64,000 bases of DNA, taken from Pseudobdellovibrionaceae bacterium. Its GTDB lineage: Bacteria > Bdellovibrionota > Bdellovibrionia > Bdellovibrionales > Bdellovibrionaceae. How positions within the stretch are numbered: position 1 is the stretch's first letter; each line of letters starts with the position of its first letter. Shown here in pieces: positions 1 to 64,000 of this stretch. Position numbers and translations under genes: made by a program. The notes under the pieces are model-generated. The model searched no databases and was not told the origin of the DNA. It worked only from the letters and a program-made list of their open reading frames with translations. The DNA lies in contig JAKFYD010000006.1 of assembly GCA_021731025.1 (NCBI GenBank), positions 1-64,000 on the forward strand, read 5' to 3'.

Positions 1-489
1 GAAAAGTAAAAATCGAAACAGCTAGGTTCGAAAGAAAGCAGAAAAACTTAGAGGATCGATTGAAAAATATGCATTAAATGTCTCTTAAATATTAAACCAA
101 AAAGTCCGAACTAAAAAAAGCTAGACAGAAGCTTGCTGCTGAGTGGGATTGGGTTGAAAAAGACTTTGGAATCAATTTTTAATCAGTGCCGATGCTGATA
201 TCGCGTTTGCAATACAAAAATTAAAACCACAAAACAAATTTCTAGTTATTCCTTAGTATTTTGTTTCTAAATACAATAAAGGCAAATGTATTTGTAAACG
301 GAAATTATTTACGAATATGGATGCTCTCGCGGAAGTTCTCATATTCAAAACAGGAGTTCGTGAATTATCGAAATATTTGGTGGGTCAAGTGGAGCGAATT
401 TAGAACTTATTTACAAGCATAGGTTGCATAGAGTTTCTCAATCTACACTCCAACGCGCGAGAATAATTAACAGAGAAATAACAGCATAA
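1..489 (+). pseudogene. Decayed coding remnants in AT-rich DNA
   Basis: No intact gene is present, but several short stretches read like protein. In one frame, positions 6-77 give a charged helical segment ending in a stop, followed in the same frame by a second helical segment that ends at 182 (last residues DFGINF). Two stops separate them. A shift to another frame gives a piece ending at about 263, and positions 369-489 give a further open stretch ending in NREITA. This pattern of same-strand fragments broken by stops and frame changes suggests one or more decaying genes. I do not recognise the family. Confidence is low because AT-rich DNA can produce such fragments by chance. Confidence 0.25.
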
Positions 490-513
490 GCAGCCAGAGA
501 ACAGTGAAACAAC

Positions 514-723
514 TTATAAGGTATCCTTAACAGGACGCAACAGCCGTAAATAGATCTCTCCCAATTCCTTAGGTTGCTTACCCGTAAGTGTAACAGCAAT
601 ATCATCTGGTAATCCAAATTGCTTATCAAGCAACTCAATAGTGTCATGAATCTCAGGATATTCCCGTCCAATCCATTTTAATGCCTCTCTTTTAGAACTA
701 CATACAATCCCCTTCGTGAGCAT
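514..723 (-). CDS. Small hypothetical protein (69 aa)
   Basis: An open frame of 69 codons begins with ATG and encodes a soluble, mixed-charge peptide (starts MLTKGIVCSS, ends LLRPVKDTL) without signal peptide or membrane segment. Residue composition is protein-like, but there is no clear ribosome binding site before the ATG. It lies in the AT-rich segment beyond the tRNA-Asp 3' end, among decayed remnants, so it may be a surviving fragment of a longer gene. No family recognised. A second frame at 438-671 on the same strand overlaps it and looks less plausible. Confidence 0.3.
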   Translation of the reverse strand: MLTKGIVCSSKREALKWIGREYPEIHDTIELLDKQFGLPDDIAVTLTGKQPKELGEIYLRLLRPVKDTL

Positions 724-1324
724 TAAAATCCGTGCTACCCCACTGCCTGTCCAAATGAGGATGGATAGAGGCTGGATTCAAGTCCTTAGCTTAATGTAAG
801 GTGGGACATAATTCAGAGGTGTTTTTCGGAATTAAACTTATTTACTTCATTCAATTTCAGTTTGAGACGAGAATATAGTGGTTTGATGCCTTATGAAATA
901 TGTAAGAATGGCTCAAGCACATAGATTCATTTTTTTAAGAATCGTTTTACATTTATCTCGTATCGAAGTAGATCAAAATTGATTTGTTGAAGTGTGAATT
1001 TAGTTTAGACAATTTAACTTGAGTCAAATAACCCAGGATACACATTTTAATTTTTATAAATTAATTTTTGTATATAATTACCAATCGACATTAATACCTG
1101 TCACACCTCGAGAAAAATGGTTCGTCTGAGTATGAATTGGGTTCCCACTTTATTTTTTCACAAATTTACTCTCACGAAGTTTCCATAAACTCTTGATATA
1201 ATTTTATAATCCCATTCCATGATTCATGGTTCGAGTAAAACAAAGCTGTCACAAAAGAGTTTCAAGGTTCTTTTTTGACTTACAACCGCTTGATTTTATT
1301 AATTATTTTCGATTTTTAAAAACT
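724..1324. other. 600-base AT-rich stretch without a gene
   Basis: No convincing open frame, RNA gene or repeat was seen here. Stop codons are dense in all frames and the DNA is visibly AT-richer than the flanking helicase gene. It directly adjoins the 3' end of the tRNA-Asp gene, a common landing place for integrating elements. I looked for a second copy of the tRNA 3' end as an attachment repeat inside the window and did not find one. Confidence 0.5.
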
Positions 1325-1401
1325 TGGCGGGGTGGACGGGACTCGAACCCGCGGCCTTCCGCGTGACAGGCGGACGTTATAACCAACTTAACTACCACCC
1401 C
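1325..1401 (-). tRNA. tRNA-Asp (GTC)
   Basis: The reverse strand folds as a complete cloverleaf. The acceptor arms are GGGGTGG and CCACCCC, followed by discriminator G and an encoded CCA. The anticodon stem is TCCGC/GCGGA around loop CTGTCAC, giving anticodon GTC. The T arm is GCGGG-TTCGAGT-CCCGT and the D arm has the usual GTTGG. Sequence and anticodon match bacterial tRNA-Asp. It stands alone, downstream of the helicase gene on the same strand and with decayed AT-rich DNA on its 3' side. Confidence 0.97.
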
Positions 1402-1546
1402 GCATCACTGGAAGGTAAAATTTATACCTACGCGGGCAGGGAAGTTCAATCTCTTTTTTTATGAAAAACTGGATACTGATAAGCCTAAAATTTAAAAATC
1501 AAAGTAAAGCGACTAGCGAGAATGCGCAATTTCTAAGCAGCGCACC

Positions 1547-2872
1547 CTAAGATCGAGCGTCGCGACTACCTCGAGAAGAGGGATTACGTCCTCCGCCACC
1601 GGAGGGTCCACCACGCCCGCCTCCACCGAAGCGACGACCTGGTGGTCTCCGTCCCCGGCCACCGCCGCGATTTCCTTCGATGGCCGCCTTGGCTTTCCCA
1701 GAGGACATCGTGCGAGCTTCAGCGATCTCTGCAGAATGGTAAGGATGTTTCGTGTCTACGGGGATTGGTTGGGCAATTAGTTTCTCGATGTCCCGAATGA
1801 AAGCCTTTTCCTCGGCATCGCAAAATGAAATTGCGATCCCTGATGTTCCTGCTCGGGCCGTGCGGCCGATGCGATGAACGTAGCTTTCCGAAATATTGGG
1901 AACTTCGTAGTTAATCACATGAGAAATATCGTCGATGTCGATACCTCGGGCAGCGATGTCGGTGGCGACAAGGACGCGAACTTTACCGGCGCGGAAATTT
2001 TCCAGAGCTTTTTGGCGTGCTCCTTGGGATTTATTTCCGTGGATGGCAGCGGAAGGAATACGATTTTTTTCTAGCACTTCCACCACGCGGTTAGCTCCGT
2101 GCTTGGTGCGTGTAAAAACAATCACACGGTCAAGTGTATTGTCCTTCAACAAATGGCGAAGCAAATCGCTTTTGTGTTTTCGATCAACATACATCACGGA
2201 CTGTTGAATCAACTCGACCGTTGTAGCGGGCGGAGTGATTTCAACTTTAATTGGATTTTTTAAAATGGTGTTCGAAAGTTTCACGATATCTGGGGGCATT
2301 GTTGCCGAGAAAAATAAATTTTGGCGAGCGTGAGGAAGTAATTTCAAAACTTTATTGATGTCGTGAACGAAACCCATATCCAACATGCGATCGGCTTCAT
2401 CCAAAACAAAAACTTCAACGCCGGAAAGACTTAAATATTTTTGTTGAATCAAATCCAGCAATCGACCTGGAGTTGCGATCAGCACGTCGACTCCTCGAGA
2501 GAGTGCTTTCACTTGCGGAGTTTGGCCGACTCCGCCAAAAATCACCGCGTGTTTTAAGTTCATGTATTTTCCATAAGCGCGGAAATTTTCTTCAATTTGA
2601 ATTGCTAATTCACGTGTCGGAGTCAGCACCAGGACTCGAGTTTGTTTTGGAGTTAATTTTGTGTCCCATGCAAGTCCAAGGTTATGCAAAATGGGCAGAG
2701 CGAAGGCGGCTGTTTTTCCAGTTCCTGTTTGCGCGCAACCTAAAAGATCGCGGCCTTCCAAAAGATGCGGAATCGCAGCCGTTTGGATCGGAGTCGGTGT
2801 TGTGTAATTTTGATCACGCAGAGCTTTTTGAAGGGCATCGTTTAGGCCTAATTCAGAGAATGTTTTTGTCAT
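1547..2872 (-). CDS. rhlE: DEAD-box ATP-dependent RNA helicase, RhlE type
   Basis: ATP-dependent RNA unwinding, probably in ribosome assembly or RNA decay in the cytoplasm. The protein has the full helicase core in order: Q motif (FSELGL ... TPTPIQ), Walker A AQTGTGKT, PTRELA, TPGRL, DEAD, SAT, and motif VI HRIGRTARAG. The C-terminal tail of about 50 residues is rich in Gly and Arg (RGG-like repeats), typical of RhlE/DbpA-group RNA-binding tails. I chose the ATG at 2872 because the family begins with a short MTxTFxxLGL sequence. An ATG 12 codons upstream (2908) is possible but adds a non-family leader. The gene stands alone. The subfamily symbol is inferred from overall similarity and tail. 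Confidence 0.92.
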   Translation of the reverse strand: MTKTFSELGLNDALQKALRDQNYTTPTPIQTAAIPHLLEGRDLLGCAQTGTGKTAAFALPILHNLGLAWDTKLTPKQTRVLVLTPTRELAIQIEENFRAYGKYMNLKHAVIFGGVGQTPQVKALSRGVDVLIATPGRLLDLIQQKYLSLSGVEVFVLDEADRMLDMGFVHDINKVLKLLPHARQNLFFSATMPPDIVKLSNTILKNPIKVEITPPATTVELIQQSVMYVDRKHKSDLLRHLLKDNTLDRVIVFTRTKHGANRVVEVLEKNRIPSAAIHGNKSQGARQKALENFRAGKVRVLVATDIAARGIDIDDISHVINYEVPNISESYVHRIGRTARAGTSGIAISFCDAEEKAFIRDIEKLIAQPIPVDTKHPYHSAEIAEARTMSSGKAKAAIEGNRGGGRGRRPPGRRFGGGGRGGPSGGGGRNPSSRGSRDARS

Positions 2873-3031
2873 AGACTTTGTCTTACAGGTCCCGTCGAAA
2901 TAAGGCAATGGGCGAGTGAAATGGGGAATTTTTTACTTTGAAATAGCCGGAAGACTAGGGCCAGTCCAGATATGGGCGGGGTTAAAAAAATAGAACTCGG
3001 TGAAATCCGCCGCTACAACGAAAATAAAGAG

Positions 3032-4132
3032 ATGCAAATTGAATACAAAAAATACACGGGCTATGCCTTTGGGATAGCTTTCGCTTTGATCTTAACTTCC
3101 TGCCAAAAATCAACGGATGTTGTTGATGGCGGTACTCAACAAAAAGAAGAGCAAAATAGCGAGTCTGAAAGTCCTTCGGAAATACCAAAATCTCCTAGTA
3201 ATCCTGCTTCATCGGGGCTTTCGATTTGCTCTCGGCTGAATTTTTCGGATGTGAGTTTTCCACCGCAACTGGATGAACCCCAAAAAAATTCTTTCGCTTT
3301 GGCTTTGAATGTCACAGGAAGTTTCGAAGGTCATTTGGCTTGGACTACCATCGCAAACAACTCAGATGGCATGGGAATAAGCTTAGGGTTACTTCAACAA
3401 AACTTTGGCAGTGGAACTTTGCAACCGATGTTGATTGAAATGCGAAACAATCATCCCATGAGTTTTGCCAGCGCTTTCAGTGCGGCTCATTTTTCTTCGC
3501 TGGGTGCAATGTTGCGGCAATGGGAAAACGCCGTGGGACCTAGCGAAGCTGATATCGATCGTCTCGTAAAAGAAAAGTATCTTTTTGTTCCTGACGAGTA
3601 TCACATCTCTGATTTGGACGAAGAAGAAGATGAAAATGATTTAGGCCTGCGCGCCATTTCGAAAAACCAAATCAGTGTTAATTGGGCCGTAAATAATGTT
3701 CTGAGTGGCAGTCAAATCCGTGCGGACTGGAAGCAAGAGCTGATGGCTTTAGCTGGCAGTAAAGACTATCGAGATTTACAATTGAAAGATGCACTTCAGT
3801 ATCACAAAAGAACTTTGGATTATCTTGCGGGTTTCGAATTTACTCAAATGCGTTTCTATCTTATGCTCTTTGATTTTGTTATTCAGAATGGAGGCTTTCA
3901 AGAGTCTCATTGGAATGAGTACGTGGCCTATCGCCGAAAAAATCCTGATGCCAGCGAAGAACAAAGAGCTATGAAGTTAATTGAAATTCGTGTTGCCAGT
4001 GTAAGATCTCAGTATAAAGCTGATGTGCGTTCACGAAAGATGACCATTGTTAAGGGCAAAGGGGTTGTGCACGGGCAGAACCGTCAGTTAGCGAAAGAGT
4101 ATTGCTACGAGCCTCAATACATTGTGAGATAA
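3032..4132 (+). CDS. Lipoprotein with lysozyme/chitosanase-like domain
   Basis: A secreted lipoprotein: hydrophobic signal followed by lipobox LTSC, then an acidic Ser/Pro-rich linker of about 45 residues. The following domain has the pattern FEGHLAWTTIANNSDGMGIS then LGLLQQNFGSGTLQP. This resembles the segment with catalytic Glu and Asp in GH46 chitosanases and related lysozyme-fold enzymes (E...DGxGxSxGxLQ-N). It may therefore cut peptidoglycan or chitin-like glycans, but the assignment rests on this motif only. I prefer the ATG at 3032, which places the lipobox Cys at residue 24. An in-frame ATG at 2972 would add 20 polar residues before the signal. It ends flush against the convergent gene at 4133. 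Confidence 0.6.
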   Translation: MQIEYKKYTGYAFGIAFALILTSCQKSTDVVDGGTQQKEEQNSESESPSEIPKSPSNPASSGLSICSRLNFSDVSFPPQLDEPQKNSFALALNVTGSFEGHLAWTTIANNSDGMGISLGLLQQNFGSGTLQPMLIEMRNNHPMSFASAFSAAHFSSLGAMLRQWENAVGPSEADIDRLVKEKYLFVPDEYHISDLDEEEDENDLGLRAISKNQISVNWAVNNVLSGSQIRADWKQELMALAGSKDYRDLQLKDALQYHKRTLDYLAGFEFTQMRFYLMLFDFVIQNGGFQESHWNEYVAYRRKNPDASEEQRAMKLIEIRVASVRSQYKADVRSRKMTIVKGKGVVHGQNRQLAKEYCYEPQYIVR

Positions 4133-5533
4133 CTAATGATCAGCTTGGCAGCCATAAACAAGCAGTGGGGTCCGGCGCAGATTATTCTTTTTGTTCATTC
4201 GATAAGCTAAATCCTCGATGTAATTGACCGGAAATTTTTCAAGTAATCGAAAATTCTTCAACTGATCTGCAAAAACTTCGGCATAGTATGAATTAAGCAC
4301 TAAAATTTGACTGCAGTCTTTAGGATTTAAACTGGTCCATTGTTCATCAGTGATTTGCACCATGTGAGGACGTGATTTCTCGATGAAAATTTCGGGAATC
4401 CAAGTCAGAGTGTCATTCAGACTGAATACTTGGTTGTATTCAGGATGCTGATCCAAAAAGCGAGCCAGACCGATAATATTTTTTTGCGCTGGTGAAAAAG
4501 TCGCTGGCAAAAACAGAAAAAAGTTAAGCAGGATTAAACTGCGCCAGCGCCAAGGGCGAAAATCTTTTTCTAAAAAAACTTGGCGAAAGATTCGAGCCAT
4601 AAAAAAAATCAACAGGGGAAGTATCGAAATAAGAAAGCGTTCGAACTTTTGGGGAAACAGCGAATGTAAAAAAACAAAAAGAAAAATAAAAATTAAATTC
4701 AAACGCTGTGATCTTAAATGAGCTTTCCAAAAACCTGCCGGGTACTTCATGATAAAGAAGGGAGCAAGAGTCAGAGCAAAAATCATGAGGGGATAGTAAG
4801 TCCAGGGTTCATTGCCGTACTCTTGTCCATGTTCAAAGTTGTAAGTGGTTACGGCCCAAAGTGAGTAATGAAATTTTCCCCGCAAAAAATAATCGGGGAT
4901 CCCGCTAAGGATGAGGAACAAAAAACCCAATCCTGCGCAAGCCATAAGATGACGAAAGTTTTTTTTCATTAACGGAAGTGCTATTAAGCCAAGGGCGCAT
5001 AAACCTGCTTGCTGTCGCAAAACAAAGGCCATTGAAACCGCAAAGGTTCCCCACAGCAGATCATTTAAATTTTCATTGTGATCGTAGCGAGTTCCGTAAG
5101 CCACCGCGATCGCTAACCAGGGAGCAGCCAAAGCTTCAAACATGGGCCGCGTCAGTACAAAAGGAGCGGCGAAATAAAAGGCAAATAGCAGCCAATAAAA
5201 TTTCTTTTCATCAGGGCGAACCAGCGAAAAAATATTTACAGCCCATAGCAAAAGGGCCAAGTTGATGATCCCTAAAGAAAAAATAACAAAGCGGTATTGC
5301 CAATAGGCCGAACCAATTCCCATTTTATGGGCCAACTGAGCCATCGCATGCATGGGTAAAATCTGTAAGGGAGATTTCACATCGTCATCGTGAACTAAAT
5401 TTTTTAAGGTTGAAGTTTGAGCGGGAAGATAGCGAGTCATTGCCGTCCAATACTCATCCGAGGCCATAAAGCCATCATTGATGAAGAGAACTAAAAGATA
5501 AACAATCGCGGTGAAAGCCATGATTCGTTTCAT
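4133..5533 (-). CDS. GT-C family membrane glycosyltransferase, mannosyltransferase-like
   Basis: Polytopic inner-membrane protein of 466 residues with about ten hydrophobic segments. After the first membrane helix a loop carries the motif FMASDEYW. An acidic DE pair in this position is the hallmark of GT-C glycosyltransferases that use lipid-linked sugars, such as the GT22 mannosyltransferases. The hydrophilic C-terminal part (about 90 residues) would face the periplasm. The sugar and acceptor cannot be read from sequence; mannose is a guess from the GT22-like organisation. Its stop abuts the stop of the convergent lipoprotein gene, leaving no space for a terminator. Another GT-C subfamily (ArnT-like) is possible. 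Confidence 0.6.
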   Translation of the reverse strand: MKRIMAFTAIVYLLVLFINDGFMASDEYWTAMTRYLPAQTSTLKNLVHDDDVKSPLQILPMHAMAQLAHKMGIGSAYWQYRFVIFSLGIINLALLLWAVNIFSLVRPDEKKFYWLLFAFYFAAPFVLTRPMFEALAAPWLAIAVAYGTRYDHNENLNDLLWGTFAVSMAFVLRQQAGLCALGLIALPLMKKNFRHLMACAGLGFLFLILSGIPDYFLRGKFHYSLWAVTTYNFEHGQEYGNEPWTYYPLMIFALTLAPFFIMKYPAGFWKAHLRSQRLNLIFIFLFVFLHSLFPQKFERFLISILPLLIFFMARIFRQVFLEKDFRPWRWRSLILLNFFLFLPATFSPAQKNIIGLARFLDQHPEYNQVFSLNDTLTWIPEIFIEKSRPHMVQITDEQWTSLNPKDCSQILVLNSYYAEVFADQLKNFRLLEKFPVNYIEDLAYRMNKKNNLRRTPLLVYGCQADH

Positions 5534-5572
5534 GCTGACAGCATGGCTAATATTACCAAAGAGGTCAAAAAT

Positions 5573-6457
5573 TTATTTTAATTGGTTCAGAGTTTCGTTG
5601 ATCCATGGCAGATAATCCCCAAGGCTGACGTAAGCAAGTTCACCCGATTCGCAAGCAGTTTCATCAGATTTGTAATTAACTAAAAAGGATGCAACTCCTG
5701 CCGTCCGATAAGATCCTTTGGATTTAATGAGCAGTGGGCCGCCGGAGTCACCGGAACAGCCTCCATGAGAATTTTTTTGATCCATAATCAGATAGTGACT
5801 GTGATCGAAATATTTAACTTGCTGAGCGGTCTTAATGACTTCATTCAGAACCGGTGGCGCTGACGAGCGCGTGCCTGTGCGGCCGTAACCAATTTGTACG
5901 ACTTCTGTCGCTGCAGCGATTTCTTGAGGTTTAGCAATACCTAAAATTTGATATTGAGAAGGGGCCTCTTTTTCAAGCTTCACTAAGGCTAAATCATTGT
6001 TGGCCTGTTGAAGGGCTTCTTTGGAGTTTTGTCCTTGCACGTTGACCCAGAGCGGGTGCAGGACAGAGCGTTCTGCTTTATAGATAAGATTTCTATTCAT
6101 TCCCTGACTGCAGTATGAGCTATGGTGAAAATAAATTTCTAAGCTGTCAGCATCAGCACAATGAGCCGCAGTGAGGAGTACACGCCGTGAGAGTAAAACT
6201 CCTGTGCAGACGGAGCGCCCTCCATTGCTATAGGTTGCCATCAACAGAGCAACATAATTCTTCTTTGGATTGTTTGGCGTCACTTGGCTGCCGCCGACAA
6301 TGCCGTTTCGGAAACATCCGTTTTGAGCATCAAAATATTTTTCAATGAGGTCTGGTTCTACTTGGTTATTTTGGGAATCGGCATCGTGCTGTTGATTTCG
6401 GGAACCGCAAGAAGCTAAACAAACTAAAAAGGCAAAAAGCAATAACTGTAATTTCAT
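5573..6457 (-). CDS. Trypsin-like serine protease lipoprotein (S1A)
   Basis: Secreted endopeptidase of the chymotrypsin/trypsin fold anchored as a lipoprotein: signal peptide with lipobox LASC (Cys17), short acidic linker, then the activation-like site IVGG at residues 53-56. The catalytic triad is visible: His99 in TAAHC, Asp155 in NNDLALVKL, Ser238 in GCSGDSGGP. Asp237 precedes the catalytic Ser as in all S1A enzymes. Cysteines around the active site suggest disulfides in the periplasm or outside the cell. S1A proteases are abundant in Bdellovibrio and are plausible prey-digesting enzymes (inference). About 40 bp separates it from the downstream membrane glycosyltransferase, so they may be cotranscribed. 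Confidence 0.9.
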   Translation of the reverse strand: MKLQLLLFAFLVCLASCGSRNQQHDADSQNNQVEPDLIEKYFDAQNGCFRNGIVGGSQVTPNNPKKNYVALLMATYSNGGRSVCTGVLLSRRVLLTAAHCADADSLEIYFHHSSYCSQGMNRNLIYKAERSVLHPLWVNVQGQNSKEALQQANNDLALVKLEKEAPSQYQILGIAKPQEIAAATEVVQIGYGRTGTRSSAPPVLNEVIKTAQQVKYFDHSHYLIMDQKNSHGGCSGDSGGPLLIKSKGSYRTAGVASFLVNYKSDETACESGELAYVSLGDYLPWINETLNQLK

Positions 6458-6692
6458 TCCGATTCCCCCGTGGAGTGATACTTTTATCAGACCTCCGATT
6501 TTTTCTCTATGGGAACATCGATTTGTGCGAAAAACGGGGATATTCTACCTGTCAATTCTTTAGACAGTGATGTGCCAATTTGAGATTTGAGCTACTTTGA
6601 AATCGGATGAAGGCTAACCAAGTCCAATAAAATTCATCTAGAGCTCAAAAACTTGGTGTCGTTTTCGCTTTATCGAAAGTCAGGAGAATTTT

Positions 6693-7781
6693 ATGTTTAA
6701 AATGATGATTGTTCTATTGTCCTTGGTATTCACGGTCGCGGCTTGTAATAAAAATAATTCCAAAGCAGACCGAGTCAAAAAGAATCCTGCTTTGCCTGGA
6801 GCACCCGCTGCAGATCAAAAACCTCTCGAGACAAACCCAGCTGACACTGAACCTGCTAAGACAACACCAGAGACTGAAGCGGGTAAGAGAAAAGGTGACA
6901 AAGAAGATAAAGGTAAAGATTCTCCTGGAACGGAGTCACCTCCTTCTTCAGACACTACAAAACCAGATCAAACAGAGGGCGAAAAGCCAGATCCTAAAGT
7001 AATGATTGTGGGTGGCTCAGTTCAGACGCCAGCACCTTCAGAAACACCGGCCGTTGCAGCGAAGCCCGGGGGTTCAACAGCCCCAACTCAACCTGCAGAA
7101 AAAGTGGCTGAAACTAATGTTGGCGTTAAAATCACAAGCTATCCAACAATGGGTTATAAAGCGGCTGAAATGACGACAGAAAAAGGAAAGAATTCCCTAA
7201 TTACCAGTGCATTATTAAATGAAAATAATGAACAAAGCCGTCGGGCTCGATTGAATTGTTACGATCCGAAGACCGTAGAAGCAAACAAAGAGAATATTCC
7301 TGAATTATTTATCTTCCCCGGATCTGAAGTTTTGGTCGAAATCAAAGAATTTGAAACGGTTGCTGATGAAGTTAAAGTCGGTCGTCGCGAAGATTCTTCA
7401 AATATTACTCATCTGCTGACGACTTGTCAGGGGTCAAAATCAGACACACAAGCAGATAAAAATTACGATTATTTAAAACTCAAAGCAGAAAAATATCAAA
7501 AAGATTATCTTCGAGTTGATAGCCTGGGCAAAAATAAGGATCGTGAAATGGCGGAAGTTAGCATTATTTGCAGTCATGAAACCAATATTTCCGCAAAAAT
7601 GGATCGTCAAAAAGACGAAAAAAAGAACATCATAAATAATCGTATCACTCTAAGTCGTGGATCAAAAATTATGTTTGCTCGTCCCGTTGATTATTTGGTC
7701 ATAGTCGATAAATCAAAAAAGACTAAAAAATTAAAAGAGATCAAAAAGCTTAAAGATTATTCCATCATCGAGTGTGAATAA
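6693..7781 (+). CDS. Lipoprotein with long Pro/Lys/Glu-rich linker, function unknown
   Basis: 362-residue lipoprotein: short signal and lipobox VAAC (Cys18), then about 120 residues of low-complexity Pro, Thr, Lys and Glu (disordered spacer), then a folded-looking domain of about 210 residues rich in Lys that contains four Cys. The spacer could let the domain cross the periplasm or peptidoglycan. I recognise no enzyme motif. The start is well supported by CAGGAG six bases before ATG. It has its own 235-bp upstream region and converges on potD with only 2 bp between the stops. Confidence 0.75.
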   Translation: MFKMMIVLLSLVFTVAACNKNNSKADRVKKNPALPGAPAADQKPLETNPADTEPAKTTPETEAGKRKGDKEDKGKDSPGTESPPSSDTTKPDQTEGEKPDPKVMIVGGSVQTPAPSETPAVAAKPGGSTAPTQPAEKVAETNVGVKITSYPTMGYKAAEMTTEKGKNSLITSALLNENNEQSRRARLNCYDPKTVEANKENIPELFIFPGSEVLVEIKEFETVADEVKVGRREDSSNITHLLTTCQGSKSDTQADKNYDYLKLKAEKYQKDYLRVDSLGKNKDREMAEVSIICSHETNISAKMDRQKDEKKNIINNRITLSRGSKIMFARPVDYLVIVDKSKKTKKLKEIKKLKDYSIIECE

Positions 7782-7783
7782 CT

Positions 7784-8845
7784 CTACTGGTTTTTGATTT
7801 CCATCCAGATATCTTCGACAATTTTATTTTCTTCGCCGAGGTCCTTCAGGGCCTCGAGCTTTTTCAGCTGAGCCGAAGTCGGAAATAAGGCTTCGTCTTT
7901 TTGCATTTCCGCGGAAAGTTTTTGTTTCACTTCGGCAATCACAGGTCCCACCATTTGGGCTTCGACAAGATTTTTATTTCTTTCTGTTTCCAACATGTAA
8001 TCAATCAAGCGATGGGCATTTTCCTTGTTCTTTGAAGATTTGAAAATAACAAAATTATCGATGGCAACTGTGGAACCTTCAGTGGGGATAAAGAATTCAA
8101 CTTTTCCCTGAGTTTGCTTTCGAGCTTGAAGTGCATCCGACGAATAACTTTGTGCTGCGAAGACTTCTTTGTTTTTAAGAATTTCAACGGTGTCAGAGGT
8201 AAACATTTTAATTTGAGGACGGTTCTTCAAGAAATACTCTTTGGCTTGTTTCAATTCTTTGGGATTTGTCGTATTGACAGAAGCTCCCAAGATTTTATGA
8301 ATGGAGGCTAAAGACTCCCTGGAATCATCTAGAACAGCAATCTTACCTTTGAGCTCGGGATTTTCGAAGAAATCCTTCCAGGAATTAATTTTCCCTTTAA
8401 AGAGATCTCGTTGAATCGCAATCCCCGTTGTTGTCCAAGAAAAGGGCAGGGAAAAGTTATTTTCGGGATCGAACTCTTTTTTAAGAAGTTCTGGAGAAAG
8501 TTTTTTAGCATTAGGGATTTTTTCTTTATTGAGTGTTTCTAAAAGATCCAACTTCTTCATGATTCCAACCATGTAGTCGGATGGGACAGCGACGTCGACG
8601 CCAGAAGCTCCCATTTGAATGCGGGCCAGGAGCTCTTCGTTAGAGCTGTAATTCGTTAAATTCAATTTAATGCCGGTCGATTCGGTAAAGCGTTTTTGTT
8701 CGGACTCGGGGAAGTAATTTCCCCAGATCGCCAGGTTCACAACTTTGTTTTCGGAGGTGCTGGTTTTCGTGCAGGAAACTAAAGCAAGGAGCGTCCCGAC
8801 GAAAAAGATAAATTTTAAGAATTTTGAACTTTCTTCTCTCGACAT
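7784..8845 (-). CDS. potD: Spermidine/putrescine-binding lipoprotein
   Basis: Periplasmic polyamine-binding component of an ABC importer. It has a signal with lipobox LVSC (Cys25) and then the PotD/PotF-type fold start VVNLAIWGNYFPES, followed by the ligand-binding regions DVAVPSDYMV and LPFSWTTTGIAI characteristic of the family. The length, about 353 residues, is normal for PotD. The start is supported by AAAGGA nine bases before ATG. It is divergent from potA with a very short spacer. In E. coli potD lies at the end of potABCD on one strand; here it is split off, so transport genes are expressed from a shared divergent region. The exact polyamine preference is not determinable. Confidence 0.9.
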   Translation of the reverse strand: MSREESSKFLKFIFFVGTLLALVSCTKTSTSENKVVNLAIWGNYFPESEQKRFTESTGIKLNLTNYSSNEELLARIQMGASGVDVAVPSDYMVGIMKKLDLLETLNKEKIPNAKKLSPELLKKEFDPENNFSLPFSWTTTGIAIQRDLFKGKINSWKDFFENPELKGKIAVLDDSRESLASIHKILGASVNTTNPKELKQAKEYFLKNRPQIKMFTSDTVEILKNKEVFAAQSYSSDALQARKQTQGKVEFFIPTEGSTVAIDNFVIFKSSKNKENAHRLIDYMLETERNKNLVEAQMVGPVIAEVKQKLSAEMQKDEALFPTSAQLKKLEALKDLGEENKIVEDIWMEIKNQ

Positions 8846-8873
8846 TCGTGGAATTCCTTTCTATCTTGGCCTT

Positions 8874-9956
8874 GTGCTTGAAATAAAAAACCTGACTAAG
8901 CGCTACACTAATCATGAAGCTTTGACCGAGATCAACTTGAATCTCGAAAGCGGAGAATTTTTTTCTTTGTTGGGTCCCAGCGGGTGTGGAAAAACCACGC
9001 TTCTGCGAATTCTAGCGGGCTTTGAAACCGCATCTTCAGGACAAATTTTGTGGAAGGGAAAATCCATTTTGGAGGTTGCTCCTCAAAAGCGTCCCTTCAA
9101 TATGGTTTTTCAGCGACACGCTTTGTTTCCTCATCTGAGTGTTGGGGATAATGTAGCCTTTGGCTTGCGAATGAAGAAAGTTCCCGAATCGGAAATTCAG
9201 AAAAAAACCAAAGAGATGTTGAGTTTAGTTCAACTGGAAGGTTATCAAAATCGTTGGCCTTCCACTTTGTCAGGGGGGCAATCTCAGAGGGTCGCTTTAG
9301 CGCGAGCGCTAATCAACGAACCTGAAGTTTTGCTGCTCGATGAACCGCTTTCGGCCCTGGATTTACAGCTTCGCAGTCATATGCAAACAGAATTGCGAAG
9401 GATCCAACGACAGCTGGGCATTACTTTTATCTATGTCACTCACGATCAAGAAGAAGCCCTTTCACTTTCGGATCGGGTGGCGGTAATGCACGGGGGAGTT
9501 CTCCAGCAGGTCAGTGATCCTTTTAAAATTTACAGTGAACCTCGAACGGCGTTTACCGCTCGCTTTGTCGGCAGTCATTGTTTGATCGCGGGTAAAATTA
9601 AATCTTTGGACCAATCCCTAAAGCAGGTTGAGTTTTTGACCGCAGAAGGAGCAGCCTGGCAAGGAGTTTGGAAATCCGAAACCGCTTTCACAGATCAGGG
9701 AATGATCGAAGCTTTTATTCGTCCTGAAAACTGGCAAGTGCATCGACATCCCAGTGGGGGCGTCAATCAAATCTCGGGAAAATTATTTCATCGCATCTTT
9801 CGGGGAGCTTATTGGGAACTTCTCGTTGAAGTTGCGAATAATTATCTGAAAGTCCATTGTCCCCGCGAAGAAGCGAAAGATTACCAAGTCGGAGATCAAA
9901 TTGCTTTAAGTTGTCGTCCTGAACATTTACTTGTTTACGGATGTGAACCCACATGA
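8874..9956 (+). CDS. potA: Polyamine ABC transporter ATP-binding subunit
   Basis: Cytoplasmic ATPase driving polyamine uptake. The ABC domain shows Walker A GPSGCGKTT, Q-loop MVFQRHALFPHLSV, signature LSGGQSQR, Walker B LLLDEPLSALD and the switch His in VTHDQEE. A C-terminal TOBE-like regulatory domain of about 110 residues follows, as in PotA/MalK-group proteins. I chose GTG at 8874 because the family starts directly with xLEIKNLTKRY. An upstream ATG at 8745 would run 100 bp antisense into potD. No strong ribosome binding site precedes the GTG. It overlaps potB by 4 bp (ATGA), so potABC are translationally coupled. Confidence 0.93.
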   Translation: MLEIKNLTKRYTNHEALTEINLNLESGEFFSLLGPSGCGKTTLLRILAGFETASSGQILWKGKSILEVAPQKRPFNMVFQRHALFPHLSVGDNVAFGLRMKKVPESEIQKKTKEMLSLVQLEGYQNRWPSTLSGGQSQRVALARALINEPEVLLLDEPLSALDLQLRSHMQTELRRIQRQLGITFIYVTHDQEEALSLSDRVAVMHGGVLQQVSDPFKIYSEPRTAFTARFVGSHCLIAGKIKSLDQSLKQVEFLTAEGAAWQGVWKSETAFTDQGMIEAFIRPENWQVHRHPSGGVNQISGKLFHRIFRGAYWELLVEVANNYLKVHCPREEAKDYQVGDQIALSCRPEHLLVYGCEPT

Positions 9957-10774
9957 AGTGGCATCGATTATCTTGGTTCACTTTAGCATTATTAATAATT
10001 GCACTAGCACTTCCTTTATTTCTTTTAGTGACTCTCAGTTTTATGCAAAAAGGCGCTTACGGAGGAATCCAATGGACTGCAAATCTTAACAACTATCTGC
10101 AGGCGTTCAGTTGGACTCATTTTCGTATCTTTTGGCGAAGCTTCGAGTGGGCTTTTATCGCGGCCTTTCTTTGTGCTTCGCTTTCATTTTTTACCTGTTG
10201 GATTTTGATGACCCTGCGATCCACCTTGCGAATCATAATACTTGGATTTCTATGTTTACCGGCACTGATCAATGTGATCATTCGATTGTACTCTTTGAAA
10301 AACTTTGTCGGTAATGATGGGCCCTGGCCCTGGTTGCTGGATCTTTTTAGAATTCCTTATGACTCGCAAGCGTTGACGGCGAATCCCTATTTGGTTCTTG
10401 TTGGATTCGTGATTACCTATTGGCCTTGGGCCCTGTTACCGATGTATGCCAGCTTTGAGCGTATGGATTTTTCTTTGGTGGAGGCTGCGCAGGATTTGCA
10501 CGCGGGTTTTCGTCAGGTCTTGAAATTTGTATTGTGGCCTCAATTGAAGTTAGCTTACATCAGCTCCTTTCTATTGGTGTTCATTCCTTGCCTTGGAGAA
10601 TTCGTTATCCCTGATGTTTTAGGTGGAGCGAAATCCATGAACTACGGAAATCTGCTCGTGGATAAATTTTTAAAATCGCGGGATTGGCCCTTAGGTGCAG
10701 CGCTGGCGATTATCCTTGTGCTAGGTGTGGTGATCAGCTTTTCATTTCAAAAATTCAGCGAGAACAAAGAATGA
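9953..10774 (+). CDS. potB: Polyamine ABC transporter permease PotB
   Basis: Inner-membrane permease of the polyamine importer, 273 residues with six predicted membrane helices. The cytoplasmic EAA loop that docks on the ATPase is visible as EAAQDLHAGFRQVLKFVLWP. Its last helices carry CLGEFVIPDVLGG, typical of PotB. The ATG overlaps the potA stop (ATGA) and its own stop overlaps the potC ATG in the same way. Length and order fit PotB (first permease), with PotC following. Confidence 0.92.
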   Translation: MKWHRLSWFTLALLIIALALPLFLLVTLSFMQKGAYGGIQWTANLNNYLQAFSWTHFRIFWRSFEWAFIAAFLCASLSFFTCWILMTLRSTLRIIILGFLCLPALINVIIRLYSLKNFVGNDGPWPWLLDLFRIPYDSQALTANPYLVLVGFVITYWPWALLPMYASFERMDFSLVEAAQDLHAGFRQVLKFVLWPQLKLAYISSFLLVFIPCLGEFVIPDVLGGAKSMNYGNLLVDKFLKSRDWPLGAALAIILVLGVVISFSFQKFSENKE

Positions 10775-11586
10775 GTCAGCCGACGCGAAGTTCTGCACCT
10801 CGAAGTTTATGGATCATCGTTGGGGTTATGGCCTTGGTCCTTTATGTCCCTTTAGCATGGTTGGTCTTTGGAAGTTTTCGCGAATTGGATGTGCAGGGCC
10901 AATGGACTTTTACTTTTCGTTGGTACCGAGAACTGCTGAATGACGATCTTCTCTGGCAAAGTCTTTCGAATAGTTTTTACGTGGCGATCATTAGCAGCAG
11001 TTTATCGACCGTCTTAGGAACTATGGTAGGACTGGCCATGACTCAGGAAAATTCATGGAAGAAAAAATTCATTCATCTTTCCACATCGGTTTCTTTGTCT
11101 TTGCCCGAAATTGTTTTTTCGATTTCATTGCTGCTGTTCTTTTTTATTTTGAATGTACCGCTTTCCCTAAACACAGTTATATTAGCTCATGCTTTATTCA
11201 GTTTTGCTTTTGTTGCCATGACAGTAACAGCGCGATCTCAACTTTTTGATTCGGCTCAGATCGAAGCGGCAAGGGATCTTGGTGCAAACTCTTGGCAAGT
11301 CTTTGCAAAAATCATTTTACCCTTTTTACTTCCTGCTCTTGTGACCGGATGGATTTTAAGTTTTTTGATTTCCTTTGACGATTTTCTTTTGGCTTTTTTC
11401 CTGAATGGAATTGGCACGGATACTTGGCCCGTCAAACTTTACACGGCCATGCGGTCAGGCCTATCACCCAAGTTGAACGCTCTGACCAGTTGCATGATGT
11501 TGTTGAGTACATTTTTACTTTTCATCTTTTTCTACTTAAGATTTCGTAAATCACGATTGGAGCTCCATGGAGCGTCGAAACGATAA
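10771..11586 (+). CDS. potC: Polyamine ABC transporter permease PotC
   Basis: Second permease of the polyamine importer, about 271 residues and six helices. The EAA loop is EAARDLGANSWQVFAKIILP, followed by the PotC-typical SFDDFLLAFF segment. I place the start at the ATG overlapping the potB stop (ATGA). An upstream in-frame ATG at 10684 lies inside potB and would add a Cys-rich non-family leader. The 3' end overlaps the next MFS gene by 20 bp, making potA-potB-potC-MFS a single operon by spacing. Confidence 0.92.
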   Translation: MSQPTRSSAPRSLWIIVGVMALVLYVPLAWLVFGSFRELDVQGQWTFTFRWYRELLNDDLLWQSLSNSFYVAIISSSLSTVLGTMVGLAMTQENSWKKKFIHLSTSVSLSLPEIVFSISLLLFFFILNVPLSLNTVILAHALFSFAFVAMTVTARSQLFDSAQIEAARDLGANSWQVFAKIILPFLLPALVTGWILSFLISFDDFLLAFFLNGIGTDTWPVKLYTAMRSGLSPKLNALTSCMMLLSTFLLFIFFYLRFRKSRLELHGASKR

Positions 11587-12862
11587 AAAAACATTCAGTT
11601 GGGCGCTGTACGACTTTGGCAACAGCGCTTTTTCGACAACCGTGATGGCAGGATTTTTTCCACTCTTCTTTAAAAGTTATTGGAGTGACGGTGCTTCAGC
11701 GATTGATACGACTTCGCGCTTGGGGACAGCCATTTCTCTATCCAGTCTTTTTATCGCATTGATAACACCCACTTTAGGTGCGATGGCCGATCTTAGAGCC
11801 AGCAAAAAAAAATTCTTACTATTTTTTATGATCATGGGTGTGATTGCAACCGCAGGCCTGAGTTGGGTTCAGCAGGGCATGTGGGTTCAAGCCATGATCT
11901 TTTATGGCCTGGCCATGACCGCCTTTAGTGCTAGCAGTGTTTTTTACGATTCGCTTTTGCCGAGCTTGGGTAAAGGCACACAGTTAGATTATGCTTCCTC
12001 GTTGGGTTTTTCGTTGGGGTATTTGGGGGGAGGAATCTTATTTACTGTCAATGTGTTGATGTATTTGTACCCTCATTGGTTCGGGATTGCGAACGGCGAG
12101 ACCGCAGTTAAAATTTCCTTTCTGACGGTGGCAGTGTGGTGGCTTGTTTTCTCTTTGCCCTTAGCTAAGAATGTTCCCGAACCAAAATTGACAAAAGCAC
12201 CAATAGCTAACCAATCGATGTGGTCATTGACTAAATTGAGTGTTGTGCAATTGAAGTCGACAATTTCTGATCTTGTGAAAAATAAAAACTTACTGATTTT
12301 TGTGATCGCTTACTGGTTGTACATTGACGGTGTTTACACAGTGATGACAATGGCTATAGATTATGGCATGGCGATTGGCCTTCAATCCCAACATCTCATT
12401 GCAGCTCTGCTGATCACTCAGTTTATTGGGTTTCCCTGCACCTATCTGTTCGGCATTATCACCCATCGTTTTAATTGCCGTAAACCAATATTAGTTTGTA
12501 TTGGGATTTACACAATTGGAGTGTTAGCGGCGACACAGATGAGTACCATCACCCATTTTTATATGTTGGCGACGATGATAGGTATGGTTCAAGGTGGAGT
12601 GCAGTCTCTCAGTCGAAGTCTTTTCGCAAATCTGATTCCTGAAAGTGTGAGTGGTGAGTACTTTGGTTTGTTTAATTTAATTGGGAAATTCGCTTCGATT
12701 TTAGGGCCCTTGATCATTGCTCTTTTTACGCAGATCACTCAAAGTTCCTCTTTGGGAATTGGTGGGCTGGTGATCTTATTCATTGCCGGGGGATATCTGT
12801 TATCCTTGGTGAAAGAACCCCATGAAATTCATTCATTATCTTTAGCTAAGAAGGCTCACTAG
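11567..12862 (+). CDS. MFS transporter, UMF1/Atg22-like
   Basis: Major facilitator protein of 431 residues with about 12 membrane helices. The N-terminus FSWALYDFGNSAFSTTV is the signature start of the UMF1 (Atg22-like) transporter group. A conserved segment GGVQSLSRSLFANLIP near residue 345 is also typical. The group exports small solutes such as amino acids in yeast vacuoles; the bacterial substrate is unknown. GGAG precedes the ATG by four bases. Because it is the last gene of the polyamine transporter operon, a role in polyamine or amino-acid traffic is a reasonable inference, not shown by sequence. Confidence 0.85.
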   Translation: MERRNDKKTFSWALYDFGNSAFSTTVMAGFFPLFFKSYWSDGASAIDTTSRLGTAISLSSLFIALITPTLGAMADLRASKKKFLLFFMIMGVIATAGLSWVQQGMWVQAMIFYGLAMTAFSASSVFYDSLLPSLGKGTQLDYASSLGFSLGYLGGGILFTVNVLMYLYPHWFGIANGETAVKISFLTVAVWWLVFSLPLAKNVPEPKLTKAPIANQSMWSLTKLSVVQLKSTISDLVKNKNLLIFVIAYWLYIDGVYTVMTMAIDYGMAIGLQSQHLIAALLITQFIGFPCTYLFGIITHRFNCRKPILVCIGIYTIGVLAATQMSTITHFYMLATMIGMVQGGVQSLSRSLFANLIPESVSGEYFGLFNLIGKFASILGPLIIALFTQITQSSSLGIGGLVILFIAGGYLLSLVKEPHEIHSLSLAKKAH

Positions 12863-13019
12863 GGTCTTTGGATTTTTCTTCGTCTTCCTGCTGGCTGCGA
12901 ATGATATCACGAGCTTTTTTCCCTGTGATTCCAACCCATTCTGGCAGGAGAAGGGCTACGGCAATAAAGGCCATGGTGCAAAAAGTAAAAAAGCCAGCCA
13001 AAATCCAACCGATTTCCAT
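12846..13019 (-). CDS. 57-residue single-pass membrane protein
   Basis: A short gene with an excellent ribosome binding site: GAGGTG lies six bases before the ATG. It encodes one N-terminal hydrophobic helix (MEIGWILAGFF then CTMAFIAVALLL), the sequence PEWVGITGKKARD, and a strongly acidic/basic tail ending KSKDPSEPS. The topology is probably N-out with a cytoplasmic tail. It is antisense to the last 17 bp of the MFS gene and starts 36 bp from the divergent rlmE gene. Function unknown. Coding is supported by the start context and by the sharp helix/charged-tail pattern. Confidence 0.75.
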   Translation of the reverse strand: MEIGWILAGFFTFCTMAFIAVALLLPEWVGITGKKARDIIRSQQEDEEKSKDPSEPS

Positions 13020-13055
13020 AGATTCACCTCAGCTTTTACGATAGTAAAAAGCTTC

Positions 13056-13646
13056 ATGAATTTCAATCCAAGAGATCGATTTTTTCTAAAAGCGAAACAG
13101 GAAAACTTTGCGGCAAGATCTGTATTCAAGCTGGAAGAAATTGACAAGAAATACAAAGTCTTTCGATCTGGACAAAAGGTGCTCGACCTGGGCGCCTCGC
13201 CGGGTTCGTGGTCTCAGTACGCAAGTCAAAAAATTGGGGGGCAGGGAAGAATTTTGGGCGTTGATCTGAGTCCCGTCACCGTGAAGCTGAACAACGCCGT
13301 GTTCATCCAAGCCGATTTGCGAGATTTAAATTTGAAAGAACAATTCGCAATTCATAATTTCACGGAAGTCTTTGATATTGTGATGTCAGACATGGCTCCA
13401 AAAACCACGGGCATCAAAATGACGGATCAAGCCAGATCCTTTGAACTTTGCGAACTGGCTTTAAATGTTGCGGATGAATTTCTGAAACCCAATGGAACTT
13501 TCATCTGTAAATTATTTCATAGTGATGATTTCGTTCCCTTGCGTGAACGAATCAGAAAAACTTATAAACGTTTCGAGGCCTTGAAACCGGAATCCACTCG
13601 AAAAATCAGCAAAGAGATTTTTTTAATAGGTCTTAGTAAAAAATGA
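13056..13646 (+). CDS. rlmE: 23S rRNA 2'-O-methyltransferase RlmE (FtsJ)
   Basis: SAM-dependent 2'-O-methylation of a uridine in the 23S rRNA A-loop, in the cytoplasm. The FtsJ family core is complete: ARSVFKLEEIDKK with the first catalytic Lys, SAM motif VLDLGASPGSWSQYA, catalytic Asp in VMSDMAPKTTG, the Lys in GTFICKLF, and Glu in the last strand (KEIFLIG). At 196 residues its length matches RlmE. It is followed by a pseudouridine synthase overlapping 4 bp (ATGA), a pairing that suggests an rRNA-modification operon continuing to 15251. Confidence 0.95.
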   Translation: MNFNPRDRFFLKAKQENFAARSVFKLEEIDKKYKVFRSGQKVLDLGASPGSWSQYASQKIGGQGRILGVDLSPVTVKLNNAVFIQADLRDLNLKEQFAIHNFTEVFDIVMSDMAPKTTGIKMTDQARSFELCELALNVADEFLKPNGTFICKLFHSDDFVPLRERIRKTYKRFEALKPESTRKISKEIFLIGLSKK

Positions 13647-14344
13647 AAATCATTTTTTCGAATGAGCATTTTGTAGCCCTGGATAAAGAAGCGGGCGTGC
13701 TGACTGTTCCTTCGCGTATTGGTGCAAAGGACCCGCGACCAGTGCTGGGCTTAATCCTGCAAGAAGAGCTTCGTCAAAAAGTTTTCCCCGTGCACCGCTT
13801 GGATTACGAAGTTTCAGGCTTGGTGTTATTCGCTCGCAGTGCTGAAGCTCATCGTTTGGCTTCCGCCTGGTTTGAAAAAAAACAAATTCAAAAAACTTAT
13901 CGTGCGTTGACTGGTCTTCAAGATTTTTCACACTGGCCCGAAAAAATTCCTTGTGAGCGTGCACCGATTTCCACCGAAATGCCTGAGCCGGTGATGTGGA
14001 AGTCACGTTTATTGCGGGGGAAGAAACGAAGTTACGAAAGTCCCGAAGGAGACCTTGCGGAAACCTTGGCTCAGCTTGTGCGTATTGATTCACAAAACTC
14101 ACTTGCAGAGTGGAATCTGCAACCCTTAACAGGTCGCAGTCACCAGCTCAGATACGAACTCAGTCGCCACGGCTTTCCTATTTTGGGTGATGCGCTCTAT
14201 GGTTCTAAGAAAATTTTTGCTCAAGATAAAATCGCCCTGCGAGCTGTTCAATTGTCGTTGCAAAAAATCAGCGGAGATAAATTAGGTTTGCCAGAAATTT
14301 TAGAGGTCCCTGCAGATAGGGATCAAGAAAGGCTTTTGAAATGA
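13643..14344 (+). CDS. RluA-family pseudouridine synthase
   Basis: Isomerises uridine to pseudouridine in RNA. The catalytic motif HRLDYEVSGLVLFA (Asp in HRLD) is present, as is the C-terminal LTGRSHQLRYELSRHGFPILGDALYG block typical of RluA/RluC enzymes, here shown in parts LTGRSHQLR and GDALYG. At 233 residues it lacks an S4 domain, like RluA itself and TruC. The RNA target cannot be told from sequence. It overlaps rlmE by 4 bp upstream and the LOG-type gene by 4 bp downstream. Confidence 0.9.
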   Translation: MKIIFSNEHFVALDKEAGVLTVPSRIGAKDPRPVLGLILQEELRQKVFPVHRLDYEVSGLVLFARSAEAHRLASAWFEKKQIQKTYRALTGLQDFSHWPEKIPCERAPISTEMPEPVMWKSRLLRGKKRSYESPEGDLAETLAQLVRIDSQNSLAEWNLQPLTGRSHQLRYELSRHGFPILGDALYGSKKIFAQDKIALRAVQLSLQKISGDKLGLPEILEVPADRDQERLLK

Positions 14345-14877
14345 AACGACTTTGTGTTTTTTGCGGAGCAAAGATGGGGAGCAATCCCGTGAATGTGGAA
14401 TTGGCAAAAAATTTTGGTCAATGGATGGCCTCGCAAAATATCGCCTTGGTTTATGGCGGTGGGCACACGGGTTTAATGGGAGTCATCGCGGATGCAGTTC
14501 TAGCCGGGGGCGGTTACGTGATTGGAGTTATTCCCGAGGGCTTAGTTAGAAAAGAAATGGCTCATCAAGGAATTCAAGAGCTTTACGAAGTTAAAACCAT
14601 GCACGAAAGAAAATACTTGATGGCTGATAAAGCCGATGGGTTTTTAGCCTTACCCGGAGGCTTCGGAACTTTAGATGAACTCAACGAGATTATCACCTGG
14701 GCACAGCTGGGCGATCATAAAAAGCCCATAGCGATCGCCAATAAGACTCGTTATTTCGATTTGTTCCTAGATTTCGTGAATTTTGCAGTACACCAGGGCT
14801 TTATCGAGGCCTCACTGGTGCGTCAGATCCAAGTCATTGACGAACCCCAAGATTTCAGCTGGAATGAAATGGCGTGA
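14341..14877 (+). CDS. LOG-family protein (TIGR00730 type)
   Basis: A 178-residue Rossmann-like protein with the LOG signature: nucleotide-binding YGGGHTGLMG and the catalytic LPGGFGTLDEL (PGGxGTxxE). Homologues are cytokinin riboside 5'-monophosphate phosphoribohydrolases, which release a purine base from a nucleoside monophosphate; in most bacteria the natural substrate is unsettled. Length is normal. It overlaps both neighbours by 4 bp and so belongs to the rlmE operon. Confidence 0.93.
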   Translation: MKRLCVFCGAKMGSNPVNVELAKNFGQWMASQNIALVYGGGHTGLMGVIADAVLAGGGYVIGVIPEGLVRKEMAHQGIQELYEVKTMHERKYLMADKADGFLALPGGFGTLDELNEIITWAQLGDHKKPIAIANKTRYFDLFLDFVNFAVHQGFIEASLVRQIQVIDEPQDFSWNEMA

Positions 14878-15251
14878 AGAAAGAAAAGATTTTCATTTAC
14901 AGTTTGATCTCAGTTTTCTTTTTTTGTTTATTCATTTTTGGCGCCGTTTATGTGTACTCCGATTTCTATTTCCCTAAAAAATTCCAAGAAAAAATTTGTC
15001 AAAATTTCCAACGTGGTGAAGAAGTCTCGGTCAGCGAAATGATTTCCTACCTGAAAGCCAAAAAAGTCGAAGATCATCAGATCTACGTGCGAGCCGGCAC
15101 CGCCGGGAACTTGTGGCCTTTGACTTCGCAAGGAGCTCAAGAAGTTATCGAAAAAGGCGACCAAGGCGCGCTGGTGCAGATTGTTTCTATTCTCGGTTTA
15201 CTAAGAAAATCCAGTTGCGAGATTCAGATAGAGCATCATTTGATTCAGTGA
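14874..15251 (+). CDS. Hypothetical membrane-anchored protein (125 aa)
   Basis: Starts with GTG overlapping the LOG-gene stop (GTGA), so it is translationally coupled. One N-terminal membrane helix (IFIYSLISVFFFCLFIFGAV) anchors a small domain of about 90 residues, probably periplasmic, with two Cys (in EKICQNF and KSSCEIQ) that could form a disulfide. No family recognised. The position at the end of the rlmE operon does not reveal a job. No strong terminator follows; a weak CGACT/AGTCG hairpin is nearby. Confidence 0.75.
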   Translation: MKKEKIFIYSLISVFFFCLFIFGAVYVYSDFYFPKKFQEKICQNFQRGEEVSVSEMISYLKAKKVEDHQIYVRAGTAGNLWPLTSQGAQEVIEKGDQGALVQIVSILGLLRKSSCEIQIEHHLIQ

Positions 15252-15328
15252 TGGTTTTAGGCCTGCGACTAAAGTCGAAAAATTAGAGATCTGACTGATT
15301 CCGATCAAGAATTTGTTAAACTTTTTAA

Positions 15329-16051
15329 ATGGATTTAGAAACCTACCGGCAACGTCGTGAATTGCAAAATTCAAATGCTTCTAAAACTCGTCATCTGTGT
15401 GTAAAATGTGTACAGCCAGAATTTAGTTGCTACTGTCCTCACATCACGCCGTTCGATCCAAAAATTAAGTTTGTTATTTTAATTCATCCCATCGAGGTTA
15501 AGCGTCGAATCGCAACGGGTCGTATGTCGCACTTGTGTTTAAAAAATTCAGAACTCATTGTCGGGCAGGACTACTCTGAAAATAAACAAGTCAACGATCT
15601 CATTAAGGATCCCCGATTTCAACCCTTGGTGCTTTATCCAGGACCTCACTCGACGAATCTTTCGGAAATTTCTTTGGCTGAAAGAACTCACTTCGTGAAA
15701 AAAAAGCCTCTAGTTTTTGTGATTGACGGAACTTGGGCAACAGCCCGAAGAACCATGCATCGCAGTCAAAATTTAAAGAAGATACCAAAGATCAGTTTCG
15801 CTTCAGCAGCGGAATCACAATTTCGAGTGCGCAAACAGCCCGGAAAAAACTGTTATTCAACAATCGAGGCCATTCACCACACCATCGAACTCTTAGGCCC
15901 CGCTTCAGGTTTTGAAACCTTAGGCAGAGAACATGATTCGCTGTTATACGTCTTTAATAAAATGGTCGAGAGGCAACTCGAATTCGTAAGAGCAGCTTAC
16001 GATAATCCGAACTCTAATTCTTACCGCCGACCTAGAAACCGAATTGCTTGA
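15329..16051 (+). CDS. DTW-domain tRNA-uridine aminocarboxypropyltransferase
   Basis: Transfers the 3-amino-3-carboxypropyl group of SAM to a uridine in tRNA (acp3U). The protein has the zinc-binding Cys cluster CVKCVQPEFSCYC near residue 25, the segment FVILIHPIEVKRRIATG, and the catalytic DGTWATARRTM, which is the DxTW motif naming the family. C-terminal KQPGKNCYSTIEA is also family-like. Length of 240 is normal for TapT/DTWD1-like proteins. It stands as a separate gene 77 bp after the previous operon. Confidence 0.88.
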   Translation: MDLETYRQRRELQNSNASKTRHLCVKCVQPEFSCYCPHITPFDPKIKFVILIHPIEVKRRIATGRMSHLCLKNSELIVGQDYSENKQVNDLIKDPRFQPLVLYPGPHSTNLSEISLAERTHFVKKKPLVFVIDGTWATARRTMHRSQNLKKIPKISFASAAESQFRVRKQPGKNCYSTIEAIHHTIELLGPASGFETLGREHDSLLYVFNKMVERQLEFVRAAYDNPNSNSYRRPRNRIA

Positions 16052-16061
16052 TTCGTCAATC

Positions 16062-16634
16062 TTATCCCGTATTAAGCAAATAAATATCTTCTAAGTTCGT
16101 AGTTTCAAATCCCCAGGCAATGAAAAGTGCTTGGCGATGGTTTTTGTTCATATATTGAGAAACACGTTTAAAATCCGTACCCCAATTAATCAATCGAGTG
16201 AAGGGACGGGCGATCCAAAATTTTTTCTTTCGAATCGCGTTTGAGCGTGGTTTTACTGCCACCGTGGCAGCGCCTCTTTGTTTTTCAGTCACATGCCGTG
16301 CAATTAATCCTGTGACGGAGCGAATGTATTTTCGGTAGAGATGGAAACGAGTGATTCTGATAACTAAATGGATATGATTCCCCACATTTACGAGATGATA
16401 AATTCTAACTCCACATTTCTTGGCCTGCTTTCGGAAGATACGATCAATAGCCTTGACATTTTTCTTCTGAAGCATCGAGTTTTTGCCGATAGCTTGCTCG
16501 GATTTTAAAATCAAATGCAAAGCATGCTTTGTTGAGAGCGGCCGTGGAGCTTTAGGATTTCCTTTAAGGAGGCTTCCACCGAAATGCTTCGGAATTTTAT
16601 TATTTAAGAAAGATGTTTGTGTGAACTTTTTCAT
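16062..16634 (-). CDS. REP-associated tyrosine transposase-like protein (RAYT)
   Basis: Y1/HUH-type single-strand transposase of the RAYT group, which in other bacteria handles short palindromic REP sequences. The N-terminal part has the family feature FGGSLLKGNPKAPRPLSTKH then HLILKS. The metal-binding HUH motif is HIHLVI in the sequence VGNHIHLVIRI. The likely catalytic Tyr is in YRKYIRSVTG. I chose ATG 16634; ATG 16703 adds 23 residues with no family match. The gene looks intact. A structured palindrome starts 125 bp from its 5' end. RAYTs are usually domesticated single copies. Confidence 0.82.
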   Translation of the reverse strand: MKKFTQTSFLNNKIPKHFGGSLLKGNPKAPRPLSTKHALHLILKSEQAIGKNSMLQKKNVKAIDRIFRKQAKKCGVRIYHLVNVGNHIHLVIRITRFHLYRKYIRSVTGLIARHVTEKQRGAATVAVKPRSNAIRKKKFWIARPFTRLINWGTDFKRVSQYMNKNHRQALFIAWGFETTNLEDIYLLNTG

Positions 16635-16721
16635 ACGCGAGAAATATTTAGCAAAAATTGGGAGCGATGTCAAATAATTTTTTAAAGACAGGTTGCCTGG
16701 CAATAAAGCCTGAGGTATTTC

Positions 16722-16738
16722 TTCTATTAGTAATAGAA
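16722..16738. repeat. 17-bp palindrome between RAYT and phosphatase genes
   Basis: The arms TTCTATTA and TAATAGAA are perfect complements around a single central G. The site lies between the RAYT gene and a larger palindromic element. It could be an operator or part of a transposase recognition region. A similar arrangement of TCTATT and AATAGA occurs at 30551-30564. Confidence 0.5.
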
Positions 16739-16758
16739 AGCGATATTTTTACTTTTCT

Positions 16759-16843
16759 ATTTGCATGGGCCTATGACCGACCTAAGTTCGGGCATCCAAG
16801 CCACCGTTTCTAGCACTAAGTCGTAGTGCTTTCCCATGCAAAT
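16759..16843. repeat. 85-nt nested palindromic element, REP/BIME-like
   Basis: Outer perfect 11-bp inverted repeat ATTTGCATGGG (16759-16769) and CCCATGCAAAT (16833-16843). Inside are a perfect 7-bp hairpin AGCACTA-AGTCG-TAGTGCT (16812-16830) and a weaker 4-bp stem CCGA/TCGG (16777-16791). As single strand it folds into a closed multi-branch structure. It sits beside a RAYT gene, the known partner of REP/BIME palindromes, and ends 16 bp before the next ATG, so it would also lie in that gene's leader RNA. A structured regulatory RNA is an alternative. Confidence 0.65.
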
Positions 16844-16859
16844 AATCTAAAATAAGAAT

Positions 16860-19739
16860 ATGAAAAAACATTCTCGTCTCTTCGCAATTCTATTCTTATT
16901 TCTTCTCATCGCTGTTTACGTCCTAACTCAGCAGCAAAATAAAGAATCCCAGATTGATTTATCCTCTCGAGAGCCGAGTGGGATTATTGATTCGGGGTTT
17001 TGGGCTTTGACTGAAGATATTTACAAGACGACCACAGCCTTAGTGAACGTGCCGATTGACCTAGTTAAAGATGTGGCTATTCGAATCGCCATCAATAATT
17101 ACTTAAGTAAGCTGCCTCTAAAAAAGGATGTGCGGCGTCGTTTGGAAACTCGTTTGAATGATGACAAGTATATCTCTGAAGTTCTGCCTTTTTTAATGTC
17201 CTTGAAGGATCAGTACAGTGAACCGGAAATTGCCGAAGAAGTTAAGTTTGAAAAGTATGCTCGCAGCCAGCGCGCTCAACTGACAGCTCCTGGGGCCGAG
17301 CATGAGCTCTTCAGCTGGACTCCCAAAGTCAATTCAGGAAAAGAGGAAGAGGAGTCTTTGTTGACTCACGAAGTGGCTGCGAACATTGCTGCGATCTACG
17401 ATGTGGTTTTTATCCAGGGGAAATCCATCATCTCTGACAAGAAAAATTTAGAGCAGCCCTTTCAGCCGCTCACCGAAAGAGATCAAGATACGATAAATAA
17501 AGTAAAACCCATTGTTCGTGAGCTTTTGGAAAAATTCCAAGCGAAACCCAAAGCTGCGGGAAAATCGAACGAGGGTGGGGCCAATTCAGAAGCTGCTGGA
17601 ATGTTAGGTTTGATTTTAAAGGATGAAGTGAGATTAGAAGCCTTTTCAATAAGCATTATCGACTTCATTAAGTATATGGTGCACAAGTCCTATCGCTATT
17701 ATACTTTTAAGCATGTGCGCGAGATGGATCTTCGCAAGTGGTTAAGAAAAAAGCTGGATGCCCAAGAATACACTCTCATTTTAAAGTATCTCTCCGAGTC
17801 GCAACGACGACGTTACGCTGTTCAAATTGGAGTTGATGGTTTGCAAGGAAGCCTAATGAGAGCCCTTGCTCAGCCCGAAAAAAATTCTGCATTTTTAAAT
17901 GCACTCAATCAAGATTTTGTGAAACCAAATCAGTATCAACCGAAGACAGAGCCGACGGAAGATCCCAATCATGGCCACAGTATTAAATTTTTGCAGCATC
18001 TGATAAGCCAGAAACAAACCTCTAAAGCTTATTTACCTTTTTTTAAACATCTCTTTAATAATTATTCACAAAATATTTCCAGTGGTGGAATTGCGACGAC
18101 TCCAACAATCAGCGTAAGAAATTTACCCTTAATTTTTACGGGAGCAGAAGTCGCCGGTAAAAATTCAACGGGAATTCCCAACTTCCATTTTGTCGACCGA
18201 AAAGATCCCAATTATCGCAGTTACTATTTTTATGGAAATGATGCTTTAATGCTCGAGTCATTAACCATGAAAAGTGGAATGATCACGATGTTTGAGCGAC
18301 TTCGTAAGTTTGCAACTTTGAACTGCAATGCCCAATACGAGTGGAATTCTCACTTCAGTTATGATGGTCTTTTGAACTTAGGACTTGGAGAAGCGAGTCG
18401 CGATTTCGGTGAAGTCCGATGTTACAATGAATTGCTAAAACGAGCCGAAAACGAAAATAAACTCCGCGAGCTGCGAAACGAATTGATGTCTTTAGTTAAA
18501 GAAATAAAAAGTTCTTTCATTTCATTTTTCGATGAGCGTCGAGCTAATCAGGTTATTGATAAATTGGCGGCGCTTGAAGGGGAAGGTATGCCTCAGTACA
18601 TGTTGATGTACATCCCTTGGCCTGATCATTTTGCGCATTTTAAAGGACCATTTAGCGACGAGATTATCGGTACAACCGGAGAATTAAATCGACTTGATTA
18701 TTGGCTGGGGAAAATCACTGAAGCTTACATCAAAGCTGGATTATATGATCGCACTCTTTTCGGAATGGCGGGGGACCATGGGCTTTCTCCAATTTTTCAC
18801 ACATTGAATCCAGAAAAAGCAGTGTTGGAAAAAATGGAAAAGGAATACAAAAGAAAAATAAAAATTAAAAAGATTTCTTCGGATGAAGGAGAAGGTCCAA
18901 AGATTAATCACAATCTTCATCCCGACTCGATGAAAAGCTATGATGTCATCATAGCCTCGACAGCTGGTGGAAATTACATGCTGGATTTCTTCAATGGGCA
19001 AGATGACGAAGCCTGGAGAAAGCAACCTGTCTACGAGGATCTGACCCACGTTAAATTATTAGACGGCGGAGCTCCTCTAGATATGGTAAAAGAATTTGCG
19101 AGCCGATTGCAAGAAACGCTAGAGTACATGGTCCTTCGTGAAAAACCATGTAGTGTTCAAGAGTGCGACACGAGAATCATCACAACTAAAAACGGACGCC
19201 GAGTTGACGAACTCATTCGCCGCAGGGGAAATCGTATCTTCTATATTCCCTATGATCAGAAGAACGAAAAAAGTATTCTGCAAATTTCAGAAAAAAGCCC
19301 CTACCGTGAGTATTCAGAAGATGATTTAAGATCGAGAGAATCTTTGCTATCCCAGTGTCTAAACCGTCCTGATCCTCGAGATCCAAACACCTGGTGCGAT
19401 GAAAATCAGTGGCGTTTGTTGGCGAGCTTTTCGCCGAAGCCGGATTCGGTTGTGCAATTGTCACATTTGTACGACGAGGACAGAGCTGGAACAATTAATC
19501 TCTTCCCTAAATATGGAATTGGTTACAACACCAAGGTTCCCGGACGGCATGCCGGCGAATCCTTCCACGAAAAAGACGCTTTTGTCGGCTTTTGGGGTGC
19601 TCCCACGAGCAATGATAAAGGGAAAACCCTCGGTCCATTGGTGAATGGGTCTTTAGCGCCAACAATTTATTCTTATCTCAGCGAAAGCGATGGAAAGAAT
19701 TTCGGTTTTCCCACCGTGTGGAATCGGATAAAGAAATAG
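16860..19739 (+). CDS. Large alkaline-phosphatase-superfamily phosphodiesterase
   Basis: 959-residue protein with an N-terminal membrane helix or uncleaved signal, so probably periplasmic and membrane-anchored. Alkaline-phosphatase-fold metal ligands are visible: a candidate nucleophile region TPTISVRNLPLIFTG at about residue 412, WPDHFAHFKG at about 588, AGDHG at about 638, and GRHAGESF at about 896. These match the type I phosphodiesterase/nucleotide pyrophosphatase branch. The first 400 residues form a mostly helical extra region not found in small members. Substrate unknown: a lipid, teichoic or nucleotide phosphoester. Its leader includes the palindromic element. The gene stands alone. 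Confidence 0.72.
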   Translation: MKKHSRLFAILFLFLLIAVYVLTQQQNKESQIDLSSREPSGIIDSGFWALTEDIYKTTTALVNVPIDLVKDVAIRIAINNYLSKLPLKKDVRRRLETRLNDDKYISEVLPFLMSLKDQYSEPEIAEEVKFEKYARSQRAQLTAPGAEHELFSWTPKVNSGKEEEESLLTHEVAANIAAIYDVVFIQGKSIISDKKNLEQPFQPLTERDQDTINKVKPIVRELLEKFQAKPKAAGKSNEGGANSEAAGMLGLILKDEVRLEAFSISIIDFIKYMVHKSYRYYTFKHVREMDLRKWLRKKLDAQEYTLILKYLSESQRRRYAVQIGVDGLQGSLMRALAQPEKNSAFLNALNQDFVKPNQYQPKTEPTEDPNHGHSIKFLQHLISQKQTSKAYLPFFKHLFNNYSQNISSGGIATTPTISVRNLPLIFTGAEVAGKNSTGIPNFHFVDRKDPNYRSYYFYGNDALMLESLTMKSGMITMFERLRKFATLNCNAQYEWNSHFSYDGLLNLGLGEASRDFGEVRCYNELLKRAENENKLRELRNELMSLVKEIKSSFISFFDERRANQVIDKLAALEGEGMPQYMLMYIPWPDHFAHFKGPFSDEIIGTTGELNRLDYWLGKITEAYIKAGLYDRTLFGMAGDHGLSPIFHTLNPEKAVLEKMEKEYKRKIKIKKISSDEGEGPKINHNLHPDSMKSYDVIIASTAGGNYMLDFFNGQDDEAWRKQPVYEDLTHVKLLDGGAPLDMVKEFASRLQETLEYMVLREKPCSVQECDTRIITTKNGRRVDELIRRRGNRIFYIPYDQKNEKSILQISEKSPYREYSEDDLRSRESLLSQCLNRPDPRDPNTWCDENQWRLLASFSPKPDSVVQLSHLYDEDRAGTINLFPKYGIGYNTKVPGRHAGESFHEKDAFVGFWGAPTSNDKGKTLGPLVNGSLAPTIYSYLSESDGKNFGFPTVWNRIKK

Positions 19740-19772
19740 TGTTTTAGGAAATCAGTATTACGAATAGAGTTG

Positions 19773-21077
19773 TCATCGGGTTGAATTTTGAGAACGTGCT
19801 TCTTGCTTTTGTACTGCACATCCATATCTTGAAATTTTATCTTGGTTTGCTTTTAATTCACTTATCCTATTAGAGGTAAAGCTTTCGAAAAATTGGGGCA
19901 TGCACTCTTTAAGAGAAGGAAATGAATCAAAATGACCGCCTTGAGCCTTTGAAATGAGTATTTTGAAATCACTTTTAGTTTGTCCATTCATGTGCGCTTT
20001 TGCACCCGCAAGAGGTGTAGCAGGGTCTTGGCCTCCATTAATGTAGATTATAGGAGCTGTAATTTGATGTGAATTCGGGTTGTACGAACGTTCGACTGTC
20101 TTACATCGACAAACTTGCTCTAGCCCATCAGCAATAGTTACAACCGCGACCGTATCCCCAAATATCTTTTGTCTTTCGCCATTTTTAGAATCGTGCAAAT
20201 TTAATTGGCAACCTGCGGATCTAAATATTTCGCGTACTTCCGGCTTAGTGATAAAGTTGGTATATGCATTTGAAGATGCAGTAAATCTAATAAATGAAGG
20301 TTCAATTGTTTTTAAAAATTGAACTACTGAGTCTGTACCAGATTGAATATTCATCACAATCGTCGAATCTACATTTTGTTTCTGCTCTGGTGTGAGACCT
20401 TTAATTGCCTCAAAATATTTCTTTTTAAAATTCGTTTGCTCAGCTGGCGTTAAAAGATCCCATGCAGTTTTAGATGCGTCAACGTAGCCATCAGAGTAAC
20501 TCATTCCAGAATTGGGGCCAACAACTCCCTCTAGGATTATTCCCTTCAGTTGCGTCTTTGTTCCTTTTGGATTGGCATTCGATATTTCAGATGCCGCTAC
20601 TGTACCAACAGTTGTACCAAAAGACTCCACATATATGATAAGATTTGGCTCATTAAGATTACGGGCAAGCTCTGCGACAACGCTGCCTTGGCTTTCAATT
20701 GCCATGAGTTTTGGTTTGTTATGCAGTTTGTTTTGGCCTAGACCAAGATAGTCCAAGGTCACTACATCGAAATCAGACGGAACACTTTGAGGCCGCATAC
20801 CTGTACATGGTACTCCTGGCCCTCCACAGAGAAAAAGAACTGTACCTTTTTGCGGAGCTACAGTTGCTTTATATTTTGAGTAACGAATTGGTAACATTTT
20901 ATTATCCTTACGAATATAAAAAGTAGATTCAGTGCCAAGGTCTGGTTTGAAGGTCTTACCGTCTATAGGTTTGTCCAGAGGTACAAGATGTGGCACATTC
21001 GTACCGCAGGTTTTTGGTGTTTGCGCCAATGCAGTGCTAGCAATGTTAAATAGCACTATCGTCAAAAAATTAATCAT
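19773..21077 (-). CDS. Secreted alpha/beta hydrolase, S33 peptidase-like
   Basis: Signal peptide ending STALA|Q, then an alpha/beta-hydrolase fold. The oxyanion region is LFLCGGPGVPC and the nucleophile elbow VESFGTTVG has Ser. The acid is likely Asp in NGGQDPATPL and the His is in GGHFDSFPS. This arrangement matches secreted S33-type aminopeptidases (TAP-like/prolyl aminopeptidase). It could release N-terminal residues from peptides in the periplasm or prey. Its codon use is more AT-rich than that of the homospermidine synthase gene, and its 5' end lies next to the damaged argR 5' region, hinting at a later arrival. That is inference. Confidence 0.75.
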   Translation of the reverse strand: MINFLTIVLFNIASTALAQTPKTCGTNVPHLVPLDKPIDGKTFKPDLGTESTFYIRKDNKMLPIRYSKYKATVAPQKGTVLFLCGGPGVPCTGMRPQSVPSDFDVVTLDYLGLGQNKLHNKPKLMAIESQGSVVAELARNLNEPNLIIYVESFGTTVGTVAASEISNANPKGTKTQLKGIILEGVVGPNSGMSYSDGYVDASKTAWDLLTPAEQTNFKKKYFEAIKGLTPEQKQNVDSTIVMNIQSGTDSVVQFLKTIEPSFIRFTASSNAYTNFITKPEVREIFRSAGCQLNLHDSKNGERQKIFGDTVAVVTIADGLEQVCRCKTVERSYNPNSHQITAPIIYINGGQDPATPLAGAKAHMNGQTKSDFKILISKAQGGHFDSFPSLKECMPQFFESFTSNRISELKANQDKISRYGCAVQKQEARSQNSTR

Positions 21078-21212
21078 ATTGAGTTATCGGTTTCATTTCT
21101 TAAATATTTACATTCCAAGGTCTTGGTTTATCGGAGTTGATTGAGCAAAGAAATTATTTCAATCCTTTGGGTAGCGCAGGTGCCGTGAAGAGAAAGTAGT
21201 CCTTGTTTCAAC

Positions 21213-21605
21213 ATGTTTGTTCGAAGGAGATTGAAAACTTCCGGCTGGTCATATGATATCACCCAAAGCACGGTGTCGCGTGACCTGCGACGAATCGGAG
21301 CTGTCAAGACGACGAATGCTGAAGGTGAAATCATTTACGTGTTGCCCGAGGACCACCAGTACCTTCGACCTAAAGTTGAAATACCGGTGCAAGATCTGGT
21401 CGATGAAATTGTGAGCAACGAAGCTTTGATTGTTGTTCACACTGTTCCCGGAGCTGCCAGTTTAGTGGCTCGGCACATCGACTCGATTCAAGAAACCTTA
21501 GGTGTGATTGCAACGATAGCCGGGGACGATTCCGTGCTGGTAGTTCCCCAGTCCACTAAAAAAATTTCGAGCATCACTAAGAAGCTCGAAGGGGAGCTCT
21601 ACTAA
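21213..21605 (+). CDS. argR: ArgR-type repressor with damaged or shortened N-terminus
   Basis: Arginine-repressor family regulator. The recognition-helix segment YDITQSTVSRDLRRIGAVK and the C-terminal hexamerisation/ligand domain (HTVPGAASLVARHIDS, then IAGDDSVLVV) are clear. The first helix of the winged-helix domain is missing if translation starts at ATG 21213, which has only a weak ribosome binding site. Upstream, TTG 21141 is preceded by GGAG and reads MSKEIISIL, the expected helix 1, but a stop at 21186 follows. Two compensating single-base changes would restore a full protein. It lies 23 bp before homospermidine synthase, so it may regulate polyamine synthesis. Confidence 0.75.
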   Translation: MFVRRRLKTSGWSYDITQSTVSRDLRRIGAVKTTNAEGEIIYVLPEDHQYLRPKVEIPVQDLVDEIVSNEALIVVHTVPGAASLVARHIDSIQETLGVIATIAGDDSVLVVPQSTKKISSITKKLEGELY

Positions 21606-21628
21606 TAAGGCTCCCCAGAAAGGGAGCC

Positions 21629-23056
21629 ATGAAGAAAAATATTTACGGAAAAATTTCAGGTCCAGTTGTGATGATTGGATTTGGTTCTATCGGTCGCGGC
21701 TGTTTACCATTGCTCGAGCGGCATTTCGAATTTGATAAAACTCGCATGGTGGTGATCGATCCCAGCGACAAAGACCGCGCCCTTCTTGATCAGCGCGGAA
21801 TTAAGTTCCTTCAGCTGGGACTGACTCCAGAAAACTTCAGAGAAATTTTAACTCCGCTCTTAAGAAATGGTGGAGGCCAAGGCTTCTGCGTCAATTTGTC
21901 GGTGGATGTTTCCTCTTTGGATGTGATGAAGCTCAGCCGAGAGTTGGGGGCGTTCTACATCGACACCGTCGTGGAACCTTGGGCCGGCTTTTATTTCGAG
22001 TCTTCGCTGAAGAATGCAGATCGCACAAATTATGCTCTTCGCGAAAAAGTTCTCGAGGAAAAAGCGGCACAACCAAAAGGCGTTACCGCCGTCTCCTGTT
22101 GTGGAGCAAATCCGGGAATGGTTTCTTGGTTTGTGAAACAAGCTTTGGTCAACTTGTCGAAGGATCTTGGGCTTTCGTTCCAAGTTCCAAAATCTCGAGA
22201 AGCTTGGGCAAAGCTGATGCAACAAGCGGGGGTTAAAGGCATTCACATCGCAGAACGTGATACTCAGAAAGCGAAATTTTCAAAACCGTTGAACACCTTT
22301 GTGAATACATGGTCGGTCGAAGGTTTTGTGAGTGAAGGTTTGCAACCGGCCGAGTTAGGATGGGGCACATTTGAAAAATGGAAACCTGAAAATGCTTTCG
22401 AACACAAAGCGGGATGTAAAGCCGCGATCTACCTTGAGCAACCGGGAGCAGCCACTCGCGTGAGAAGCTGGTGTCCAACGGTGGGCTCGCAGTATGGTCG
22501 GTTGGTTACTCACAATGAAGCGATTTCTATTGCGGATTACTTCACTGTCGGTGCTGGAGGAAAGCCAGAGTATCGGCCGACTTGCCACTACGCCTATCAT
22601 CCCTCGAACGATGCCATTCTTTCGCTGGAAGAAATGTTTGGTCACGGAGGAGAAAGACAACCCGAAATCCATATTCTCAGCGAGAAAGAAATCACTGAAG
22701 GAATCGATGAACTCGGCGTGTTGCTGTACGGGCATAGGAAAAATGCTTACTGGTATGGTTCACAACTTTCGATGGAAGAAACGAGGAAGCTGGCGCCTTA
22801 CCAAAATGCAACGGGACTTCAAGTGACTTCAGCAGTTATCGCGGGAATGGCTTGGGCTCTCGAGAATCCAAACGCAGGCATTGTGGAAGCCGACGAAATG
22901 GATTTCGCTCGTTGTCTGCAATGGCAACTGCCTTATCTGGGACCAGTGAATGGTTTCTACACAGATTGGACGCCAATCACTGGGCGAAACAAGTTGTTCG
23001 TCGAAGATGTCGATGTTGATGATCCTTGGCAGTTTAAGAATGTGTTGGTGAGATAA
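21629..23056 (+). CDS. hss: Homospermidine synthase
   Basis: NAD-dependent enzyme making homospermidine from putrescine (or spermidine plus putrescine), in the cytoplasm. The N-terminal Rossmann motif VVMIGFGSIGRGCLPLLERHF is shown by GFGSIGRG. The saccharopine-dehydrogenase-like domains contain the family blocks VSCCGANPGMVSWFVK and FTVGAGGKPEYRPTCHYAYHP (in parts). Length 475 agrees with alphaproteobacterial Hss. It follows argR by 23 bp and is closed by a strong terminator at 23066, so argR-hss is probably bicistronic. It supplies an internal polyamine source beside the pot importer at 7.8-11.6 kb. Confidence 0.94.
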   Translation: MKKNIYGKISGPVVMIGFGSIGRGCLPLLERHFEFDKTRMVVIDPSDKDRALLDQRGIKFLQLGLTPENFREILTPLLRNGGGQGFCVNLSVDVSSLDVMKLSRELGAFYIDTVVEPWAGFYFESSLKNADRTNYALREKVLEEKAAQPKGVTAVSCCGANPGMVSWFVKQALVNLSKDLGLSFQVPKSREAWAKLMQQAGVKGIHIAERDTQKAKFSKPLNTFVNTWSVEGFVSEGLQPAELGWGTFEKWKPENAFEHKAGCKAAIYLEQPGAATRVRSWCPTVGSQYGRLVTHNEAISIADYFTVGAGGKPEYRPTCHYAYHPSNDAILSLEEMFGHGGERQPEIHILSEKEITEGIDELGVLLYGHRKNAYWYGSQLSMEETRKLAPYQNATGLQVTSAVIAGMAWALENPNAGIVEADEMDFARCLQWQLPYLGPVNGFYTDWTPITGRNKLFVEDVDVDDPWQFKNVLVR

Positions 23057-23065
23057 GAAATGCTG

Positions 23066-23097
23066 AAGCCCGATTCGTGAGAGTCGGGCTTTGTTTT
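23066..23097 (+). terminator. Rho-independent terminator after hss
   Basis: Perfect 8-bp stem AAGCCCGA (23066-23073) with TCGGGCTT (23084-23091), a 10-base loop, and a T-rich tail TGTTTT. It begins 10 bases after the hss stop. Confidence 0.88.
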
Positions 23098-23225
23098 GAA
23101 TTCAATATTGATGGCGACCTGGCAGTAGATAATTAAGTGTCTATTTTGAAGTACTAAATGTAATTGGTGTTGCTCTCTCGGAATAAGTATAATCCTTATC
23201 AGGGTCTGTAGGTATCAGTGGTCTT

Positions 23226-23414
23226 GTGGTCAAAGCCGTTAAGTATTTAAATCCTACCCTGAGATGGAAACAGGCCAATACAATTGCAGCGCAAAAATTA
23301 ATGCAGTTGAAAGTGAACGACGTCATCCTTGATATGGATATTTCCGGTTACGCAGAAAATCTTGCATCGGTTTTGAACTCGGATGTTGAATCGACATCTT
23401 TAACCAATAAATAA
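23226..23414 (+). CDS. Small hypothetical protein, possibly a degraded remnant
   Basis: GTG-initiated frame of 62 residues (VKAVKYLNPTLRW ... SLTNK), hydrophilic with no signal. The start lacks a convincing ribosome binding site. The same frame stays protein-like upstream to 23133 but is interrupted by two stops at 23184 and 23190. That pattern suggests the surviving 3' part of an older gene. It is followed 17 bp later by a small secreted-protein gene. Family unknown. Confidence 0.35.
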   Translation: MVKAVKYLNPTLRWKQANTIAAQKLMQLKVNDVILDMDISGYAENLASVLNSDVESTSLTNK

Positions 23415-23431
23415 ATGAGGAGTATCATAAA

Positions 23432-23683
23432 ATGAAATCAATTATCTTTTCCATATTCATGCTTTCATCATGTTTAGTATTTGCAAAAGGCGGGGGCTAC
23501 GGCCCTTCAGCCGAAGTCCAAGTTCTTGGTGGTTGGAATAATGAAATTCAACGCAGCGGTAGTCGGTCTGTAAAAGCTATGAGTGCTAATTGTTCAATGA
23601 CAGCATCTCAGGCAAACGGAGATCTTTACAGCTGTGAGGTTAATTTCAGGTTTCAAGAAAGCCAGTGCTTTGTCGCGATCTGA
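23432..23683 (+). CDS. Small secreted protein (83 aa), possibly truncated
   Basis: Good ribosome binding site GAGGAG nine bases before ATG, and a clear signal peptide cleaved after VFAKG or LVFA. The mature part of about 65 residues has three Cys (in ANCSMT, YSCEVN and SQCFVA). After the stop TGA at 23681 the same frame continues in protein-like sequence (NTFSGPADRYSLLAQAS) to a stop at about 23755. The TGA may therefore be a recent nonsense mutation, or the continuation is chance. Function unknown. The neighbourhood to 26.5 kb is rich in such small exported proteins. Confidence 0.6.
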   Translation: MKSIIFSIFMLSSCLVFAKGGGYGPSAEVQVLGGWNNEIQRSGSRSVKAMSANCSMTASQANGDLYSCEVNFRFQESQCFVAI

Positions 23684-23842
23684 AATACATTCTCTGGGCC
23701 GGCAGATCGATACTCGTTGCTGGCGCAAGCTTCAACAAGTGTTTCAAAAGTCTAATTGAAGCTTTGAAAAAATAGACACTGAAAGAACTAAACTAAAGTG
23801 TTTTTCAAGGCTAAAAATGAAGAAAAAATTACAACTAAAACT

Positions 23843-23907
23843 GGCTCCACAAGCCCGACACTGTTAACACTACTCTGTTGGTGTTAACAGTGCTATTGGG
23901 TGGAGCC
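23843..23907. promoter_or_regulatory. Nested inverted repeat overlapping start of TIGR02147-like gene
   Basis: An inner perfect 12-bp repeat, CACTGTTAACAC (23859-23870) and GTGTTAACAGTG (23881-23892), is separated by 10 bases. It is enclosed by an outer perfect 8-bp repeat, GGCTCCAC (23843-23850) and GTGGAGCC (23900-23907). The two TGTTAACA cores are 20 bp apart centre to centre, about two helical turns, as expected of a dimer or tetramer operator. The right outer arm abuts the ATG at 23909, so as RNA the hairpin would hide the start. Autoregulation by the adjacent regulator is inferred. Confidence 0.7.
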
Positions 23908-23908
23908 A

Positions 23909-24712
23909 ATGAGCACAGACGAAAAAGTAAACTACAGGTATCTCTTGAACCATGAGCTCAAGAAACGGGTGCAAAAAAATCCGGCCTATTCACTGCGGGC
24001 CTTTGCCAAGTTTCTTGGTGTTTCTCCGGCCTATTTAAGCCAAGTGTTTTCGCAGAAAAGGATACTTTCGGATAGTCGGGCCAAAGATTTCGCCAAAAGA
24101 TTGAAATGGCCTACCAAAAAGAGAAAACTTTTCTTGGCGCTGATCCAGTACGAAAAAAGTCAAGATTCCCAATTCAAACAGGATTTTTTAGAGCAGATTG
24201 AAGATTTATCAGAACTTGATTTCATTGAACTTCAAGAAGATCAATTTCAGTTGATAGCGGAAGGCTATCACTATGGAATTATCGAGCTCACTAACTTAAG
24301 AAGTTTCAGGTCGGTTCCTCAATGGATTGCTGAAAGGCTCGGTATTTCGCTGGCACAGGCAGAGTCTGGTGTGCAAAGATTACTTCGTTTAGGTCTGTTA
24401 AAGCGTGAGCACGGAACCTTGCGAAAGTCTGCACCCAACTTTAAAATTGATGGCGTTCCCTCGGAAGCCATAAGGGCTTTTCATAAAGAGAAAATGCAAC
24501 TGGCTGATGAAGCTCTTGAAAATCAAAAGCTAGCGGATCGTGATTTTTCCGGAGTAACGTTAGCTATATCTCGCAAGGATGTGGCTCAAGTTCGAGAACT
24601 CAGTCGAAACTTTTTGGAAAAGCTCATGCGTCTCAGTGACAAAACGAAGTCCCCAGATGCGGTTTATCATCTCTCGACTCAATTTTTTAGATTAGATAAG
24701 GAGCTCAATTAA
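23909..24712 (+). CDS. TIGR02147-family transcriptional regulator
   Basis: 267-residue DNA-binding protein. The N-terminal region LKKRVQKNPAYSLRAFAKFL then GVSPAYLSQVFSQKR reads as a helix-turn-helix of the TIGR02147 type (typical phrase NPxxSxRxFAxxxGxSxxxLxxVxxGKR). A second winged-helix-like segment lies at about 135-180 (VPQWIAERLGISLAQAESGV). Family members occur in large numbers in Bdellovibrio and Fibrobacter and often sit next to secreted-protein genes. I chose ATG 23909; GTG 23900 would lie inside the palindrome arm. The next gene, a secreted protein, starts 2 bp after the stop, so they form one unit. Confidence 0.8.
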   Translation: MSTDEKVNYRYLLNHELKKRVQKNPAYSLRAFAKFLGVSPAYLSQVFSQKRILSDSRAKDFAKRLKWPTKKRKLFLALIQYEKSQDSQFKQDFLEQIEDLSELDFIELQEDQFQLIAEGYHYGIIELTNLRSFRSVPQWIAERLGISLAQAESGVQRLLRLGLLKREHGTLRKSAPNFKIDGVPSEAIRAFHKEKMQLADEALENQKLADRDFSGVTLAISRKDVAQVRELSRNFLEKLMRLSDKTKSPDAVYHLSTQFFRLDKELN

Positions 24713-24714
24713 AA

Positions 24715-25362
24715 ATGAAATCTTTTATTTTGGTTTCGATTGTTTTTCTGGGTATGAAGGCATGGGCCGGTGGCAGTGTCGTTGGCAATGGAGGTGGTTT
24801 CGGATACTGCCGTGATCAGAAATATTACTGCTACGACTATTTGTTCACAGTGAATCATCCCTATGGGCCTGAAGTGAATGTTAAAACTGCCAACGAGAGC
24901 ATGCAAGCCATCTTGAACACTTTACGGAAATACAAAGAACCTTATGCCGAAGATCTTGCTATCTTTATCAAAGAACTATTCGTGGGCGCTGGCCAAAAAT
25001 ACAGATGGCTGAATCGATCTCAACTTCCGGTTGTTTACTCGGGTGTTGTCGATAGGTTGTTACCAGCTGGTTGCTCGAAAGTTCAAGCCATCCACTATTT
25101 TCAGCCTTCCGAGGTAGGACTACCTTCCCGGTACTATGTTGATCTTAATTTACTGAAGCACATTGATGCGCAACCGGGCGGACCACTTCAAATTTCCTAT
25201 TTGCTGATTCACGAATGGCTGTGGAATTATTTTGAGGCTTCTTCTCAAGGCTTGGAATTAGCTCGATTCAACAGGCTTCTGCATTCCAAGACTTTTTATA
25301 CGATGAATGCAGAAGCTTATCTGAAGCTGAGACCTCAATTAAAATTAAGAAAGATTTACTAG
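24715..25362 (+). CDS. Secreted protein with HEWLW motif, unknown
   Basis: Signal peptide cleaved after KAWA, then GGSVVGNGGGFGYC, a Gly-rich start seen in a group of Bdellovibrio exported proteins, as I remember it. The 215-residue protein has several Cys, and near residue 170 the sequence LLIHEWLWNYFE, where HExxW could be a degenerate metallopeptidase helix (HExxH lacks its second His). I cannot assign a function. It is the second gene of a likely operon with the TIGR02147 regulator and ends overlapping the convergent gene by 4 bp. Confidence 0.7.
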   Translation: MKSFILVSIVFLGMKAWAGGSVVGNGGGFGYCRDQKYYCYDYLFTVNHPYGPEVNVKTANESMQAILNTLRKYKEPYAEDLAIFIKELFVGAGQKYRWLNRSQLPVVYSGVVDRLLPAGCSKVQAIHYFQPSEVGLPSRYYVDLNLLKHIDAQPGGPLQISYLLIHEWLWNYFEASSQGLELARFNRLLHSKTFYTMNAEAYLKLRPQLKLRKIY

Positions 25363-25745
25363 TTGCAGCTCATATTCCCATAGATACTGCCAACAGCATA
25401 AGTGTATCCCGAAGAGGATGCCTGCTGAGAGCAACGTTGACGAGCATCTGTTCGAGCCTGAAGAATATCTGAGCCTTGACCTGTGATCGTACCTTTACTT
25501 TCTCCGCCCTTGACGCAGAGATATTCGTAGGGCCCATTCGGGATATATTGGAGAGACCCGCGGTGGTACTGAGTGCAATTAGCTTTAAAATCTTCTTTCT
25601 GAGTCGGGCTTGCATTCACTGAAAGTTGGCCAACGACATTCCGATAGGTGATTGTGCAAATGCCGCTGCAGGTGACAGCTTGGGCCCCGAGTGATGTGAG
25701 AAAGAGGGACGTAGACATAAGCGTTTTAAGATTCATGATTTTCAT
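25359..25745 (-). CDS. Small secreted Cys-rich protein (128 aa)
   Basis: Signal peptide ending LGAQA|V, mature part of about 105 residues with six Cys, likely disulfide-bonded, and a final segment ARTDARQRCSQQASSSGYTY. The DAxxxCxxxA pattern is frequent in small exported proteins of Bdellovibrio. There are two possible ATG starts close together (25745 and 25736). No function recognised. Its 5' end faces a 235-bp divergent region that contains a TGTTAACA site (25831-25853). Confidence 0.7.
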   Translation of the reverse strand: MKIMNLKTLMSTSLFLTSLGAQAVTCSGICTITYRNVVGQLSVNASPTQKEDFKANCTQYHRGSLQYIPNGPYEYLCVKGGESKGTITGQGSDILQARTDARQRCSQQASSSGYTYAVGSIYGNMSCN

Positions 25746-25830
25746 AAAAACTCCATTCTGTTTGAATTTTGGCCGAAGCTAGATGGAGTTTTTGACTTTG
25801 ACAACTAAACAGCAGGGCGCTGAAAACGAA

Positions 25831-25853
25831 ACTGTTTATTTCTTGTTAACAGT
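25831..25853. promoter_or_regulatory. Second TGTTAACAGT site, candidate operator
   Basis: ACTGTTTA (25831-25838) and TTAACAGT (25846-25853) form an inverted repeat differing at one position. The right half, TGTTAACAGT, is identical to the right half of the palindrome at 23881-23892. It lies between two divergent secreted-protein genes. The arms are nine bases closer than at 23859. A shared regulator is inferred from the repeated motif only. Confidence 0.4.
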
Positions 25854-25980
25854 AATTTGGTACAACCGAGAGAAAGTTTAAACTCTAAGTGTTTAAGTGT
25901 GGTATTACCAAAAACCTGAATAACAAATGAGTGTACCAATCGGAATGTTAACCGAGGCGGTATCTCTGAAGGAGATGTTC

Positions 25981-26460
25981 ATGTTTTTAAAGTCTAAATT
26001 CTTAATGCATGTGTTTATATTCGTATTTGCACCCAATGTTTTGTTTGCTGCAGAAAGGTTGGATTATATTTCAATTGAAAGATTCAAAGCTGCGGTTGGT
26101 CTACTTATGCGAAAAGAATTTAACTGTACGGTTACGAACGGTGGAGTGCAAGAGGCAAATATTCGCGGACGAGTTCGCGCCCAATCTTCTTACAAAGATA
26201 AGAGTTTTTTTGTCGAGATACATCTTGCGCCAAATAGAAAAGCTCATGTGTATTTTAACTCAACGAACTACAATCAACCACCTGCATGGGCCGCAAACTG
26301 GCCCGAGTATTACAGGGATCAACAGTCTCTTGTTTATAGGGGCTATCAGGGAGTTTTCGTGAGTGATCTTTTTATAATAGATAACCTCCAGGGCACCTAT
26401 CCCATCGAGTTTTCCTACAATAATAACCTTGGTGTAGATATAGATTGTAAAGCGCTTTAG
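25981..26460 (+). CDS. Secreted protein of unknown function (159 aa)
   Basis: Starts at the ATG with AAGGAG six bases upstream (25981). Earlier in-frame ATGs at 25927 and 25975 are less well placed. Signal peptide cleaved after NVLFA|A, then a small domain of about 135 residues with two Cys (EFNCTVT near the start, DIDCKAL at the end) that may bridge. Aromatic-rich centre (NQPPAWAANWPEYYRDQQ). Family not recognised. It is divergent from the Cys-rich secreted gene at 25359 and shares its upstream region. Confidence 0.65.
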   Translation: MFLKSKFLMHVFIFVFAPNVLFAAERLDYISIERFKAAVGLLMRKEFNCTVTNGGVQEANIRGRVRAQSSYKDKSFFVEIHLAPNRKAHVYFNSTNYNQPPAWAANWPEYYRDQQSLVYRGYQGVFVSDLFIIDNLQGTYPIEFSYNNNLGVDIDCKAL

Positions 26461-26546
26461 TTGAAACTGGTTTGTCTATTTCGTGAGTTTATGAACAAAC
26501 CTAATCTGAGCAAATTTACACACATTCACGAAAAGGTACCCTATGT

Positions 26547-27143
26547 TCAATAAATTAAAACCAGAGAGAGTCCGGGCAGAAATTCTTTGCTCGAGGAAAC
26601 AAGAAGAGGTCGAATCTCAATATCTTTAGGTGAGTGAACAAGATTCCAATCCCCTAAAAAGGTAATTCCTAAAGGAATTAAAAATCCTATCTTTGCCATA
26701 TTTCGCCGATCTTCAAAAACGCTTTCGGTAGCAAAACTGTAAAGAGAAACGGCGCTCAATGCATATGCGATCCAAAACGCTCGTTTTGATTGATCATAAA
26801 TGGATCTAACTGTTTCTATATCAACTGCCGGTGTTTCTAGATTATCTCTATTAGCACAATTTACTGCCCAGCTACCGACAAACATTGTGTAGATTAAACT
26901 CAATCCGGAAAACAATGAATTTCCTTCGTGCTTCCCGAGCTCCGATGAACTATGTAAAAGGCCTGGGGAAATCGCCACCAAACTTGAAAAAAGAGCTGCT
27001 TCATCTATATAGGATTTTTTCCTATAAATTTCGAAACCAGCCTTTTTAATTTTCAAGTCTTCAGGCGTACAAGATCTTGGTGAAAATGCATGTGCACTGG
27101 TGACACTATATAATATCGCTAAAATAATAAGCTTATTTCTCAT
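26547..27143 (-). CDS. Hypothetical membrane protein with signal sequence (198 aa)
   Basis: Signal peptide (cleavage near AHA|FS), then a short Cys-containing stretch and about four hydrophobic segments at residues 50-60, 80-95, 120-140 and 150-165. The pattern resembles small integral membrane proteins exported by Bdellovibrio. No motif recognised. A possible inverted repeat GGTTTGT/ACAAACC (around 26470-26505) lies just downstream of this gene's 3' end, between it and the convergent gene. Confidence 0.6.
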   Translation of the reverse strand: MRNKLIILAILYSVTSAHAFSPRSCTPEDLKIKKAGFEIYRKKSYIDEAALFSSLVAISPGLLHSSSELGKHEGNSLFSGLSLIYTMFVGSWAVNCANRDNLETPAVDIETVRSIYDQSKRAFWIAYALSAVSLYSFATESVFEDRRNMAKIGFLIPLGITFLGDWNLVHSPKDIEIRPLLVSSSKEFLPGLSLVLIY

Positions 27144-27257
27144 GTGTCGATTAGTACCGTTATTTTATGCTTTCAATCAACCTTTAGGTTTTGAAATTGA
27201 TTTTCCTTGAGTCATTGAACTCTATAGGGCAGTGACTCTCCCGCTAAGCAAGACTTT

Positions 27258-27938
27258 CTAAAAATAAACCGCAAACCCACCCTTACCTAAAAGCCCCGAA
27301 TCAACCGCATCCACCGTAGTCGTTCTTTTCGAATAAACATAACCCAAATCAAGACGCAGGCAAGTGGTTGGACTAAAGATAAACCATTTCAAAAAACCAC
27401 CGGCAAAAGCATTCAGCCGAGTTTCACTGCTGCTGCCACTGTCTCTTTTTGCAGAAGTGATTTCAGCTCCAAGTCCCCAAATGGAATCATTTCCTACAAT
27501 ATTACTTTGAAAATTATAATCACCTAGCGCTCCAATGGTAAAACTGGTTGCCGAGGCACCGCCCGAGCTCGCAGTGCCGAAACCCAACAAAGGTGCAAAT
27601 TCAAAATTTTCGTAGTTCCACCCATAGCCCAAGAGCAGACTAAAACTGGTGCTTGTTCCTGCAGAAACTCCGGAGGCGGTGGAGCTTAAACTGCTTAAAG
27701 ATATTTCACGTAAAATCGCAAAGTTTGACCGGTCAGACGAAGAAGAATTATCGGACGGAGAGCTTATCGAATAAGTTTTTCCATTTTCCAACTGCGGCCC
27801 CGAATACTCGATGAGAGCTTGTTTGCCTTTCACTTTTTTAACCGTGAAACTGGCACAAAAAGCAGAGTGCCCCAAAGCGAGACATAATCCAAAGAAAAGC
27901 CCTCGAGCGAACCGGCTGTGAAAAAATCTCTTCTTCAT
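27258..27938 (-). CDS. Outer-membrane beta-barrel protein (226 aa)
   Basis: Signal peptide (SAFCA|S), a short N-terminal motif region (VKGKQALIEYSG ... LENGKTYS), a Ser-rich linker, then alternating hydrophobic strands ending in GKGGFAVYF. The C-terminal Phe and strand pattern mark an outer-membrane barrel of about eight strands, OmpW/OmpA-core sized. The start at 27938 has GGAGG five bases upstream. In-frame upstream ATGs would run into the divergent HD-GYP gene. Function unknown. Confidence 0.75.
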   Translation of the reverse strand: MKKRFFHSRFARGLFFGLCLALGHSAFCASFTVKKVKGKQALIEYSGPQLENGKTYSISSPSDNSSSSDRSNFAILREISLSSLSSTASGVSAGTSTSFSLLLGYGWNYENFEFAPLLGFGTASSGGASATSFTIGALGDYNFQSNIVGNDSIWGLGAEITSAKRDSGSSSETRLNAFAGGFLKWFIFSPTTCLRLDLGYVYSKRTTTVDAVDSGLLGKGGFAVYF

Positions 27939-28050
27939 CGATGCCTCCAGTGAATCATTTTGAAACTTCATGTCTAAAAAAAACACATTTTCTAAAAACA
28001 AGTCTTCAGTTCTGGACTGGACCTGCCGAAATAATTCTGTGGGGGTAACT

Positions 28051-28713
28051 ATGTCGTCATGGGGTGACATACCAAGCTGGGCTATGAGCGCAGCCAATGC
28101 ATTGATGCAGTCTTTGAATTCGGTGGATCCGATGACTTACAGTCATTGTTGCCGGGTTGGTGAGCTATCGCGAAAATTAGCTCGAGATGCGGGACTTAAC
28201 GAATACGAGCAAAAAGTCGTCGAGCTTGCTGGACTTTTTCACGATATCGGTAAGATCGGCATCAGCCAGGAAATCATTTCGAAACCGGGAAAGCTGGATC
28301 CAAAAGAATTGGATATCATGCGAAATCATCCCGTGATCAGCGAACAAATCATTAAGCCTTTAGCAGATGCGCACCCTTTCTTCCGTGATATTTTAGCACC
28401 GGTTCGTGGTCATCACGAGCGGGTGGACGGGGAAGGTTATCCTGATCGTCTTATTGGGGAACGCATTCCCTTATTGTCGCGAATTATTTTGGTGGTCGAT
28501 ACTTACGATGCCATGTCGCAAACCCGTTCTTACCGCAAGGGTTTACCCGACGATATTATTTATGCTGAACTTAAACGTTGCACCGGAACTCAATTTGATC
28601 CTCAACTTGTCAGGATTTTTTTGCAGGCGCACAAGACCTGGAACGCCACCGAGGTCGAGAAAACAACGTTTAAAGAGTTTACCGAGAATTCGACTTTCAA
28701 GAAAGCTTCCTAA
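28051..28713 (+). CDS. HD-GYP domain cyclic-di-GMP phosphodiesterase
   Basis: Hydrolyses cyclic di-GMP in the cytoplasm. The HD-GYP core is complete: HD pair in GLFHDIGKIGI, NHPVISEQI, GHHERVDGEGYPDRL containing the GYP, and VVDTYDAMSQTRSYR. No receiver or sensor domain is fused, so it is a stand-alone enzyme of about 221 residues. I chose ATG 28051 with GGGGG six bases before it. ATG 27970 would add 27 polar residues. HD-GYP proteins are unusually numerous and important in Bdellovibrio lifestyle switching. A 10-bp hairpin spans its stop codon. Confidence 0.92.
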   Translation: MSSWGDIPSWAMSAANALMQSLNSVDPMTYSHCCRVGELSRKLARDAGLNEYEQKVVELAGLFHDIGKIGISQEIISKPGKLDPKELDIMRNHPVISEQIIKPLADAHPFFRDILAPVRGHHERVDGEGYPDRLIGERIPLLSRIILVVDTYDAMSQTRSYRKGLPDDIIYAELKRCTGTQFDPQLVRIFLQAHKTWNATEVEKTTFKEFTENSTFKKAS

Positions 28714-28727
28714 GTTCGCTTTCTTGA
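28697..28727 (+). terminator. Hairpin across HD-GYP stop codon
   Basis: Perfect 10-bp arms TCAAGAAAGC (28697-28706) and GCTTTCTTGA (28718-28727) with an 11-base loop that contains the stop codon. No T-run follows, so it may be a weak terminator, an RNA stabiliser or an attenuator before the carboxypeptidase gene at 28742. Confidence 0.45.
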
Positions 28728-28741
28728 GCTAAAATTTCAGC

Positions 28742-29779
28742 ATGAGTAAAGCACCATCAGAATTGCATCACCTTGCCGAAATTGAAACGATCGAAAAATT
28801 AAAATCGCAGCTGAAAGATTTAGCACACTTTGAAATTCTTGGTCATTCCGAAGAAGGCTCTCTTCAATTGCCCGTTTACAAAATCAGTTTTGGAAGTACC
28901 GATCCGAAAGCTCCCGTGCTGGGATTTATCGGCGGTGTTCATGGTCTAGAGCGAATTGGTTCCCAAGTTTGTTTGGCATTATTAAGCTCACTTTCGCATT
29001 TGATCTTGTGGGATAAGAACACTCAAAAAAATTTGGAAAACTTGCGGGTCTTTTTTATTCCCACCGTAAATCCCATCGGAATTTTAAAGCGACGTCGTTC
29101 AAATCCCAATGGTGTTGATATTATGAGAAATGCCCCTGTGGAAGCGGAAGGGAAAATTCCCTTTTTGCTGGGGGGACATCGGATCTCTTCGCGACTGCCT
29201 TGGTTTCGGGGTTTGAACCCACAAATGGAAGCGGAAACACGTTTCCTGGTTGAAGGGGTGAAAAGCGAAATCGCCAATAGTCCCGCCGCGGTGACGGTGG
29301 ATTTTCATTCGGGCTTTGGTTGGCAAGATCAAATTTGGTTTCCTTACGCACGAACACGCGAGCCTTTACCTGACCTTCCGTACTTGCATGCGTTTTTCAG
29401 TCTTATGGAAAACACTTATCCTCATCATTTTTATAAGATCGAAACTCAGGCCTACCTGACCCATGGGGATGTCTGGGATTATCTTTACGATGATCATCGT
29501 CAATGTCGGCCAGGTAAAGGCATCTATCTGCCTTTTTGTTTAGAAATGGGTTCATGGAATTGGGTTAAAAAAAATCCACTGCAGCTTCTGAACTGGGAAG
29601 GGCCTTTCAATCCCATCAAGTACCACCGCCAAAAAAGAATTTTACGACGGCACAACACTTTGTTTGATTTTCTGATTCGGGCCGTTTCTTCTTACCAAGG
29701 TTGGACCGATCTTTCAGAAGAGGAAAAACTGAAGCACGAATCGCGGGGGCGCAGCATTTGGTATGAAGAAAAAAAGTAA
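28742..29779 (+). CDS. M14-family zinc carboxypeptidase-like protein
   Basis: Predicted metallocarboxypeptidase or amidohydrolase of the M14 superfamily. Zinc ligands: His67 and Glu70 in GGVHGLE, and the third His in VDFHSGFG near residue 190. Substrate-binding NPNGVDIMRNAP matches the family NxxGxDxNR. Catalytic Glu is probably in FCLEMGSW near residue 268. There is no signal peptide, so it acts in the cytoplasm, perhaps on muropeptides as some bacterial M14 enzymes do (inference). It overlaps the next hydrolase gene by 17 bp. Confidence 0.82.
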   Translation: MSKAPSELHHLAEIETIEKLKSQLKDLAHFEILGHSEEGSLQLPVYKISFGSTDPKAPVLGFIGGVHGLERIGSQVCLALLSSLSHLILWDKNTQKNLENLRVFFIPTVNPIGILKRRRSNPNGVDIMRNAPVEAEGKIPFLLGGHRISSRLPWFRGLNPQMEAETRFLVEGVKSEIANSPAAVTVDFHSGFGWQDQIWFPYARTREPLPDLPYLHAFFSLMENTYPHHFYKIETQAYLTHGDVWDYLYDDHRQCRPGKGIYLPFCLEMGSWNWVKKNPLQLLNWEGPFNPIKYHRQKRILRRHNTLFDFLIRAVSSYQGWTDLSEEEKLKHESRGRSIWYEEKK

Positions 29780-30521
29780 GACAGAATCTAAAGATCGAAA
29801 TTGGCTTTTGTTAAGGGGATTAACAAGGGGGTGTGGTCACTGGGCCGACTTCCCCGATAAACTTAATGAGCGCTTTCCCAAGGACAGAATCCTTCTCTTG
29901 GATTTGCCAGGAAATGGGAAAGCTCATCAACAGCAAAGCCCTTGGCAGCTTCGCAGCTATGTCGAATTTCTGCGGGAAAGTCTTAAAGATCTCAGTGTTT
30001 CCGGAGAGCTGCGGATCGTCGCGGTGTCTTTAGGAGCCATGGTTAGTCTCGAGTGGATGAAGATTCACCCAAAAGAAATAACAAAGGGCTTCTTTATAAA
30101 CACGAGCCTTAAAGGGAGCGGCAGGATTTATGATCGTCTCCGACCCGAAAATTACTTAGCTCTACTGAAAGTTCTGAAAATGAAAGATGTGAAACAAAGG
30201 GAAGAGCTTATTTTAAGAATGACCTCTCGAAATTTAGCAGCCCAGGAAAAGCACCTGGGGCCCTTCGCCGAGTTTTCGTCCCGCTATCCGGTTCAGGCTC
30301 AGAACTTTTTACGTCAGTTGGTGGCGGCCTCGCAGGCCACAATCACGGAAAAGAAGCCGGGGGACCTGGAATTGCTGGTTTCAGTTCACGATAATTTTAT
30401 CAATTCTCGATGCAGCTTTAATATAGCTCGGCGGTGGGGAATTGAGCCCCGAATTCACCCCTGGGCAGGACATGATATTTCCTTAGATGATCCTGACTGG
30501 GTTGTAGGACAACTCGACTGA
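29763..30521 (+). CDS. Cytoplasmic alpha/beta hydrolase
   Basis: 252-residue alpha/beta hydrolase without signal. The first-strand oxyanion region is LLLRGLTRGCGHW, the nucleophile elbow VAVSLGAMVS (Ser in VSLGA), and the catalytic His is in PWAGHDISLD. The elbow lacks the first Gly of GxSxG (AVSLG), a tolerated variant. Substrate unknown. The start overlaps the M14-type gene by 17 bp, so the two are coupled and may act in one degradative route. Confidence 0.75.
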   Translation: MKKKSKTESKDRNWLLLRGLTRGCGHWADFPDKLNERFPKDRILLLDLPGNGKAHQQQSPWQLRSYVEFLRESLKDLSVSGELRIVAVSLGAMVSLEWMKIHPKEITKGFFINTSLKGSGRIYDRLRPENYLALLKVLKMKDVKQREELILRMTSRNLAAQEKHLGPFAEFSSRYPVQAQNFLRQLVAASQATITEKKPGDLELLVSVHDNFINSRCSFNIARRWGIEPRIHPWAGHDISLDDPDWVVGQLD

Positions 30522-30550
30522 AAGCTTGGAATCTTTTACATAAGGCTAGG

Positions 30551-30564
30551 TCTATTCCAATAGA
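30551..30564. repeat. Short inverted repeat upstream of porin gene
   Basis: TCTATT (30551-30556) and AATAGA (30559-30564) around CC, 93 bp before the porin start. It resembles the palindrome at 16722-16738, which has the same hexamers three bases apart. Could be an operator, or chance. Confidence 0.3.
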
Positions 30565-30656
30565 ACAGACTTAACGCGCGGGACTATTGACTGGACTTCA
30601 GTTTCCATTTTTACTTCCATCCCTTTGCTGTGAGAAACTGTCCGAGAGGTTAAGGC

Positions 30657-32099
30657 TTGGTAAATACAATTAAAATTCGCCATTATTCAAAGTTTGTTTT
30701 AGGGCTGATTTTCTTTTTTTTAAGTTTAGCATATGCCCAAAACGAAGAGTCCGGTTTGCAAATCGGTTCTCTGACTTTGCCCCAGCCTCCAAGATCTTTT
30801 CGGTCCTTTTTTGGGGAAGTTCGTTTCGAAACCATGCAGTACTTAACTCCGCTGGCAGATTCTCCTAATTTAACCACCAGCAATTTTCTTTCCGCTCGCT
30901 TAGCCGGACTTTATCAATCGGAAGCTTTACCTAAATTGAATTATGCCATGGATTTATCAGCGGGAACTTTTTTCACTCGCAGTCAGTCCAACTATTTAGT
31001 TAAAGAGCTTTACGCTAGTTATCAACTTTCCGAAAAAGTAAAACCCACCGTCGGTCGTAAAAAGTACGAATGGAGCGCGCTGGATTCCTATTGGTTAACT
31101 TCAGTGTGGCAGCCGAACTTTGCCATCGATCTTCTTCGACCTGAAGAGCAAGGTCTATTCGGTGTATTTTTAGATTATAAACGAGAAAATGTTGAGCTCG
31201 TGGCTTTTGCAACGCCGATTTTTATTCCCTCCATTGGGCCCGAAATTCGTGAAGAAGGTGGAAGTTTAGTTTCTGACAGCCGTTGGTACCGACGGCCTAG
31301 CAATGAATTTAATTTTAATGATCGAACAAATGCCGTCACTTACAAATTAAACATTCCTGATATTCAAGAGCTTTTAGGTAAACCCGGAATGGGATTTTCA
31401 GGACGTATCGGTAACAAAGAGTCTGGTCCTTGGATGACGACCAGTGCTGGTTATAAACCCATGAATCAACTTTTATTGAAACGACAAAATTACAAGATTA
31501 TCGATCAGGATCAAGTCGACGTGAAAGTAAAACCCGATGCCTCCTATCACGGAGTTTTTTCAACAGACATTGGTTACACTTTCGAAAAATTAAAAACCAC
31601 AGTTAGCTATCTTGAGGATAACCCTATCGAAAAGAAGCCCGAAGTGGACTGGGCTATTCAAAGTCCACAAGGTTTGCGGGCCTATTCGCTACTTTTTGAT
31701 TTTCAGGTTCCTTACTTTTTCGAGAGAACCTTACAGATGCAATTGGGCTATTTGCGCGTTTTCGGCGGCGAAATTGTCGACATCACCACGGAAGGCCGAG
31801 ACACCGTGACTTTATTCGACGAGAGATTAAAATTTAAAAATTCAATTTCAGTGAAGCTCCAAGGGGAAATCATTCGAGTTTCTCAGAAACCTTTAGTGAC
31901 AAAAATTTCCTATCTTTACGACTACGGCCAAAATGGCAGTTTGGTTGGCACTGAGTTTCACTATTATCCAGCGACTCATTGGTCAGTTTTGTTAGGGGCA
32001 GATATTCTGGGAGTGCAATCTGAAGACTCGTCTTCAGGCTTCCTTAACCAGTATCGTGCAAACGATCGAGTGTACGGGGGGCTAAGTTATGTCTTCTAG
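30657..32099 (+). CDS. Outer-membrane porin-like barrel (480 aa)
   Basis: Signal peptide ending SLAYA|Q, then about 450 residues of alternating beta strands with many aromatic residues and a final strand RVYGGLSYVF ending in Phe, the usual outer-membrane barrel ending. The start is TTG with GAGAGG seven bases upstream. No ATG fits before the signal. Strand content and length fit a 16-18 strand porin or a lipid/solute channel. It overlaps the following large lipoprotein gene by 11 bp, so the pair is coupled and their products may form one envelope complex. Confidence 0.75.
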   Translation: MVNTIKIRHYSKFVLGLIFFFLSLAYAQNEESGLQIGSLTLPQPPRSFRSFFGEVRFETMQYLTPLADSPNLTTSNFLSARLAGLYQSEALPKLNYAMDLSAGTFFTRSQSNYLVKELYASYQLSEKVKPTVGRKKYEWSALDSYWLTSVWQPNFAIDLLRPEEQGLFGVFLDYKRENVELVAFATPIFIPSIGPEIREEGGSLVSDSRWYRRPSNEFNFNDRTNAVTYKLNIPDIQELLGKPGMGFSGRIGNKESGPWMTTSAGYKPMNQLLLKRQNYKIIDQDQVDVKVKPDASYHGVFSTDIGYTFEKLKTTVSYLEDNPIEKKPEVDWAIQSPQGLRAYSLLFDFQVPYFFERTLQMQLGYLRVFGGEIVDITTEGRDTVTLFDERLKFKNSISVKLQGEIIRVSQKPLVTKISYLYDYGQNGSLVGTEFHYYPATHWSVLLGADILGVQSEDSSSGFLNQYRANDRVYGGLSYVF

Positions 32100-35000
32100 A
32101 ATGTTGCGTTCACAAGTCAGTCTGTGGGTCTGTTTAGTTCTTTCATTTCAACATCTTTCTTGTACGCCCAAAATTGGTGAGCAACCTCCACCGCCGAAAG
32201 ATCTCAGTGTCGCGGCTTCGCCTTGTCTTGATAAAGCCATGCAAAGCATGGGTGATTTCTTTCGAGGCACCGCGAAGGATTCCGAACTTTCCGAATCATG
32301 GGGATGTCTGAGCTCGGCATTTGTAGAGTTCAAAAAATATGTTCGCGGTCGCGAATCTGATCGTTACAGTTCTCAAGAGTTGGCGACGTTCATTGAGGAC
32401 AATTTCATTGAACGTAATCCCATCACCTCTCGTACTCGTAAAATTTCTCCGGAACTGCAATCACAGATGATGAAGATTAAAATCATTTTGATTGGTGGAA
32501 GTGCAGAATATTTGACTCGCAATGAATTGGATTTGGTTGTTAATCTGCTCAGTGAATTCCGAAGTATGAGCTTAGCTATCAATTCATCGATGAAGATTTT
32601 GACCATGAACTGGAAGCCCGAAGGTCAAATGAACGATGCTCAAATGGAAGAGTTCGAGCGTGCGAATCAGGCTATACAAAATTTCGTTAAAGATTTTGCA
32701 AGCCTAGTTAAAAACAACAATCCCAGTTACAACTTAAATGACATACCTGTGCTGTTGAAAGAACTGGAAAAGTTTTATGCCGACAATTGGGGTTGGTTAC
32801 CGAAATTGGATCAGTATGTTCCCTTGATGAAGAAAATCAAAAAAGCGATTGCCGGGGGCGATGAAAATTTTGTGGCCCCTGCGGAATGGCGAATTTTTAT
32901 GCTGCTGGGTGGACGGGCCTACGTTCAATTTCTTCGCTTCCATTACTTTATCTCGAATCACACCGATGAAATCTCAGGCAATCGAGCGGCCTTTATTGCG
33001 CGAACCTTTGAGGATATTTTTTCCATATTCCAGGATCTCGTCGGGGAAAAGCCTTCAGGGCAAGTGTCGCGGATAGAAACTGCAGAAATCTTAGAGGCAG
33101 TTTCGAAAGCATGGACCGGTTTTAAAACTTCAGACAATTTAGTTTTCGAAATCATGAAAATTAAGCGCTTAGTTTTAGGTGGAAGCATCGAGTTTTGGAA
33201 CACCAAAGACTTTGAATCGGCTAAATTCAAAGTGAATAAGCTCAAAGACATCATTGCGGCACTATTGCCTTATCGTTATGTTTACACTCGCAGTTGGAAG
33301 CCCGAAAGTATGACTCATGAAGATGCTCAGCTGCACTTCACAAATGCCCGTTATCATTTACTGCGTGGCTTAAAAGAATTCGGCAGCTATCTGGAAGACA
33401 GTTATTCATCTTCGGATCTTATGAGTTTGCTGGGTGAGCTTGAAAAACTTTATCCTCCGAAAGAGGGTGAAGAATCTTGGGCTGCAACCGCCAATCGTTA
33501 TTCTTGCATCGCCAATGATTTTAAACGCATTGTTTTTGATGAACGACAAGTCGGCGAGCGCTGTGTTTTGACCGATGGAAAAGCCGCAAATTGGACTATT
33601 GGAAAAGGGCAGTGGGATAAGTTTCTAGAAGTGATTTCCCAATTGTATTCCGGTTTTCTTCAGTATGAATTTTTTGTTGGCGGAAAATCGCTGAATTCTG
33701 GGCACCAGGTGCAAATTGTCAATTGGTTTGGCAATGATATCATCAATCTGGTTCAGCAGGTGCTGTCGAAACGTAAAGCTCCGGTCCTAACGACAGAAGA
33801 GCTTTCAACTTTGGCTTTAGATTTTGCGGACGCCGATGTCTTGCCGAAGAAACTGCAACCCAATACCGTTAAGTCTTTAGCGAACACCATTGTTAATCAT
33901 TTCTTGAATCCAACAGAAGATCGCCTTAACGGAGTTAAACCTACTGGGATCAATGCTCGTCTGTTAGCTAATTTAGGAAACGAATTCAATATCTGGAGCC
34001 GAGTGGATTCTTTCTTTATGCAAATCTATGAAAGAAGAAAAACTCCTTTAACTGCGGAAGAAATTTTAATTGAAATCGATGCAGCCCTTGGGCAGTTTAA
34101 GGATGATCCTTTCTTAATTGCTGGCTTAGGTGAAATGAAATCTGCCTTTCAAACTCCGATTCCCATGCCACTGGATAGCGAAGGCCGAGTCATCATTTCC
34201 TACGGAAAAGAATCGCGCTTTTCTTTGCCTGCGGTTAAACAATTTAATTTGAACCGCATGATCGTACGGGCTTTGATCCGCGCTTACGGTCTGAATTTGT
34301 CACGAATCACGACGGGTGCTGGAATTCAGAAATGTGAAGCTGAATTGGCCTTTGAAGACGTTAAAAATATTTTCATTGATCTTGGTATTTTAGAAGCAAA
34401 TGGTAAACCATTTATCAACTCGCGATTTACGGAAGCGAGTGTTTTCTTGCCTCACTCGGATGGAAATACTCTGATGAGCTTCCAAGAATTCCATGACTTG
34501 ATGACGATGATTTTTTCAGGCTTCGCTGTCGAAAAGAAATTGAAAATCGATTTAGAAAAAGAATGTGGGTCAGCCACCAATCGTTTAGACCGATCTTCTG
34601 ATCAGGTGAGCCTCACTTGCTTGCGCCGAGTGTATTACAATAATATCTCTGCGAATGCCGCTTTCGCTTCTTTGCCTGATTACATGGCGTACTTTAAGAA
34701 GACAGCACCGGCGACTTGGAACAACACCTTCTTTCACAATCTTAAGGCCGCAGGTTATGTGCCGAATAATCAGCAATTGGTAAAAATGGGAGACGCCTCT
34801 TTGTTTCCTCATGTTATTCAATACACGGAAATGCTGTTTAATAAATTTGATCAAAATCGCGATGGTATTTTATCGAAATCTGACGCGATCAAAGCCTTCC
34901 CAACTTTTAAAAACTTACTGAAGGATTTAGCAAAGAAACCTCTGGAAGAGGGCTTGATCAAAGAATCCGAACTGGAAGCGGTATTTACTTACATCGTGAA

Positions 35001-35220
35001 GTACCGGGAAATTCCTGGCTGTGAAAAGTCGATGTTCTTGTGTCTCTTCGACGGTGATGTTTGGCAATGGATCAATTGGAAAAACGATTATCGCGATAGC
35101 GACCAAGTCATTTACGCAACCCGAGATCACTTGGCCCAAATCCTAGGATTGATCGCCGACGAATCCCGAAAAACACCACCGCCACCACCACCAACAGCGC
35201 AACAGTGTAAAGCGAAGTAG
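32089..35220 (+). CDS. Very large lipoprotein with EF-hand and internal repeats (1043 aa)
   Basis: Lipobox HLSC (Cys25), then about 1000 mostly helical residues ending in a Pro-rich tail. Two related units occur near residues 125-300 and 360-520. Each has a KIK-x-GGSxE start, a WKPE box (about 180 and 402) and LLxELEKxY (about 225 and 445). Near residue 923 is an EF-hand loop FDQNRDGILSKSD, suggesting calcium binding. No enzyme motif recognised. The gene overlaps the porin-like gene by 11 bp. A scaffold or plug for that barrel, facing periplasm or surface, is an inference. Confidence 0.72.
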   Translation: MSSRMLRSQVSLWVCLVLSFQHLSCTPKIGEQPPPPKDLSVAASPCLDKAMQSMGDFFRGTAKDSELSESWGCLSSAFVEFKKYVRGRESDRYSSQELATFIEDNFIERNPITSRTRKISPELQSQMMKIKIILIGGSAEYLTRNELDLVVNLLSEFRSMSLAINSSMKILTMNWKPEGQMNDAQMEEFERANQAIQNFVKDFASLVKNNNPSYNLNDIPVLLKELEKFYADNWGWLPKLDQYVPLMKKIKKAIAGGDENFVAPAEWRIFMLLGGRAYVQFLRFHYFISNHTDEISGNRAAFIARTFEDIFSIFQDLVGEKPSGQVSRIETAEILEAVSKAWTGFKTSDNLVFEIMKIKRLVLGGSIEFWNTKDFESAKFKVNKLKDIIAALLPYRYVYTRSWKPESMTHEDAQLHFTNARYHLLRGLKEFGSYLEDSYSSSDLMSLLGELEKLYPPKEGEESWAATANRYSCIANDFKRIVFDERQVGERCVLTDGKAANWTIGKGQWDKFLEVISQLYSGFLQYEFFVGGKSLNSGHQVQIVNWFGNDIINLVQQVLSKRKAPVLTTEELSTLALDFADADVLPKKLQPNTVKSLANTIVNHFLNPTEDRLNGVKPTGINARLLANLGNEFNIWSRVDSFFMQIYERRKTPLTAEEILIEIDAALGQFKDDPFLIAGLGEMKSAFQTPIPMPLDSEGRVIISYGKESRFSLPAVKQFNLNRMIVRALIRAYGLNLSRITTGAGIQKCEAELAFEDVKNIFIDLGILEANGKPFINSRFTEASVFLPHSDGNTLMSFQEFHDLMTMIFSGFAVEKKLKIDLEKECGSATNRLDRSSDQVSLTCLRRVYYNNISANAAFASLPDYMAYFKKTAPATWNNTFFHNLKAAGYVPNNQQLVKMGDASLFPHVIQYTEMLFNKFDQNRDGILSKSDAIKAFPTFKNLLKDLAKKPLEEGLIKESELEAVFTYIVKYREIPGCEKSMFLCLFDGDVWQWINWKNDYRDSDQVIYATRDHLAQILGLIADESRKTPPPPPPTAQQCKAK

Positions 35221-35240
35221 GGTTGGGTGTGGGGGAAACT

Positions 35241-35261
35241 CCGCTGCCATGGTGGCAGTGG
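35241..35261. terminator. Hairpin between convergent genes
   Basis: CCGCTGCCA (35241-35249) and TGGCAGTGG (35253-35261) pair over 9 bp with one G-T pair and a 3-base loop. It sits between the stops of the large lipoprotein gene and the SleB-like gene and could serve both, though T-runs are lacking. Confidence 0.45.
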
Positions 35262-35266
35262 GAATG

Positions 35267-36754
35267 TTAGTTCACTTCAATTTTGGGGTCTTTCCATATT
35301 TGAACACAACCTTTAGGATCAAGGCTGTATCCTTCGATTTTGGGATATACTCGTTTATAATTGTAGAAGTCGGTCATGTGAGACGTATAAAATACATGGT
35401 TTGACGTCATCGATTCCCTCTCCTCTTTTTTTGTTTTTGGTTTTGGGAAGCGATCTTTAAAAGCGTGATTGTGAAGAACGAGCTCGGTTGCAATTCGAAC
35501 TGAATTTTTCCAGACGCTGACCTGATAGGGAATTGTTTTTTTCTTGGAATGCTCTTCTATCTTTTTATATTTTTCTGGTAGCGGGCATAAGGCATTCCCT
35601 AACGCTGGGTTTGGAATGACCTCAAAAGTTTTGTCTTTTTTCTCTTTTTTATGAGTACCCATCCACACATTAAACTGACTAGGACTTGTTACAATTTTGG
35701 TTAATATTGGAGTTCCCGGTGCATGTTTTTCTCGAGCATAAGATTCTTCATACATTTTTGCTCGCTTAATTTCCGCCTGAGAGTTATTTTTTGGATTTGA
35801 TAATGTGTTACGATTGTCAATGACTCTTGAAACTGCAAGAGGATGTTGAAGCCCTTTTTTAAAGCAGACAGCAACCTCTGCATATAGAGTACGTGCGACA
35901 GCATCAATATTGATGAGATCATCCCGAGTCATAGGAACGGAAACTATTTTTGGAGTACTATTTGTAGAAATATCGACCATCTTTTCAATTCTAGGAACGG
36001 GTTCGGCTTTAATTTCTGGGAGTACAAAAAGATCATAGTTAGCGATGCCCGACGATGAAAATAGCTCAGGCTTAGCTTTTATGCACTTTCCGACTTTCTC
36101 CATTAACAATTCAACCTGTGCATCATAAGCATGCACCTCAATGGCGCGTTTGAGTTTGCTCAAATCATTTTTGTCTGATTTTTTTATTGGGGGAGGTTCT
36201 GGATCGCACTCCTTTGCTCTAGTTTCGGGAGGAGCTTTCGGAGCATTAAGTGAAATGAGGGGGTCATTAGATTTTGGTTCAGGTTTTCTTTTAGTTGGAG
36301 CTTCTTGTTTTAAACGTACAAAAGACGCTTCAATCCATCCCTTTTCAGATTTTGTAATTTCCTTACCACTCGCATTTTCATAAGTGTATGTAACCCTGAT
36401 AGGAGAGTACTCTTCTGTGATTTCTTCGCCAGTAAATGGATCTACAGTTTTACTTTTTTTGTTTGGACCAATGACTTCAACCTCTGCGCTCTTAGAGGGC
36501 CAGGCAACGGCCTGCTTTTCCTGACATTCCTTTTCTTTGGGATCGCAGCTTTCTGCCATTTTCCAATTGAGTCCTGGTTTTGGGAAAACGGAAATAGACA
36601 CGCCCTCTTCGAGCAGCAGATCAGCCTTTGGGTAAGGCTCCTTAAATTTCACCTTTTGATGACTCTTGCTCTTAGTCTTAGTCTTGGTCTTCGCCTCAGC
36701 AAACTGAAAGCTGAAAGTGAATAGCAAAATAAGTAGAAACAGAATGGTTTTCAC
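35267..36754 (-). CDS. SleB-like cell-wall hydrolase, secreted
   Basis: Signal peptide (FAEA|K), a Lys/Thr-rich stretch, an SH3-like segment at about 45-150, a charged linker, and from about residue 280 a domain starting DAVARTLYAEVAVC and AVSRVIDNRN. That pattern (xxARTxYxE ... AVAxVIxNR) is the SleB/hydrolase_2 fold with Glu as catalytic acid. A lytic transglycosylase-type cut of peptidoglycan is predicted. Its insert-rich C-terminal part has Cys pairs. In a predator it could remodel its own or the prey wall. It is a single gene, with several Lys-rich blocks and higher A/T than its neighbours. Confidence 0.68.
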   Translation of the reverse strand: MKTILFLLILLFTFSFQFAEAKTKTKTKSKSHQKVKFKEPYPKADLLLEEGVSISVFPKPGLNWKMAESCDPKEKECQEKQAVAWPSKSAEVEVIGPNKKSKTVDPFTGEEITEEYSPIRVTYTYENASGKEITKSEKGWIEASFVRLKQEAPTKRKPEPKSNDPLISLNAPKAPPETRAKECDPEPPPIKKSDKNDLSKLKRAIEVHAYDAQVELLMEKVGKCIKAKPELFSSSGIANYDLFVLPEIKAEPVPRIEKMVDISTNSTPKIVSVPMTRDDLINIDAVARTLYAEVAVCFKKGLQHPLAVSRVIDNRNTLSNPKNNSQAEIKRAKMYEESYAREKHAPGTPILTKIVTSPSQFNVWMGTHKKEKKDKTFEVIPNPALGNALCPLPEKYKKIEEHSKKKTIPYQVSVWKNSVRIATELVLHNHAFKDRFPKPKTKKEERESMTSNHVFYTSHMTDFYNYKRVYPKIEGYSLDPKGCVQIWKDPKIEVN

Positions 36755-36827
36755 CAGTTACTGATCGGAAAAATCACTCTTCTAATGAGTCTGAATTTGA
36801 CTGAAAAACAGGATCAAAGGCTAAAGA

Positions 36828-37364
36828 TTAAAACTGATTCTTCCACATCATGGATTCAACAGGTCGAGGAGTGACCTCGTTGTATTTTGCTGAAGATTTT
36901 CCGTTGTAGGGAGTGATGATGTCTCCTTTAACTTCGAAATAGATCAGCTGACCGATGGGCATGCCGGCGTAAACTCGCACGGGTTTTTTTACAGAAATTT
37001 CTAGGGTCCAGTAGTTACAAAATCCCACGTCGCCTTTTCCCGCAGTCGCGTGAATATCAATTCCTAAACGGCCAACGCTGGATTTTCCTTCCAGGAAAGG
37101 AACGTGTTTTAAAGTTTCGGTGTACTCTTCGGTAACTCCTAAATAGAAATTATCAGGAGTGAGGAGAAAACCTTCCTCGGGAATTTCAAAAGTATCTATA
37201 CGGTTGTGCTTTTTTGCATCGAGAACGCTATCAAGATAAACACCCAAGGTTTTTCCCAAATGAACATCGTAGGAATTTGAACCTAAACATTCACGTGAAA
37301 AAGGATCAACGCGGATTGAGCCTGCTTTGATACACTCGAGAATTTCTTGATCGGTTAAGATCAT
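36828..37364 (-). CDS. dcd: dCTP deaminase
   Basis: Deaminates dCTP to dUTP for dTMP synthesis, in the cytoplasm. Start MILTDQEI is typical of Dcd. The catalytic region GKSSVGRLGIDIHATAG and the glutamate block WTLEISVKKPVRVYAGMPIGQ are present in parts (GKSSVGR, TLEIS). Length 178 is normal. Its ATG shares one base with the stop of rpmG upstream (TAATG), so translation is coupled. Confidence 0.93.
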   Translation of the reverse strand: MILTDQEILECIKAGSIRVDPFSRECLGSNSYDVHLGKTLGVYLDSVLDAKKHNRIDTFEIPEEGFLLTPDNFYLGVTEEYTETLKHVPFLEGKSSVGRLGIDIHATAGKGDVGFCNYWTLEISVKKPVRVYAGMPIGQLIYFEVKGDIITPYNGKSSAKYNEVTPRPVESMMWKNQF

Positions 37365-37543
37365 TACTTGGTCTCGCGATGCACAGTGTGTTTTTTCAAA
37401 TTAGGATTGTACTTTTTCTTCTCTAAACGACTTGGTGTTTTAGTTTTATTTTTCGTCGTTGTGTAACGAGACACGGGTTTCCCTAAAGCACGAGCTTCAG
37501 TGCATTCCAAAGTAACGATAATTCGTCCTGATTTTTTTGCCAT
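37364..37543 (-). CDS. rpmG: 50S ribosomal protein L33, Cys-free form
   Basis: 59-residue basic protein: [18 protein letters not shown] ... [29 protein letters not shown] in parts. The L33 hallmarks TxNKxxxPxRLExKKYxPxLKKH are clear. Only one Cys remains (TLECTEA) and both CxxC zinc pairs are lost, so this is the zinc-independent C-minus type. AAAGGA lies eight bases before the ATG. It heads an operon with dcd. A GCCATGC/GCGTGGC hairpin lies 34 bases upstream in its leader. Confidence 0.95.
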
Positions 37544-37576
37544 TTTCTATTTCCTTTCACAGTCTCTTCTAATAAC

Positions 37577-37597
37577 GCCATGCGACAACTGCGTGGC
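37577..37597. promoter_or_regulatory. Leader hairpin upstream of rpmG
   Basis: GCCATGC (37577-37583) pairs with GCGTGGC (37591-37597), seven pairs with one G-T, loop of seven bases. It lies in the 205-bp divergent region between rpmG and a response-regulator gene; otherwise that region shows only an AAAGGAG site serving the latter. Confidence 0.35.
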
Positions 37598-37748
37598 GGT
37601 CCGGCTAATGAAGTGACGGGAAAGAGAGCTTTAACAAAAATGACATGAAATATCAACACGAAAGAAGAGTCCGGTTCGGGCCTTAGAGTCTGGGTTTTTT
37701 TGACTGAAATTCACATATGGTGGACAGTGAAGAAAGGAGAAATCACCT

Positions 37749-38153
37749 ATGTTTCCAAAAGAGACTCGAATTTTAGTGGTTGATGATATGTCGTCCATAC
37801 GCGATTTAGTGCGCTCTCAGCTGAGGGGCATGGGATATAACGATGTCGTCGAGTGCTCCAATGGTGCAGATGCCTTGAGTTCTTTAGTCAGTGGGACTCA
37901 GAGCGGGCGCCCCATCGGCCTGGTCATTTCCGACTGGAATATGCCCATCATGACCGGCCTGGAATTTTTAAGAAATGTTCGCTCGAAGCCCGAGTTTGCG
38001 GCTTTACCCGTGGTGCTCTTGACCTCAGAAGCTGAACGGGAACAGGTCACCGAGGCTGTTTTGAGCGGGGTCTCCCAATATGTCGTGAAACCTTTTTCGG
38101 CTAAGGTTTTCGAGGATAAACTCAAGGGCGCTTGGCAAAAACACAATAAATAA
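37749..38153 (+). CDS. Single-domain response regulator (CheY-like)
   Basis: 134-residue receiver domain without output domain. Acidic pair in VVDDMSS, phospho-acceptor Asp in ISDWNMP, Thr in LLTSEAE and Lys in VVKPFSA are all present, the CheY pattern. AAAGGAG precedes the ATG. It converges with a 9-bp gap on a CheA-like kinase, a likely phosphodonor partner. Target unknown: motor or another protein. Confidence 0.93.
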   Translation: MFPKETRILVVDDMSSIRDLVRSQLRGMGYNDVVECSNGADALSSLVSGTQSGRPIGLVISDWNMPIMTGLEFLRNVRSKPEFAALPVVLLTSEAEREQVTEAVLSGVSQYVVKPFSAKVFEDKLKGAWQKHNK

Positions 38154-38162
38154 AGTTCGAGG

Positions 38163-40106
38163 TCATGCAACTTTTGTTGAGGGAAGTTCGGCAGGGGCAA
38201 CTGTTGAGGGCAGTAATGGAATGTAAAACTCAAAGCAAGTTCCTTGGCCCATCACCGACTTAACATGTATTTCGCCTTGAAGATCGTGGACGGCGGCTTT
38301 AACGGCATCAAGACCAACTCCGCGACCCGAGATTTCGGTGATTTCGGTTTTTGTTGAAAACGAAGGGTCGAAGATATGCTGAATGACCGCTTCATCGCTT
38401 TCATTGTCCGTTGAAATTCCACGGGACGCTAACTTTTCGCGAATTTTTTGGGGATTAATCCCAGCGCCATCGTCCTGAATACTAAAAAATAAATAATCTT
38501 TATTTTCTTTCAACAGGGTTCCCGTGGTGATTTGAATGCGGCCCTCGGGAAGTTTGCCCAAGTTCTGGCGAACTTCGGGAGTCTCTAGCCCATGATCAAT
38601 GCTGTTGCGAAAGCAGTGAATCAGAGCGGAAAACAAGGGCGAAAGGTCTAAGTTTCCTAAAGCAATATCAGGGCCCCAAATTTTTAATGGCTGAACCTGT
38701 TTACCCAATTGGACGGCTGTTTGTTGTGCGACTTGGTTGAAAGGCTCGAACAAATTATGCAAATGCTGTTGGAGATACTTTTCAGAAAGTTTTTGGGAAA
38801 GGTGACGGCCTTTGCTCCAGAATGAAAGAACATCGCAAAGATTTTTCAGATCTTGTTCAGAGACTTCAATTTTATTTTCGCGTTGTTCACTTTGTGGACC
38901 TAAAATTTCGTGAGCCTGATTCAGAAAGGATTGAAAGTGTTGACGCATTTTTGGAAGTGCGGCAGTTAGAAATGGCTTCCAAATCTCTAGGCTATGATCG
39001 GAAACCTTTTCTTCGCAAGCATGGGTGACTTCCACAAGATCTTTCATCGAATAAAGTCCTGCATTTCCTTTAATTGTATGAAGGGCTCGTTTAATTTCTT
39101 CAAGATTGATGGACTCTGCAGAAAGAACTAACTGTTCCCCAAGAAGGGTGAACCAAGATTCGATCTCTTTGACGAAAGTTCGCAGATGTTTTTTATTCTG
39201 AACAATTTGCAGAATCAAACGCACGCGGGCCTTTTCATTCTCGGCTTCGTGCTGAGCTTGGATTAAATCCGAAATATCGGAAGCCATCACCACAATGCCC
39301 TTAATTTTATTGTGCTCATCATGCAGTGGAAAGTATTCAATACTGATACTTTTTTCCAAGGAGTGGGGATAGGTCGCGGGACCTAAAGGAGCCAAGTCTT
39401 CGAAAGGAAGCATTTCGCCAAATACAGTCAGAATCCATCGTTGCAGCCCTGCAATTTTTTCGGCGGGCAGTTTAAGCACGTCCCATATTTTTTTTCCAGC
39501 CGGTTTGGTTTCTAAAATGCTTTCGCAAGCTTTTGAAAATACGGGAAGACAATCGCCACTTTCATCGAAAATAAAAAAGCCCTGTTTCAAGCTGTTAAGA
39601 AGAGCCATCATGGTGCGATTCAATTCCGTGATTTCGAGAGTGCGTTGGGACACAAGCTCTTCCAAATTCTTAGAATAATTTTCTAGCTCGTTTTGGGCTT
39701 TTTTGAGTTCTAAGATGACGCCCTCTTTTTGTTCCAGCTGAGCCCGGTATTTATTTTGGAGCTGCTCTTCGAGGGTGACATCGCGAAAATAAACCAGCCA
39801 CTGGTCTTCGCTGTCCGTACCTTCTAGTTTTTGCAATGTGACTTGTACGATGCCGTTTTGACCAGCTTGATTCTTAAAACGAAGCTCCCGATAAGGAGTT
39901 GATTCGGTAATTTCATCCAACTTAAAAAAATCTTCTTTGGTTTCGAAGGTAAAAATACCATCAATTTGATTTTTTGCGCGAACAATCTTTCGGGGAGTCG
40001 ATCCCGCTAAAGTGGCGGCGACTTCATTGCAATAGAGGATCTCTTTGTTTTTATTCAAAACAAAAACGGCTTCAAGAAGTGTGTCAAATAATTGAAAGTT
40101 CATCAT
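38163..40106 (-). CDS. CheA-like histidine kinase with PAS and Hpt domains
   Basis: 647 residues, no membrane segment. Order: PAS (about 5-110), coiled coil (115-165), second PAS-like region (165-280), Hpt domain with phospho-His in RALHTIKGNAGLYSM (about 342), linker, then HATPase_c with N-box HCFRNSIDHGLE, DDGAGI and GRGVGLDAV. The phospho-His in an Hpt domain and the CheA-type N-box mark a CheA-like kinase, but the CheW-like P5 domain is missing. Its ATG overlaps the FecR-gene stop (ATGA). It probably phosphorylates the receiver at 37749 and perhaps the one at 44799. Confidence 0.9.
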   Translation of the reverse strand: MMNFQLFDTLLEAVFVLNKNKEILYCNEVAATLAGSTPRKIVRAKNQIDGIFTFETKEDFFKLDEITESTPYRELRFKNQAGQNGIVQVTLQKLEGTDSEDQWLVYFRDVTLEEQLQNKYRAQLEQKEGVILELKKAQNELENYSKNLEELVSQRTLEITELNRTMMALLNSLKQGFFIFDESGDCLPVFSKACESILETKPAGKKIWDVLKLPAEKIAGLQRWILTVFGEMLPFEDLAPLGPATYPHSLEKSISIEYFPLHDEHNKIKGIVVMASDISDLIQAQHEAENEKARVRLILQIVQNKKHLRTFVKEIESWFTLLGEQLVLSAESINLEEIKRALHTIKGNAGLYSMKDLVEVTHACEEKVSDHSLEIWKPFLTAALPKMRQHFQSFLNQAHEILGPQSEQRENKIEVSEQDLKNLCDVLSFWSKGRHLSQKLSEKYLQQHLHNLFEPFNQVAQQTAVQLGKQVQPLKIWGPDIALGNLDLSPLFSALIHCFRNSIDHGLETPEVRQNLGKLPEGRIQITTGTLLKENKDYLFFSIQDDGAGINPQKIREKLASRGISTDNESDEAVIQHIFDPSFSTKTEITEISGRGVGLDAVKAAVHDLQGEIHVKSVMGQGTCFEFYIPLLPSTVAPAELPSTKVA

Positions 40107-42295
40107 TCGAAAGAGTTCTCATTAATTTTAAAGAGCAGGTTAAAGAGCCAAGGTCGGGACCAGTCTGAAGAGTCCTCTCGCACAGGAGCAATGGCTTTAA
40201 CTCGCCAGTAGATGGGCCCGAGTGGAATTTTTCTGCGGATCAGGTAGCGCGCGACATTGTTATCTTTGTCTGTAATGACCTTGTCTTTAATAATGATTCT
40301 TTTAAAGTCTTTATCCGAAGCGACTTCGATTTCATAGGAAACCGCACTTGGATCTTTGGACCAAACTAACCAAAGAAAGGGCTCGATGTCTTTTTGCAAG
40401 AAGACGTTCACTTCGTGGCGAGGTTCTTCCAAAGTTGGTGCTGCTAATTGAGTGCGGTACTCATAAACAATAGTTTGTGGAGGCGAGTAGTCAGTCAAGG
40501 CCTGTTGATTTTCATCATAAGCGCGAACACGGGCATGATACTGGCCTGGCTTCGGCAGTTCGAATTGTTCTGTATTTGAACTGATTTCACGCTTAATAGG
40601 AGCTTTGAATGCAGGATCTTTATCGACTTCGAGAAGATATGTTTTAGCAAAGGGAATTTGTGTCCAAGTTAAATTAACATTTTTTGGTGGTGCAGGCATG
40701 CCGATCTTTTCGGACTTTTCAAAAATCTTCGTCAAGGGAGATATTTCTGGAACCGACAAGATCACTTTAATTGATCCAATTTCACTGGGGAGACTTGTCC
40801 GACCCTGAGTGCGTTTTGCCCAGACTCGAAAATAATGGTTACCAACTTTGTACTGAGTCCAGTTCCATTGCAGGGATTCGGTTTCAAAAGTTTCTTTTAC
40901 TTTGAAGTCCTTTGTTTTCGAAAGCTCAATCAGGTACGTTTTTGCATCCGCTAAGCCCTTCCAATTGACGGATGGGGCTTGCACGGCCGCAGGATTTCTT
41001 TGTGCCTGTACAGGATTAAAAATAATGTTCTTGGTGATGAGCTCTAAAGGTGCGGCTCGCTTTTCGGTGACTGAAACTTTCCAGTTACGAGCTTCTGACC
41101 AAGGACCCCTTTTTTCATTGGGCAGCAGGCCGCGGACACGAGCATAATAGATTCCAGCTTTTAATTTTTCGAGCTTAACCGAGGTCTGTTTTGTTTTTTG
41201 GCTCGCAGCAACTGCGGTGAACACGGGTGTATCGGAAAGTTGCCATTCATATTCGCCATACGTAGCAACTGAAGACCAGCTTAAAGTTGTTGCCGTAGCA
41301 AAATCTTTTCCTGCGGGAGCTTCGACTTCAAACGAAAGATCTTGGTTCACATCGGGAGATGTGATTCGTGGTGCTTCAAAGTAGCTCACAAAGAGACGAC
41401 GCACTTCTGATTTGGTTACTTCCTGCTGACTGTCGTTGATTCCCACCACGCGCCAAAAATACCAGCCGCGTTCTAAGGAAGCGGTTACAGAGTGAGGGCT
41501 AACGGACGTTAAGGAAGTGTAAATCGTTTTTGAAAAATCCAGTGCTGGAGATATCTCAACACGAAATTGATTTAATTCTGTTGCGGTCCACTCGACGGGA
41601 AAAGCTTCGCCTTTGTTGAACAAGGTGATCGGAGTTTTATCAAGAGTCACAAGACTGATCGAGGATTTAAGTTTGATCACCTCGTCTTTTTTCGCTAGGG
41701 AATTAGCGGGCGCAATTAACAAAGGTTTTTCTTTAAGCAAGGTCAAGCGTTCGTTGCTTTTTTTATCGGTGAACTGAGCTTTGCCTTCTAGAAGTTTAAT
41801 TTTAACTTTTTTCGTGCGTGATTTCTGAATTTGAACTTTGGAAGTGTCGCCGCTTTGTGGCGTTAAGTCGAATTTCTGAGTGCCGGCAGTAACTTCAAGC
41901 TGAGATTTTTCATTCAGCGCAGTCACTAAATCCCCGTAGCGAAGATCAAGTTGAATCTGACCTTGATTCATGTTCAGAGTGATCATCGAGTTTTCTTTTA
42001 CTTCGATGACGGAACCATCGTCGAATGTCAAGACCGCTCGTGAATTGCTTCCCGTGAAGATACTGTCACGAAGATATATTTTTTCGGTGTTGCTGACAGG
42101 ACGCCACAGGAAACTTTCTTCGGTTTTCCGTCTGACGTCGTTCAATGAAAGATTGAAACTGCCAATATTTTTATTCTTAGTTTCAAGCTCTTGATTGAAT
42201 AAAAGTGTATCGTCGTACAAAAAATACGAAAAGGCGCAGAAGATGGTTGCGCAGGTCCAAAAGATAAAGCGTTCAGTCCGACTAAAATTTGACAT
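40103..42295 (-). CDS. FecR-domain envelope protein with Fn3-like repeats
   Basis: N-terminal membrane helix (FIFWTCATIFCAFSYFL), then a FecR domain at about 60-130 (VYLRDSIFTG-like: IYLRDSIFTGSNSRAVLTFDDGS, DLRYGDLVT). After that come about five repeated Fn3-like units of 90-100 residues. Each ends with a WYFWRV-, YYARVRG- or YHARVRA-type strand followed by a Pro-rich turn. It should be anchored in the inner membrane with the repeats in the periplasm. FecR domains usually sense or pass signals. It is coupled to the CheA-like kinase by a 4-bp overlap and is divergent from the PP2C gene. Confidence 0.82.
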   Translation of the reverse strand: MSNFSRTERFIFWTCATIFCAFSYFLYDDTLLFNQELETKNKNIGSFNLSLNDVRRKTEESFLWRPVSNTEKIYLRDSIFTGSNSRAVLTFDDGSVIEVKENSMITLNMNQGQIQLDLRYGDLVTALNEKSQLEVTAGTQKFDLTPQSGDTSKVQIQKSRTKKVKIKLLEGKAQFTDKKSNERLTLLKEKPLLIAPANSLAKKDEVIKLKSSISLVTLDKTPITLFNKGEAFPVEWTATELNQFRVEISPALDFSKTIYTSLTSVSPHSVTASLERGWYFWRVVGINDSQQEVTKSEVRRLFVSYFEAPRITSPDVNQDLSFEVEAPAGKDFATATTLSWSSVATYGEYEWQLSDTPVFTAVAASQKTKQTSVKLEKLKAGIYYARVRGLLPNEKRGPWSEARNWKVSVTEKRAAPLELITKNIIFNPVQAQRNPAAVQAPSVNWKGLADAKTYLIELSKTKDFKVKETFETESLQWNWTQYKVGNHYFRVWAKRTQGRTSLPSEIGSIKVILSVPEISPLTKIFEKSEKIGMPAPPKNVNLTWTQIPFAKTYLLEVDKDPAFKAPIKREISSNTEQFELPKPGQYHARVRAYDENQQALTDYSPPQTIVYEYRTQLAAPTLEEPRHEVNVFLQKDIEPFLWLVWSKDPSAVSYEIEVASDKDFKRIIIKDKVITDKDNNVARYLIRRKIPLGPIYWRVKAIAPVREDSSDWSRPWLFNLLFKINENSFE

Positions 42296-42403
42296 AAGTT
42301 CTTAAAGTTACTTCGGAAAATAATAATGTATTAATGACAGACGAAGGTCTAAAGTATGTGACTTTTTGTTCAACTTGAGGCCGTCCTGTCTCAAACTAAG
42401 ATA

Positions 42404-44230
42404 GTGCAAAAACGTCGCTTCTCTATTCGCTATAAAATTCTGGCTTTATTGACTCTCATTCCCGTATTAACACTTGGTATTTTCTTGTTTATGGCTCTCA
42501 AGATTTTTCGAGAGGACAAGATGGCTTACGTCTTTGATTCGACGAGCAATCTTTCTGGCACCATGGCCAGTCAAATCAAGAATCAGCTCAATACAGTTAT
42601 GATTGGCGCTAAGCCAATATTTCAGGACTACCTATCCCAGGGAAAATTTACGAATGTTTCCCAGGCCTTATTGATTAACGACTATTACCTAGACCTTATT
42701 GCTGTCTACGAAATGGACGAAACCGGTAAGACATTAAAAATTAAGGATCATATCGAGCGTGCCCCCGAGATGTTCGAGGAGCTTTCAGTGAAAGCCGAAC
42801 AGCTTACGGCTCTGACCACGTCTCAGAATAAACCGCGTTTCGTTTATTCTTTGGATAAAGATGATCGGTTGTTTGTCGTCGAACGTGTTGTTACCGAAGA
42901 TAAACAGAAATCAATTTATTTTGGCTTTGTTGTGCGCTTTTCTGAGCTTGAACAGATGTTTTCAACTTCGGTGGCACAAAAGATTTTTTTGATTGATGGC
43001 ACGGGTAAAGTTCTTTTCGGCCCTCAAGGTACGATAGGCGAGGGCTTAACTCAAAAAATGAATCTCAATTTTTTGCGACAGGCCGAGACGATTTCCCAGG
43101 GGGTCGAGGTCTCGCGAGATCAAACCAATACAGAACATCTTGTCTCTTACGCCAAGGTTGGATTTGCGGATTTGTACATCATGACCTCAGTCATGAAGGA
43201 AAAAGCCCTCGGAGCTTTAGGTATTCTTTTAAGAAAATCAGTTATATTTTTTATCTTGTTGATCAGTTTGACGGCGATGGTCAGTTTGCTGGCCTCGAAT
43301 TCATTAACCCGGGCTTTGACTTCGCTCTTTGACGCTACAAAAAAGGTTTCCGAGGGAAAATTTAACTTTCAGGTCAATGTCACTTCGAATGACGAAGTGG
43401 GAAGCTTGGCTAAAAATTTTAATTTGATGGCCGCAGAAGTCTCACGTCTGCTGGATCAAACGGCAGAAAAAGCGCGGATGGAAAATGAATTGCGTACCGC
43501 AAAGACGGTTCAGGAAACTCTTTTTCCAGAGACGACGGCGAATCTGGGGCCACTGCAAATTTCTGGATTTTACGAACCCGCTAGTGAATGTGGGGGCGAC
43601 TGGTGGCACTACAGTAAGGTCGGAAATAAAATCTTACTTTGGATCGGCGATGCTACCGGGCATGGAGCTCCTTCGGCCCTAATTACCGCTGCCGCAAAGT
43701 CTGCTGCGACCATTATCGAAAGATTGAACGTAGGGCCAGCAAAAGCTTTAGAGCTTTTGAATCGCTGCATTTACGAATGCTCGAAAGGGCAATTGATGAT
43801 GACTTTTTTCTTGGCTTACTACGACACCACAACCGGGGTTGTGACTTATGCAAATGCTTCTCATGAAGCTCCCTTTCTAATTCGTAAATCTGGTGAAGCT
43901 TTAAAGAAGAAGCATCTTATTCCGATGAATGCGGTGAATAACCCAAGACTTGGCCAGAACCAGACGACAACCTACACCGAAGCTACCGAAAAGTTAGAGC
44001 CGGGTGATCTCATGCTTTTTTACACGGATGGAATTTCTGATATTAAGAATCCTGCAGGGGAGTCCTGGGGAGAAAGAGAATTTATCAAAGCGATCGTGAA
44101 GTCCAGTCAGGACTTTCCTACGGCCACCGATGCGGTCTCTCGCATTTCAAAAGTTTTTCAGGAGTTTCGCCAAGGTTCTTCATTAATTGATGACGTAACA
44201 TTCTTTATAGTTAAAAATAAAGAACATTGA
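42404..44230 (+). CDS. Membrane sensor PP2C/SpoIIE serine phosphatase
   Basis: 608 residues: first helix (YKILALLTLIPVLTLGIFLFMAL), a periplasmic sensor of about 250 residues (dCache-like), second helix near 280, HAMP (SLTRALTSLFDATKKVSEG ... NDEVGSLAKNFN in parts), coiled coil, then a SpoIIE/PP2C phosphatase with CGGDWWHY, WIGDATGHGAPSALI and FYTDGISDIKNP. It dephosphorylates Ser/Thr-phosphoproteins, classically STAS anti-anti-sigma factors. The start is GTG 42404 with weak ribosome binding. The STAS gene follows after 10 bp, making a partner-switching pair. Confidence 0.9.
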   Translation: MQKRRFSIRYKILALLTLIPVLTLGIFLFMALKIFREDKMAYVFDSTSNLSGTMASQIKNQLNTVMIGAKPIFQDYLSQGKFTNVSQALLINDYYLDLIAVYEMDETGKTLKIKDHIERAPEMFEELSVKAEQLTALTTSQNKPRFVYSLDKDDRLFVVERVVTEDKQKSIYFGFVVRFSELEQMFSTSVAQKIFLIDGTGKVLFGPQGTIGEGLTQKMNLNFLRQAETISQGVEVSRDQTNTEHLVSYAKVGFADLYIMTSVMKEKALGALGILLRKSVIFFILLISLTAMVSLLASNSLTRALTSLFDATKKVSEGKFNFQVNVTSNDEVGSLAKNFNLMAAEVSRLLDQTAEKARMENELRTAKTVQETLFPETTANLGPLQISGFYEPASECGGDWWHYSKVGNKILLWIGDATGHGAPSALITAAAKSAATIIERLNVGPAKALELLNRCIYECSKGQLMMTFFLAYYDTTTGVVTYANASHEAPFLIRKSGEALKKKHLIPMNAVNNPRLGQNQTTTYTEATEKLEPGDLMLFYTDGISDIKNPAGESWGEREFIKAIVKSSQDFPTATDAVSRISKVFQEFRQGSSLIDDVTFFIVKNKEH

Positions 44231-44240
44231 TGGAGTGTGA

Positions 44241-44711
44241 ATGGGTAAGCTCGACGTAAAAATGGTTAAAAATAGCGACAAATTAAACTTGGAAATGTCG
44301 GGTTCGGTTGATGAGGATGTGGACTTTCAACAGTATTCCCTAGCAGGATCAGCTCAAATTGATATCGATCTCAAGGGCATTCAAAGCATTAATTCGTGCG
44401 GAATCCGTGAATGGATCAAGTGGATTAGCACGGGCTCAAGTTCAAAAATCACTTTCAGTAATTGTCCTAAAGTTATTGTTGATCAAATTAATATGGTTGA
44501 TGGTTTTTTGCCGACGAATGCGACTGTGCACTCGTTTTTTGTTCCCTATTACAATGAAGAATCAGGTTCGGAAAAAAATATTTTATATCGACTGGGTCAT
44601 GAATACAAAGATGGATCTTTAAATCCACCGGCTGACGTGAAAGACGATGCTGGCGCGGTGATGGAGATGGACGTTATAGAATCTAAATACTTTAAATTCA
44701 TAAAAAAATGA
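44241..44711 (+). CDS. STAS-domain protein, anti-anti-sigma-like
   Basis: 156 residues. Residues 1-100 fit a STAS domain: IDIDLKGIQSINSCGIREWIKWI is the core strand-turn-helix, in which NSCG replaces the usual DSxG phosphorylation loop. The Ser is kept, Asp becomes Asn, and the next residue is Cys. Residues 100-156 are an extra acidic tail with a Tyr/Phe-rich start. It is next to the PP2C gene, which would dephosphorylate it. The matching kinase (RsbW-like) is not seen nearby. Family call is moderate because of the divergent loop. Confidence 0.7.
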   Translation: MGKLDVKMVKNSDKLNLEMSGSVDEDVDFQQYSLAGSAQIDIDLKGIQSINSCGIREWIKWISTGSSSKITFSNCPKVIVDQINMVDGFLPTNATVHSFFVPYYNEESGSEKNILYRLGHEYKDGSLNPPADVKDDAGAVMEMDVIESKYFKFIKK

Positions 44712-44798
44712 TTTTGGCCTAGGTCTAGATTTGCTTAAAGCTTTATAGAGCCGCCATAAAACTCAAAGAATCTTGAACTTCTACCGAAGAGAACGTTT

Positions 44799-46727
44799 GT
44801 GAGTACGGAAAATGTAAGAGCTTTAATTATTGAAGATGATTCCTCGCTGGGCGAAGCTATTCAAGAGGCTTTAAAGCGAGAAGGAATTAATGCTTACTGG
44901 ACCTCTCGTCCCGAAGAAGGGATTTCTTTATTTTCTTCCAATAAAGTTGAATTTGTCATCGTCGATTGTTTACTACCCCAAATGACGGGAGTCGACTTCG
45001 TCATGAAGTTGCGCCAAATGAACCCAGAGTCAAAATTTAAAATTATTTTGATGAGCGGAATTTACACGGATAAAACCTTTATCCAAGAATCTGTGAAGAA
45101 AACTCAAGCCTTATCTTTTTTGAAAAAGCCCTTCGAGCTTGAGCAAATTCTGTCTCTTGTTAAGACCGACGAGAAAAAAGAAGAGCTTCCCGCGAGAAAA
45201 ATTTTGTATCAGATCTTTTCGAAAGAAAAAGTCACTAATCGCGAAAAGAAAAAGATGCTTGAAAGCATTGACGAAGTCAGTGGATTTGATTTGCCCTTTA
45301 TTTATAGTTTATTAGCGGAAACGAAAAGCTCTGGTTACCTCAATATCTACAGTCACGATGGATCGGTTTCAGGATTGGCATTTGCCAATGGCTCTATCGT
45401 TGGTGTCGATGTCGAGGATCGGCAAACCTACCTGGGAGAATTGCTTATCCAGAGTGGATATGTGACACCTGAAGATATACAAAAGGCTCTTAAGAATAAA
45501 ACCAATAAGCGTTTAGGCCAGGCTCTTATTCAATCGAATTTAATGAGTCCCCACGCTTTGGATTTGATGATGACAGAGCAGATGAACATTCGTCTTTCAA
45601 AAACGATTGTGGATCGCCAAGTAAAATTAAATTTTGCCACATCTGATGTTGAACTGATCTCGCCAAGTATTGATTCCGATTTGCTTTTAAATTATCTGCA
45701 CGATTGGATCGCTTCAAAAATTTCTGTCTCTTGGCTAAAATCACTGTACATGATGTGGGCCGGTCATGTGATTATTCCAACAGTTTCTTTTCGCTATGAT
45801 CATCCCGCTTTAAGGATGTCCCTCGTTGAAAGTTTGGACGGGCTTGCTGGAAAAATTAAAGATTCGACTACTCTCAGTCAGCTTCTTGAAATTAAAGATT
45901 ACAATCAGGCCGCCCTTTATAAAGCTCTGCACTTTTTGCTGACTAAGGGATTGATCGTATTTTCGACTAAGGCCGGGTTCAGCAATGAAGTTGAACAGCT
46001 TAATTATTTGCAAAAAATCAGTGCCGAAATTCAGGGAAAAAATGCCTTCGAGATTTTGGAGTATGTCGGAATTGGTTCGCTAGGAGCTGGCAATGCCGAA
46101 CAGTTGCTTGTCGACTTTTTGCCAAATTTAGGAACAGAGCCAACCAATAAGGAAAGTGAACTCTATAAGTTATGGACTGGTCTTCATGCTCAATTTCGCC
46201 AAGCTGCGGTCAGCAGTCGGGATGGAACCAGTCGCAATAAATTTAAAAAAGAGACCGAAAAAAATGATGCTGAAGCAAAAATTCGGGCGACGAAATTGGT
46301 CGAAGAAGCTCGACATGAGTTGCAGCTCAATCAATACCAAAAAGCGATGGATAAAATTACGATCGCGCAAAAGCTCAGTCCACAATTTTTCCAATCCAAT
46401 ATTTATATGGCCTGGGCAAAGCTTGGACAGATGGAAACAAGGAAAAATTTTAATCGATTAAAAGATATCGAAATTGATCTTATGCAGGTTCCTCCTGACG
46501 AAAGATACGATGCTTTATATCCTTTCGTTATGGGACTTTACTACCGAGCTAAAGGCGATATCATCAACGCCAAAAAATCTTTTGATAAAGCTTTGGCATT
46601 AGATTCCAGCTTTATCGTTGCACGCCGAGAGCTAGGCAAATTGGAAGCTCAACTGAAGGCGAAGAAACAAGATATATTCAATATGGATTTAGGCCAAGTA
46701 GTCGCAGGGTTTTTTAAGAAACGTTAG
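44799..46727 (+). CDS. Receiver-domain protein with PATAN-like and TPR domains
   Basis: 642 residues starting with GTG. Receiver at 1-120: IIEDDSS, Asp in VIVDCLLP, Ser in ILMSGIY, Lys in LKKPFEL. The middle has a DUF4388/PATAN-like segment (YLNIYSHDGSVSGLAFANGSIVGVD) and LGELLIQSGYVTPEDIQKAL plus LGQALIQSNLMSP, resembling type-II-secretion GspE N-terminal repeats. The C-terminus is TPR-like (NQYQKAMDKITIAQKLSPQF). Such proteins link signalling to motility or gene control in deltaproteobacteria. It follows the STAS gene by 87 bp, with a palindromic element after its stop. Confidence 0.82.
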   Translation: MSTENVRALIIEDDSSLGEAIQEALKREGINAYWTSRPEEGISLFSSNKVEFVIVDCLLPQMTGVDFVMKLRQMNPESKFKIILMSGIYTDKTFIQESVKKTQALSFLKKPFELEQILSLVKTDEKKEELPARKILYQIFSKEKVTNREKKKMLESIDEVSGFDLPFIYSLLAETKSSGYLNIYSHDGSVSGLAFANGSIVGVDVEDRQTYLGELLIQSGYVTPEDIQKALKNKTNKRLGQALIQSNLMSPHALDLMMTEQMNIRLSKTIVDRQVKLNFATSDVELISPSIDSDLLLNYLHDWIASKISVSWLKSLYMMWAGHVIIPTVSFRYDHPALRMSLVESLDGLAGKIKDSTTLSQLLEIKDYNQAALYKALHFLLTKGLIVFSTKAGFSNEVEQLNYLQKISAEIQGKNAFEILEYVGIGSLGAGNAEQLLVDFLPNLGTEPTNKESELYKLWTGLHAQFRQAAVSSRDGTSRNKFKKETEKNDAEAKIRATKLVEEARHELQLNQYQKAMDKITIAQKLSPQFFQSNIYMAWAKLGQMETRKNFNRLKDIEIDLMQVPPDERYDALYPFVMGLYYRAKGDIINAKKSFDKALALDSSFIVARRELGKLEAQLKAKKQDIFNMDLGQVVAGFFKKR

Positions 46728-46734
46728 AAGCACT

Positions 46735-46838
46735 CTAATAAGCCTGGGCCCTTCGTTGCTTAGTCGGTCGGCTTGTGCGGCGTACTGACGTACGCCTCCG
46801 CGCCTCTCTCCTGCGCGCCTCGGTCGCAGGCTTATTAG
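46735..46838. repeat. 104-nt nested palindromic element between convergent genes
   Basis: Perfect 12-bp outer inverted repeat CTAATAAGCCTG (46735-46746) and CAGGCTTATTAG (46827-46838). Inside is a perfect 7-bp hairpin GGCGTAC-TGAC-GTACGCC (46779-46796) and a GC-rich stretch with GCGC/GCGC arms. The element is far more GC-rich than the surrounding genes. Its outline (outer 11-12-bp stem, inner hairpins) matches the 85-nt element at 16759, although the sequence differs. It sits between two convergent stops, so it may be a dispersed repeat and also a bidirectional terminator. Confidence 0.65.
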
Positions 46839-46874
46839 CGCACTTCTGATTTGGCGAACTGGTGCTGGGAATTT

Positions 46875-48653
46875 TTAGAACAGCAATGAGAGGCCTAGCT
46901 TGCCTTGCATCTGAATTTTTGAGGACGTGGTGTTGTTTTCGAAATCGCCTTGAATGAGTGAGGCTCCGTAGCTCCAGGACCATGAATTGTTGAGTTTTAG
47001 GAAGAACAGTGTGTTCAACTCGAGGAAGTATCGCAGGTCGCCGGCGCTGTTACTTGCGCCACTGTAGTAGGTCAGATCGAAGTTAAACCAATCGATGCTG
47101 GAGCCACCGAAGCTTGGATTTTCTCCTTGGTAGAACACTCCCAGTCCAAAGGAATTGTAGGTTGCAAGAGATGTTTTTAGACTTTGGAAAGGAATTTTTA
47201 TTCCCCAGGTTGGATCTACAAAATTAAATCCTGGTTTAAATCGATACATCAGCGCGGTCCGGGCTAACGAGTAATCCATAAAATCATCTTTACGGCTGAG
47301 CGCTAGGATTTGCTCGATTTGCAATCCCCAACGAAGAAAATGGGAATCCCCACGAGCTCCTAGAAAACTTTCCGACCACCAATCAAGAACAAAATTTCCG
47401 AGGAGAAGGGAAGACGATGGTTCGTAGACACCGTAGACTTTAGCATGAAATAGTGTGCCTTTTTGGACTTTGTGTGAAACAGAAAATTCACTGTTCGCCG
47501 TTTTGAAGGACATAAATCTTTTATTGTCGCTTTCGACGTCCAAGTTTTTTAAAAGCCATAAAAAATGTCCATCGGGAAAAGATTTAAGGCCCGAGTTTTT
47601 ATCTTTGATGATCACCTTAGCGTTTTCCGGAGCCCTAACATCAATGATAATTTGGTCGGAATAGGTTTTGGTCTGTAATGGAGCTAATGCATACGGACGC
47701 ATGGCTTCAGCGGGAACTGGGCCACGCAGATAGAATTCTTGTCGCATGGGTAGGCCGCCAGCGCCACGCAAGTAGAGTACAGGATCCGTAACAGGTATTT
47801 GTGCCTTCCATGATTTTCCTTCGAGGAGCTCAACTTTATCTTGTTTAGCTGGTAGGGCGCCTTCGGCACGAAGATTTAAAGTTGCACCATTTTCGCTGAC
47901 AAAGACATCTTGGAAGTCAACGGGGCTCATGCGTGTTTCAAACTCTAATAAAGCGCCGTTTTCAGAAAGCGCTTTCAAATTCAAATTCTGTTTTGGATCA
48001 TTCAGAAGAATAATCGCTTGGCCGCCATTGACGACCTGATCATTGATGATCAAGCGACTTTGTTTTTGCGAAGGCGAACGTGATTTAATTTGCATATCAT
48101 CTTTTGTGCCTGAAAAATAAAATTCCCGAGAACACAGTTGCAATCGAGAATTGTCTTCCAATTTGTGAATGCAAAACTTAATGAAAGGGAGATACTTCAT
48201 CTCATTCAAAACTTTGATGTCAATGGGGGCGCTGGTCATTCGTGCTACATCGGACCGCAAGGACAAATTTGTTGATTTTTTATTGGGAACGATACTCAAA
48301 AATTGAGGTTCAACTTTAGTGCTCCATAGAGCTTTCCCGTAGTTGTTAAATAAAATGATCTGGCCTTCGGGAACAAGAGCATAAGGCCAAGCAAAAATAA
48401 GATTAAATTTTTTATCGCCTTTATTCGGCAGAATTAATTCGAACTGAGTTTGGTCGGTATCAATCAAGATATCGCCCAATTTCATTTGTTCCGCATTCAA
48501 CAGAGTGAATTCGAATTTTTGGGGAAGGATCTGGACGTTACTTTTCTCGGGCAGAAAATTCAATGGCTCGGTGTATTTGCTCGGGACTGCCGTGTTTTCG
48601 GCTTGAGCTTGCTGTCCGCAAAAAAATAAAAGAAAGAACGCAAAGATCTTAAT
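46875..48653 (-). CDS. Secreted beta-barrel protein with apparent ATT start
   Basis: From ATT at 48653 the frame reads IKIFAFFLLFFCGQQAQA|E, an ideal signal peptide, followed by about 570 residues. AGGAG lies five bases before the ATT. No ATG, GTG or TTG fits between the upstream stop and the signal; the first ATG (48563) would skip the signal entirely. The N-terminal two thirds hold several Ig-like units (IIIDVRAPENAKVIIKDKNS and others); the last 220 residues are barrel strands ending GKLGLSLLF. Likely an outer-membrane protein. It is 8 bp downstream of the AAA-type NTPase gene, so they are cotranscribed. Confidence 0.75.
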   Translation of the reverse strand: MKIFAFFLLFFCGQQAQAENTAVPSKYTEPLNFLPEKSNVQILPQKFEFTLLNAEQMKLGDILIDTDQTQFELILPNKGDKKFNLIFAWPYALVPEGQIILFNNYGKALWSTKVEPQFLSIVPNKKSTNLSLRSDVARMTSAPIDIKVLNEMKYLPFIKFCIHKLEDNSRLQLCSREFYFSGTKDDMQIKSRSPSQKQSRLIINDQVVNGGQAIILLNDPKQNLNLKALSENGALLEFETRMSPVDFQDVFVSENGATLNLRAEGALPAKQDKVELLEGKSWKAQIPVTDPVLYLRGAGGLPMRQEFYLRGPVPAEAMRPYALAPLQTKTYSDQIIIDVRAPENAKVIIKDKNSGLKSFPDGHFLWLLKNLDVESDNKRFMSFKTANSEFSVSHKVQKGTLFHAKVYGVYEPSSSLLLGNFVLDWWSESFLGARGDSHFLRWGLQIEQILALSRKDDFMDYSLARTALMYRFKPGFNFVDPTWGIKIPFQSLKTSLATYNSFGLGVFYQGENPSFGGSSIDWFNFDLTYYSGASNSAGDLRYFLELNTLFFLKLNNSWSWSYGASLIQGDFENNTTSSKIQMQGKLGLSLLF

Positions 48654-48661
48654 ACAAGCTC

Positions 48662-49276
48662 CTATGCGGTGGTTTTGATTCCAAATTTTTTAAGGACGCT
48701 GTCATATTTTTCTCCATCTAAGATGGAAGTGATAATGCCAATAGACTTCGCCATTTTTGTTAAAAAATCATGGTCTTCGGAAACGACCACTCGTTGAGGA
48801 TGCCCATTCCAAGCTTCAACAATTTTTTTATTGAGAAGAACGGCTTCTTCATGGGATTCGGTTCGTATTGGATTATTGCTGTCATAAAAGTCCGACGAGG
48901 CGGTGTCCAAATGAATCACCCAATCATATCTTTTCAGCTCAGTCTCGCGGTCCGAATGCACGTGTTTGTAAAAATCGGACTCGCTGTAGGGCCAATAGGC
49001 GATGCTATCCAAAGAGCCACGATCACAAATAATAAGCTGAGTCGCTGAATCTTCAATGACTAAATCTTCCAGTTCGCGCTGCGTGTAATAAATCGCTTTT
49101 TGTGTATGAATACGACCATTGGGAGTTTTTCCTCGAGGGAAACCCCCGCGATAGAGAAGACTAGCAGCTTCAGGAACGATGGAAACAATGGGACCCAATT
49201 CTTTTTTTAATGTTTCAAGAAGGGTGGTTTTTCCTCCGGAGGGGCCTCCGGTCAGAACGACTTTGGTTTTATTCAT
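48662..49276 (-). CDS. AAA_28-type P-loop NTPase
   Basis: 204-residue cytoplasmic P-loop protein. Walker A GGPSGGKTTL, then EAASLLYRGGFP and the DRGSLDSIAYWP segment typical of the AAA_28 group, which is related to nucleoside and nucleotide kinases such as the NadR kinase domain. A kinase acting on a nucleotide or small metabolite is likely; the substrate is not known. It lies 25 bp after the phospholipase-D-like gene and 8 bp before the ATT-start barrel gene. Confidence 0.8.
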   Translation of the reverse strand: MNKTKVVLTGGPSGGKTTLLETLKKELGPIVSIVPEAASLLYRGGFPRGKTPNGRIHTQKAIYYTQRELEDLVIEDSATQLIICDRGSLDSIAYWPYSESDFYKHVHSDRETELKRYDWVIHLDTASSDFYDSNNPIRTESHEEAVLLNKKIVEAWNGHPQRVVVSEDHDFLTKMAKSIGIITSILDGEKYDSVLKKFGIKTTA

Positions 49277-49301
49277 GGTCTTATTGTGGAATAGAAAATT
49301 C

Positions 49302-50477
49302 TTAAAGTAAATACCTCAATCGATAAGCAAACCACGATAAGATTTTTTGCCAGAAGGGCAAATCTTGCAGGTCACGCAATCGAACCGTGTGACAATGATT
49401 CCGATCTCGTTTCCATTGGCGCATGATTTCAGCGACATGCTCCGGCTCATCAAATTCAGCTTCGATTTCTAAATCATGAAAATAACTTCGATGATTAAAA
49501 TTTGCAGAGCCTACCGTCGACCAATCATCAACGATAAGATATTTAGCGTGAAGGACTCGGGGCTGATATTCGTGGATCTGCGCGCCAGCTTGAATCAAAC
49601 TGATTAAAATAGGATGAGCAGCCCACTTGACCACGGGAACATCCGTTGGACCTGGCCAAATGATTTGCACATCAACCCCACGTTTAGCCGCTTTTCGAAG
49701 AGCCCGTAAGAAAGAACGTTTTGGTAAAAAATAGGCGCTTGCGATCCAGATTCTTTTCTCGGCCTTTTTAAAATGGCGAATCAAATCTCGAGAGAGCCAC
49801 AGTTTCTCTTGAAGACGAGTGTTGATTCGCAAAGGAAATCGGCGATGTTCAATGCGCCGGGGAAGTGACCGGACTCGAGGAGCAATTCGTCCCGTCAAAT
49901 GACGAAGGCGTGCCCGTCGAGAATGGAGCCAGCTGTTTTGAAAAGCCAGGCGAACATAGTCCACACCAAGGCCTTCCAAATAAACTCCTGAATCTCGCCA
50001 TGCTTTTTCACCGAGCCATTTTTTGCAATGCACTTTCGTCCAATTGAAACTTCCTAGGAAAACAGATTTCTTGTCGATGATCACCGTTTTTCGGTGATTG
50101 CGCCGATTGAATCGACGTAAGATTGAAAAGAAGCGAAAAAATAAACTCAGGCGAAATCGGCGTACCCAGCGGAATGTTCCTGGAATGGGGCGATAGATTT
50201 TAAAATCCAGATTGTATTCAGCGCAAAGTTTTTGCAGCGGTTCCAAATAAAAGTAGCTGCCAAAACCATCCACTAAAAGTTGAACATGACCGCCACGGCT
50301 TTTAAACTCACCCAAAAGTTTCAAAAGATGTTTGGTGAGTTCATCAACTTCAAAAATATAAGTTTCGATAAGAATTTCTTCTTGGGCAGCAAGAATGGAC
50401 TTTTCGAGTTCATCGAAATAATCATCACCTTCATGAAAAAAGCGGACCTTGGTCCAGAATCTCGAGCTCTGCTGCAT
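49302..50477 (-). CDS. Phospholipase D/cardiolipin synthase-like enzyme
   Basis: 391 residues with two HKD motifs: HRKTVIIDKKSVFLGSFN near residue 147 and HAKYLIVDDWSTVGSANFNHRS near 315 (in parts). This is the phospholipase-D fold of cardiolipin synthases that join two phosphatidylglycerols, or of nucleases in related families. There is no N-terminal membrane helix, so it resembles the ClsB group more than ClsA. The basic stretch between the motifs (RRARLRHLTGRI) would suit membrane binding. AAGGAG lies 12 bases before the ATG, longer than usual. Confidence 0.86.
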   Translation of the reverse strand: MQQSSRFWTKVRFFHEGDDYFDELEKSILAAQEEILIETYIFEVDELTKHLLKLLGEFKSRGGHVQLLVDGFGSYFYLEPLQKLCAEYNLDFKIYRPIPGTFRWVRRFRLSLFFRFFSILRRFNRRNHRKTVIIDKKSVFLGSFNWTKVHCKKWLGEKAWRDSGVYLEGLGVDYVRLAFQNSWLHSRRARLRHLTGRIAPRVRSLPRRIEHRRFPLRINTRLQEKLWLSRDLIRHFKKAEKRIWIASAYFLPKRSFLRALRKAAKRGVDVQIIWPGPTDVPVVKWAAHPILISLIQAGAQIHEYQPRVLHAKYLIVDDWSTVGSANFNHRSYFHDLEIEAEFDEPEHVAEIMRQWKRDRNHCHTVRLRDLQDLPFWQKILSWFAYRLRYLL

Positions 50478-50543
50478 AGCTCAATGTCACTCCTTGCAAA
50501 CTAAAAGAGTCGACAGGACCGACTCAGAACTTCAGAATGAATC

Positions 50544-51239
50544 ATGATGAGAACAAAATCAATTTTACAAATTCTATTCTTCTGCATTCTGTCTTTAAGT
50601 GGATATGAGGTTTTGGCCTCTAAAGCAACAGTGCAAGTGGCCTATTTTCATAAATCCAATAAAGAGCATTTTTCTAAGCAGGTTAAGCCCATTTTTGATC
50701 AAAACAAAACCTGTAAAGTTTGTGAATTGGTGGATTTAACGCCTTACAAAGATTCGGGCGAAGCAGATGAATCCAAACTGGTGAAAGAAATTTCGGCGGT
50801 CGGCACCGATTACCAGATTCTTTTTATGAACTGGAATGAAAAATCAACCGAATCAAATCGGGAGCTGAGTGAAGCCTTGGTCAAAAAATCCATTCAGGGT
50901 ACCTTGATCCTTTTTACCGCAGGCTCTCCCTTGAACAACGAACCGACAATTTCATTAAATAAAACCATCGCTGGTCAAGTCCCTGAAGCCGTTATCGTCG
51001 GCGAGATGACCGAGCGCGAACGACTTTTGCCTCAATTATTTTATGGCCCAGAAATGTTGACAGCCATCAAACCACCGAAAGAGTATTCGGGTCAGGGCTT
51101 AGCTCCTGTTTTTTTCCTGGCAAAATGGGTTTCGCACTGGTCAAAACAAAAGCCCAACGAATGGGTTTCTTACTTAAAACTGAAAAAAAATAAACTTCGG
51201 AAATTGTGGTTAAGCACCGACGACTTCTTCGTTCGTTAA
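50544..51239 (+). CDS. Secreted hypothetical protein (231 aa)
   Basis: Signal peptide cleaved near VLASKA. The mature protein of about 205 residues has a CKVCELVDLT motif (CxxC) at about 55 and otherwise no recognisable motif. The alternation of hydrophobic strands and charged helices suggests a Rossmann-like fold. The first two codons are both ATG; either could start. It is divergent from the phospholipase-D-like gene and converges on the RNase-Z-like gene. Confidence 0.65.
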   Translation: MMRTKSILQILFFCILSLSGYEVLASKATVQVAYFHKSNKEHFSKQVKPIFDQNKTCKVCELVDLTPYKDSGEADESKLVKEISAVGTDYQILFMNWNEKSTESNRELSEALVKKSIQGTLILFTAGSPLNNEPTISLNKTIAGQVPEAVIVGEMTERERLLPQLFYGPEMLTAIKPPKEYSGQGLAPVFFLAKWVSHWSKQKPNEWVSYLKLKKNKLRKLWLSTDDFFVR

Positions 51240-51245
51240 CCTTTC

Positions 51246-52088
51246 TTAGCGGCCGGGGAAGAGGATGACTCTTTCGGCATGTCGAGAGGGGATTCTTTCT
51301 TTTAAGATTTCGAGGGCTCGTTGAAATGAATAACGGCTCGAAGTGTGGATCAAAACAATTCTTTCGCTTTCAATTTCATCAAGATGTTGCAGGATTTCAT
51401 CCAGATGGGTGTGTCCCCACTTGCGGGCGTGCTCGATGGTTTTGCTGTCATCTAGATAAGTGGCTTCCATGATCAAAATTTTACTTTTTCGAATCCAATC
51501 TTCTTTAAAAAGAAACTCGATCTGTGTGTCGCCCGTGAAGCTAACCATGGGAACTTCGCGCTCGTCCTGAATAATTTGACCTTGCTTTCGCAATTGCATT
51601 AATTCCGTTTCGCTTCGATCTCTGAATTCGGGTTTTAATTTTTTTGTTTTTTTAAAAACTGTGTATCCCAGGGAATCAATGCGATGGACCGTGGAAAAGG
51701 GCCGAACAAAATGGCGGGGATCTATTTCAATGATATGCCCAGGCTCGACCGCGTGAAAATTAAACTGGTATTCGTGGCCTTCCACTTTTTGCCAGATTTT
51801 CATAATTTCCTGCAGAGGATTCACCAAGCTAACAGGCATATAGAAATTGGGTGTCGGTAAAGAGGTCATCGCCTTTTGCGAAATTAAATAAGGAATTCCA
51901 GCTGCATGGTCTAAATGCCCATGGCTGATAAAGTATCTCTTAAGATGGAATTGAAAGGGGAAGCCTTGGGCCACATCAAAGCACAAACTTAATTGTGGCA
52001 GCGCAATCGAAGTGCGAATTCCCGAAAGGGATAAACCACAGAGGTTGATGTCGTCAAAAGACCAAGTGCTTTCGACCGCTAAAGACAT
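51246..52088 (-). CDS. Metallo-beta-lactamase-fold hydrolase, RNase Z-like
   Basis: 280 residues with the metal motif ISHGHLDHAAGIPYL (HxHxDH), SFTGDT for the bridging Asp, and a later metal His in VLIHTSSRY. The arrangement resembles tRNA 3'-endonuclease RNase Z and its relatives, but the typical RNase Z exosite arm is short here, so a different MBL hydrolase is possible. It overlaps the upstream gene (52079) by 10 bp and forms an operon with it. Confidence 0.78.
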   Translation of the reverse strand: MSLAVESTWSFDDINLCGLSLSGIRTSIALPQLSLCFDVAQGFPFQFHLKRYFISHGHLDHAAGIPYLISQKAMTSLPTPNFYMPVSLVNPLQEIMKIWQKVEGHEYQFNFHAVEPGHIIEIDPRHFVRPFSTVHRIDSLGYTVFKKTKKLKPEFRDRSETELMQLRKQGQIIQDEREVPMVSFTGDTQIEFLFKEDWIRKSKILIMEATYLDDSKTIEHARKWGHTHLDEILQHLDEIESERIVLIHTSSRYSFQRALEILKERIPSRHAERVILFPGR

Positions 52089-53371
52089 TTTGCAACCAGA
52101 TCGTGACCGATCCAGGCGCTCGAATTTTTCGGTGACCAGCTGTCATGCAACATGACGTAGCCACAGCTTTCGAAGACAACTTCACTCAATACGAAAGTGA
52201 TTAAATTCTTAGCATCTTTATGCATTTGAACAATTTCTTCGGATGAGTTCAGCATTCTTTCGAGATGTTCTTGCGTGCTGTGCATAGGCCATTCTTTATA
52301 AACATTCATTTGTTTAATCACGGGATGGGTCAAATATTCATTTAAATATTTTTTTAAATCGTCAAAGCTGCAGTCTTCCTTAAGAAGACCTTTGCACTCG
52401 GTTAAAATCTTTTTCGCCTTTTCAGATTGAGGAGCTTCTTTTTCTATCGCTTGAAGTAGGGGATAAAGTGAAACTTCGACTCCCTGAAAAATCGAGCTCG
52501 AGTTTGTTAAAATTTCGGGGCAATTGTAAACGCAGCAATTGACCGATTTTTTAAAATACTCGGACGAAATGTCTTCCAACTTAATTTTTGCCCAACCTTG
52601 AAGATAAGGAGTGTAAGTCTGCCATTGATATTGATCGTCGATCATCACTTCGGTGCCATGATATCCATAAGCCGTGTAAGAGACATGGCCCCCCGAGTTT
52701 TGAACTTTTTCCCGGAATGGAGTCGAAATTTCCAAAAGATGACGAAAGGTCTCTGCCGTAACTTCGTTGAAGTTCATTGAACACAATTGCCCGATGGATG
52801 ATTTCCAAAATTTTTCAGAACTGAGATAGCGATCACCACTGCCTTTGAAAGAGCGATTCATCAAGGGCATGACGATTTTAGCTCGCGGGACACCGCCAGC
52901 CATCAGGTGAGCAAAAACAATATTTTGACCCGGCTTCCAAAGTTTTTCGACCTCGGCGATATAAGCGGCCACATTTTCTTTGAAACGAGCTCGACCGCGA
53001 GCTCGCGACTCTTCCCATTTTTGGGTTGAAAGTTGGAAGCTTTCCCAATCGCTTAACCTAATTTCTTTCAAGCGATCAACGGGACTTATACCTTCTGAAT
53101 CGGGTTCGAAATCAAAGCCAGCTTCCAAAGGAATATTGATAAATGGTTTGGGAATTGAAGCAGCCTCTTCATCCGTGAGGGCTCTTAATCCAAGATCACG
53201 ATCTCTGCGCCCCACGGTGGCTCGCACGATGGTCATTCCATTTTTTTCAGCTTCTTCAGTGAGTCCATTGGCATAGCCGCGAGAAAAGAGCTCTCCAAAG
53301 AGGACAAGAAGATCACCTTTTTTCAAAGGACTAGAGTGAGGCTTTTGACGTAATGGAAAAAATGGAGTCAT
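52079..53371 (-). CDS. FabMG-like enoyl-ACP reductase candidate
   Basis: 430 residues without signal. The beginning GDLLVLFGELFSRGYANGL, then EEAEKNGMTIVRATVGRRD, has the form of a Rossmann dinucleotide site (GxxxxxGxxxG variant). A long middle region has a PRAKIVMPLMNRSFKGSG segment, and YTAYGYHGTEV may hold an active-site Tyr. I recall similar sequences labelled enoyl-ACP reductase FabMG family, an SDR-related fatty-acid enzyme. The call is by memory of that family and is tentative. Its neighbours (waaA, heptosyltransferase) are lipid A/LPS genes, which fits a lipid role. Confidence 0.5.
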   Translation of the reverse strand: MTPFFPLRQKPHSSPLKKGDLLVLFGELFSRGYANGLTEEAEKNGMTIVRATVGRRDRDLGLRALTDEEAASIPKPFINIPLEAGFDFEPDSEGISPVDRLKEIRLSDWESFQLSTQKWEESRARGRARFKENVAAYIAEVEKLWKPGQNIVFAHLMAGGVPRAKIVMPLMNRSFKGSGDRYLSSEKFWKSSIGQLCSMNFNEVTAETFRHLLEISTPFREKVQNSGGHVSYTAYGYHGTEVMIDDQYQWQTYTPYLQGWAKIKLEDISSEYFKKSVNCCVYNCPEILTNSSSIFQGVEVSLYPLLQAIEKEAPQSEKAKKILTECKGLLKEDCSFDDLKKYLNEYLTHPVIKQMNVYKEWPMHSTQEHLERMLNSSEEIVQMHKDAKNLITFVLSEVVFESCGYVMLHDSWSPKNSSAWIGHDLVAKCL

Positions 53372-53419
53372 AGAAAGTGTTGTCGCCAGAAGTGGTGACT
53401 TGGGTCAAGCCAAGAGAGC

Positions 53420-54691
53420 TTAATGACTCGGGCGGTTAATGAAGGCTGATAAATATTTCAGCATGGCCTGTGTGGCCCCAGTTTTCTTTCTCACTTCAGC
53501 TTGAATTAATTTTTTTGTTTCGGGTGTATAATTTGATTTAAGTTTGAAAAGCTCTTCACGAATCTCGTGGGAATCATTCACTTGAGTCGCGAAACGGCAA
53601 GGACCTAAAAAGTGGGATTGGAATTCAATAGCTTCGCGATTGTTCGCATGAAAGGGACCAACGAGGGTGGGCAGTCCTGCAGCCAAAGGTTCCATCACCG
53701 AATGCACTTGTCGCTTGAAAGAACCGCCAACAAAGGCCACCGAACCCCAGGTGTAAATCTCAGCCAAAATACCGACTTGATCCACAATAAGAACTTCGCT
53801 GGGCTCCCATTGGGATGCTTGAGAATATCTCTGGCTGGAAAGATTTTTTTCTTTTAAAAGATGCTCCAATTTCGTCAGATGCTCCTCGTGAATTTCGTGG
53901 GGGGCAAGGATGACTCGAATCTCTTTGCTGAGAGCTGGAATGATGTGGGCTTCATCCTCGGGCCAAGTGGACCCGGCCACAAAAACAAATTCTTCGGGGG
54001 AAGGTCGTAACTTTTCATTTAATTTTTTGGGATTTTCGAGCCGGTGAAAAACTTGATCATAGCGGGTGTCCCCGCCAACGGTAGCGGCTTTTAGCCCTAA
54101 CATACGAAGTTGAGCATGATCTTGCTCGCTGACCGCAAAGATTTTTGAAAGTCTTTGCAAATTCATGATTTTAAATTTTTGAAACAGGCTAGGGGCTTTT
54201 ACAAAGTTAAATGTCGCTGAAAATAAAATGCGGGGAATATTTCTCTTTTCGCACTGATAAAGAAGCTCGGGCCAAAGATCCGTGCGCGCAATCAAAAGAG
54301 CTCGAGGTTGCCACTCGTCCAAAAAAGATTTTGTTTTTTGGATTGAATCCCAGGGGCTTGGTCCCCAAAAATCGATTTCAGGAATGCTCTCGAGCAGGAA
54401 TCGAGAAGAACGTGATGTTGATGTTACCAAAAGAGGCAACTCGGGATAATTGGCTTTTAATTTTCTGAGCAGAGGCCGAGCGTATTCGATTTCGCCGCTG
54501 GCGGCGTGGATCCACAGGGGGCGCGAGGCCGGTCGAGAACTTGTTTTTGATTTAAATTCTGGTTTTCGGCGATCTTTAAAAAAATAACTCCATTTTTTTT
54601 CAGGTTGAAACCGTGAAAGAAAATTAAACACCAGCCAAACTATCGGAATTAAAACTCGACGATAAAGATGAAAAAAAACTTTTTCCGTCAT
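53420..54691 (-). CDS. waaA: 3-deoxy-D-manno-octulosonic acid (Kdo) transferase
   Basis: Adds Kdo from CMP-Kdo to lipid A precursor at the inner membrane. N-terminal helix (VLIPIVWLVFNFLSRF) is the membrane anchor. Family blocks: IHAASGEIEYARPLL with catalytic Glu, GDTRYDQV, VAGSTWPEDE, VAFVGGSF and HSVMEPLAAGLPTLVGPF, the GT30 pattern. Length 423 is normal. It overlaps the heptosyltransferase gene by 4 bp (54688-54691), a coupled LPS inner-core pair. Confidence 0.93.
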   Translation of the reverse strand: MTEKVFFHLYRRVLIPIVWLVFNFLSRFQPEKKWSYFFKDRRKPEFKSKTSSRPASRPLWIHAASGEIEYARPLLRKLKANYPELPLLVTSTSRSSRFLLESIPEIDFWGPSPWDSIQKTKSFLDEWQPRALLIARTDLWPELLYQCEKRNIPRILFSATFNFVKAPSLFQKFKIMNLQRLSKIFAVSEQDHAQLRMLGLKAATVGGDTRYDQVFHRLENPKKLNEKLRPSPEEFVFVAGSTWPEDEAHIIPALSKEIRVILAPHEIHEEHLTKLEHLLKEKNLSSQRYSQASQWEPSEVLIVDQVGILAEIYTWGSVAFVGGSFKRQVHSVMEPLAAGLPTLVGPFHANNREAIEFQSHFLGPCRFATQVNDSHEIREELFKLKSNYTPETKKLIQAEVRKKTGATQAMLKYLSAFINRPSH

Positions 54692-55695
54692 CTTAAAAGT
54701 TCCCCCAGCTCTTTCGCGACCGACTGGGGGCTAATTCCGACCAAACACTCATGATAATTTTTATTAATGCAGGGACCCTGGCCATGTTTGCTGCAAGGTC
54801 GACAAGCCAAGTTTAGTTCCATAATTCGCGTCGCTGGTCTCGAGGGAAAACCGAAGGGGGCCGGCCCCATCAAAGCGATGGATTTTTTTCCGAGCTGTTC
54901 GCCAACATGTAAAAGTCCAGTGTCATTGCTGACTAAGGCTTTGGCTTTTTCCACTAAAGCGACACTGGTTTTTAAATCACTTTTCCCAGCTAGGCACAAA
55001 GTCCGACGAGGAAAACCTTTGGCGATGTCTTCTAGGAAACGATCTTCGGGGCCGCCTAAAAGGACAAAATTTTCATTGGGAAACATTTCAATAAGCTTCG
55101 CCCAATATTCTTGAGGCCAACGTTTCAGAAAAAAAGCGGCAGAGGGGGCCAAGGCGATATAATTTCCCTGGAAGATTTTTGTCAGTTCGGTGGCTTTTTT
55201 TTGTGAATCGGGATCAGAAAAGATTTGCGGGGCGGGGGGAGCAACTTCTGGAATATCCCACCGATAAAGTGGTTCCAATAAATCTCGTTGCCCTGAAAAG
55301 GGCTGTTTAAATTTATTAATTCGAAATCGAAATAATAAAAATCTTTTCCATCTTTTCATAGGCCGGCGAATAAATTCAACAGGTCGAAAAAGTCGCAGGA
55401 TGCTGGTGATGATCCAAGTTCGAAGATTGTTATGAGCATCGTAAATATGAGTGAAATTTTTTTCTCGAAGGGCGCGAGAAAAAGAAATTAAACCTTTAAA
55501 GCCAGATTTTTTATCTAAGGACCAGGCTTGGGTTAAATCAGGATGCCCAGATAATAAGGGGAGCATATCTTGACGAGTGGCCCAATGTATTTCAGCCTGA
55601 GGAAATCGTTTTTTAAGCGCAGAAACGACGCTCAAACATTGAGTGACGTCGCCAAAACTTGAAAATCGAAGAATCAGAATGCGCGTTCGTGACAT
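54688..55695 (-). CDS. waaF: LPS heptosyltransferase, GT9 family
   Basis: Transfers heptose to the LPS inner core in the cytoplasm. Start ILILRFSSFGDVTQCLSVV is the GT9 signature (the family has RxxxxGDVxxxxP). The donor-site VSNDTGLLHVGEQLGKKSIALMGP matches (DTGxxH). The C-terminal Cys pair (NLACRPCSK, CL) is usual for this family. Whether it is WaaC, WaaF or a later enzyme cannot be settled. It is coupled with waaA. Confidence 0.85.
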   Translation of the reverse strand: MSRTRILILRFSSFGDVTQCLSVVSALKKRFPQAEIHWATRQDMLPLLSGHPDLTQAWSLDKKSGFKGLISFSRALREKNFTHIYDAHNNLRTWIITSILRLFRPVEFIRRPMKRWKRFLLFRFRINKFKQPFSGQRDLLEPLYRWDIPEVAPPAPQIFSDPDSQKKATELTKIFQGNYIALAPSAAFFLKRWPQEYWAKLIEMFPNENFVLLGGPEDRFLEDIAKGFPRRTLCLAGKSDLKTSVALVEKAKALVSNDTGLLHVGEQLGKKSIALMGPAPFGFPSRPATRIMELNLACRPCSKHGQGPCINKNYHECLVGISPQSVAKELGELLR

Positions 55696-55831
55696 GCATC
55701 CAAAAAACTAGCAGTTCATCAGCAGACTGTCACTGTCTAAGACTCTTTTTGTCCTAGAGTGCACTTTATTCGTGACCTTCTTTCAATAAAGAATAATTAT
55801 TGTCCCATAAATATTCTGACTTTTAATAATA

Positions 55832-57001
55832 ATGAAAAAAGCGGGTTTTATGAATTGGGGTTTTATGAATTGGGGTTTTATTATCGTCTCCTATGTCAGC
55901 TTACTGGCATTCGGTTTGGCCGATAATATTCGCGGTCCTTTATTTTTAGAAATATTGAAAACTTATGAGCTCAGCGATTTTGCTGGATCATTTATTTTTG
56001 CGGCCAGTTCTTTTATGGCTTTAGTGGCCGCCTTGCTCAGCCCCGTCTGGAGTAAATACCTTCACCAGTATCGTGTTTTGCAGTTGGGCTTATTGTTTAT
56101 GGCGATGGGTTTTTGTGGTATGGGTTGGGCCAAGAGCTATCCCCAGATGCTTATTTTTGTTTGCTCTTTTGGTGTTTCTGTTGGCCTGCTCAGTATTTCA
56201 CAAAATTATCTTGTGACGGTGGGTTCCACTGAAAAACATCGCCCCAGATTCCTTTCGGGCTTGCATGCGATGTATGGACTCGCTTCGCTGACAGCCCCCT
56301 TGATTGCGGCCTATTTTTCGGAATTGCAATGGAGTTGGAAAGACATTTTTATTTTAGTTGGGCTGGTTTCATTTTTGGTTTTGCTCGCTTCTTTTTTTAA
56401 GAGTCTTCGCAAAGAGCACAAAGAAAAATCTTTGGTGAACTTAGATCCAGGTCCACTCAGCAAGACAAAAGTTTTTATGCTAGCGGCGGCCTTTTCGTTG
56501 TATGTAGTTTCCGAAATTTTAGTGAGCAGTCGACTGTCTCTGTATCTGCGCCGAGATTTTAATTATGATTTGCCCCAAGCCAGTCGCGCCCTTTTTGTTT
56601 TCTTTGTCTTTTTGCTTTTAGGACGACTGATGTCTTCCTTCATCAATTGGGGGAAGTCATTACGGCAAGCTCTTTTGTGGTCTTTGCTCTCAACGACCAT
56701 TATCCTCTCTTTAGGGCTTTCAATAAATCCGTGGTTTCTTGTTTTGTCAGGAATAAGCATGGCTCCTTTTTATCCTTTAGCGATATCGTTCATGAGTGAA
56801 ATTTTTCCGGGCCATGTTCAGGCTGTCATCGGCTGGTCCATGTCTTTGCAATCTTTATTTGTTGTCTCGATGCATGTTGGAGTTGGACAATTCAGCGACA
56901 GCTTTGGTTTAGCCGCAGCTTTGTGGTTAGGTCCGTTAGCTTGTTTGGTCGGGTATTTATTTATTTTATTGGGAGTAAAACCTAAACATGTCCCAGCTTG
57001 A
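55832..57001 (+). CDS. MFS transporter
   Basis: 389 residues, about 11-12 membrane helices, and an MFS-type loop (SPVWSKYLHQYRVLQLG) between helices 2 and 3. Substrate unknown; a sugar/FucP-like group is possible. The N-terminus has 2.6 copies of a 15-bp tandem repeat (55843-55881), encoding GFMNW-GFMNW-GF, with three in-frame ATGs (55832, 55850 and 55865). The strongest start is not clear, as no good ribosome binding site is near any of them. It overlaps the THUMP-type methyltransferase gene by 14 bp. Confidence 0.78.
   Translation: MKKAGFMNWGFMNWGFIIVSYVSLLAFGLADNIRGPLFLEILKTYELSDFAGSFIFAASSFMALVAALLSPVWSKYLHQYRVLQLGLLFMAMGFCGMGWAKSYPQMLIFVCSFGVSVGLLSISQNYLVTVGSTEKHRPRFLSGLHAMYGLASLTAPLIAAYFSELQWSWKDIFILVGLVSFLVLLASFFKSLRKEHKEKSLVNLDPGPLSKTKVFMLAAAFSLYVVSEILVSSRLSLYLRRDFNYDLPQASRALFVFFVFLLLGRLMSSFINWGKSLRQALLWSLLSTTIILSLGLSINPWFLVLSGISMAPFYPLAISFMSEIFPGHVQAVIGWSMSLQSLFVVSMHVGVGQFSDSFGLAAALWLGPLACLVGYLFILLGVKPKHVPA
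55843..55881 (+). repeat. 15-bp tandem repeat in MFS gene start
   Basis: GGGTTTTATGAATTG occurs twice (55843-55857 and 55858-55872), followed by a partial third copy GGGTTTTAT. The unit is five codons, so gain or loss keeps the frame. Confidence 0.8.
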
Positions 57002-58160
57002 ATCTTTTTTCATTATTTGCCCTCCGGAACTCACCGACGAATTAGAGTTGGAATTGGAAGAGGTCTGGCCTTTTCTGGAGGATGAATCGGGTCGGCCACA
57101 ACTGACGCCCTTGATAAAGCAAAAAACTTTGGGTGGAATCTTTTTAGAGACTCGACCCCTTATCGGTTTCCAGTTAAACCGAGTTCTTAAGTTAGCTTCA
57201 CGTATTTTGTGGCGGCGAGCTCGCTTCAAAGCCCGAGAGCTCTTTCAGCTCGAAGGGCAGTTGAAATCACTTCCTTGGACTGAATGGATTCCCGAAGGGA
57301 AAAAAGTTAAATTTTCAATTTCTGCCTCGGGTTCAAAAGTGAATAACGAAAAGCGCATTGAAGATATGCTCCAACGACTTTTGGGGAAAAGACTTAAGGT
57401 GATGAAGGATCATGAAGATTTTCATTTTTACCTTCGTCACCACGAGAATCAAATGACGGTGAGTTTAGATACAAGCGGAGAGCATCTTCACAAACGAGGT
57501 CGAGTTCAATTTAAGTTGCAAGCTCCACTTCGAGAAACTTTAGCGAGCGCTGCTTTACGATGGATGCTGAATGACGTCTCAAGTTCCGAACTGAATAGGA
57601 TCACTTGGTTAGATCCCATGGCGGGCTCGGGCACTCACGGGGCCGAGTTACTCGATCACCGAGGTTTAGGCACGCGAGAAGATTATGCCTTTAACTCTTT
57701 CAAAGAAATGCCAAAGATATTTCGTTCGCCTGAGTTTTGGAAAAATCATGTTTTGGCGAAAGGAATTCCATTTCGAAATCTGGTTTTAGCAGATCAAAGC
57801 GCTGACGCGGTCAATGTGATGAAAAAAAATTTCGAGTCTTGCCAAGAGCGAAACATAATACTTCTGCAGAAAGATCTTTTCTCGATTGATTCGAGAGACG
57901 ACTACGGTATTTCCCGAAATGAGGCTTTGTACATCGTCCTGAATCCCCCGTATGGAGAGCGACTTGAACTAAGCGATCCTCGCAAAGAAATTTTAAAAAT
58001 GCGCGAGCAAATCTGGCAGAAGCTTCAGCCCCAAAGGTTGGGATTATGGGTTCCCGCTTCCCTTGGAAATTTAAATTTTCCGGAGAAACTCTTGCAGAAG
58101 AGAGAGCTTAGAAATGGTGGGATCCCGGTTCATTTTTATGTTTGGGAAAGGGAAGTTTAA
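56988..58160 (+). CDS. THUMP-type 23S rRNA N2-guanine methyltransferase (RlmL-N-like)
   Basis: 390 residues. An N-terminal THUMP-like/ferredoxin-like region is followed by a class I SAM methyltransferase. Key motifs are LDPMAGSGTHGAELL (SAM binding) and the catalytic NPPYGERL (NPPY). This matches the N-terminal half of RlmL, which makes m2G2445 in 23S rRNA; the C-terminal RlmK half is absent. It overlaps the MFS gene by 14 bp and the convergent RluA-type gene by 53 bp at the 3' end. Confidence 0.82.
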   Translation: MSQLESFFIICPPELTDELELELEEVWPFLEDESGRPQLTPLIKQKTLGGIFLETRPLIGFQLNRVLKLASRILWRRARFKARELFQLEGQLKSLPWTEWIPEGKKVKFSISASGSKVNNEKRIEDMLQRLLGKRLKVMKDHEDFHFYLRHHENQMTVSLDTSGEHLHKRGRVQFKLQAPLRETLASAALRWMLNDVSSSELNRITWLDPMAGSGTHGAELLDHRGLGTREDYAFNSFKEMPKIFRSPEFWKNHVLAKGIPFRNLVLADQSADAVNVMKKNFESCQERNIILLQKDLFSIDSRDDYGISRNEALYIVLNPPYGERLELSDPRKEILKMREQIWQKLQPQRLGLWVPASLGNLNFPEKLLQKRELRNGGIPVHFYVWEREV

Positions 58161-59049
58161 AATGAAATTTCTGACCAAAAACAGATTCAGCGATAATGAG
58201 TTCTGAACACCAAAGCGCAATTCCTTCTTTATTTTCCCATTCAGGTCCACTGTACATTTTATCGCCAAGAAGTGGTGCTCCTAGTTGAGACATCTGCGCG
58301 CGGATCTGATGAGTTCTTCCGGTAACGAGCTCGATGCTGTATTCAGCATGGTCCTTGAAGAGCTCGACCTCGTTCACAATCAGCTGGCAAGATTCTGTAT
58401 TTTCTTGTGCTGATTCACTGAGCAGTTTCGGGGCGCGAGGACTTTTAATCATATGATGCTCATAAAACCCAGGAGCTAAATTTTTATTTGTGCTCCAAGC
58501 TCGATAAATTTTTTTAACGTTTCTTTCGGCAAAGGCTTGATTGATTCGCTTCTGACTTTCTTTGTCTTTCGATAAGATCAATAAACCTTCCGTCGGGGTG
58601 TCTAAGCGATGGGTAATATAAAATTCCCTATTCATTGATTTTGTTAAACTTTTTAGAACGTTCTCTTGGATGTTATCCACGGTGGGATGGCAGGGAACTT
58701 CAGCTGGTTTATTTAAAATGAGAAAAAGTTCATTTTCAAAAATGACCCGCTCTTTCCATAGAATATCTTTCACACCAAAACGTCGAGGTTTGCGATGAAT
58801 CCGCACATAGTCTGCGGGAATAAGCCCCCGATTTGTGAGGGCTCTGTGGTGATTAACGTAGACAGATCCAAGTTCAAGTAATTCTTGAGGAGTGTAAGAA
58901 AAGTCTTTAATATGAGTCTCGATAAAAGAAATCAGATCTTCCGGTTTTTCGCAACGACAATGAATAACTCCATACTCAAAGCCGCGGGCATATTCTTGTA
59001 TATTCACCGGGTCAGCAAATAGCACAACGTGACTTCCTTCATCAAGCAA
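58108..59049 (-). CDS. RluA-family pseudouridine synthase with N-terminal extension
   Basis: 313 residues. Catalytic block ITHRLDTPTEGLLIL (Asp in HRLD) and VTGRTHQIRAQMS with GDKMYSG are family markers. The first 90 residues (ELLELGSVYVNHHRALTNRGLIPADYVRIHRKPRR) could be an S4-like RNA-binding domain. Target RNA unknown. Its last 53 bp are antisense to the methyltransferase gene. It is divergent from DedA with only 14 bp between the starts. Confidence 0.88.
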   Translation of the reverse strand: MLDEGSHVVLFADPVNIQEYARGFEYGVIHCRCEKPEDLISFIETHIKDFSYTPQELLELGSVYVNHHRALTNRGLIPADYVRIHRKPRRFGVKDILWKERVIFENELFLILNKPAEVPCHPTVDNIQENVLKSLTKSMNREFYITHRLDTPTEGLLILSKDKESQKRINQAFAERNVKKIYRAWSTNKNLAPGFYEHHMIKSPRAPKLLSESAQENTESCQLIVNEVELFKDHAEYSIELVTGRTHQIRAQMSQLGAPLLGDKMYSGPEWENKEGIALWCSELIIAESVFGQKFHFKLPFPKHKNEPGSHHF

Positions 59050-59063
59050 ACTAGAACAAAATT

Positions 59064-59765
59064 ATGCACATGAACGAGATCTTACAGTCGGACGTTTTTA
59101 TATGGTTCTCTCAATTCGCTTACCAACCCTTGTATGTCTATCTCGGTATGTTCACGATGATGATTGTTTCCGCATTTGGTTTACCTGTCCCTGAAGAGCT
59201 AACTTTGATCAGCGTTGGTTTTTTAGCTTTCATGGGCTCGCGACCAGATCTTTTCCCCCCACCCCCCGGGCCTTACAGCGTGATCAATATGCACGAGGCC
59301 GCTTTTCTAGCTTTCATTTCTGTCGTTGCCAGTGACAGTCTTATTTACGGCTTAGGGCGAAAATTCGGCCGCAAAATGCTGGGTTACAGGTGGGTTCAGC
59401 GCATGTTTCCGGTAACGGCCCAAGCCCGTGTTGAACGTTGGACGAACAGTTATGGGCCTTTGGCCGTTTTTATTTTTCGATTTACGCCGGGAGTTCGATT
59501 CCCAGGTCATCTTTTCTGCGGAATGATGAAATATGATTTATGGAAATTTTTAGCCGTTGATGGTTTCGCGGCCTTGGTTTCGGTGCCGACCCAAATTTAT
59601 CTGATCGCAATTTACGGGGAACACATTCTGTCCATATTGCAAAAATTCAAAATCGTTATTTTTACGATTTTAGCCTTAGCCGTGATTTTTGTGCTTATTA
59701 AAAAATGGCGTGAAAAAAGACTTGAAAAGGCCACTGTGAATGAGTCTTCAAGTCCTCTTAATTAA
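59064..59765 (+). CDS. DedA/SNARE-associated-family membrane protein
   Basis: 233 residues with about five hydrophobic segments. The DedA features are a reentrant-like region AFGLPVPEELTLISVGFL (the Glu pair) and FRFTPGVRFPGHLFCGMM with the conserved Arg pattern FRFxPGxR. DedA proteins flip or transport undecaprenyl- or phosphatidyl-lipids and help maintain membrane potential. The two possible starts (59064 and 59070) are both ATG. The gene is preceded by only 14 bp from the divergent gene. Confidence 0.88.
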   Translation: MHMNEILQSDVFIWFSQFAYQPLYVYLGMFTMMIVSAFGLPVPEELTLISVGFLAFMGSRPDLFPPPPGPYSVINMHEAAFLAFISVVASDSLIYGLGRKFGRKMLGYRWVQRMFPVTAQARVERWTNSYGPLAVFIFRFTPGVRFPGHLFCGMMKYDLWKFLAVDGFAALVSVPTQIYLIAIYGEHILSILQKFKIVIFTILALAVIFVLIKKWREKRLEKATVNESSSPLN

Positions 59766-59778
59766 ATTTGAGTTCAGC

Positions 59779-60831
59779 TTAAGCGACTTTTGAGTTGCCC
59801 AGCATTTCCGGAGTCAGCTCGCAGCAAACACTCAGCTGAATGGGCTTTTTCAAGCTTCCATTGTCCCAAGAGGGCCAAAAGATTTTTTCATAGCCATTCT
59901 GAATGCCGAAAAGTTCTTCACGGATCTTAAACAAAAGACCCGCCGGAGCTGCTAAAAGCCAATCCATTTGGACTAAATAAAGAGCTTCTTCCAAATCAAC
60001 AGGATTCATGGAATTTAAAAAGCTCTCGGGCAGATGGTCAATCAGGTAACTGGCATTGTGCGAGTACTGATGGAATGCTTTTTCTAAAGGAGCTACTAAA
60101 AGTTTATCGATTTTAATATCGCTGGATTTTCCCATAGAAAAGGGACGAGCCAGTTTCTTAAAATTATAATAAAGGAGTGCGTCATTCACGACGTAATCAG
60201 ATTTCGGTAAATAATCACAGATCGAGTCCATGCAAAGAGCTTCATGAGAAGGATCTTCGATATGGGCATTGTGATCCACGGCAACAAGTGTGCGCAGATT
60301 CCATAAAAACGAAAATAGAATTTGTAAGCGGATGCAAAAGTCGGAAGAGAAATTGATCGAAAAATTAAATATCAAAGGCGCTTTATTCTGCGCTTCTAGA
60401 TTGTCGATCATTTCAATCAGTGGCCAAAAGTGGCTCAGTTCGATTTTTTCGGATTGAAAGATCGTACGTAATTTGTCGTTAAACTTTTCCTCAAAGCCTT
60501 GCATCACTTGAGAAGTCACAGCTTTAACTTGCTTATTCAGTGATTGAACCCGTTCTTTAGAGCGAAGATTCATTTCATAATGCGGCTCTAAATGTTTCCA
60601 GGCATTCAGCCAATTTTCCATTTCTGAAGGTGAGGTTTTTTTAGCCCACAAAGACAAATAATTTGCTGATACTCCAAGAAGAGCATCGCTGAAGTATTTA
60701 AACGGAGCTGTTGGTTGTGTTTTTTCAAACTGATTTTCATCTTGCCATAAATTGAGCTTTGCTGGGCGAGGAAGACCGCCGCGTTCCATTTGAACATCAA
60801 AGCCAATACGTGCCGAAGATTTTTTCGCCAT
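59779..60831 (-). CDS. Hypothetical cytoplasmic protein (350 aa)
   Basis: Start at 60831 with GGAGG six bases upstream; a longer frame to 61074 would run into the divergent TatD gene. The product begins MAKKSSARIGFDVQMERGG, is helix-rich, and has no signal peptide or recognisable motif. A middle region PLIFNFSINFSSDFCIRLQ is strand-like. It is convergent with DedA (13 bp between stops) and divergent from tatD. I do not recognise the family. Confidence 0.7.
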   Translation of the reverse strand: MAKKSSARIGFDVQMERGGLPRPAKLNLWQDENQFEKTQPTAPFKYFSDALLGVSANYLSLWAKKTSPSEMENWLNAWKHLEPHYEMNLRSKERVQSLNKQVKAVTSQVMQGFEEKFNDKLRTIFQSEKIELSHFWPLIEMIDNLEAQNKAPLIFNFSINFSSDFCIRLQILFSFLWNLRTLVAVDHNAHIEDPSHEALCMDSICDYLPKSDYVVNDALLYYNFKKLARPFSMGKSSDIKIDKLLVAPLEKAFHQYSHNASYLIDHLPESFLNSMNPVDLEEALYLVQMDWLLAAPAGLLFKIREELFGIQNGYEKIFWPSWDNGSLKKPIQLSVCCELTPEMLGNSKVA

Positions 60832-60917
60832 TTTCGTCCTCCATGAACCGGTGTATAAATAGATTCGGCAGATTCGTTTCATTGTGAGAGTCGTGTTTTT
60901 ATGAGATAAAATTAAGT

Positions 60918-61721
60918 ATGAATTTATGGGCTGATTCCCACTGTCATATGGCCGATTTAAGAGTCCAGTCCTGTCTTTCAGGCTGGATCGATAAAGCCGA
61001 AAGTCTTGGTATTGGTTACTTTCTTCAAGGCGGAGTCGGGCCGGACGACTGGGACCGGCAATCCGAACTCGCAAAACAATTTAACGATCGTATCGGGCTT
61101 TGTTTTGGACTGCATCCCTATTGGGTCGCAGATCATTCCCTTTCCGAATGTGAAGAAGCTATGGATCTTCTGGCTTCGCGAATTGATCAGGCCCAAGCTT
61201 TGGGCGAAACGGGTTTAGATTTTCGTCCACGAATAACGAAAGACGATGAAAGTTGTAAAGAAAAACAAATTTCACTTTTTGAAATGCAGCTCGAGTTATC
61301 CAAAGTTTGTCATCGTCCTCTTGTTTTGCATATCGTTCAAGCTCACGACGAGGCTCTGAAAATTTTAGATCTTTGGGGTTTACCTTTGCAAAAGGGATTT
61401 GTTCATTCGTTTAATGGCAGCGCTCAAAAAGCGGAAGAATTTTTAGAGCGCGGGTTACTTCTTTCTGTCGGTGGACCTTTGGTGCGTGCAGATAATCAGC
61501 GTCTGAAGCAGGCCGTTCAAATTATCCCTTTGGAAAAATTACTTATTGAAACAGATAGCCCCGATCAGCCACCCGAGTCTTTCCAGGGACAACTGAATCC
61601 CTTATCGACCTTGAAAGAAGTGGCTGAAGAAGTCGCTCGAATAAAGAAAGTTTCCACCACTGAAGTGCTTGACATCAGCACCCGAAATCTCAAACAACTG
61701 TTGAACCTCAAGGAGAATTAA
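60918..61721 (+). CDS. tatD: TatD-family metal-dependent DNase
   Basis: 267-residue amidohydrolase-fold protein with DSHCH (metal His pair), ALGETGLDF, VLHIVQAHDE (metal His) and LIETDSPDQP (metal Asp). All are the TatD/YcfH hallmarks; 3'-5' exonuclease activity is known for relatives. The next gene (tcdA) starts 1 bp after its stop and uses an AGGAG inside the tatD 3' end, so the two are coupled. Confidence 0.9.
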   Translation: MNLWADSHCHMADLRVQSCLSGWIDKAESLGIGYFLQGGVGPDDWDRQSELAKQFNDRIGLCFGLHPYWVADHSLSECEEAMDLLASRIDQAQALGETGLDFRPRITKDDESCKEKQISLFEMQLELSKVCHRPLVLHIVQAHDEALKILDLWGLPLQKGFVHSFNGSAQKAEEFLERGLLLSVGGPLVRADNQRLKQAVQIIPLEKLLIETDSPDQPPESFQGQLNPLSTLKEVAEEVARIKKVSTTEVLDISTRNLKQLLNLKEN

Positions 61722-61722
61722 A

Positions 61723-62571
61723 ATGGAAGTACTCACTCCAATTCCTGAAACTGAATATGTTCTGCACCGACGCTTTGATCGCATGGGTCGCCTGGTGGGT
61801 GATCAAAATATGAGCAAACTGTTTAAGTCGCACGTGATGGTGATCGGTTTGGGTGGCGTTGGTTCATGGGCGGCCGAGTCTCTGATCCGTTCCGGTGTGG
61901 GTAAAATCACTCTCGTCGACTTTGACGAAATTTGCATCACCAATACCAATCGGCAGCTTCATGCTCAGCAAGGTATGGTTGGACGAAAGAAAAGCGAAGT
62001 GATGGGCGAGCGTTTAAAAAAGATTAATCCTCAGGCTCAGGTCAAACCCTTAAACTTATTTTACAACGCCGAAAATTCTGAAACCATTTTAGCCGAACAG
62101 CCTGATTTCATCATTGATGCCATTGATAATTTAACGGCAAAGTGCCATCTGCTGGCTGTTTGCAGTGAACGTCAGATTCCTTTGATCACATCTGGGGGTT
62201 CAGCGGCGAAAATGGATCCGACTCGAATTCGTATTGTCGATCTGGCTGAAACATCAGTTGATCCCATGGCGGCCCAGGTCAGAAAAATACTGCGAACCAA
62301 GTACAATTTTCCCGAGGGACCCAGCGATAAAAAATTTAATATCCCCTGCGTTTTTTCTGATGAGGAACCGATGGAGCCCATCGAATTAAACTATGATAAG
62401 GGTCAAGGCTTTAAGTGCGTTTGCCCACAGGGTCAAAAGAGTTTGCACAGCTGTGAGCATCGCAACGTGATTTATGGAACATCAAGCTTTGTCACAGGAG
62501 CATTTGGGCTTACAATGGCGTCGTGGGTTGTTCGAGAGATCGTTAAGAAACCACAAGAAAGGGATTTATAA
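61723..62571 (+). CDS. tcdA: tRNA threonylcarbamoyladenosine dehydratase
   Basis: Cyclises t6A in tRNA to ct6A. E1-like ThiF/MoeB fold: GLGGVGSWAAESLIRSGVG nucleotide site, DFDEICITNTNRQL with the Asp and Arg of the adenylation site, and DAIDNLTAKC. A C-terminal set of Cys (KCVCPQ, SCEHR) fits the TcdA/CsdL group. Length 282 is normal. It overlaps nothing upstream (1 bp gap) and is followed without gap by a small gene. Confidence 0.9.
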   Translation: MEVLTPIPETEYVLHRRFDRMGRLVGDQNMSKLFKSHVMVIGLGGVGSWAAESLIRSGVGKITLVDFDEICITNTNRQLHAQQGMVGRKKSEVMGERLKKINPQAQVKPLNLFYNAENSETILAEQPDFIIDAIDNLTAKCHLLAVCSERQIPLITSGGSAAKMDPTRIRIVDLAETSVDPMAAQVRKILRTKYNFPEGPSDKKFNIPCVFSDEEPMEPIELNYDKGQGFKCVCPQGQKSLHSCEHRNVIYGTSSFVTGAFGLTMASWVVREIVKKPQERDL

Positions 62572-62697
62572 ATGGGAATGTTTTTAATGGCGATATTTAC
62601 CGGAGTTCCAGTTGTCGTGGGAACAATTCTTGTCATTCTGACTTTCCGCCATTGGATTCAACAAGCCCGCTTAGAAAAATTAAAAGGTAAAGAATGA
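62572..62697 (+). CDS. 41-residue membrane peptide
   Basis: ATG directly follows the tcdA stop (TAAATG) and its own stop overlaps the next ATG (ATGA). It encodes MGMFLMAIFTGVPVVVGTIL then VILTFRHWIQQARLEKLKG: one membrane helix and a basic tail. The exact packing between two real genes supports translation, although no independent ribosome binding site other than AGAAAGG upstream is evident. Function unknown. Confidence 0.6.
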   Translation: MGMFLMAIFTGVPVVVGTILVILTFRHWIQQARLEKLKGKE

Positions 62698-63734
62698 GTT
62701 TAAAGGGAAATTTGGTTCTTTCTTATCAACTGGCTCGCAGCGCGCACTTTACAGTGCAGCAACTTTCATTGCCTCTCTTCGAAAGTTTGCTGACCGGGAG
62801 TAACAGGTTTAGGAAAGCAGATAGCCCTGAATTGACAAAAAAATTACTTCAAGAACTTTTTCAGATCTTAAAAAAAGATAGCGAAAATATCGCCGCTGGA
62901 ATTTATCCCGTCGAAGTTCTGAAGCCTGAAAATCCAAAAGATCATTTTCTGCGGTACCCACGGATTCTTTGGGATGGATTTTTCATTTCACGACGTCGCT
63001 CTAAACAAAAATCCAAAGAGTTTAATCGGCAAGCTCAAGAGTTTTTGAACGAGATGCCTGAATACTTCCGACGCAATTTTCATTTTCAAACGGATGGATA
63101 TCTGTCTCCTGCTTCTGCTGAACTCTACGATCATCAGGTTGATATCTTATTTTCGGGTGCAGCTGATGCCATGAGACGTTTGATGATTCCTTTACTTCGT
63201 CGTACAGAATTAGAGACCAGCGGCCAGGGACTCAGTTTTCTTGAGGTCGGGGCGGGAACTGGGCGGTTGACGCGATTTATGGGCTTATCATTTCCAAAAG
63301 CAAAAATCGTGGCTACGGATCTGAGTCATCCTTACTTGAAAAAAGCCCAAGTTTTGTTGCAATCGAATCCGCGAGTGGATTTTGCTCAAGCTCCGGCAGA
63401 AGATCTTCCTTATAAAAATGAAACCTTTGATCTGACCTATTCTTGTTTTCTATTTCATGAGCTTCCTTTGGATATAAGACGGCAAGTTCTTGCCGAGGCC
63501 TTTCGGGTTTTGAAGCCGGGGGGTTATTTTTCCTTTGTCGATTCCGTGCAAAGAAGTGAAGCTCAGGAAAAATCCAATCTGCTCGATCAATTTCCTGTCG
63601 ATTTTCACGAACCTTTTTACAAAAATTATATTCTTCATCCGATGGAAGATCTGATCAAAGAACAGGGATTCGAGATTGTCAGTTCTCATTCAGGTTTCTT
63701 CGCAAAAGCTGTCCTCGCTCGAAAGAAAGCTTGA
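62694..63734 (+). CDS. SAM-dependent methyltransferase (type 11)
   Basis: 346 residues. The N-terminal 170 residues are an unknown helical region; the rest is a class I methyltransferase with FLEVGAGTGRLTRFM (SAM motif), VATDLSHPYL, APAEDLPYKNETFDLTYS and VLKPGGYFSFVD. The substrate is not evident. Its stop is followed by a deoxyhypusine-synthase-like gene. The ATG overlaps the small upstream gene by 4 bp. Confidence 0.82.
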   Translation: MSLKGNLVLSYQLARSAHFTVQQLSLPLFESLLTGSNRFRKADSPELTKKLLQELFQILKKDSENIAAGIYPVEVLKPENPKDHFLRYPRILWDGFFISRRRSKQKSKEFNRQAQEFLNEMPEYFRRNFHFQTDGYLSPASAELYDHQVDILFSGAADAMRRLMIPLLRRTELETSGQGLSFLEVGAGTGRLTRFMGLSFPKAKIVATDLSHPYLKKAQVLLQSNPRVDFAQAPAEDLPYKNETFDLTYSCFLFHELPLDIRRQVLAEAFRVLKPGGYFSFVDSVQRSEAQEKSNLLDQFPVDFHEPFYKNYILHPMEDLIKEQGFEIVSSHSGFFAKAVLARKKA

Positions 63735-63767
63735 CAAAAAAGCCGATTCTTAGGAAAGCTGCCGCCT

Positions 63768-64000
63768 ATGAATATTACAAAATTTATCGATCACCATTAC
63801 CGACATTTCAACGCTCAAGCTTTAAAAGCAGGCGCTCAAGGCTATAAAGCCCACATCGAAAAGGGCGGGCAAATGCTTGTTACTTTGGCTGGGGCTATGA
63901 GCACCGCTGAAATTGGCCTGAGCTTAGCGGAAATGATTCGGCAGGGAAAAGTTCACGCCATTTCTTGCACGGGCGCCAATCTGGAAGAAGATGTCTTTAA
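63768..64000 (+). CDS. Deoxyhypusine-synthase-like protein, 5' part
   Basis: Runs off the window edge; 77 codons are visible. Start MNITKFIDHHYRHFNAQAL and the blocks LVTLAGAMSTAEIGLSLAEM and ISCTGANLEED are the N-terminal pattern of the deoxyhypusine synthase family, which uses NAD and spermidine. Bacterial members often lack a hypusine target and may make homospermidine or modify other amines. It lies 33 bp after a methyltransferase gene. Its presence with hss and pot genes completes a polyamine theme. Confidence 0.85.
   Translation, partial: MNITKFIDHHYRHFNAQALKAGAQGYKAHIEKGGQMLVTLAGAMSTAEIGLSLAEMIRQGKVHAISCTGANLEEDVF

Follow-up and report, generated by a model that had tools for sequence, protein, structure and literature searches.

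A seven-gene FecR, SpoIIE and STAS locus in Bdellovibrionota, predicted to wire partner switching to a CheA-like phosphorelay

Seven genes at positions 37749 to 48653 of the window, the whole 64,000-nucleotide stretch of Pseudobdellovibrionaceae DNA analyzed here, group together far beyond chance and form one locus. Within it, the FecR protein pairs with a SpoIIE-type phosphatase and not with the CheA-like kinase whose gene it overlaps. Based on gene order, gene fusions, intact active residues, paired losses and the co-location of a PAS family with STAS genes, we lean toward the view that the locus encodes a partner-switching pathway connected to a phosphorelay. The FecR protein and the dCache-bearing SpoIIE phosphatase would act through a STAS protein on a PAS kinase, and from there on CheY and a REC-PATAN-TPR protein, with no sigma factor involved. 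The individual parts are already known; the proposed wiring is a new variation on them.

Gene content and synteny of the locus

The source genome (G000; 3.49 Mb in 81 contigs) belongs to the Bdellovibrionaceae. All seven genes named in an earlier sequence-only reading were confirmed at their coordinates:

37749..38153, + strand: CheY-like stand-alone receiver (PF00072, 2.4e-22)
38163..40106, - strand: soluble CheA-like kinase, PAS-PAS-Hpt-HATPase (Pfam/NCBIfam, conserved residues, PAS profile)
40103..42295, - strand: FecR and Fn3-like periplasmic protein (PF04773, 34.7 bits against a cut-off of 24)
42404..44230, + strand: dCache-HAMP-SpoIIE (PP2C) sensor phosphatase (PF07228, 117.1 bits; HAMP)
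44241..44711, + strand: STAS protein, predicted phospho-switch, with Ser52 in INSCGIREW (AlphaFold/Foldseek fold)
44799..46727, + strand: REC-PATAN(DUF4388)-TPR effector (profile matches; REC Asp and Lys conserved)
46875..48653, - strand: exported, putatively barrel-type protein (signal peptide; no family match)

The CheY-like receiver has the D-D, D, T/S and K residues, and its nearest NCBIfam model is CheY, with a score under the model's cut-off. In the kinase, an N-terminal PAS domain (residues 1-150) of the family found at STAS loci is followed by a second PAS domain, an Hpt domain (PF01627) and a CheA-type ATPase (PF02518; CheA models over residues 450-631), with the Hpt His and the N and G boxes conserved. 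We found no match to the CheW-like regulatory domain (P5) in this protein, which stops soon after the ATPase domain; the sequence-only reading was thus right about the missing CheW domain as well as about the grouping of the seven genes. The phosphatase has membrane helices at residues 12-30 and 279-297, on either side of a dCache match (E 8.6e-6) that lies under its cut-off, and its catalytic Asp motifs (GGDWW, GDATGHG, YTDG, DDVT) are intact. The probable start of the barrel gene is an ATT at 48653, preceded by AGGAG and followed by the signal peptide. A bL33-like small gene (37364-37543, - strand), absent from the earlier gene list, lies between dCTP deaminase and CheY, and a GC-rich, repeat-like segment (46740-46840) separates the convergent REC-PATAN-TPR and barrel genes.

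We looked for every one of these genes in one set of 129 genomes from the class. Most genomes of f1, the family that the window itself comes from, keep them in synteny, and they recur in rearranged form across the class and the phylum. The order in f1 (for example G026, B. bacteriovorus kdesi) is CheY, then kinase and FecR, divergent from SpoIIE, STAS and REC-PATAN-TPR, then the barrel gene. In f2 (for example G039:C6), FecR is divergent from a single-strand series of SpoIIE, GHKL, STAS, kinase, CheY and REC-PATAN-TPR. Two other families of the phylum, f18 and f21, have FecR divergent from SpoIIE-(GHKL)-STAS. A PAS enzyme adjoins this series or lies close to it, with a receiver next in f18; f13 shows this arrangement too, except that FecR is not next to SpoIIE. 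The CheY orthologue lies beside the kinase in f1, f2, f9 and f18. Some genomes (G226, G247) carry a second cassette, and in one g2 genome on a single contig of 2,657,893 bases (G001), the whole locus is absent. Synteny across Bdellovibrionota, which had been proposed as a check, was strongly positive and bears out the earlier idea of a single pathway that combines CheA-like with partner-switching components.

The STAS protein, its kinase and its predicted target

No Pfam or NCBIfam STAS model matched the STAS protein. Its AlphaFold model (pLDDT 92.9) found RsbV/SpoIIAA homologues as best Foldseek matches, with E values of 3e-4 to 1e-3 against TM1442 and SpoIIAA. Ser52 lines up with the DSAG Ser of TM1442, and the Ser of the INSxGIREW motif is invariant in all of the approximately 70 relatives aligned. 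The fold and the aligned Ser52 together suggest a STAS protein with a phosphorylatable Ser. We had expected this residue to decay after the loss of SpoIIE and the GHKL kinase; it is kept in genomes without the GHKL gene and in those without SpoIIE too, a finding that makes a simple phospho-switch less convincing for those lineages, in which Ser52 may serve a different function or answer to a different regulator. Residues 94-156 of the protein form a conserved C-terminal extension. Divergent STAS proteins (the C termini at L119 and L120; L173:2991-4376) have CxxC pairs in this extension, which suggests an ancestral zinc ribbon lost in the window's lineage.

The sequence-only reading had noted that the kinase for the STAS protein is missing locally. 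This holds: the window locus has no GHKL Ser kinase gene, and just 10 nt separate SpoIIE from STAS. Most relatives carry a gene of 245-300 aa at this position. Its family (alignment A1) has the invariant GHKL residues (N-box E..N, DxxG.L, GxGxG), and its Pfam matches are below threshold only. The AlphaFold model (pLDDT 84.8) matched SiaB best (6kko, E 7.9e-5), followed by SpoIIAB (1til, 1.2e-4); structure comparison thus succeeded where the alignment profile found nothing significant among PDB sequences. In f18, five proteins carry this same GHKL domain fused to the SpoIIE C terminus (E 1e-17 to 1e-47); in G205, it is fused to STAS. Because of the fold match and these fusions, the divergent RsbW/SiaB-like GHKL gene is very probably the cognate STAS kinase. 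The local gene is absent from the window, from Bdellovibrio and from several other genera, and the kinase tree implies at least four losses of it within f1.

The sole RsbW-like match elsewhere in the source genome is a 476-aa protein on contig C35 (L121:1892-3319), in which a cNMP-binding domain and a degenerate receiver precede an RsbW-like GHKL domain. Matches to the RsbW and STAS families occur together in 89 genomes, neither occurs in 35 and one only in 5, counts whose significance is inflated by shared ancestry. From this co-occurrence, the C35 protein is the best candidate for a trans kinase of the STAS protein. Proteins of this type, possibly cyclic-nucleotide-gated Ser kinases, occur in most STAS-bearing Bdellovibrionia.

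The gene neighbors of STAS point to its target. Outside f1, the STAS gene adjoins the PAS-kinase gene, and in f2 the two touch or overlap (STAS ends where the kinase starts in L062); in f1, the kinase follows FecR and not STAS. We ran a profile built on residues 1-150 of the kinase (A6) against 28 genomes, most of them picked for having a STAS gene. It gave 26 matches at E <= 1e-8; 23 of these share a locus with a STAS-family gene, and approximately 15 are within 100 bp of one. The matches away from STAS are G247:C52, G221:C12 and G000:C9, the last being a PAS-GGDEF protein 12 kb from that genome's second STAS gene. Three kinds of enzyme follow this PAS: Hpt-HATPase, HisKA-HATPase (G135) and GGDEF (G130, G183, G196, G226). 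A constant PAS with interchangeable outputs beside STAS is what would be expected if STAS docks on the PAS. Because STAS adjoins the kinase gene outside f1 and the PAS is rarely seen away from STAS loci, action of STAS on the kinase in series is more likely than action via a separate arm; these neighborhoods do not support the earlier proposal that the output splits into phosphorelay and Ser-phosphate arms. Control of diguanylate cyclases by STAS proteins is known (SiaC-SiaD, BgrV-BgrR, HsbA-HsbD; PMC8457831), while control of a CheA-like kinase by a STAS protein was not found in the literature searched.

These observations also bear on classical anti-sigma switching, in which a local or trans GHKL protein would hold a sigma factor, STAS would free it, and the kinase and CheY would be co-regulated neighbors. 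SpoIIE, an RsbW-like protein and STAS do make up the classical triad, and the structures matched by the GHKL models include SpoIIAB in complex with a sigma factor (1l0o). However, no sigma-factor gene was recognized among the ORFs scanned at the approximately 58 loci, and STAS adjoins PAS enzymes instead, as in 23 of the 26 PAS matches; the cyclase systems named above are precedents for STAS proteins working free of sigma factors. We consider this explanation unlikely, although the GHKL protein may bind a sigma factor encoded elsewhere in the genome.

At the effector end, the REC-PATAN-TPR protein contains an MshE/PilF-like c-di-GMP motif at residues 212-261 (NF053729, 42.7 bits against 38), which the sequence-only reading did not mention; residues 208-262 match PilF (6f8l). 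In g2, the kinase, CheY and the receiver domain of the PATAN protein were lost together. The loss of REC alongside the kinase fits the kinase as its phosphodonor, although it represents one clade, and copies outside the locus make REC-PATAN-TPR orthology between families uncertain. Two spurious ORFs (G025_locusX, G049_locusX) in the REC-PATAN-TPR tree were ignored. In G021, G126 and G059, a single reading frame joins the PATAN-TPR protein to an exported protein of barrel type (985, 1000 and 848 aa). In these three g2 genomes (L128:6445-9402, L129:1899-4901, L130:645-3191), a cytosolic PATAN-TPR is fused via a signal or anchor segment to a barrel, a topologically odd arrangement. The window barrel is homologous to the fused g2 barrel (hhalign 97.6%, E 2.7e-12) and thus probably belongs to the pathway.

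The same proteins could instead form a hub with parallel inputs, in which the kinase would sense by its own PAS, and REC phosphorylation, c-di-GMP and STAS would converge on the PATAN-TPR protein. The STAS and PATAN-TPR genes are neighbors in f1 and g2, also where the kinase has been lost; g2 retains STAS, PATAN-TPR and the barrel without the kinase, and the c-di-GMP motif would supply one of the inputs. In f2, f13 and f18, however, STAS adjoins the PAS enzyme and not PATAN-TPR, and many STAS loci are without a PATAN protein. This arrangement therefore appears rather improbable.

The partner of the FecR protein

In 47 of the 57 loci that could be scored (58 in total, one cut by a contig edge; the count includes the source genome's second SpoIIE gene, on C8), the FecR gene is the divergent neighbor of SpoIIE. 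It remains so with the kinase elsewhere in f2, f5, f6, f8, f18 and f21, and the kinase adjoins FecR in f1 only. Losses follow the same pattern. Three genomes, G060 (g10), G066 (g11) and G098 (g16), are without FecR, SpoIIE and the local GHKL gene and have kept STAS, the kinase, CheY and REC-PATAN-TPR; G098 retains a small Fn3-like fragment. On the kinase tree, these losses are two independent events, and each joint FecR-SpoIIE loss could be a single contiguous deletion. Conversely, the g2 members with the locus kept FecR, SpoIIE and STAS without the kinase and CheY.

In most orthologues, the FecR protein has approximately 9-12 cytosolic residues before a single N-terminal membrane helix; this topology is taken from the orthologues, the window protein's own helix lying under the hydropathy threshold used, and its predicted cytosolic stub has approximately 9 residues. 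The FecR domain is present, with no cytosolic anti-sigma part in these few residues and no sigma-factor gene recognized next to FecR at the locus. The kinase has no membrane helix. Because the FecR protein has only this stub in the cytosol and the kinase is soluble, a periplasmic contact between FecR and dCache would be the only direct route for FecR.

The sequence-only reading had instead coupled FecR to the CheA-like kinase through their cytosolic parts, with a phosphorelay arm and a Ser-phosphate arm downstream, and had regarded a FecR protein with a histidine kinase as unusual. The 4-nt overlap of the two genes, in the window and in most f1 loci, is in keeping with such a coupling, and so is the Burkholderia 'BiofilmReg' operon, in which a FecR/LysM protein accompanies a CHASE2 histidine kinase (PMC5192318). 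This operon also shows that the combination is not unprecedented. The topology of the two proteins speaks against a cytosolic contact, and FecR stays with SpoIIE in six families, is lost with it in g10, g11 and g16, where the kinase persists, and outlasts the kinase in g2. FecR pairs with the phosphatase, and a coupling to the kinase now seems highly doubtful. A phage or defense role was rejected, as PHROGs gave no match and PADLOC two weak receiver matches only.

The source genome has a second, divergent pair of FecR-like and dCache-SpoIIE genes (L123:2151-4776, on C8), with a TPR lipoprotein and then a small exported protein downstream and no STAS gene adjoining. In two g2 genomes without the kinase (L080:5076-6455, L127:8811-10184), a PAS-GGDEF gene with a related PAS lies between FecR and SpoIIE.

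Proposed pathway and its meaning

In the partner-switching pathway that we favor, the periplasmic FecR/Fn3 protein and the dCache-HAMP part of SpoIIE would form an envelope sensor pair as the input. The phosphatase would dephosphorylate Ser52 of STAS, opposed by the RsbW/SiaB-like GHKL kinase, for which the C35 cNMP-GHKL protein would be the likeliest stand-in in the window's lineage. Depending on its phosphorylation state, STAS would bind directly to the dedicated PAS of the kinase instead of freeing a sigma factor. This docking would control whether the Hpt domain is phosphorylated and passes its phosphoryl group on to CheY, and probably also to the receiver of the PATAN-TPR protein, which may also read c-di-GMP and act toward the barrel protein. 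We see an even chance that this represents a phylum-wide module, in which FecR activates SpoIIE and STAS docks on one PAS joined to a CheA-like or HisKA kinase or a diguanylate cyclase, driving a phosphorelay or c-di-GMP and not a sigma factor.

Several known systems resemble parts of this scheme. In SiaABCD of Pseudomonas aeruginosa, which acts on the diguanylate cyclase SiaD, a membrane SpoIIE phosphatase and a GHKL kinase likewise set a SpoIIAA-like protein that gates an enzyme and not a sigma factor, and no structure matched the GHKL protein of the relatives better than SiaB. In contrast to that system, the STAS protein here has no match to SiaC/DUF1987 models, the SiaA equivalog model reaches 68.6 bits against a cut-off of 700, and the locus has a FecR partner and a PAS-kinase output. 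The RsbU/RsbW/RsbV and SpoIIE/SpoIIAB/SpoIIAA systems share the three activities, the folds and the conserved switch Ser; they differ in that no sigma factor was found at the loci studied here, the local GHKL gene is absent in this lineage, and STAS has the extension 94-156. HptB-HsbR-HsbA and SypE-SypA also join a phosphorelay to Ser partner switching; however, there the phosphorelay feeds the switch, while here gene order suggests that the switch feeds the kinase. As in Burkholderia BiofilmReg (PMC5192318), a periplasmic FecR protein lies beside a kinase, but the kinase there is a membrane CHASE2-HisKA protein, whereas FecR here goes with a dCache SpoIIE. Like the chemotaxis kinase CheA, the kinase combines an Hpt His and a CheA-type ATPase with a CheY gene; unlike CheA, it has N-terminal PAS domains, no CheW-like domain and no receptor genes at its locus. 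The open-licence full texts searched for Bdellovibrio with SpoIIE/STAS, FecR or partner switching held no study of the locus, and the FecR-SpoIIE/STAS pairing is named in no title or abstract of the open-licence literature searched.

Orphan proteins of two kinds are common: FecR proteins that have no sigma partner and CheA-like kinases that have no CheW. The present reading places both, putting the former with a PP2C phosphatase and the latter under a STAS switch that acts via a particular PAS family. A PAS of this type is predicted to bind a protein switch and not a small ligand, and a protein with a cyclic-nucleotide domain becomes the candidate trans kinase. The reading thereby offers a possible envelope-signaling pathway for predatory bacteria, including Bdellovibrio bacteriovorus.
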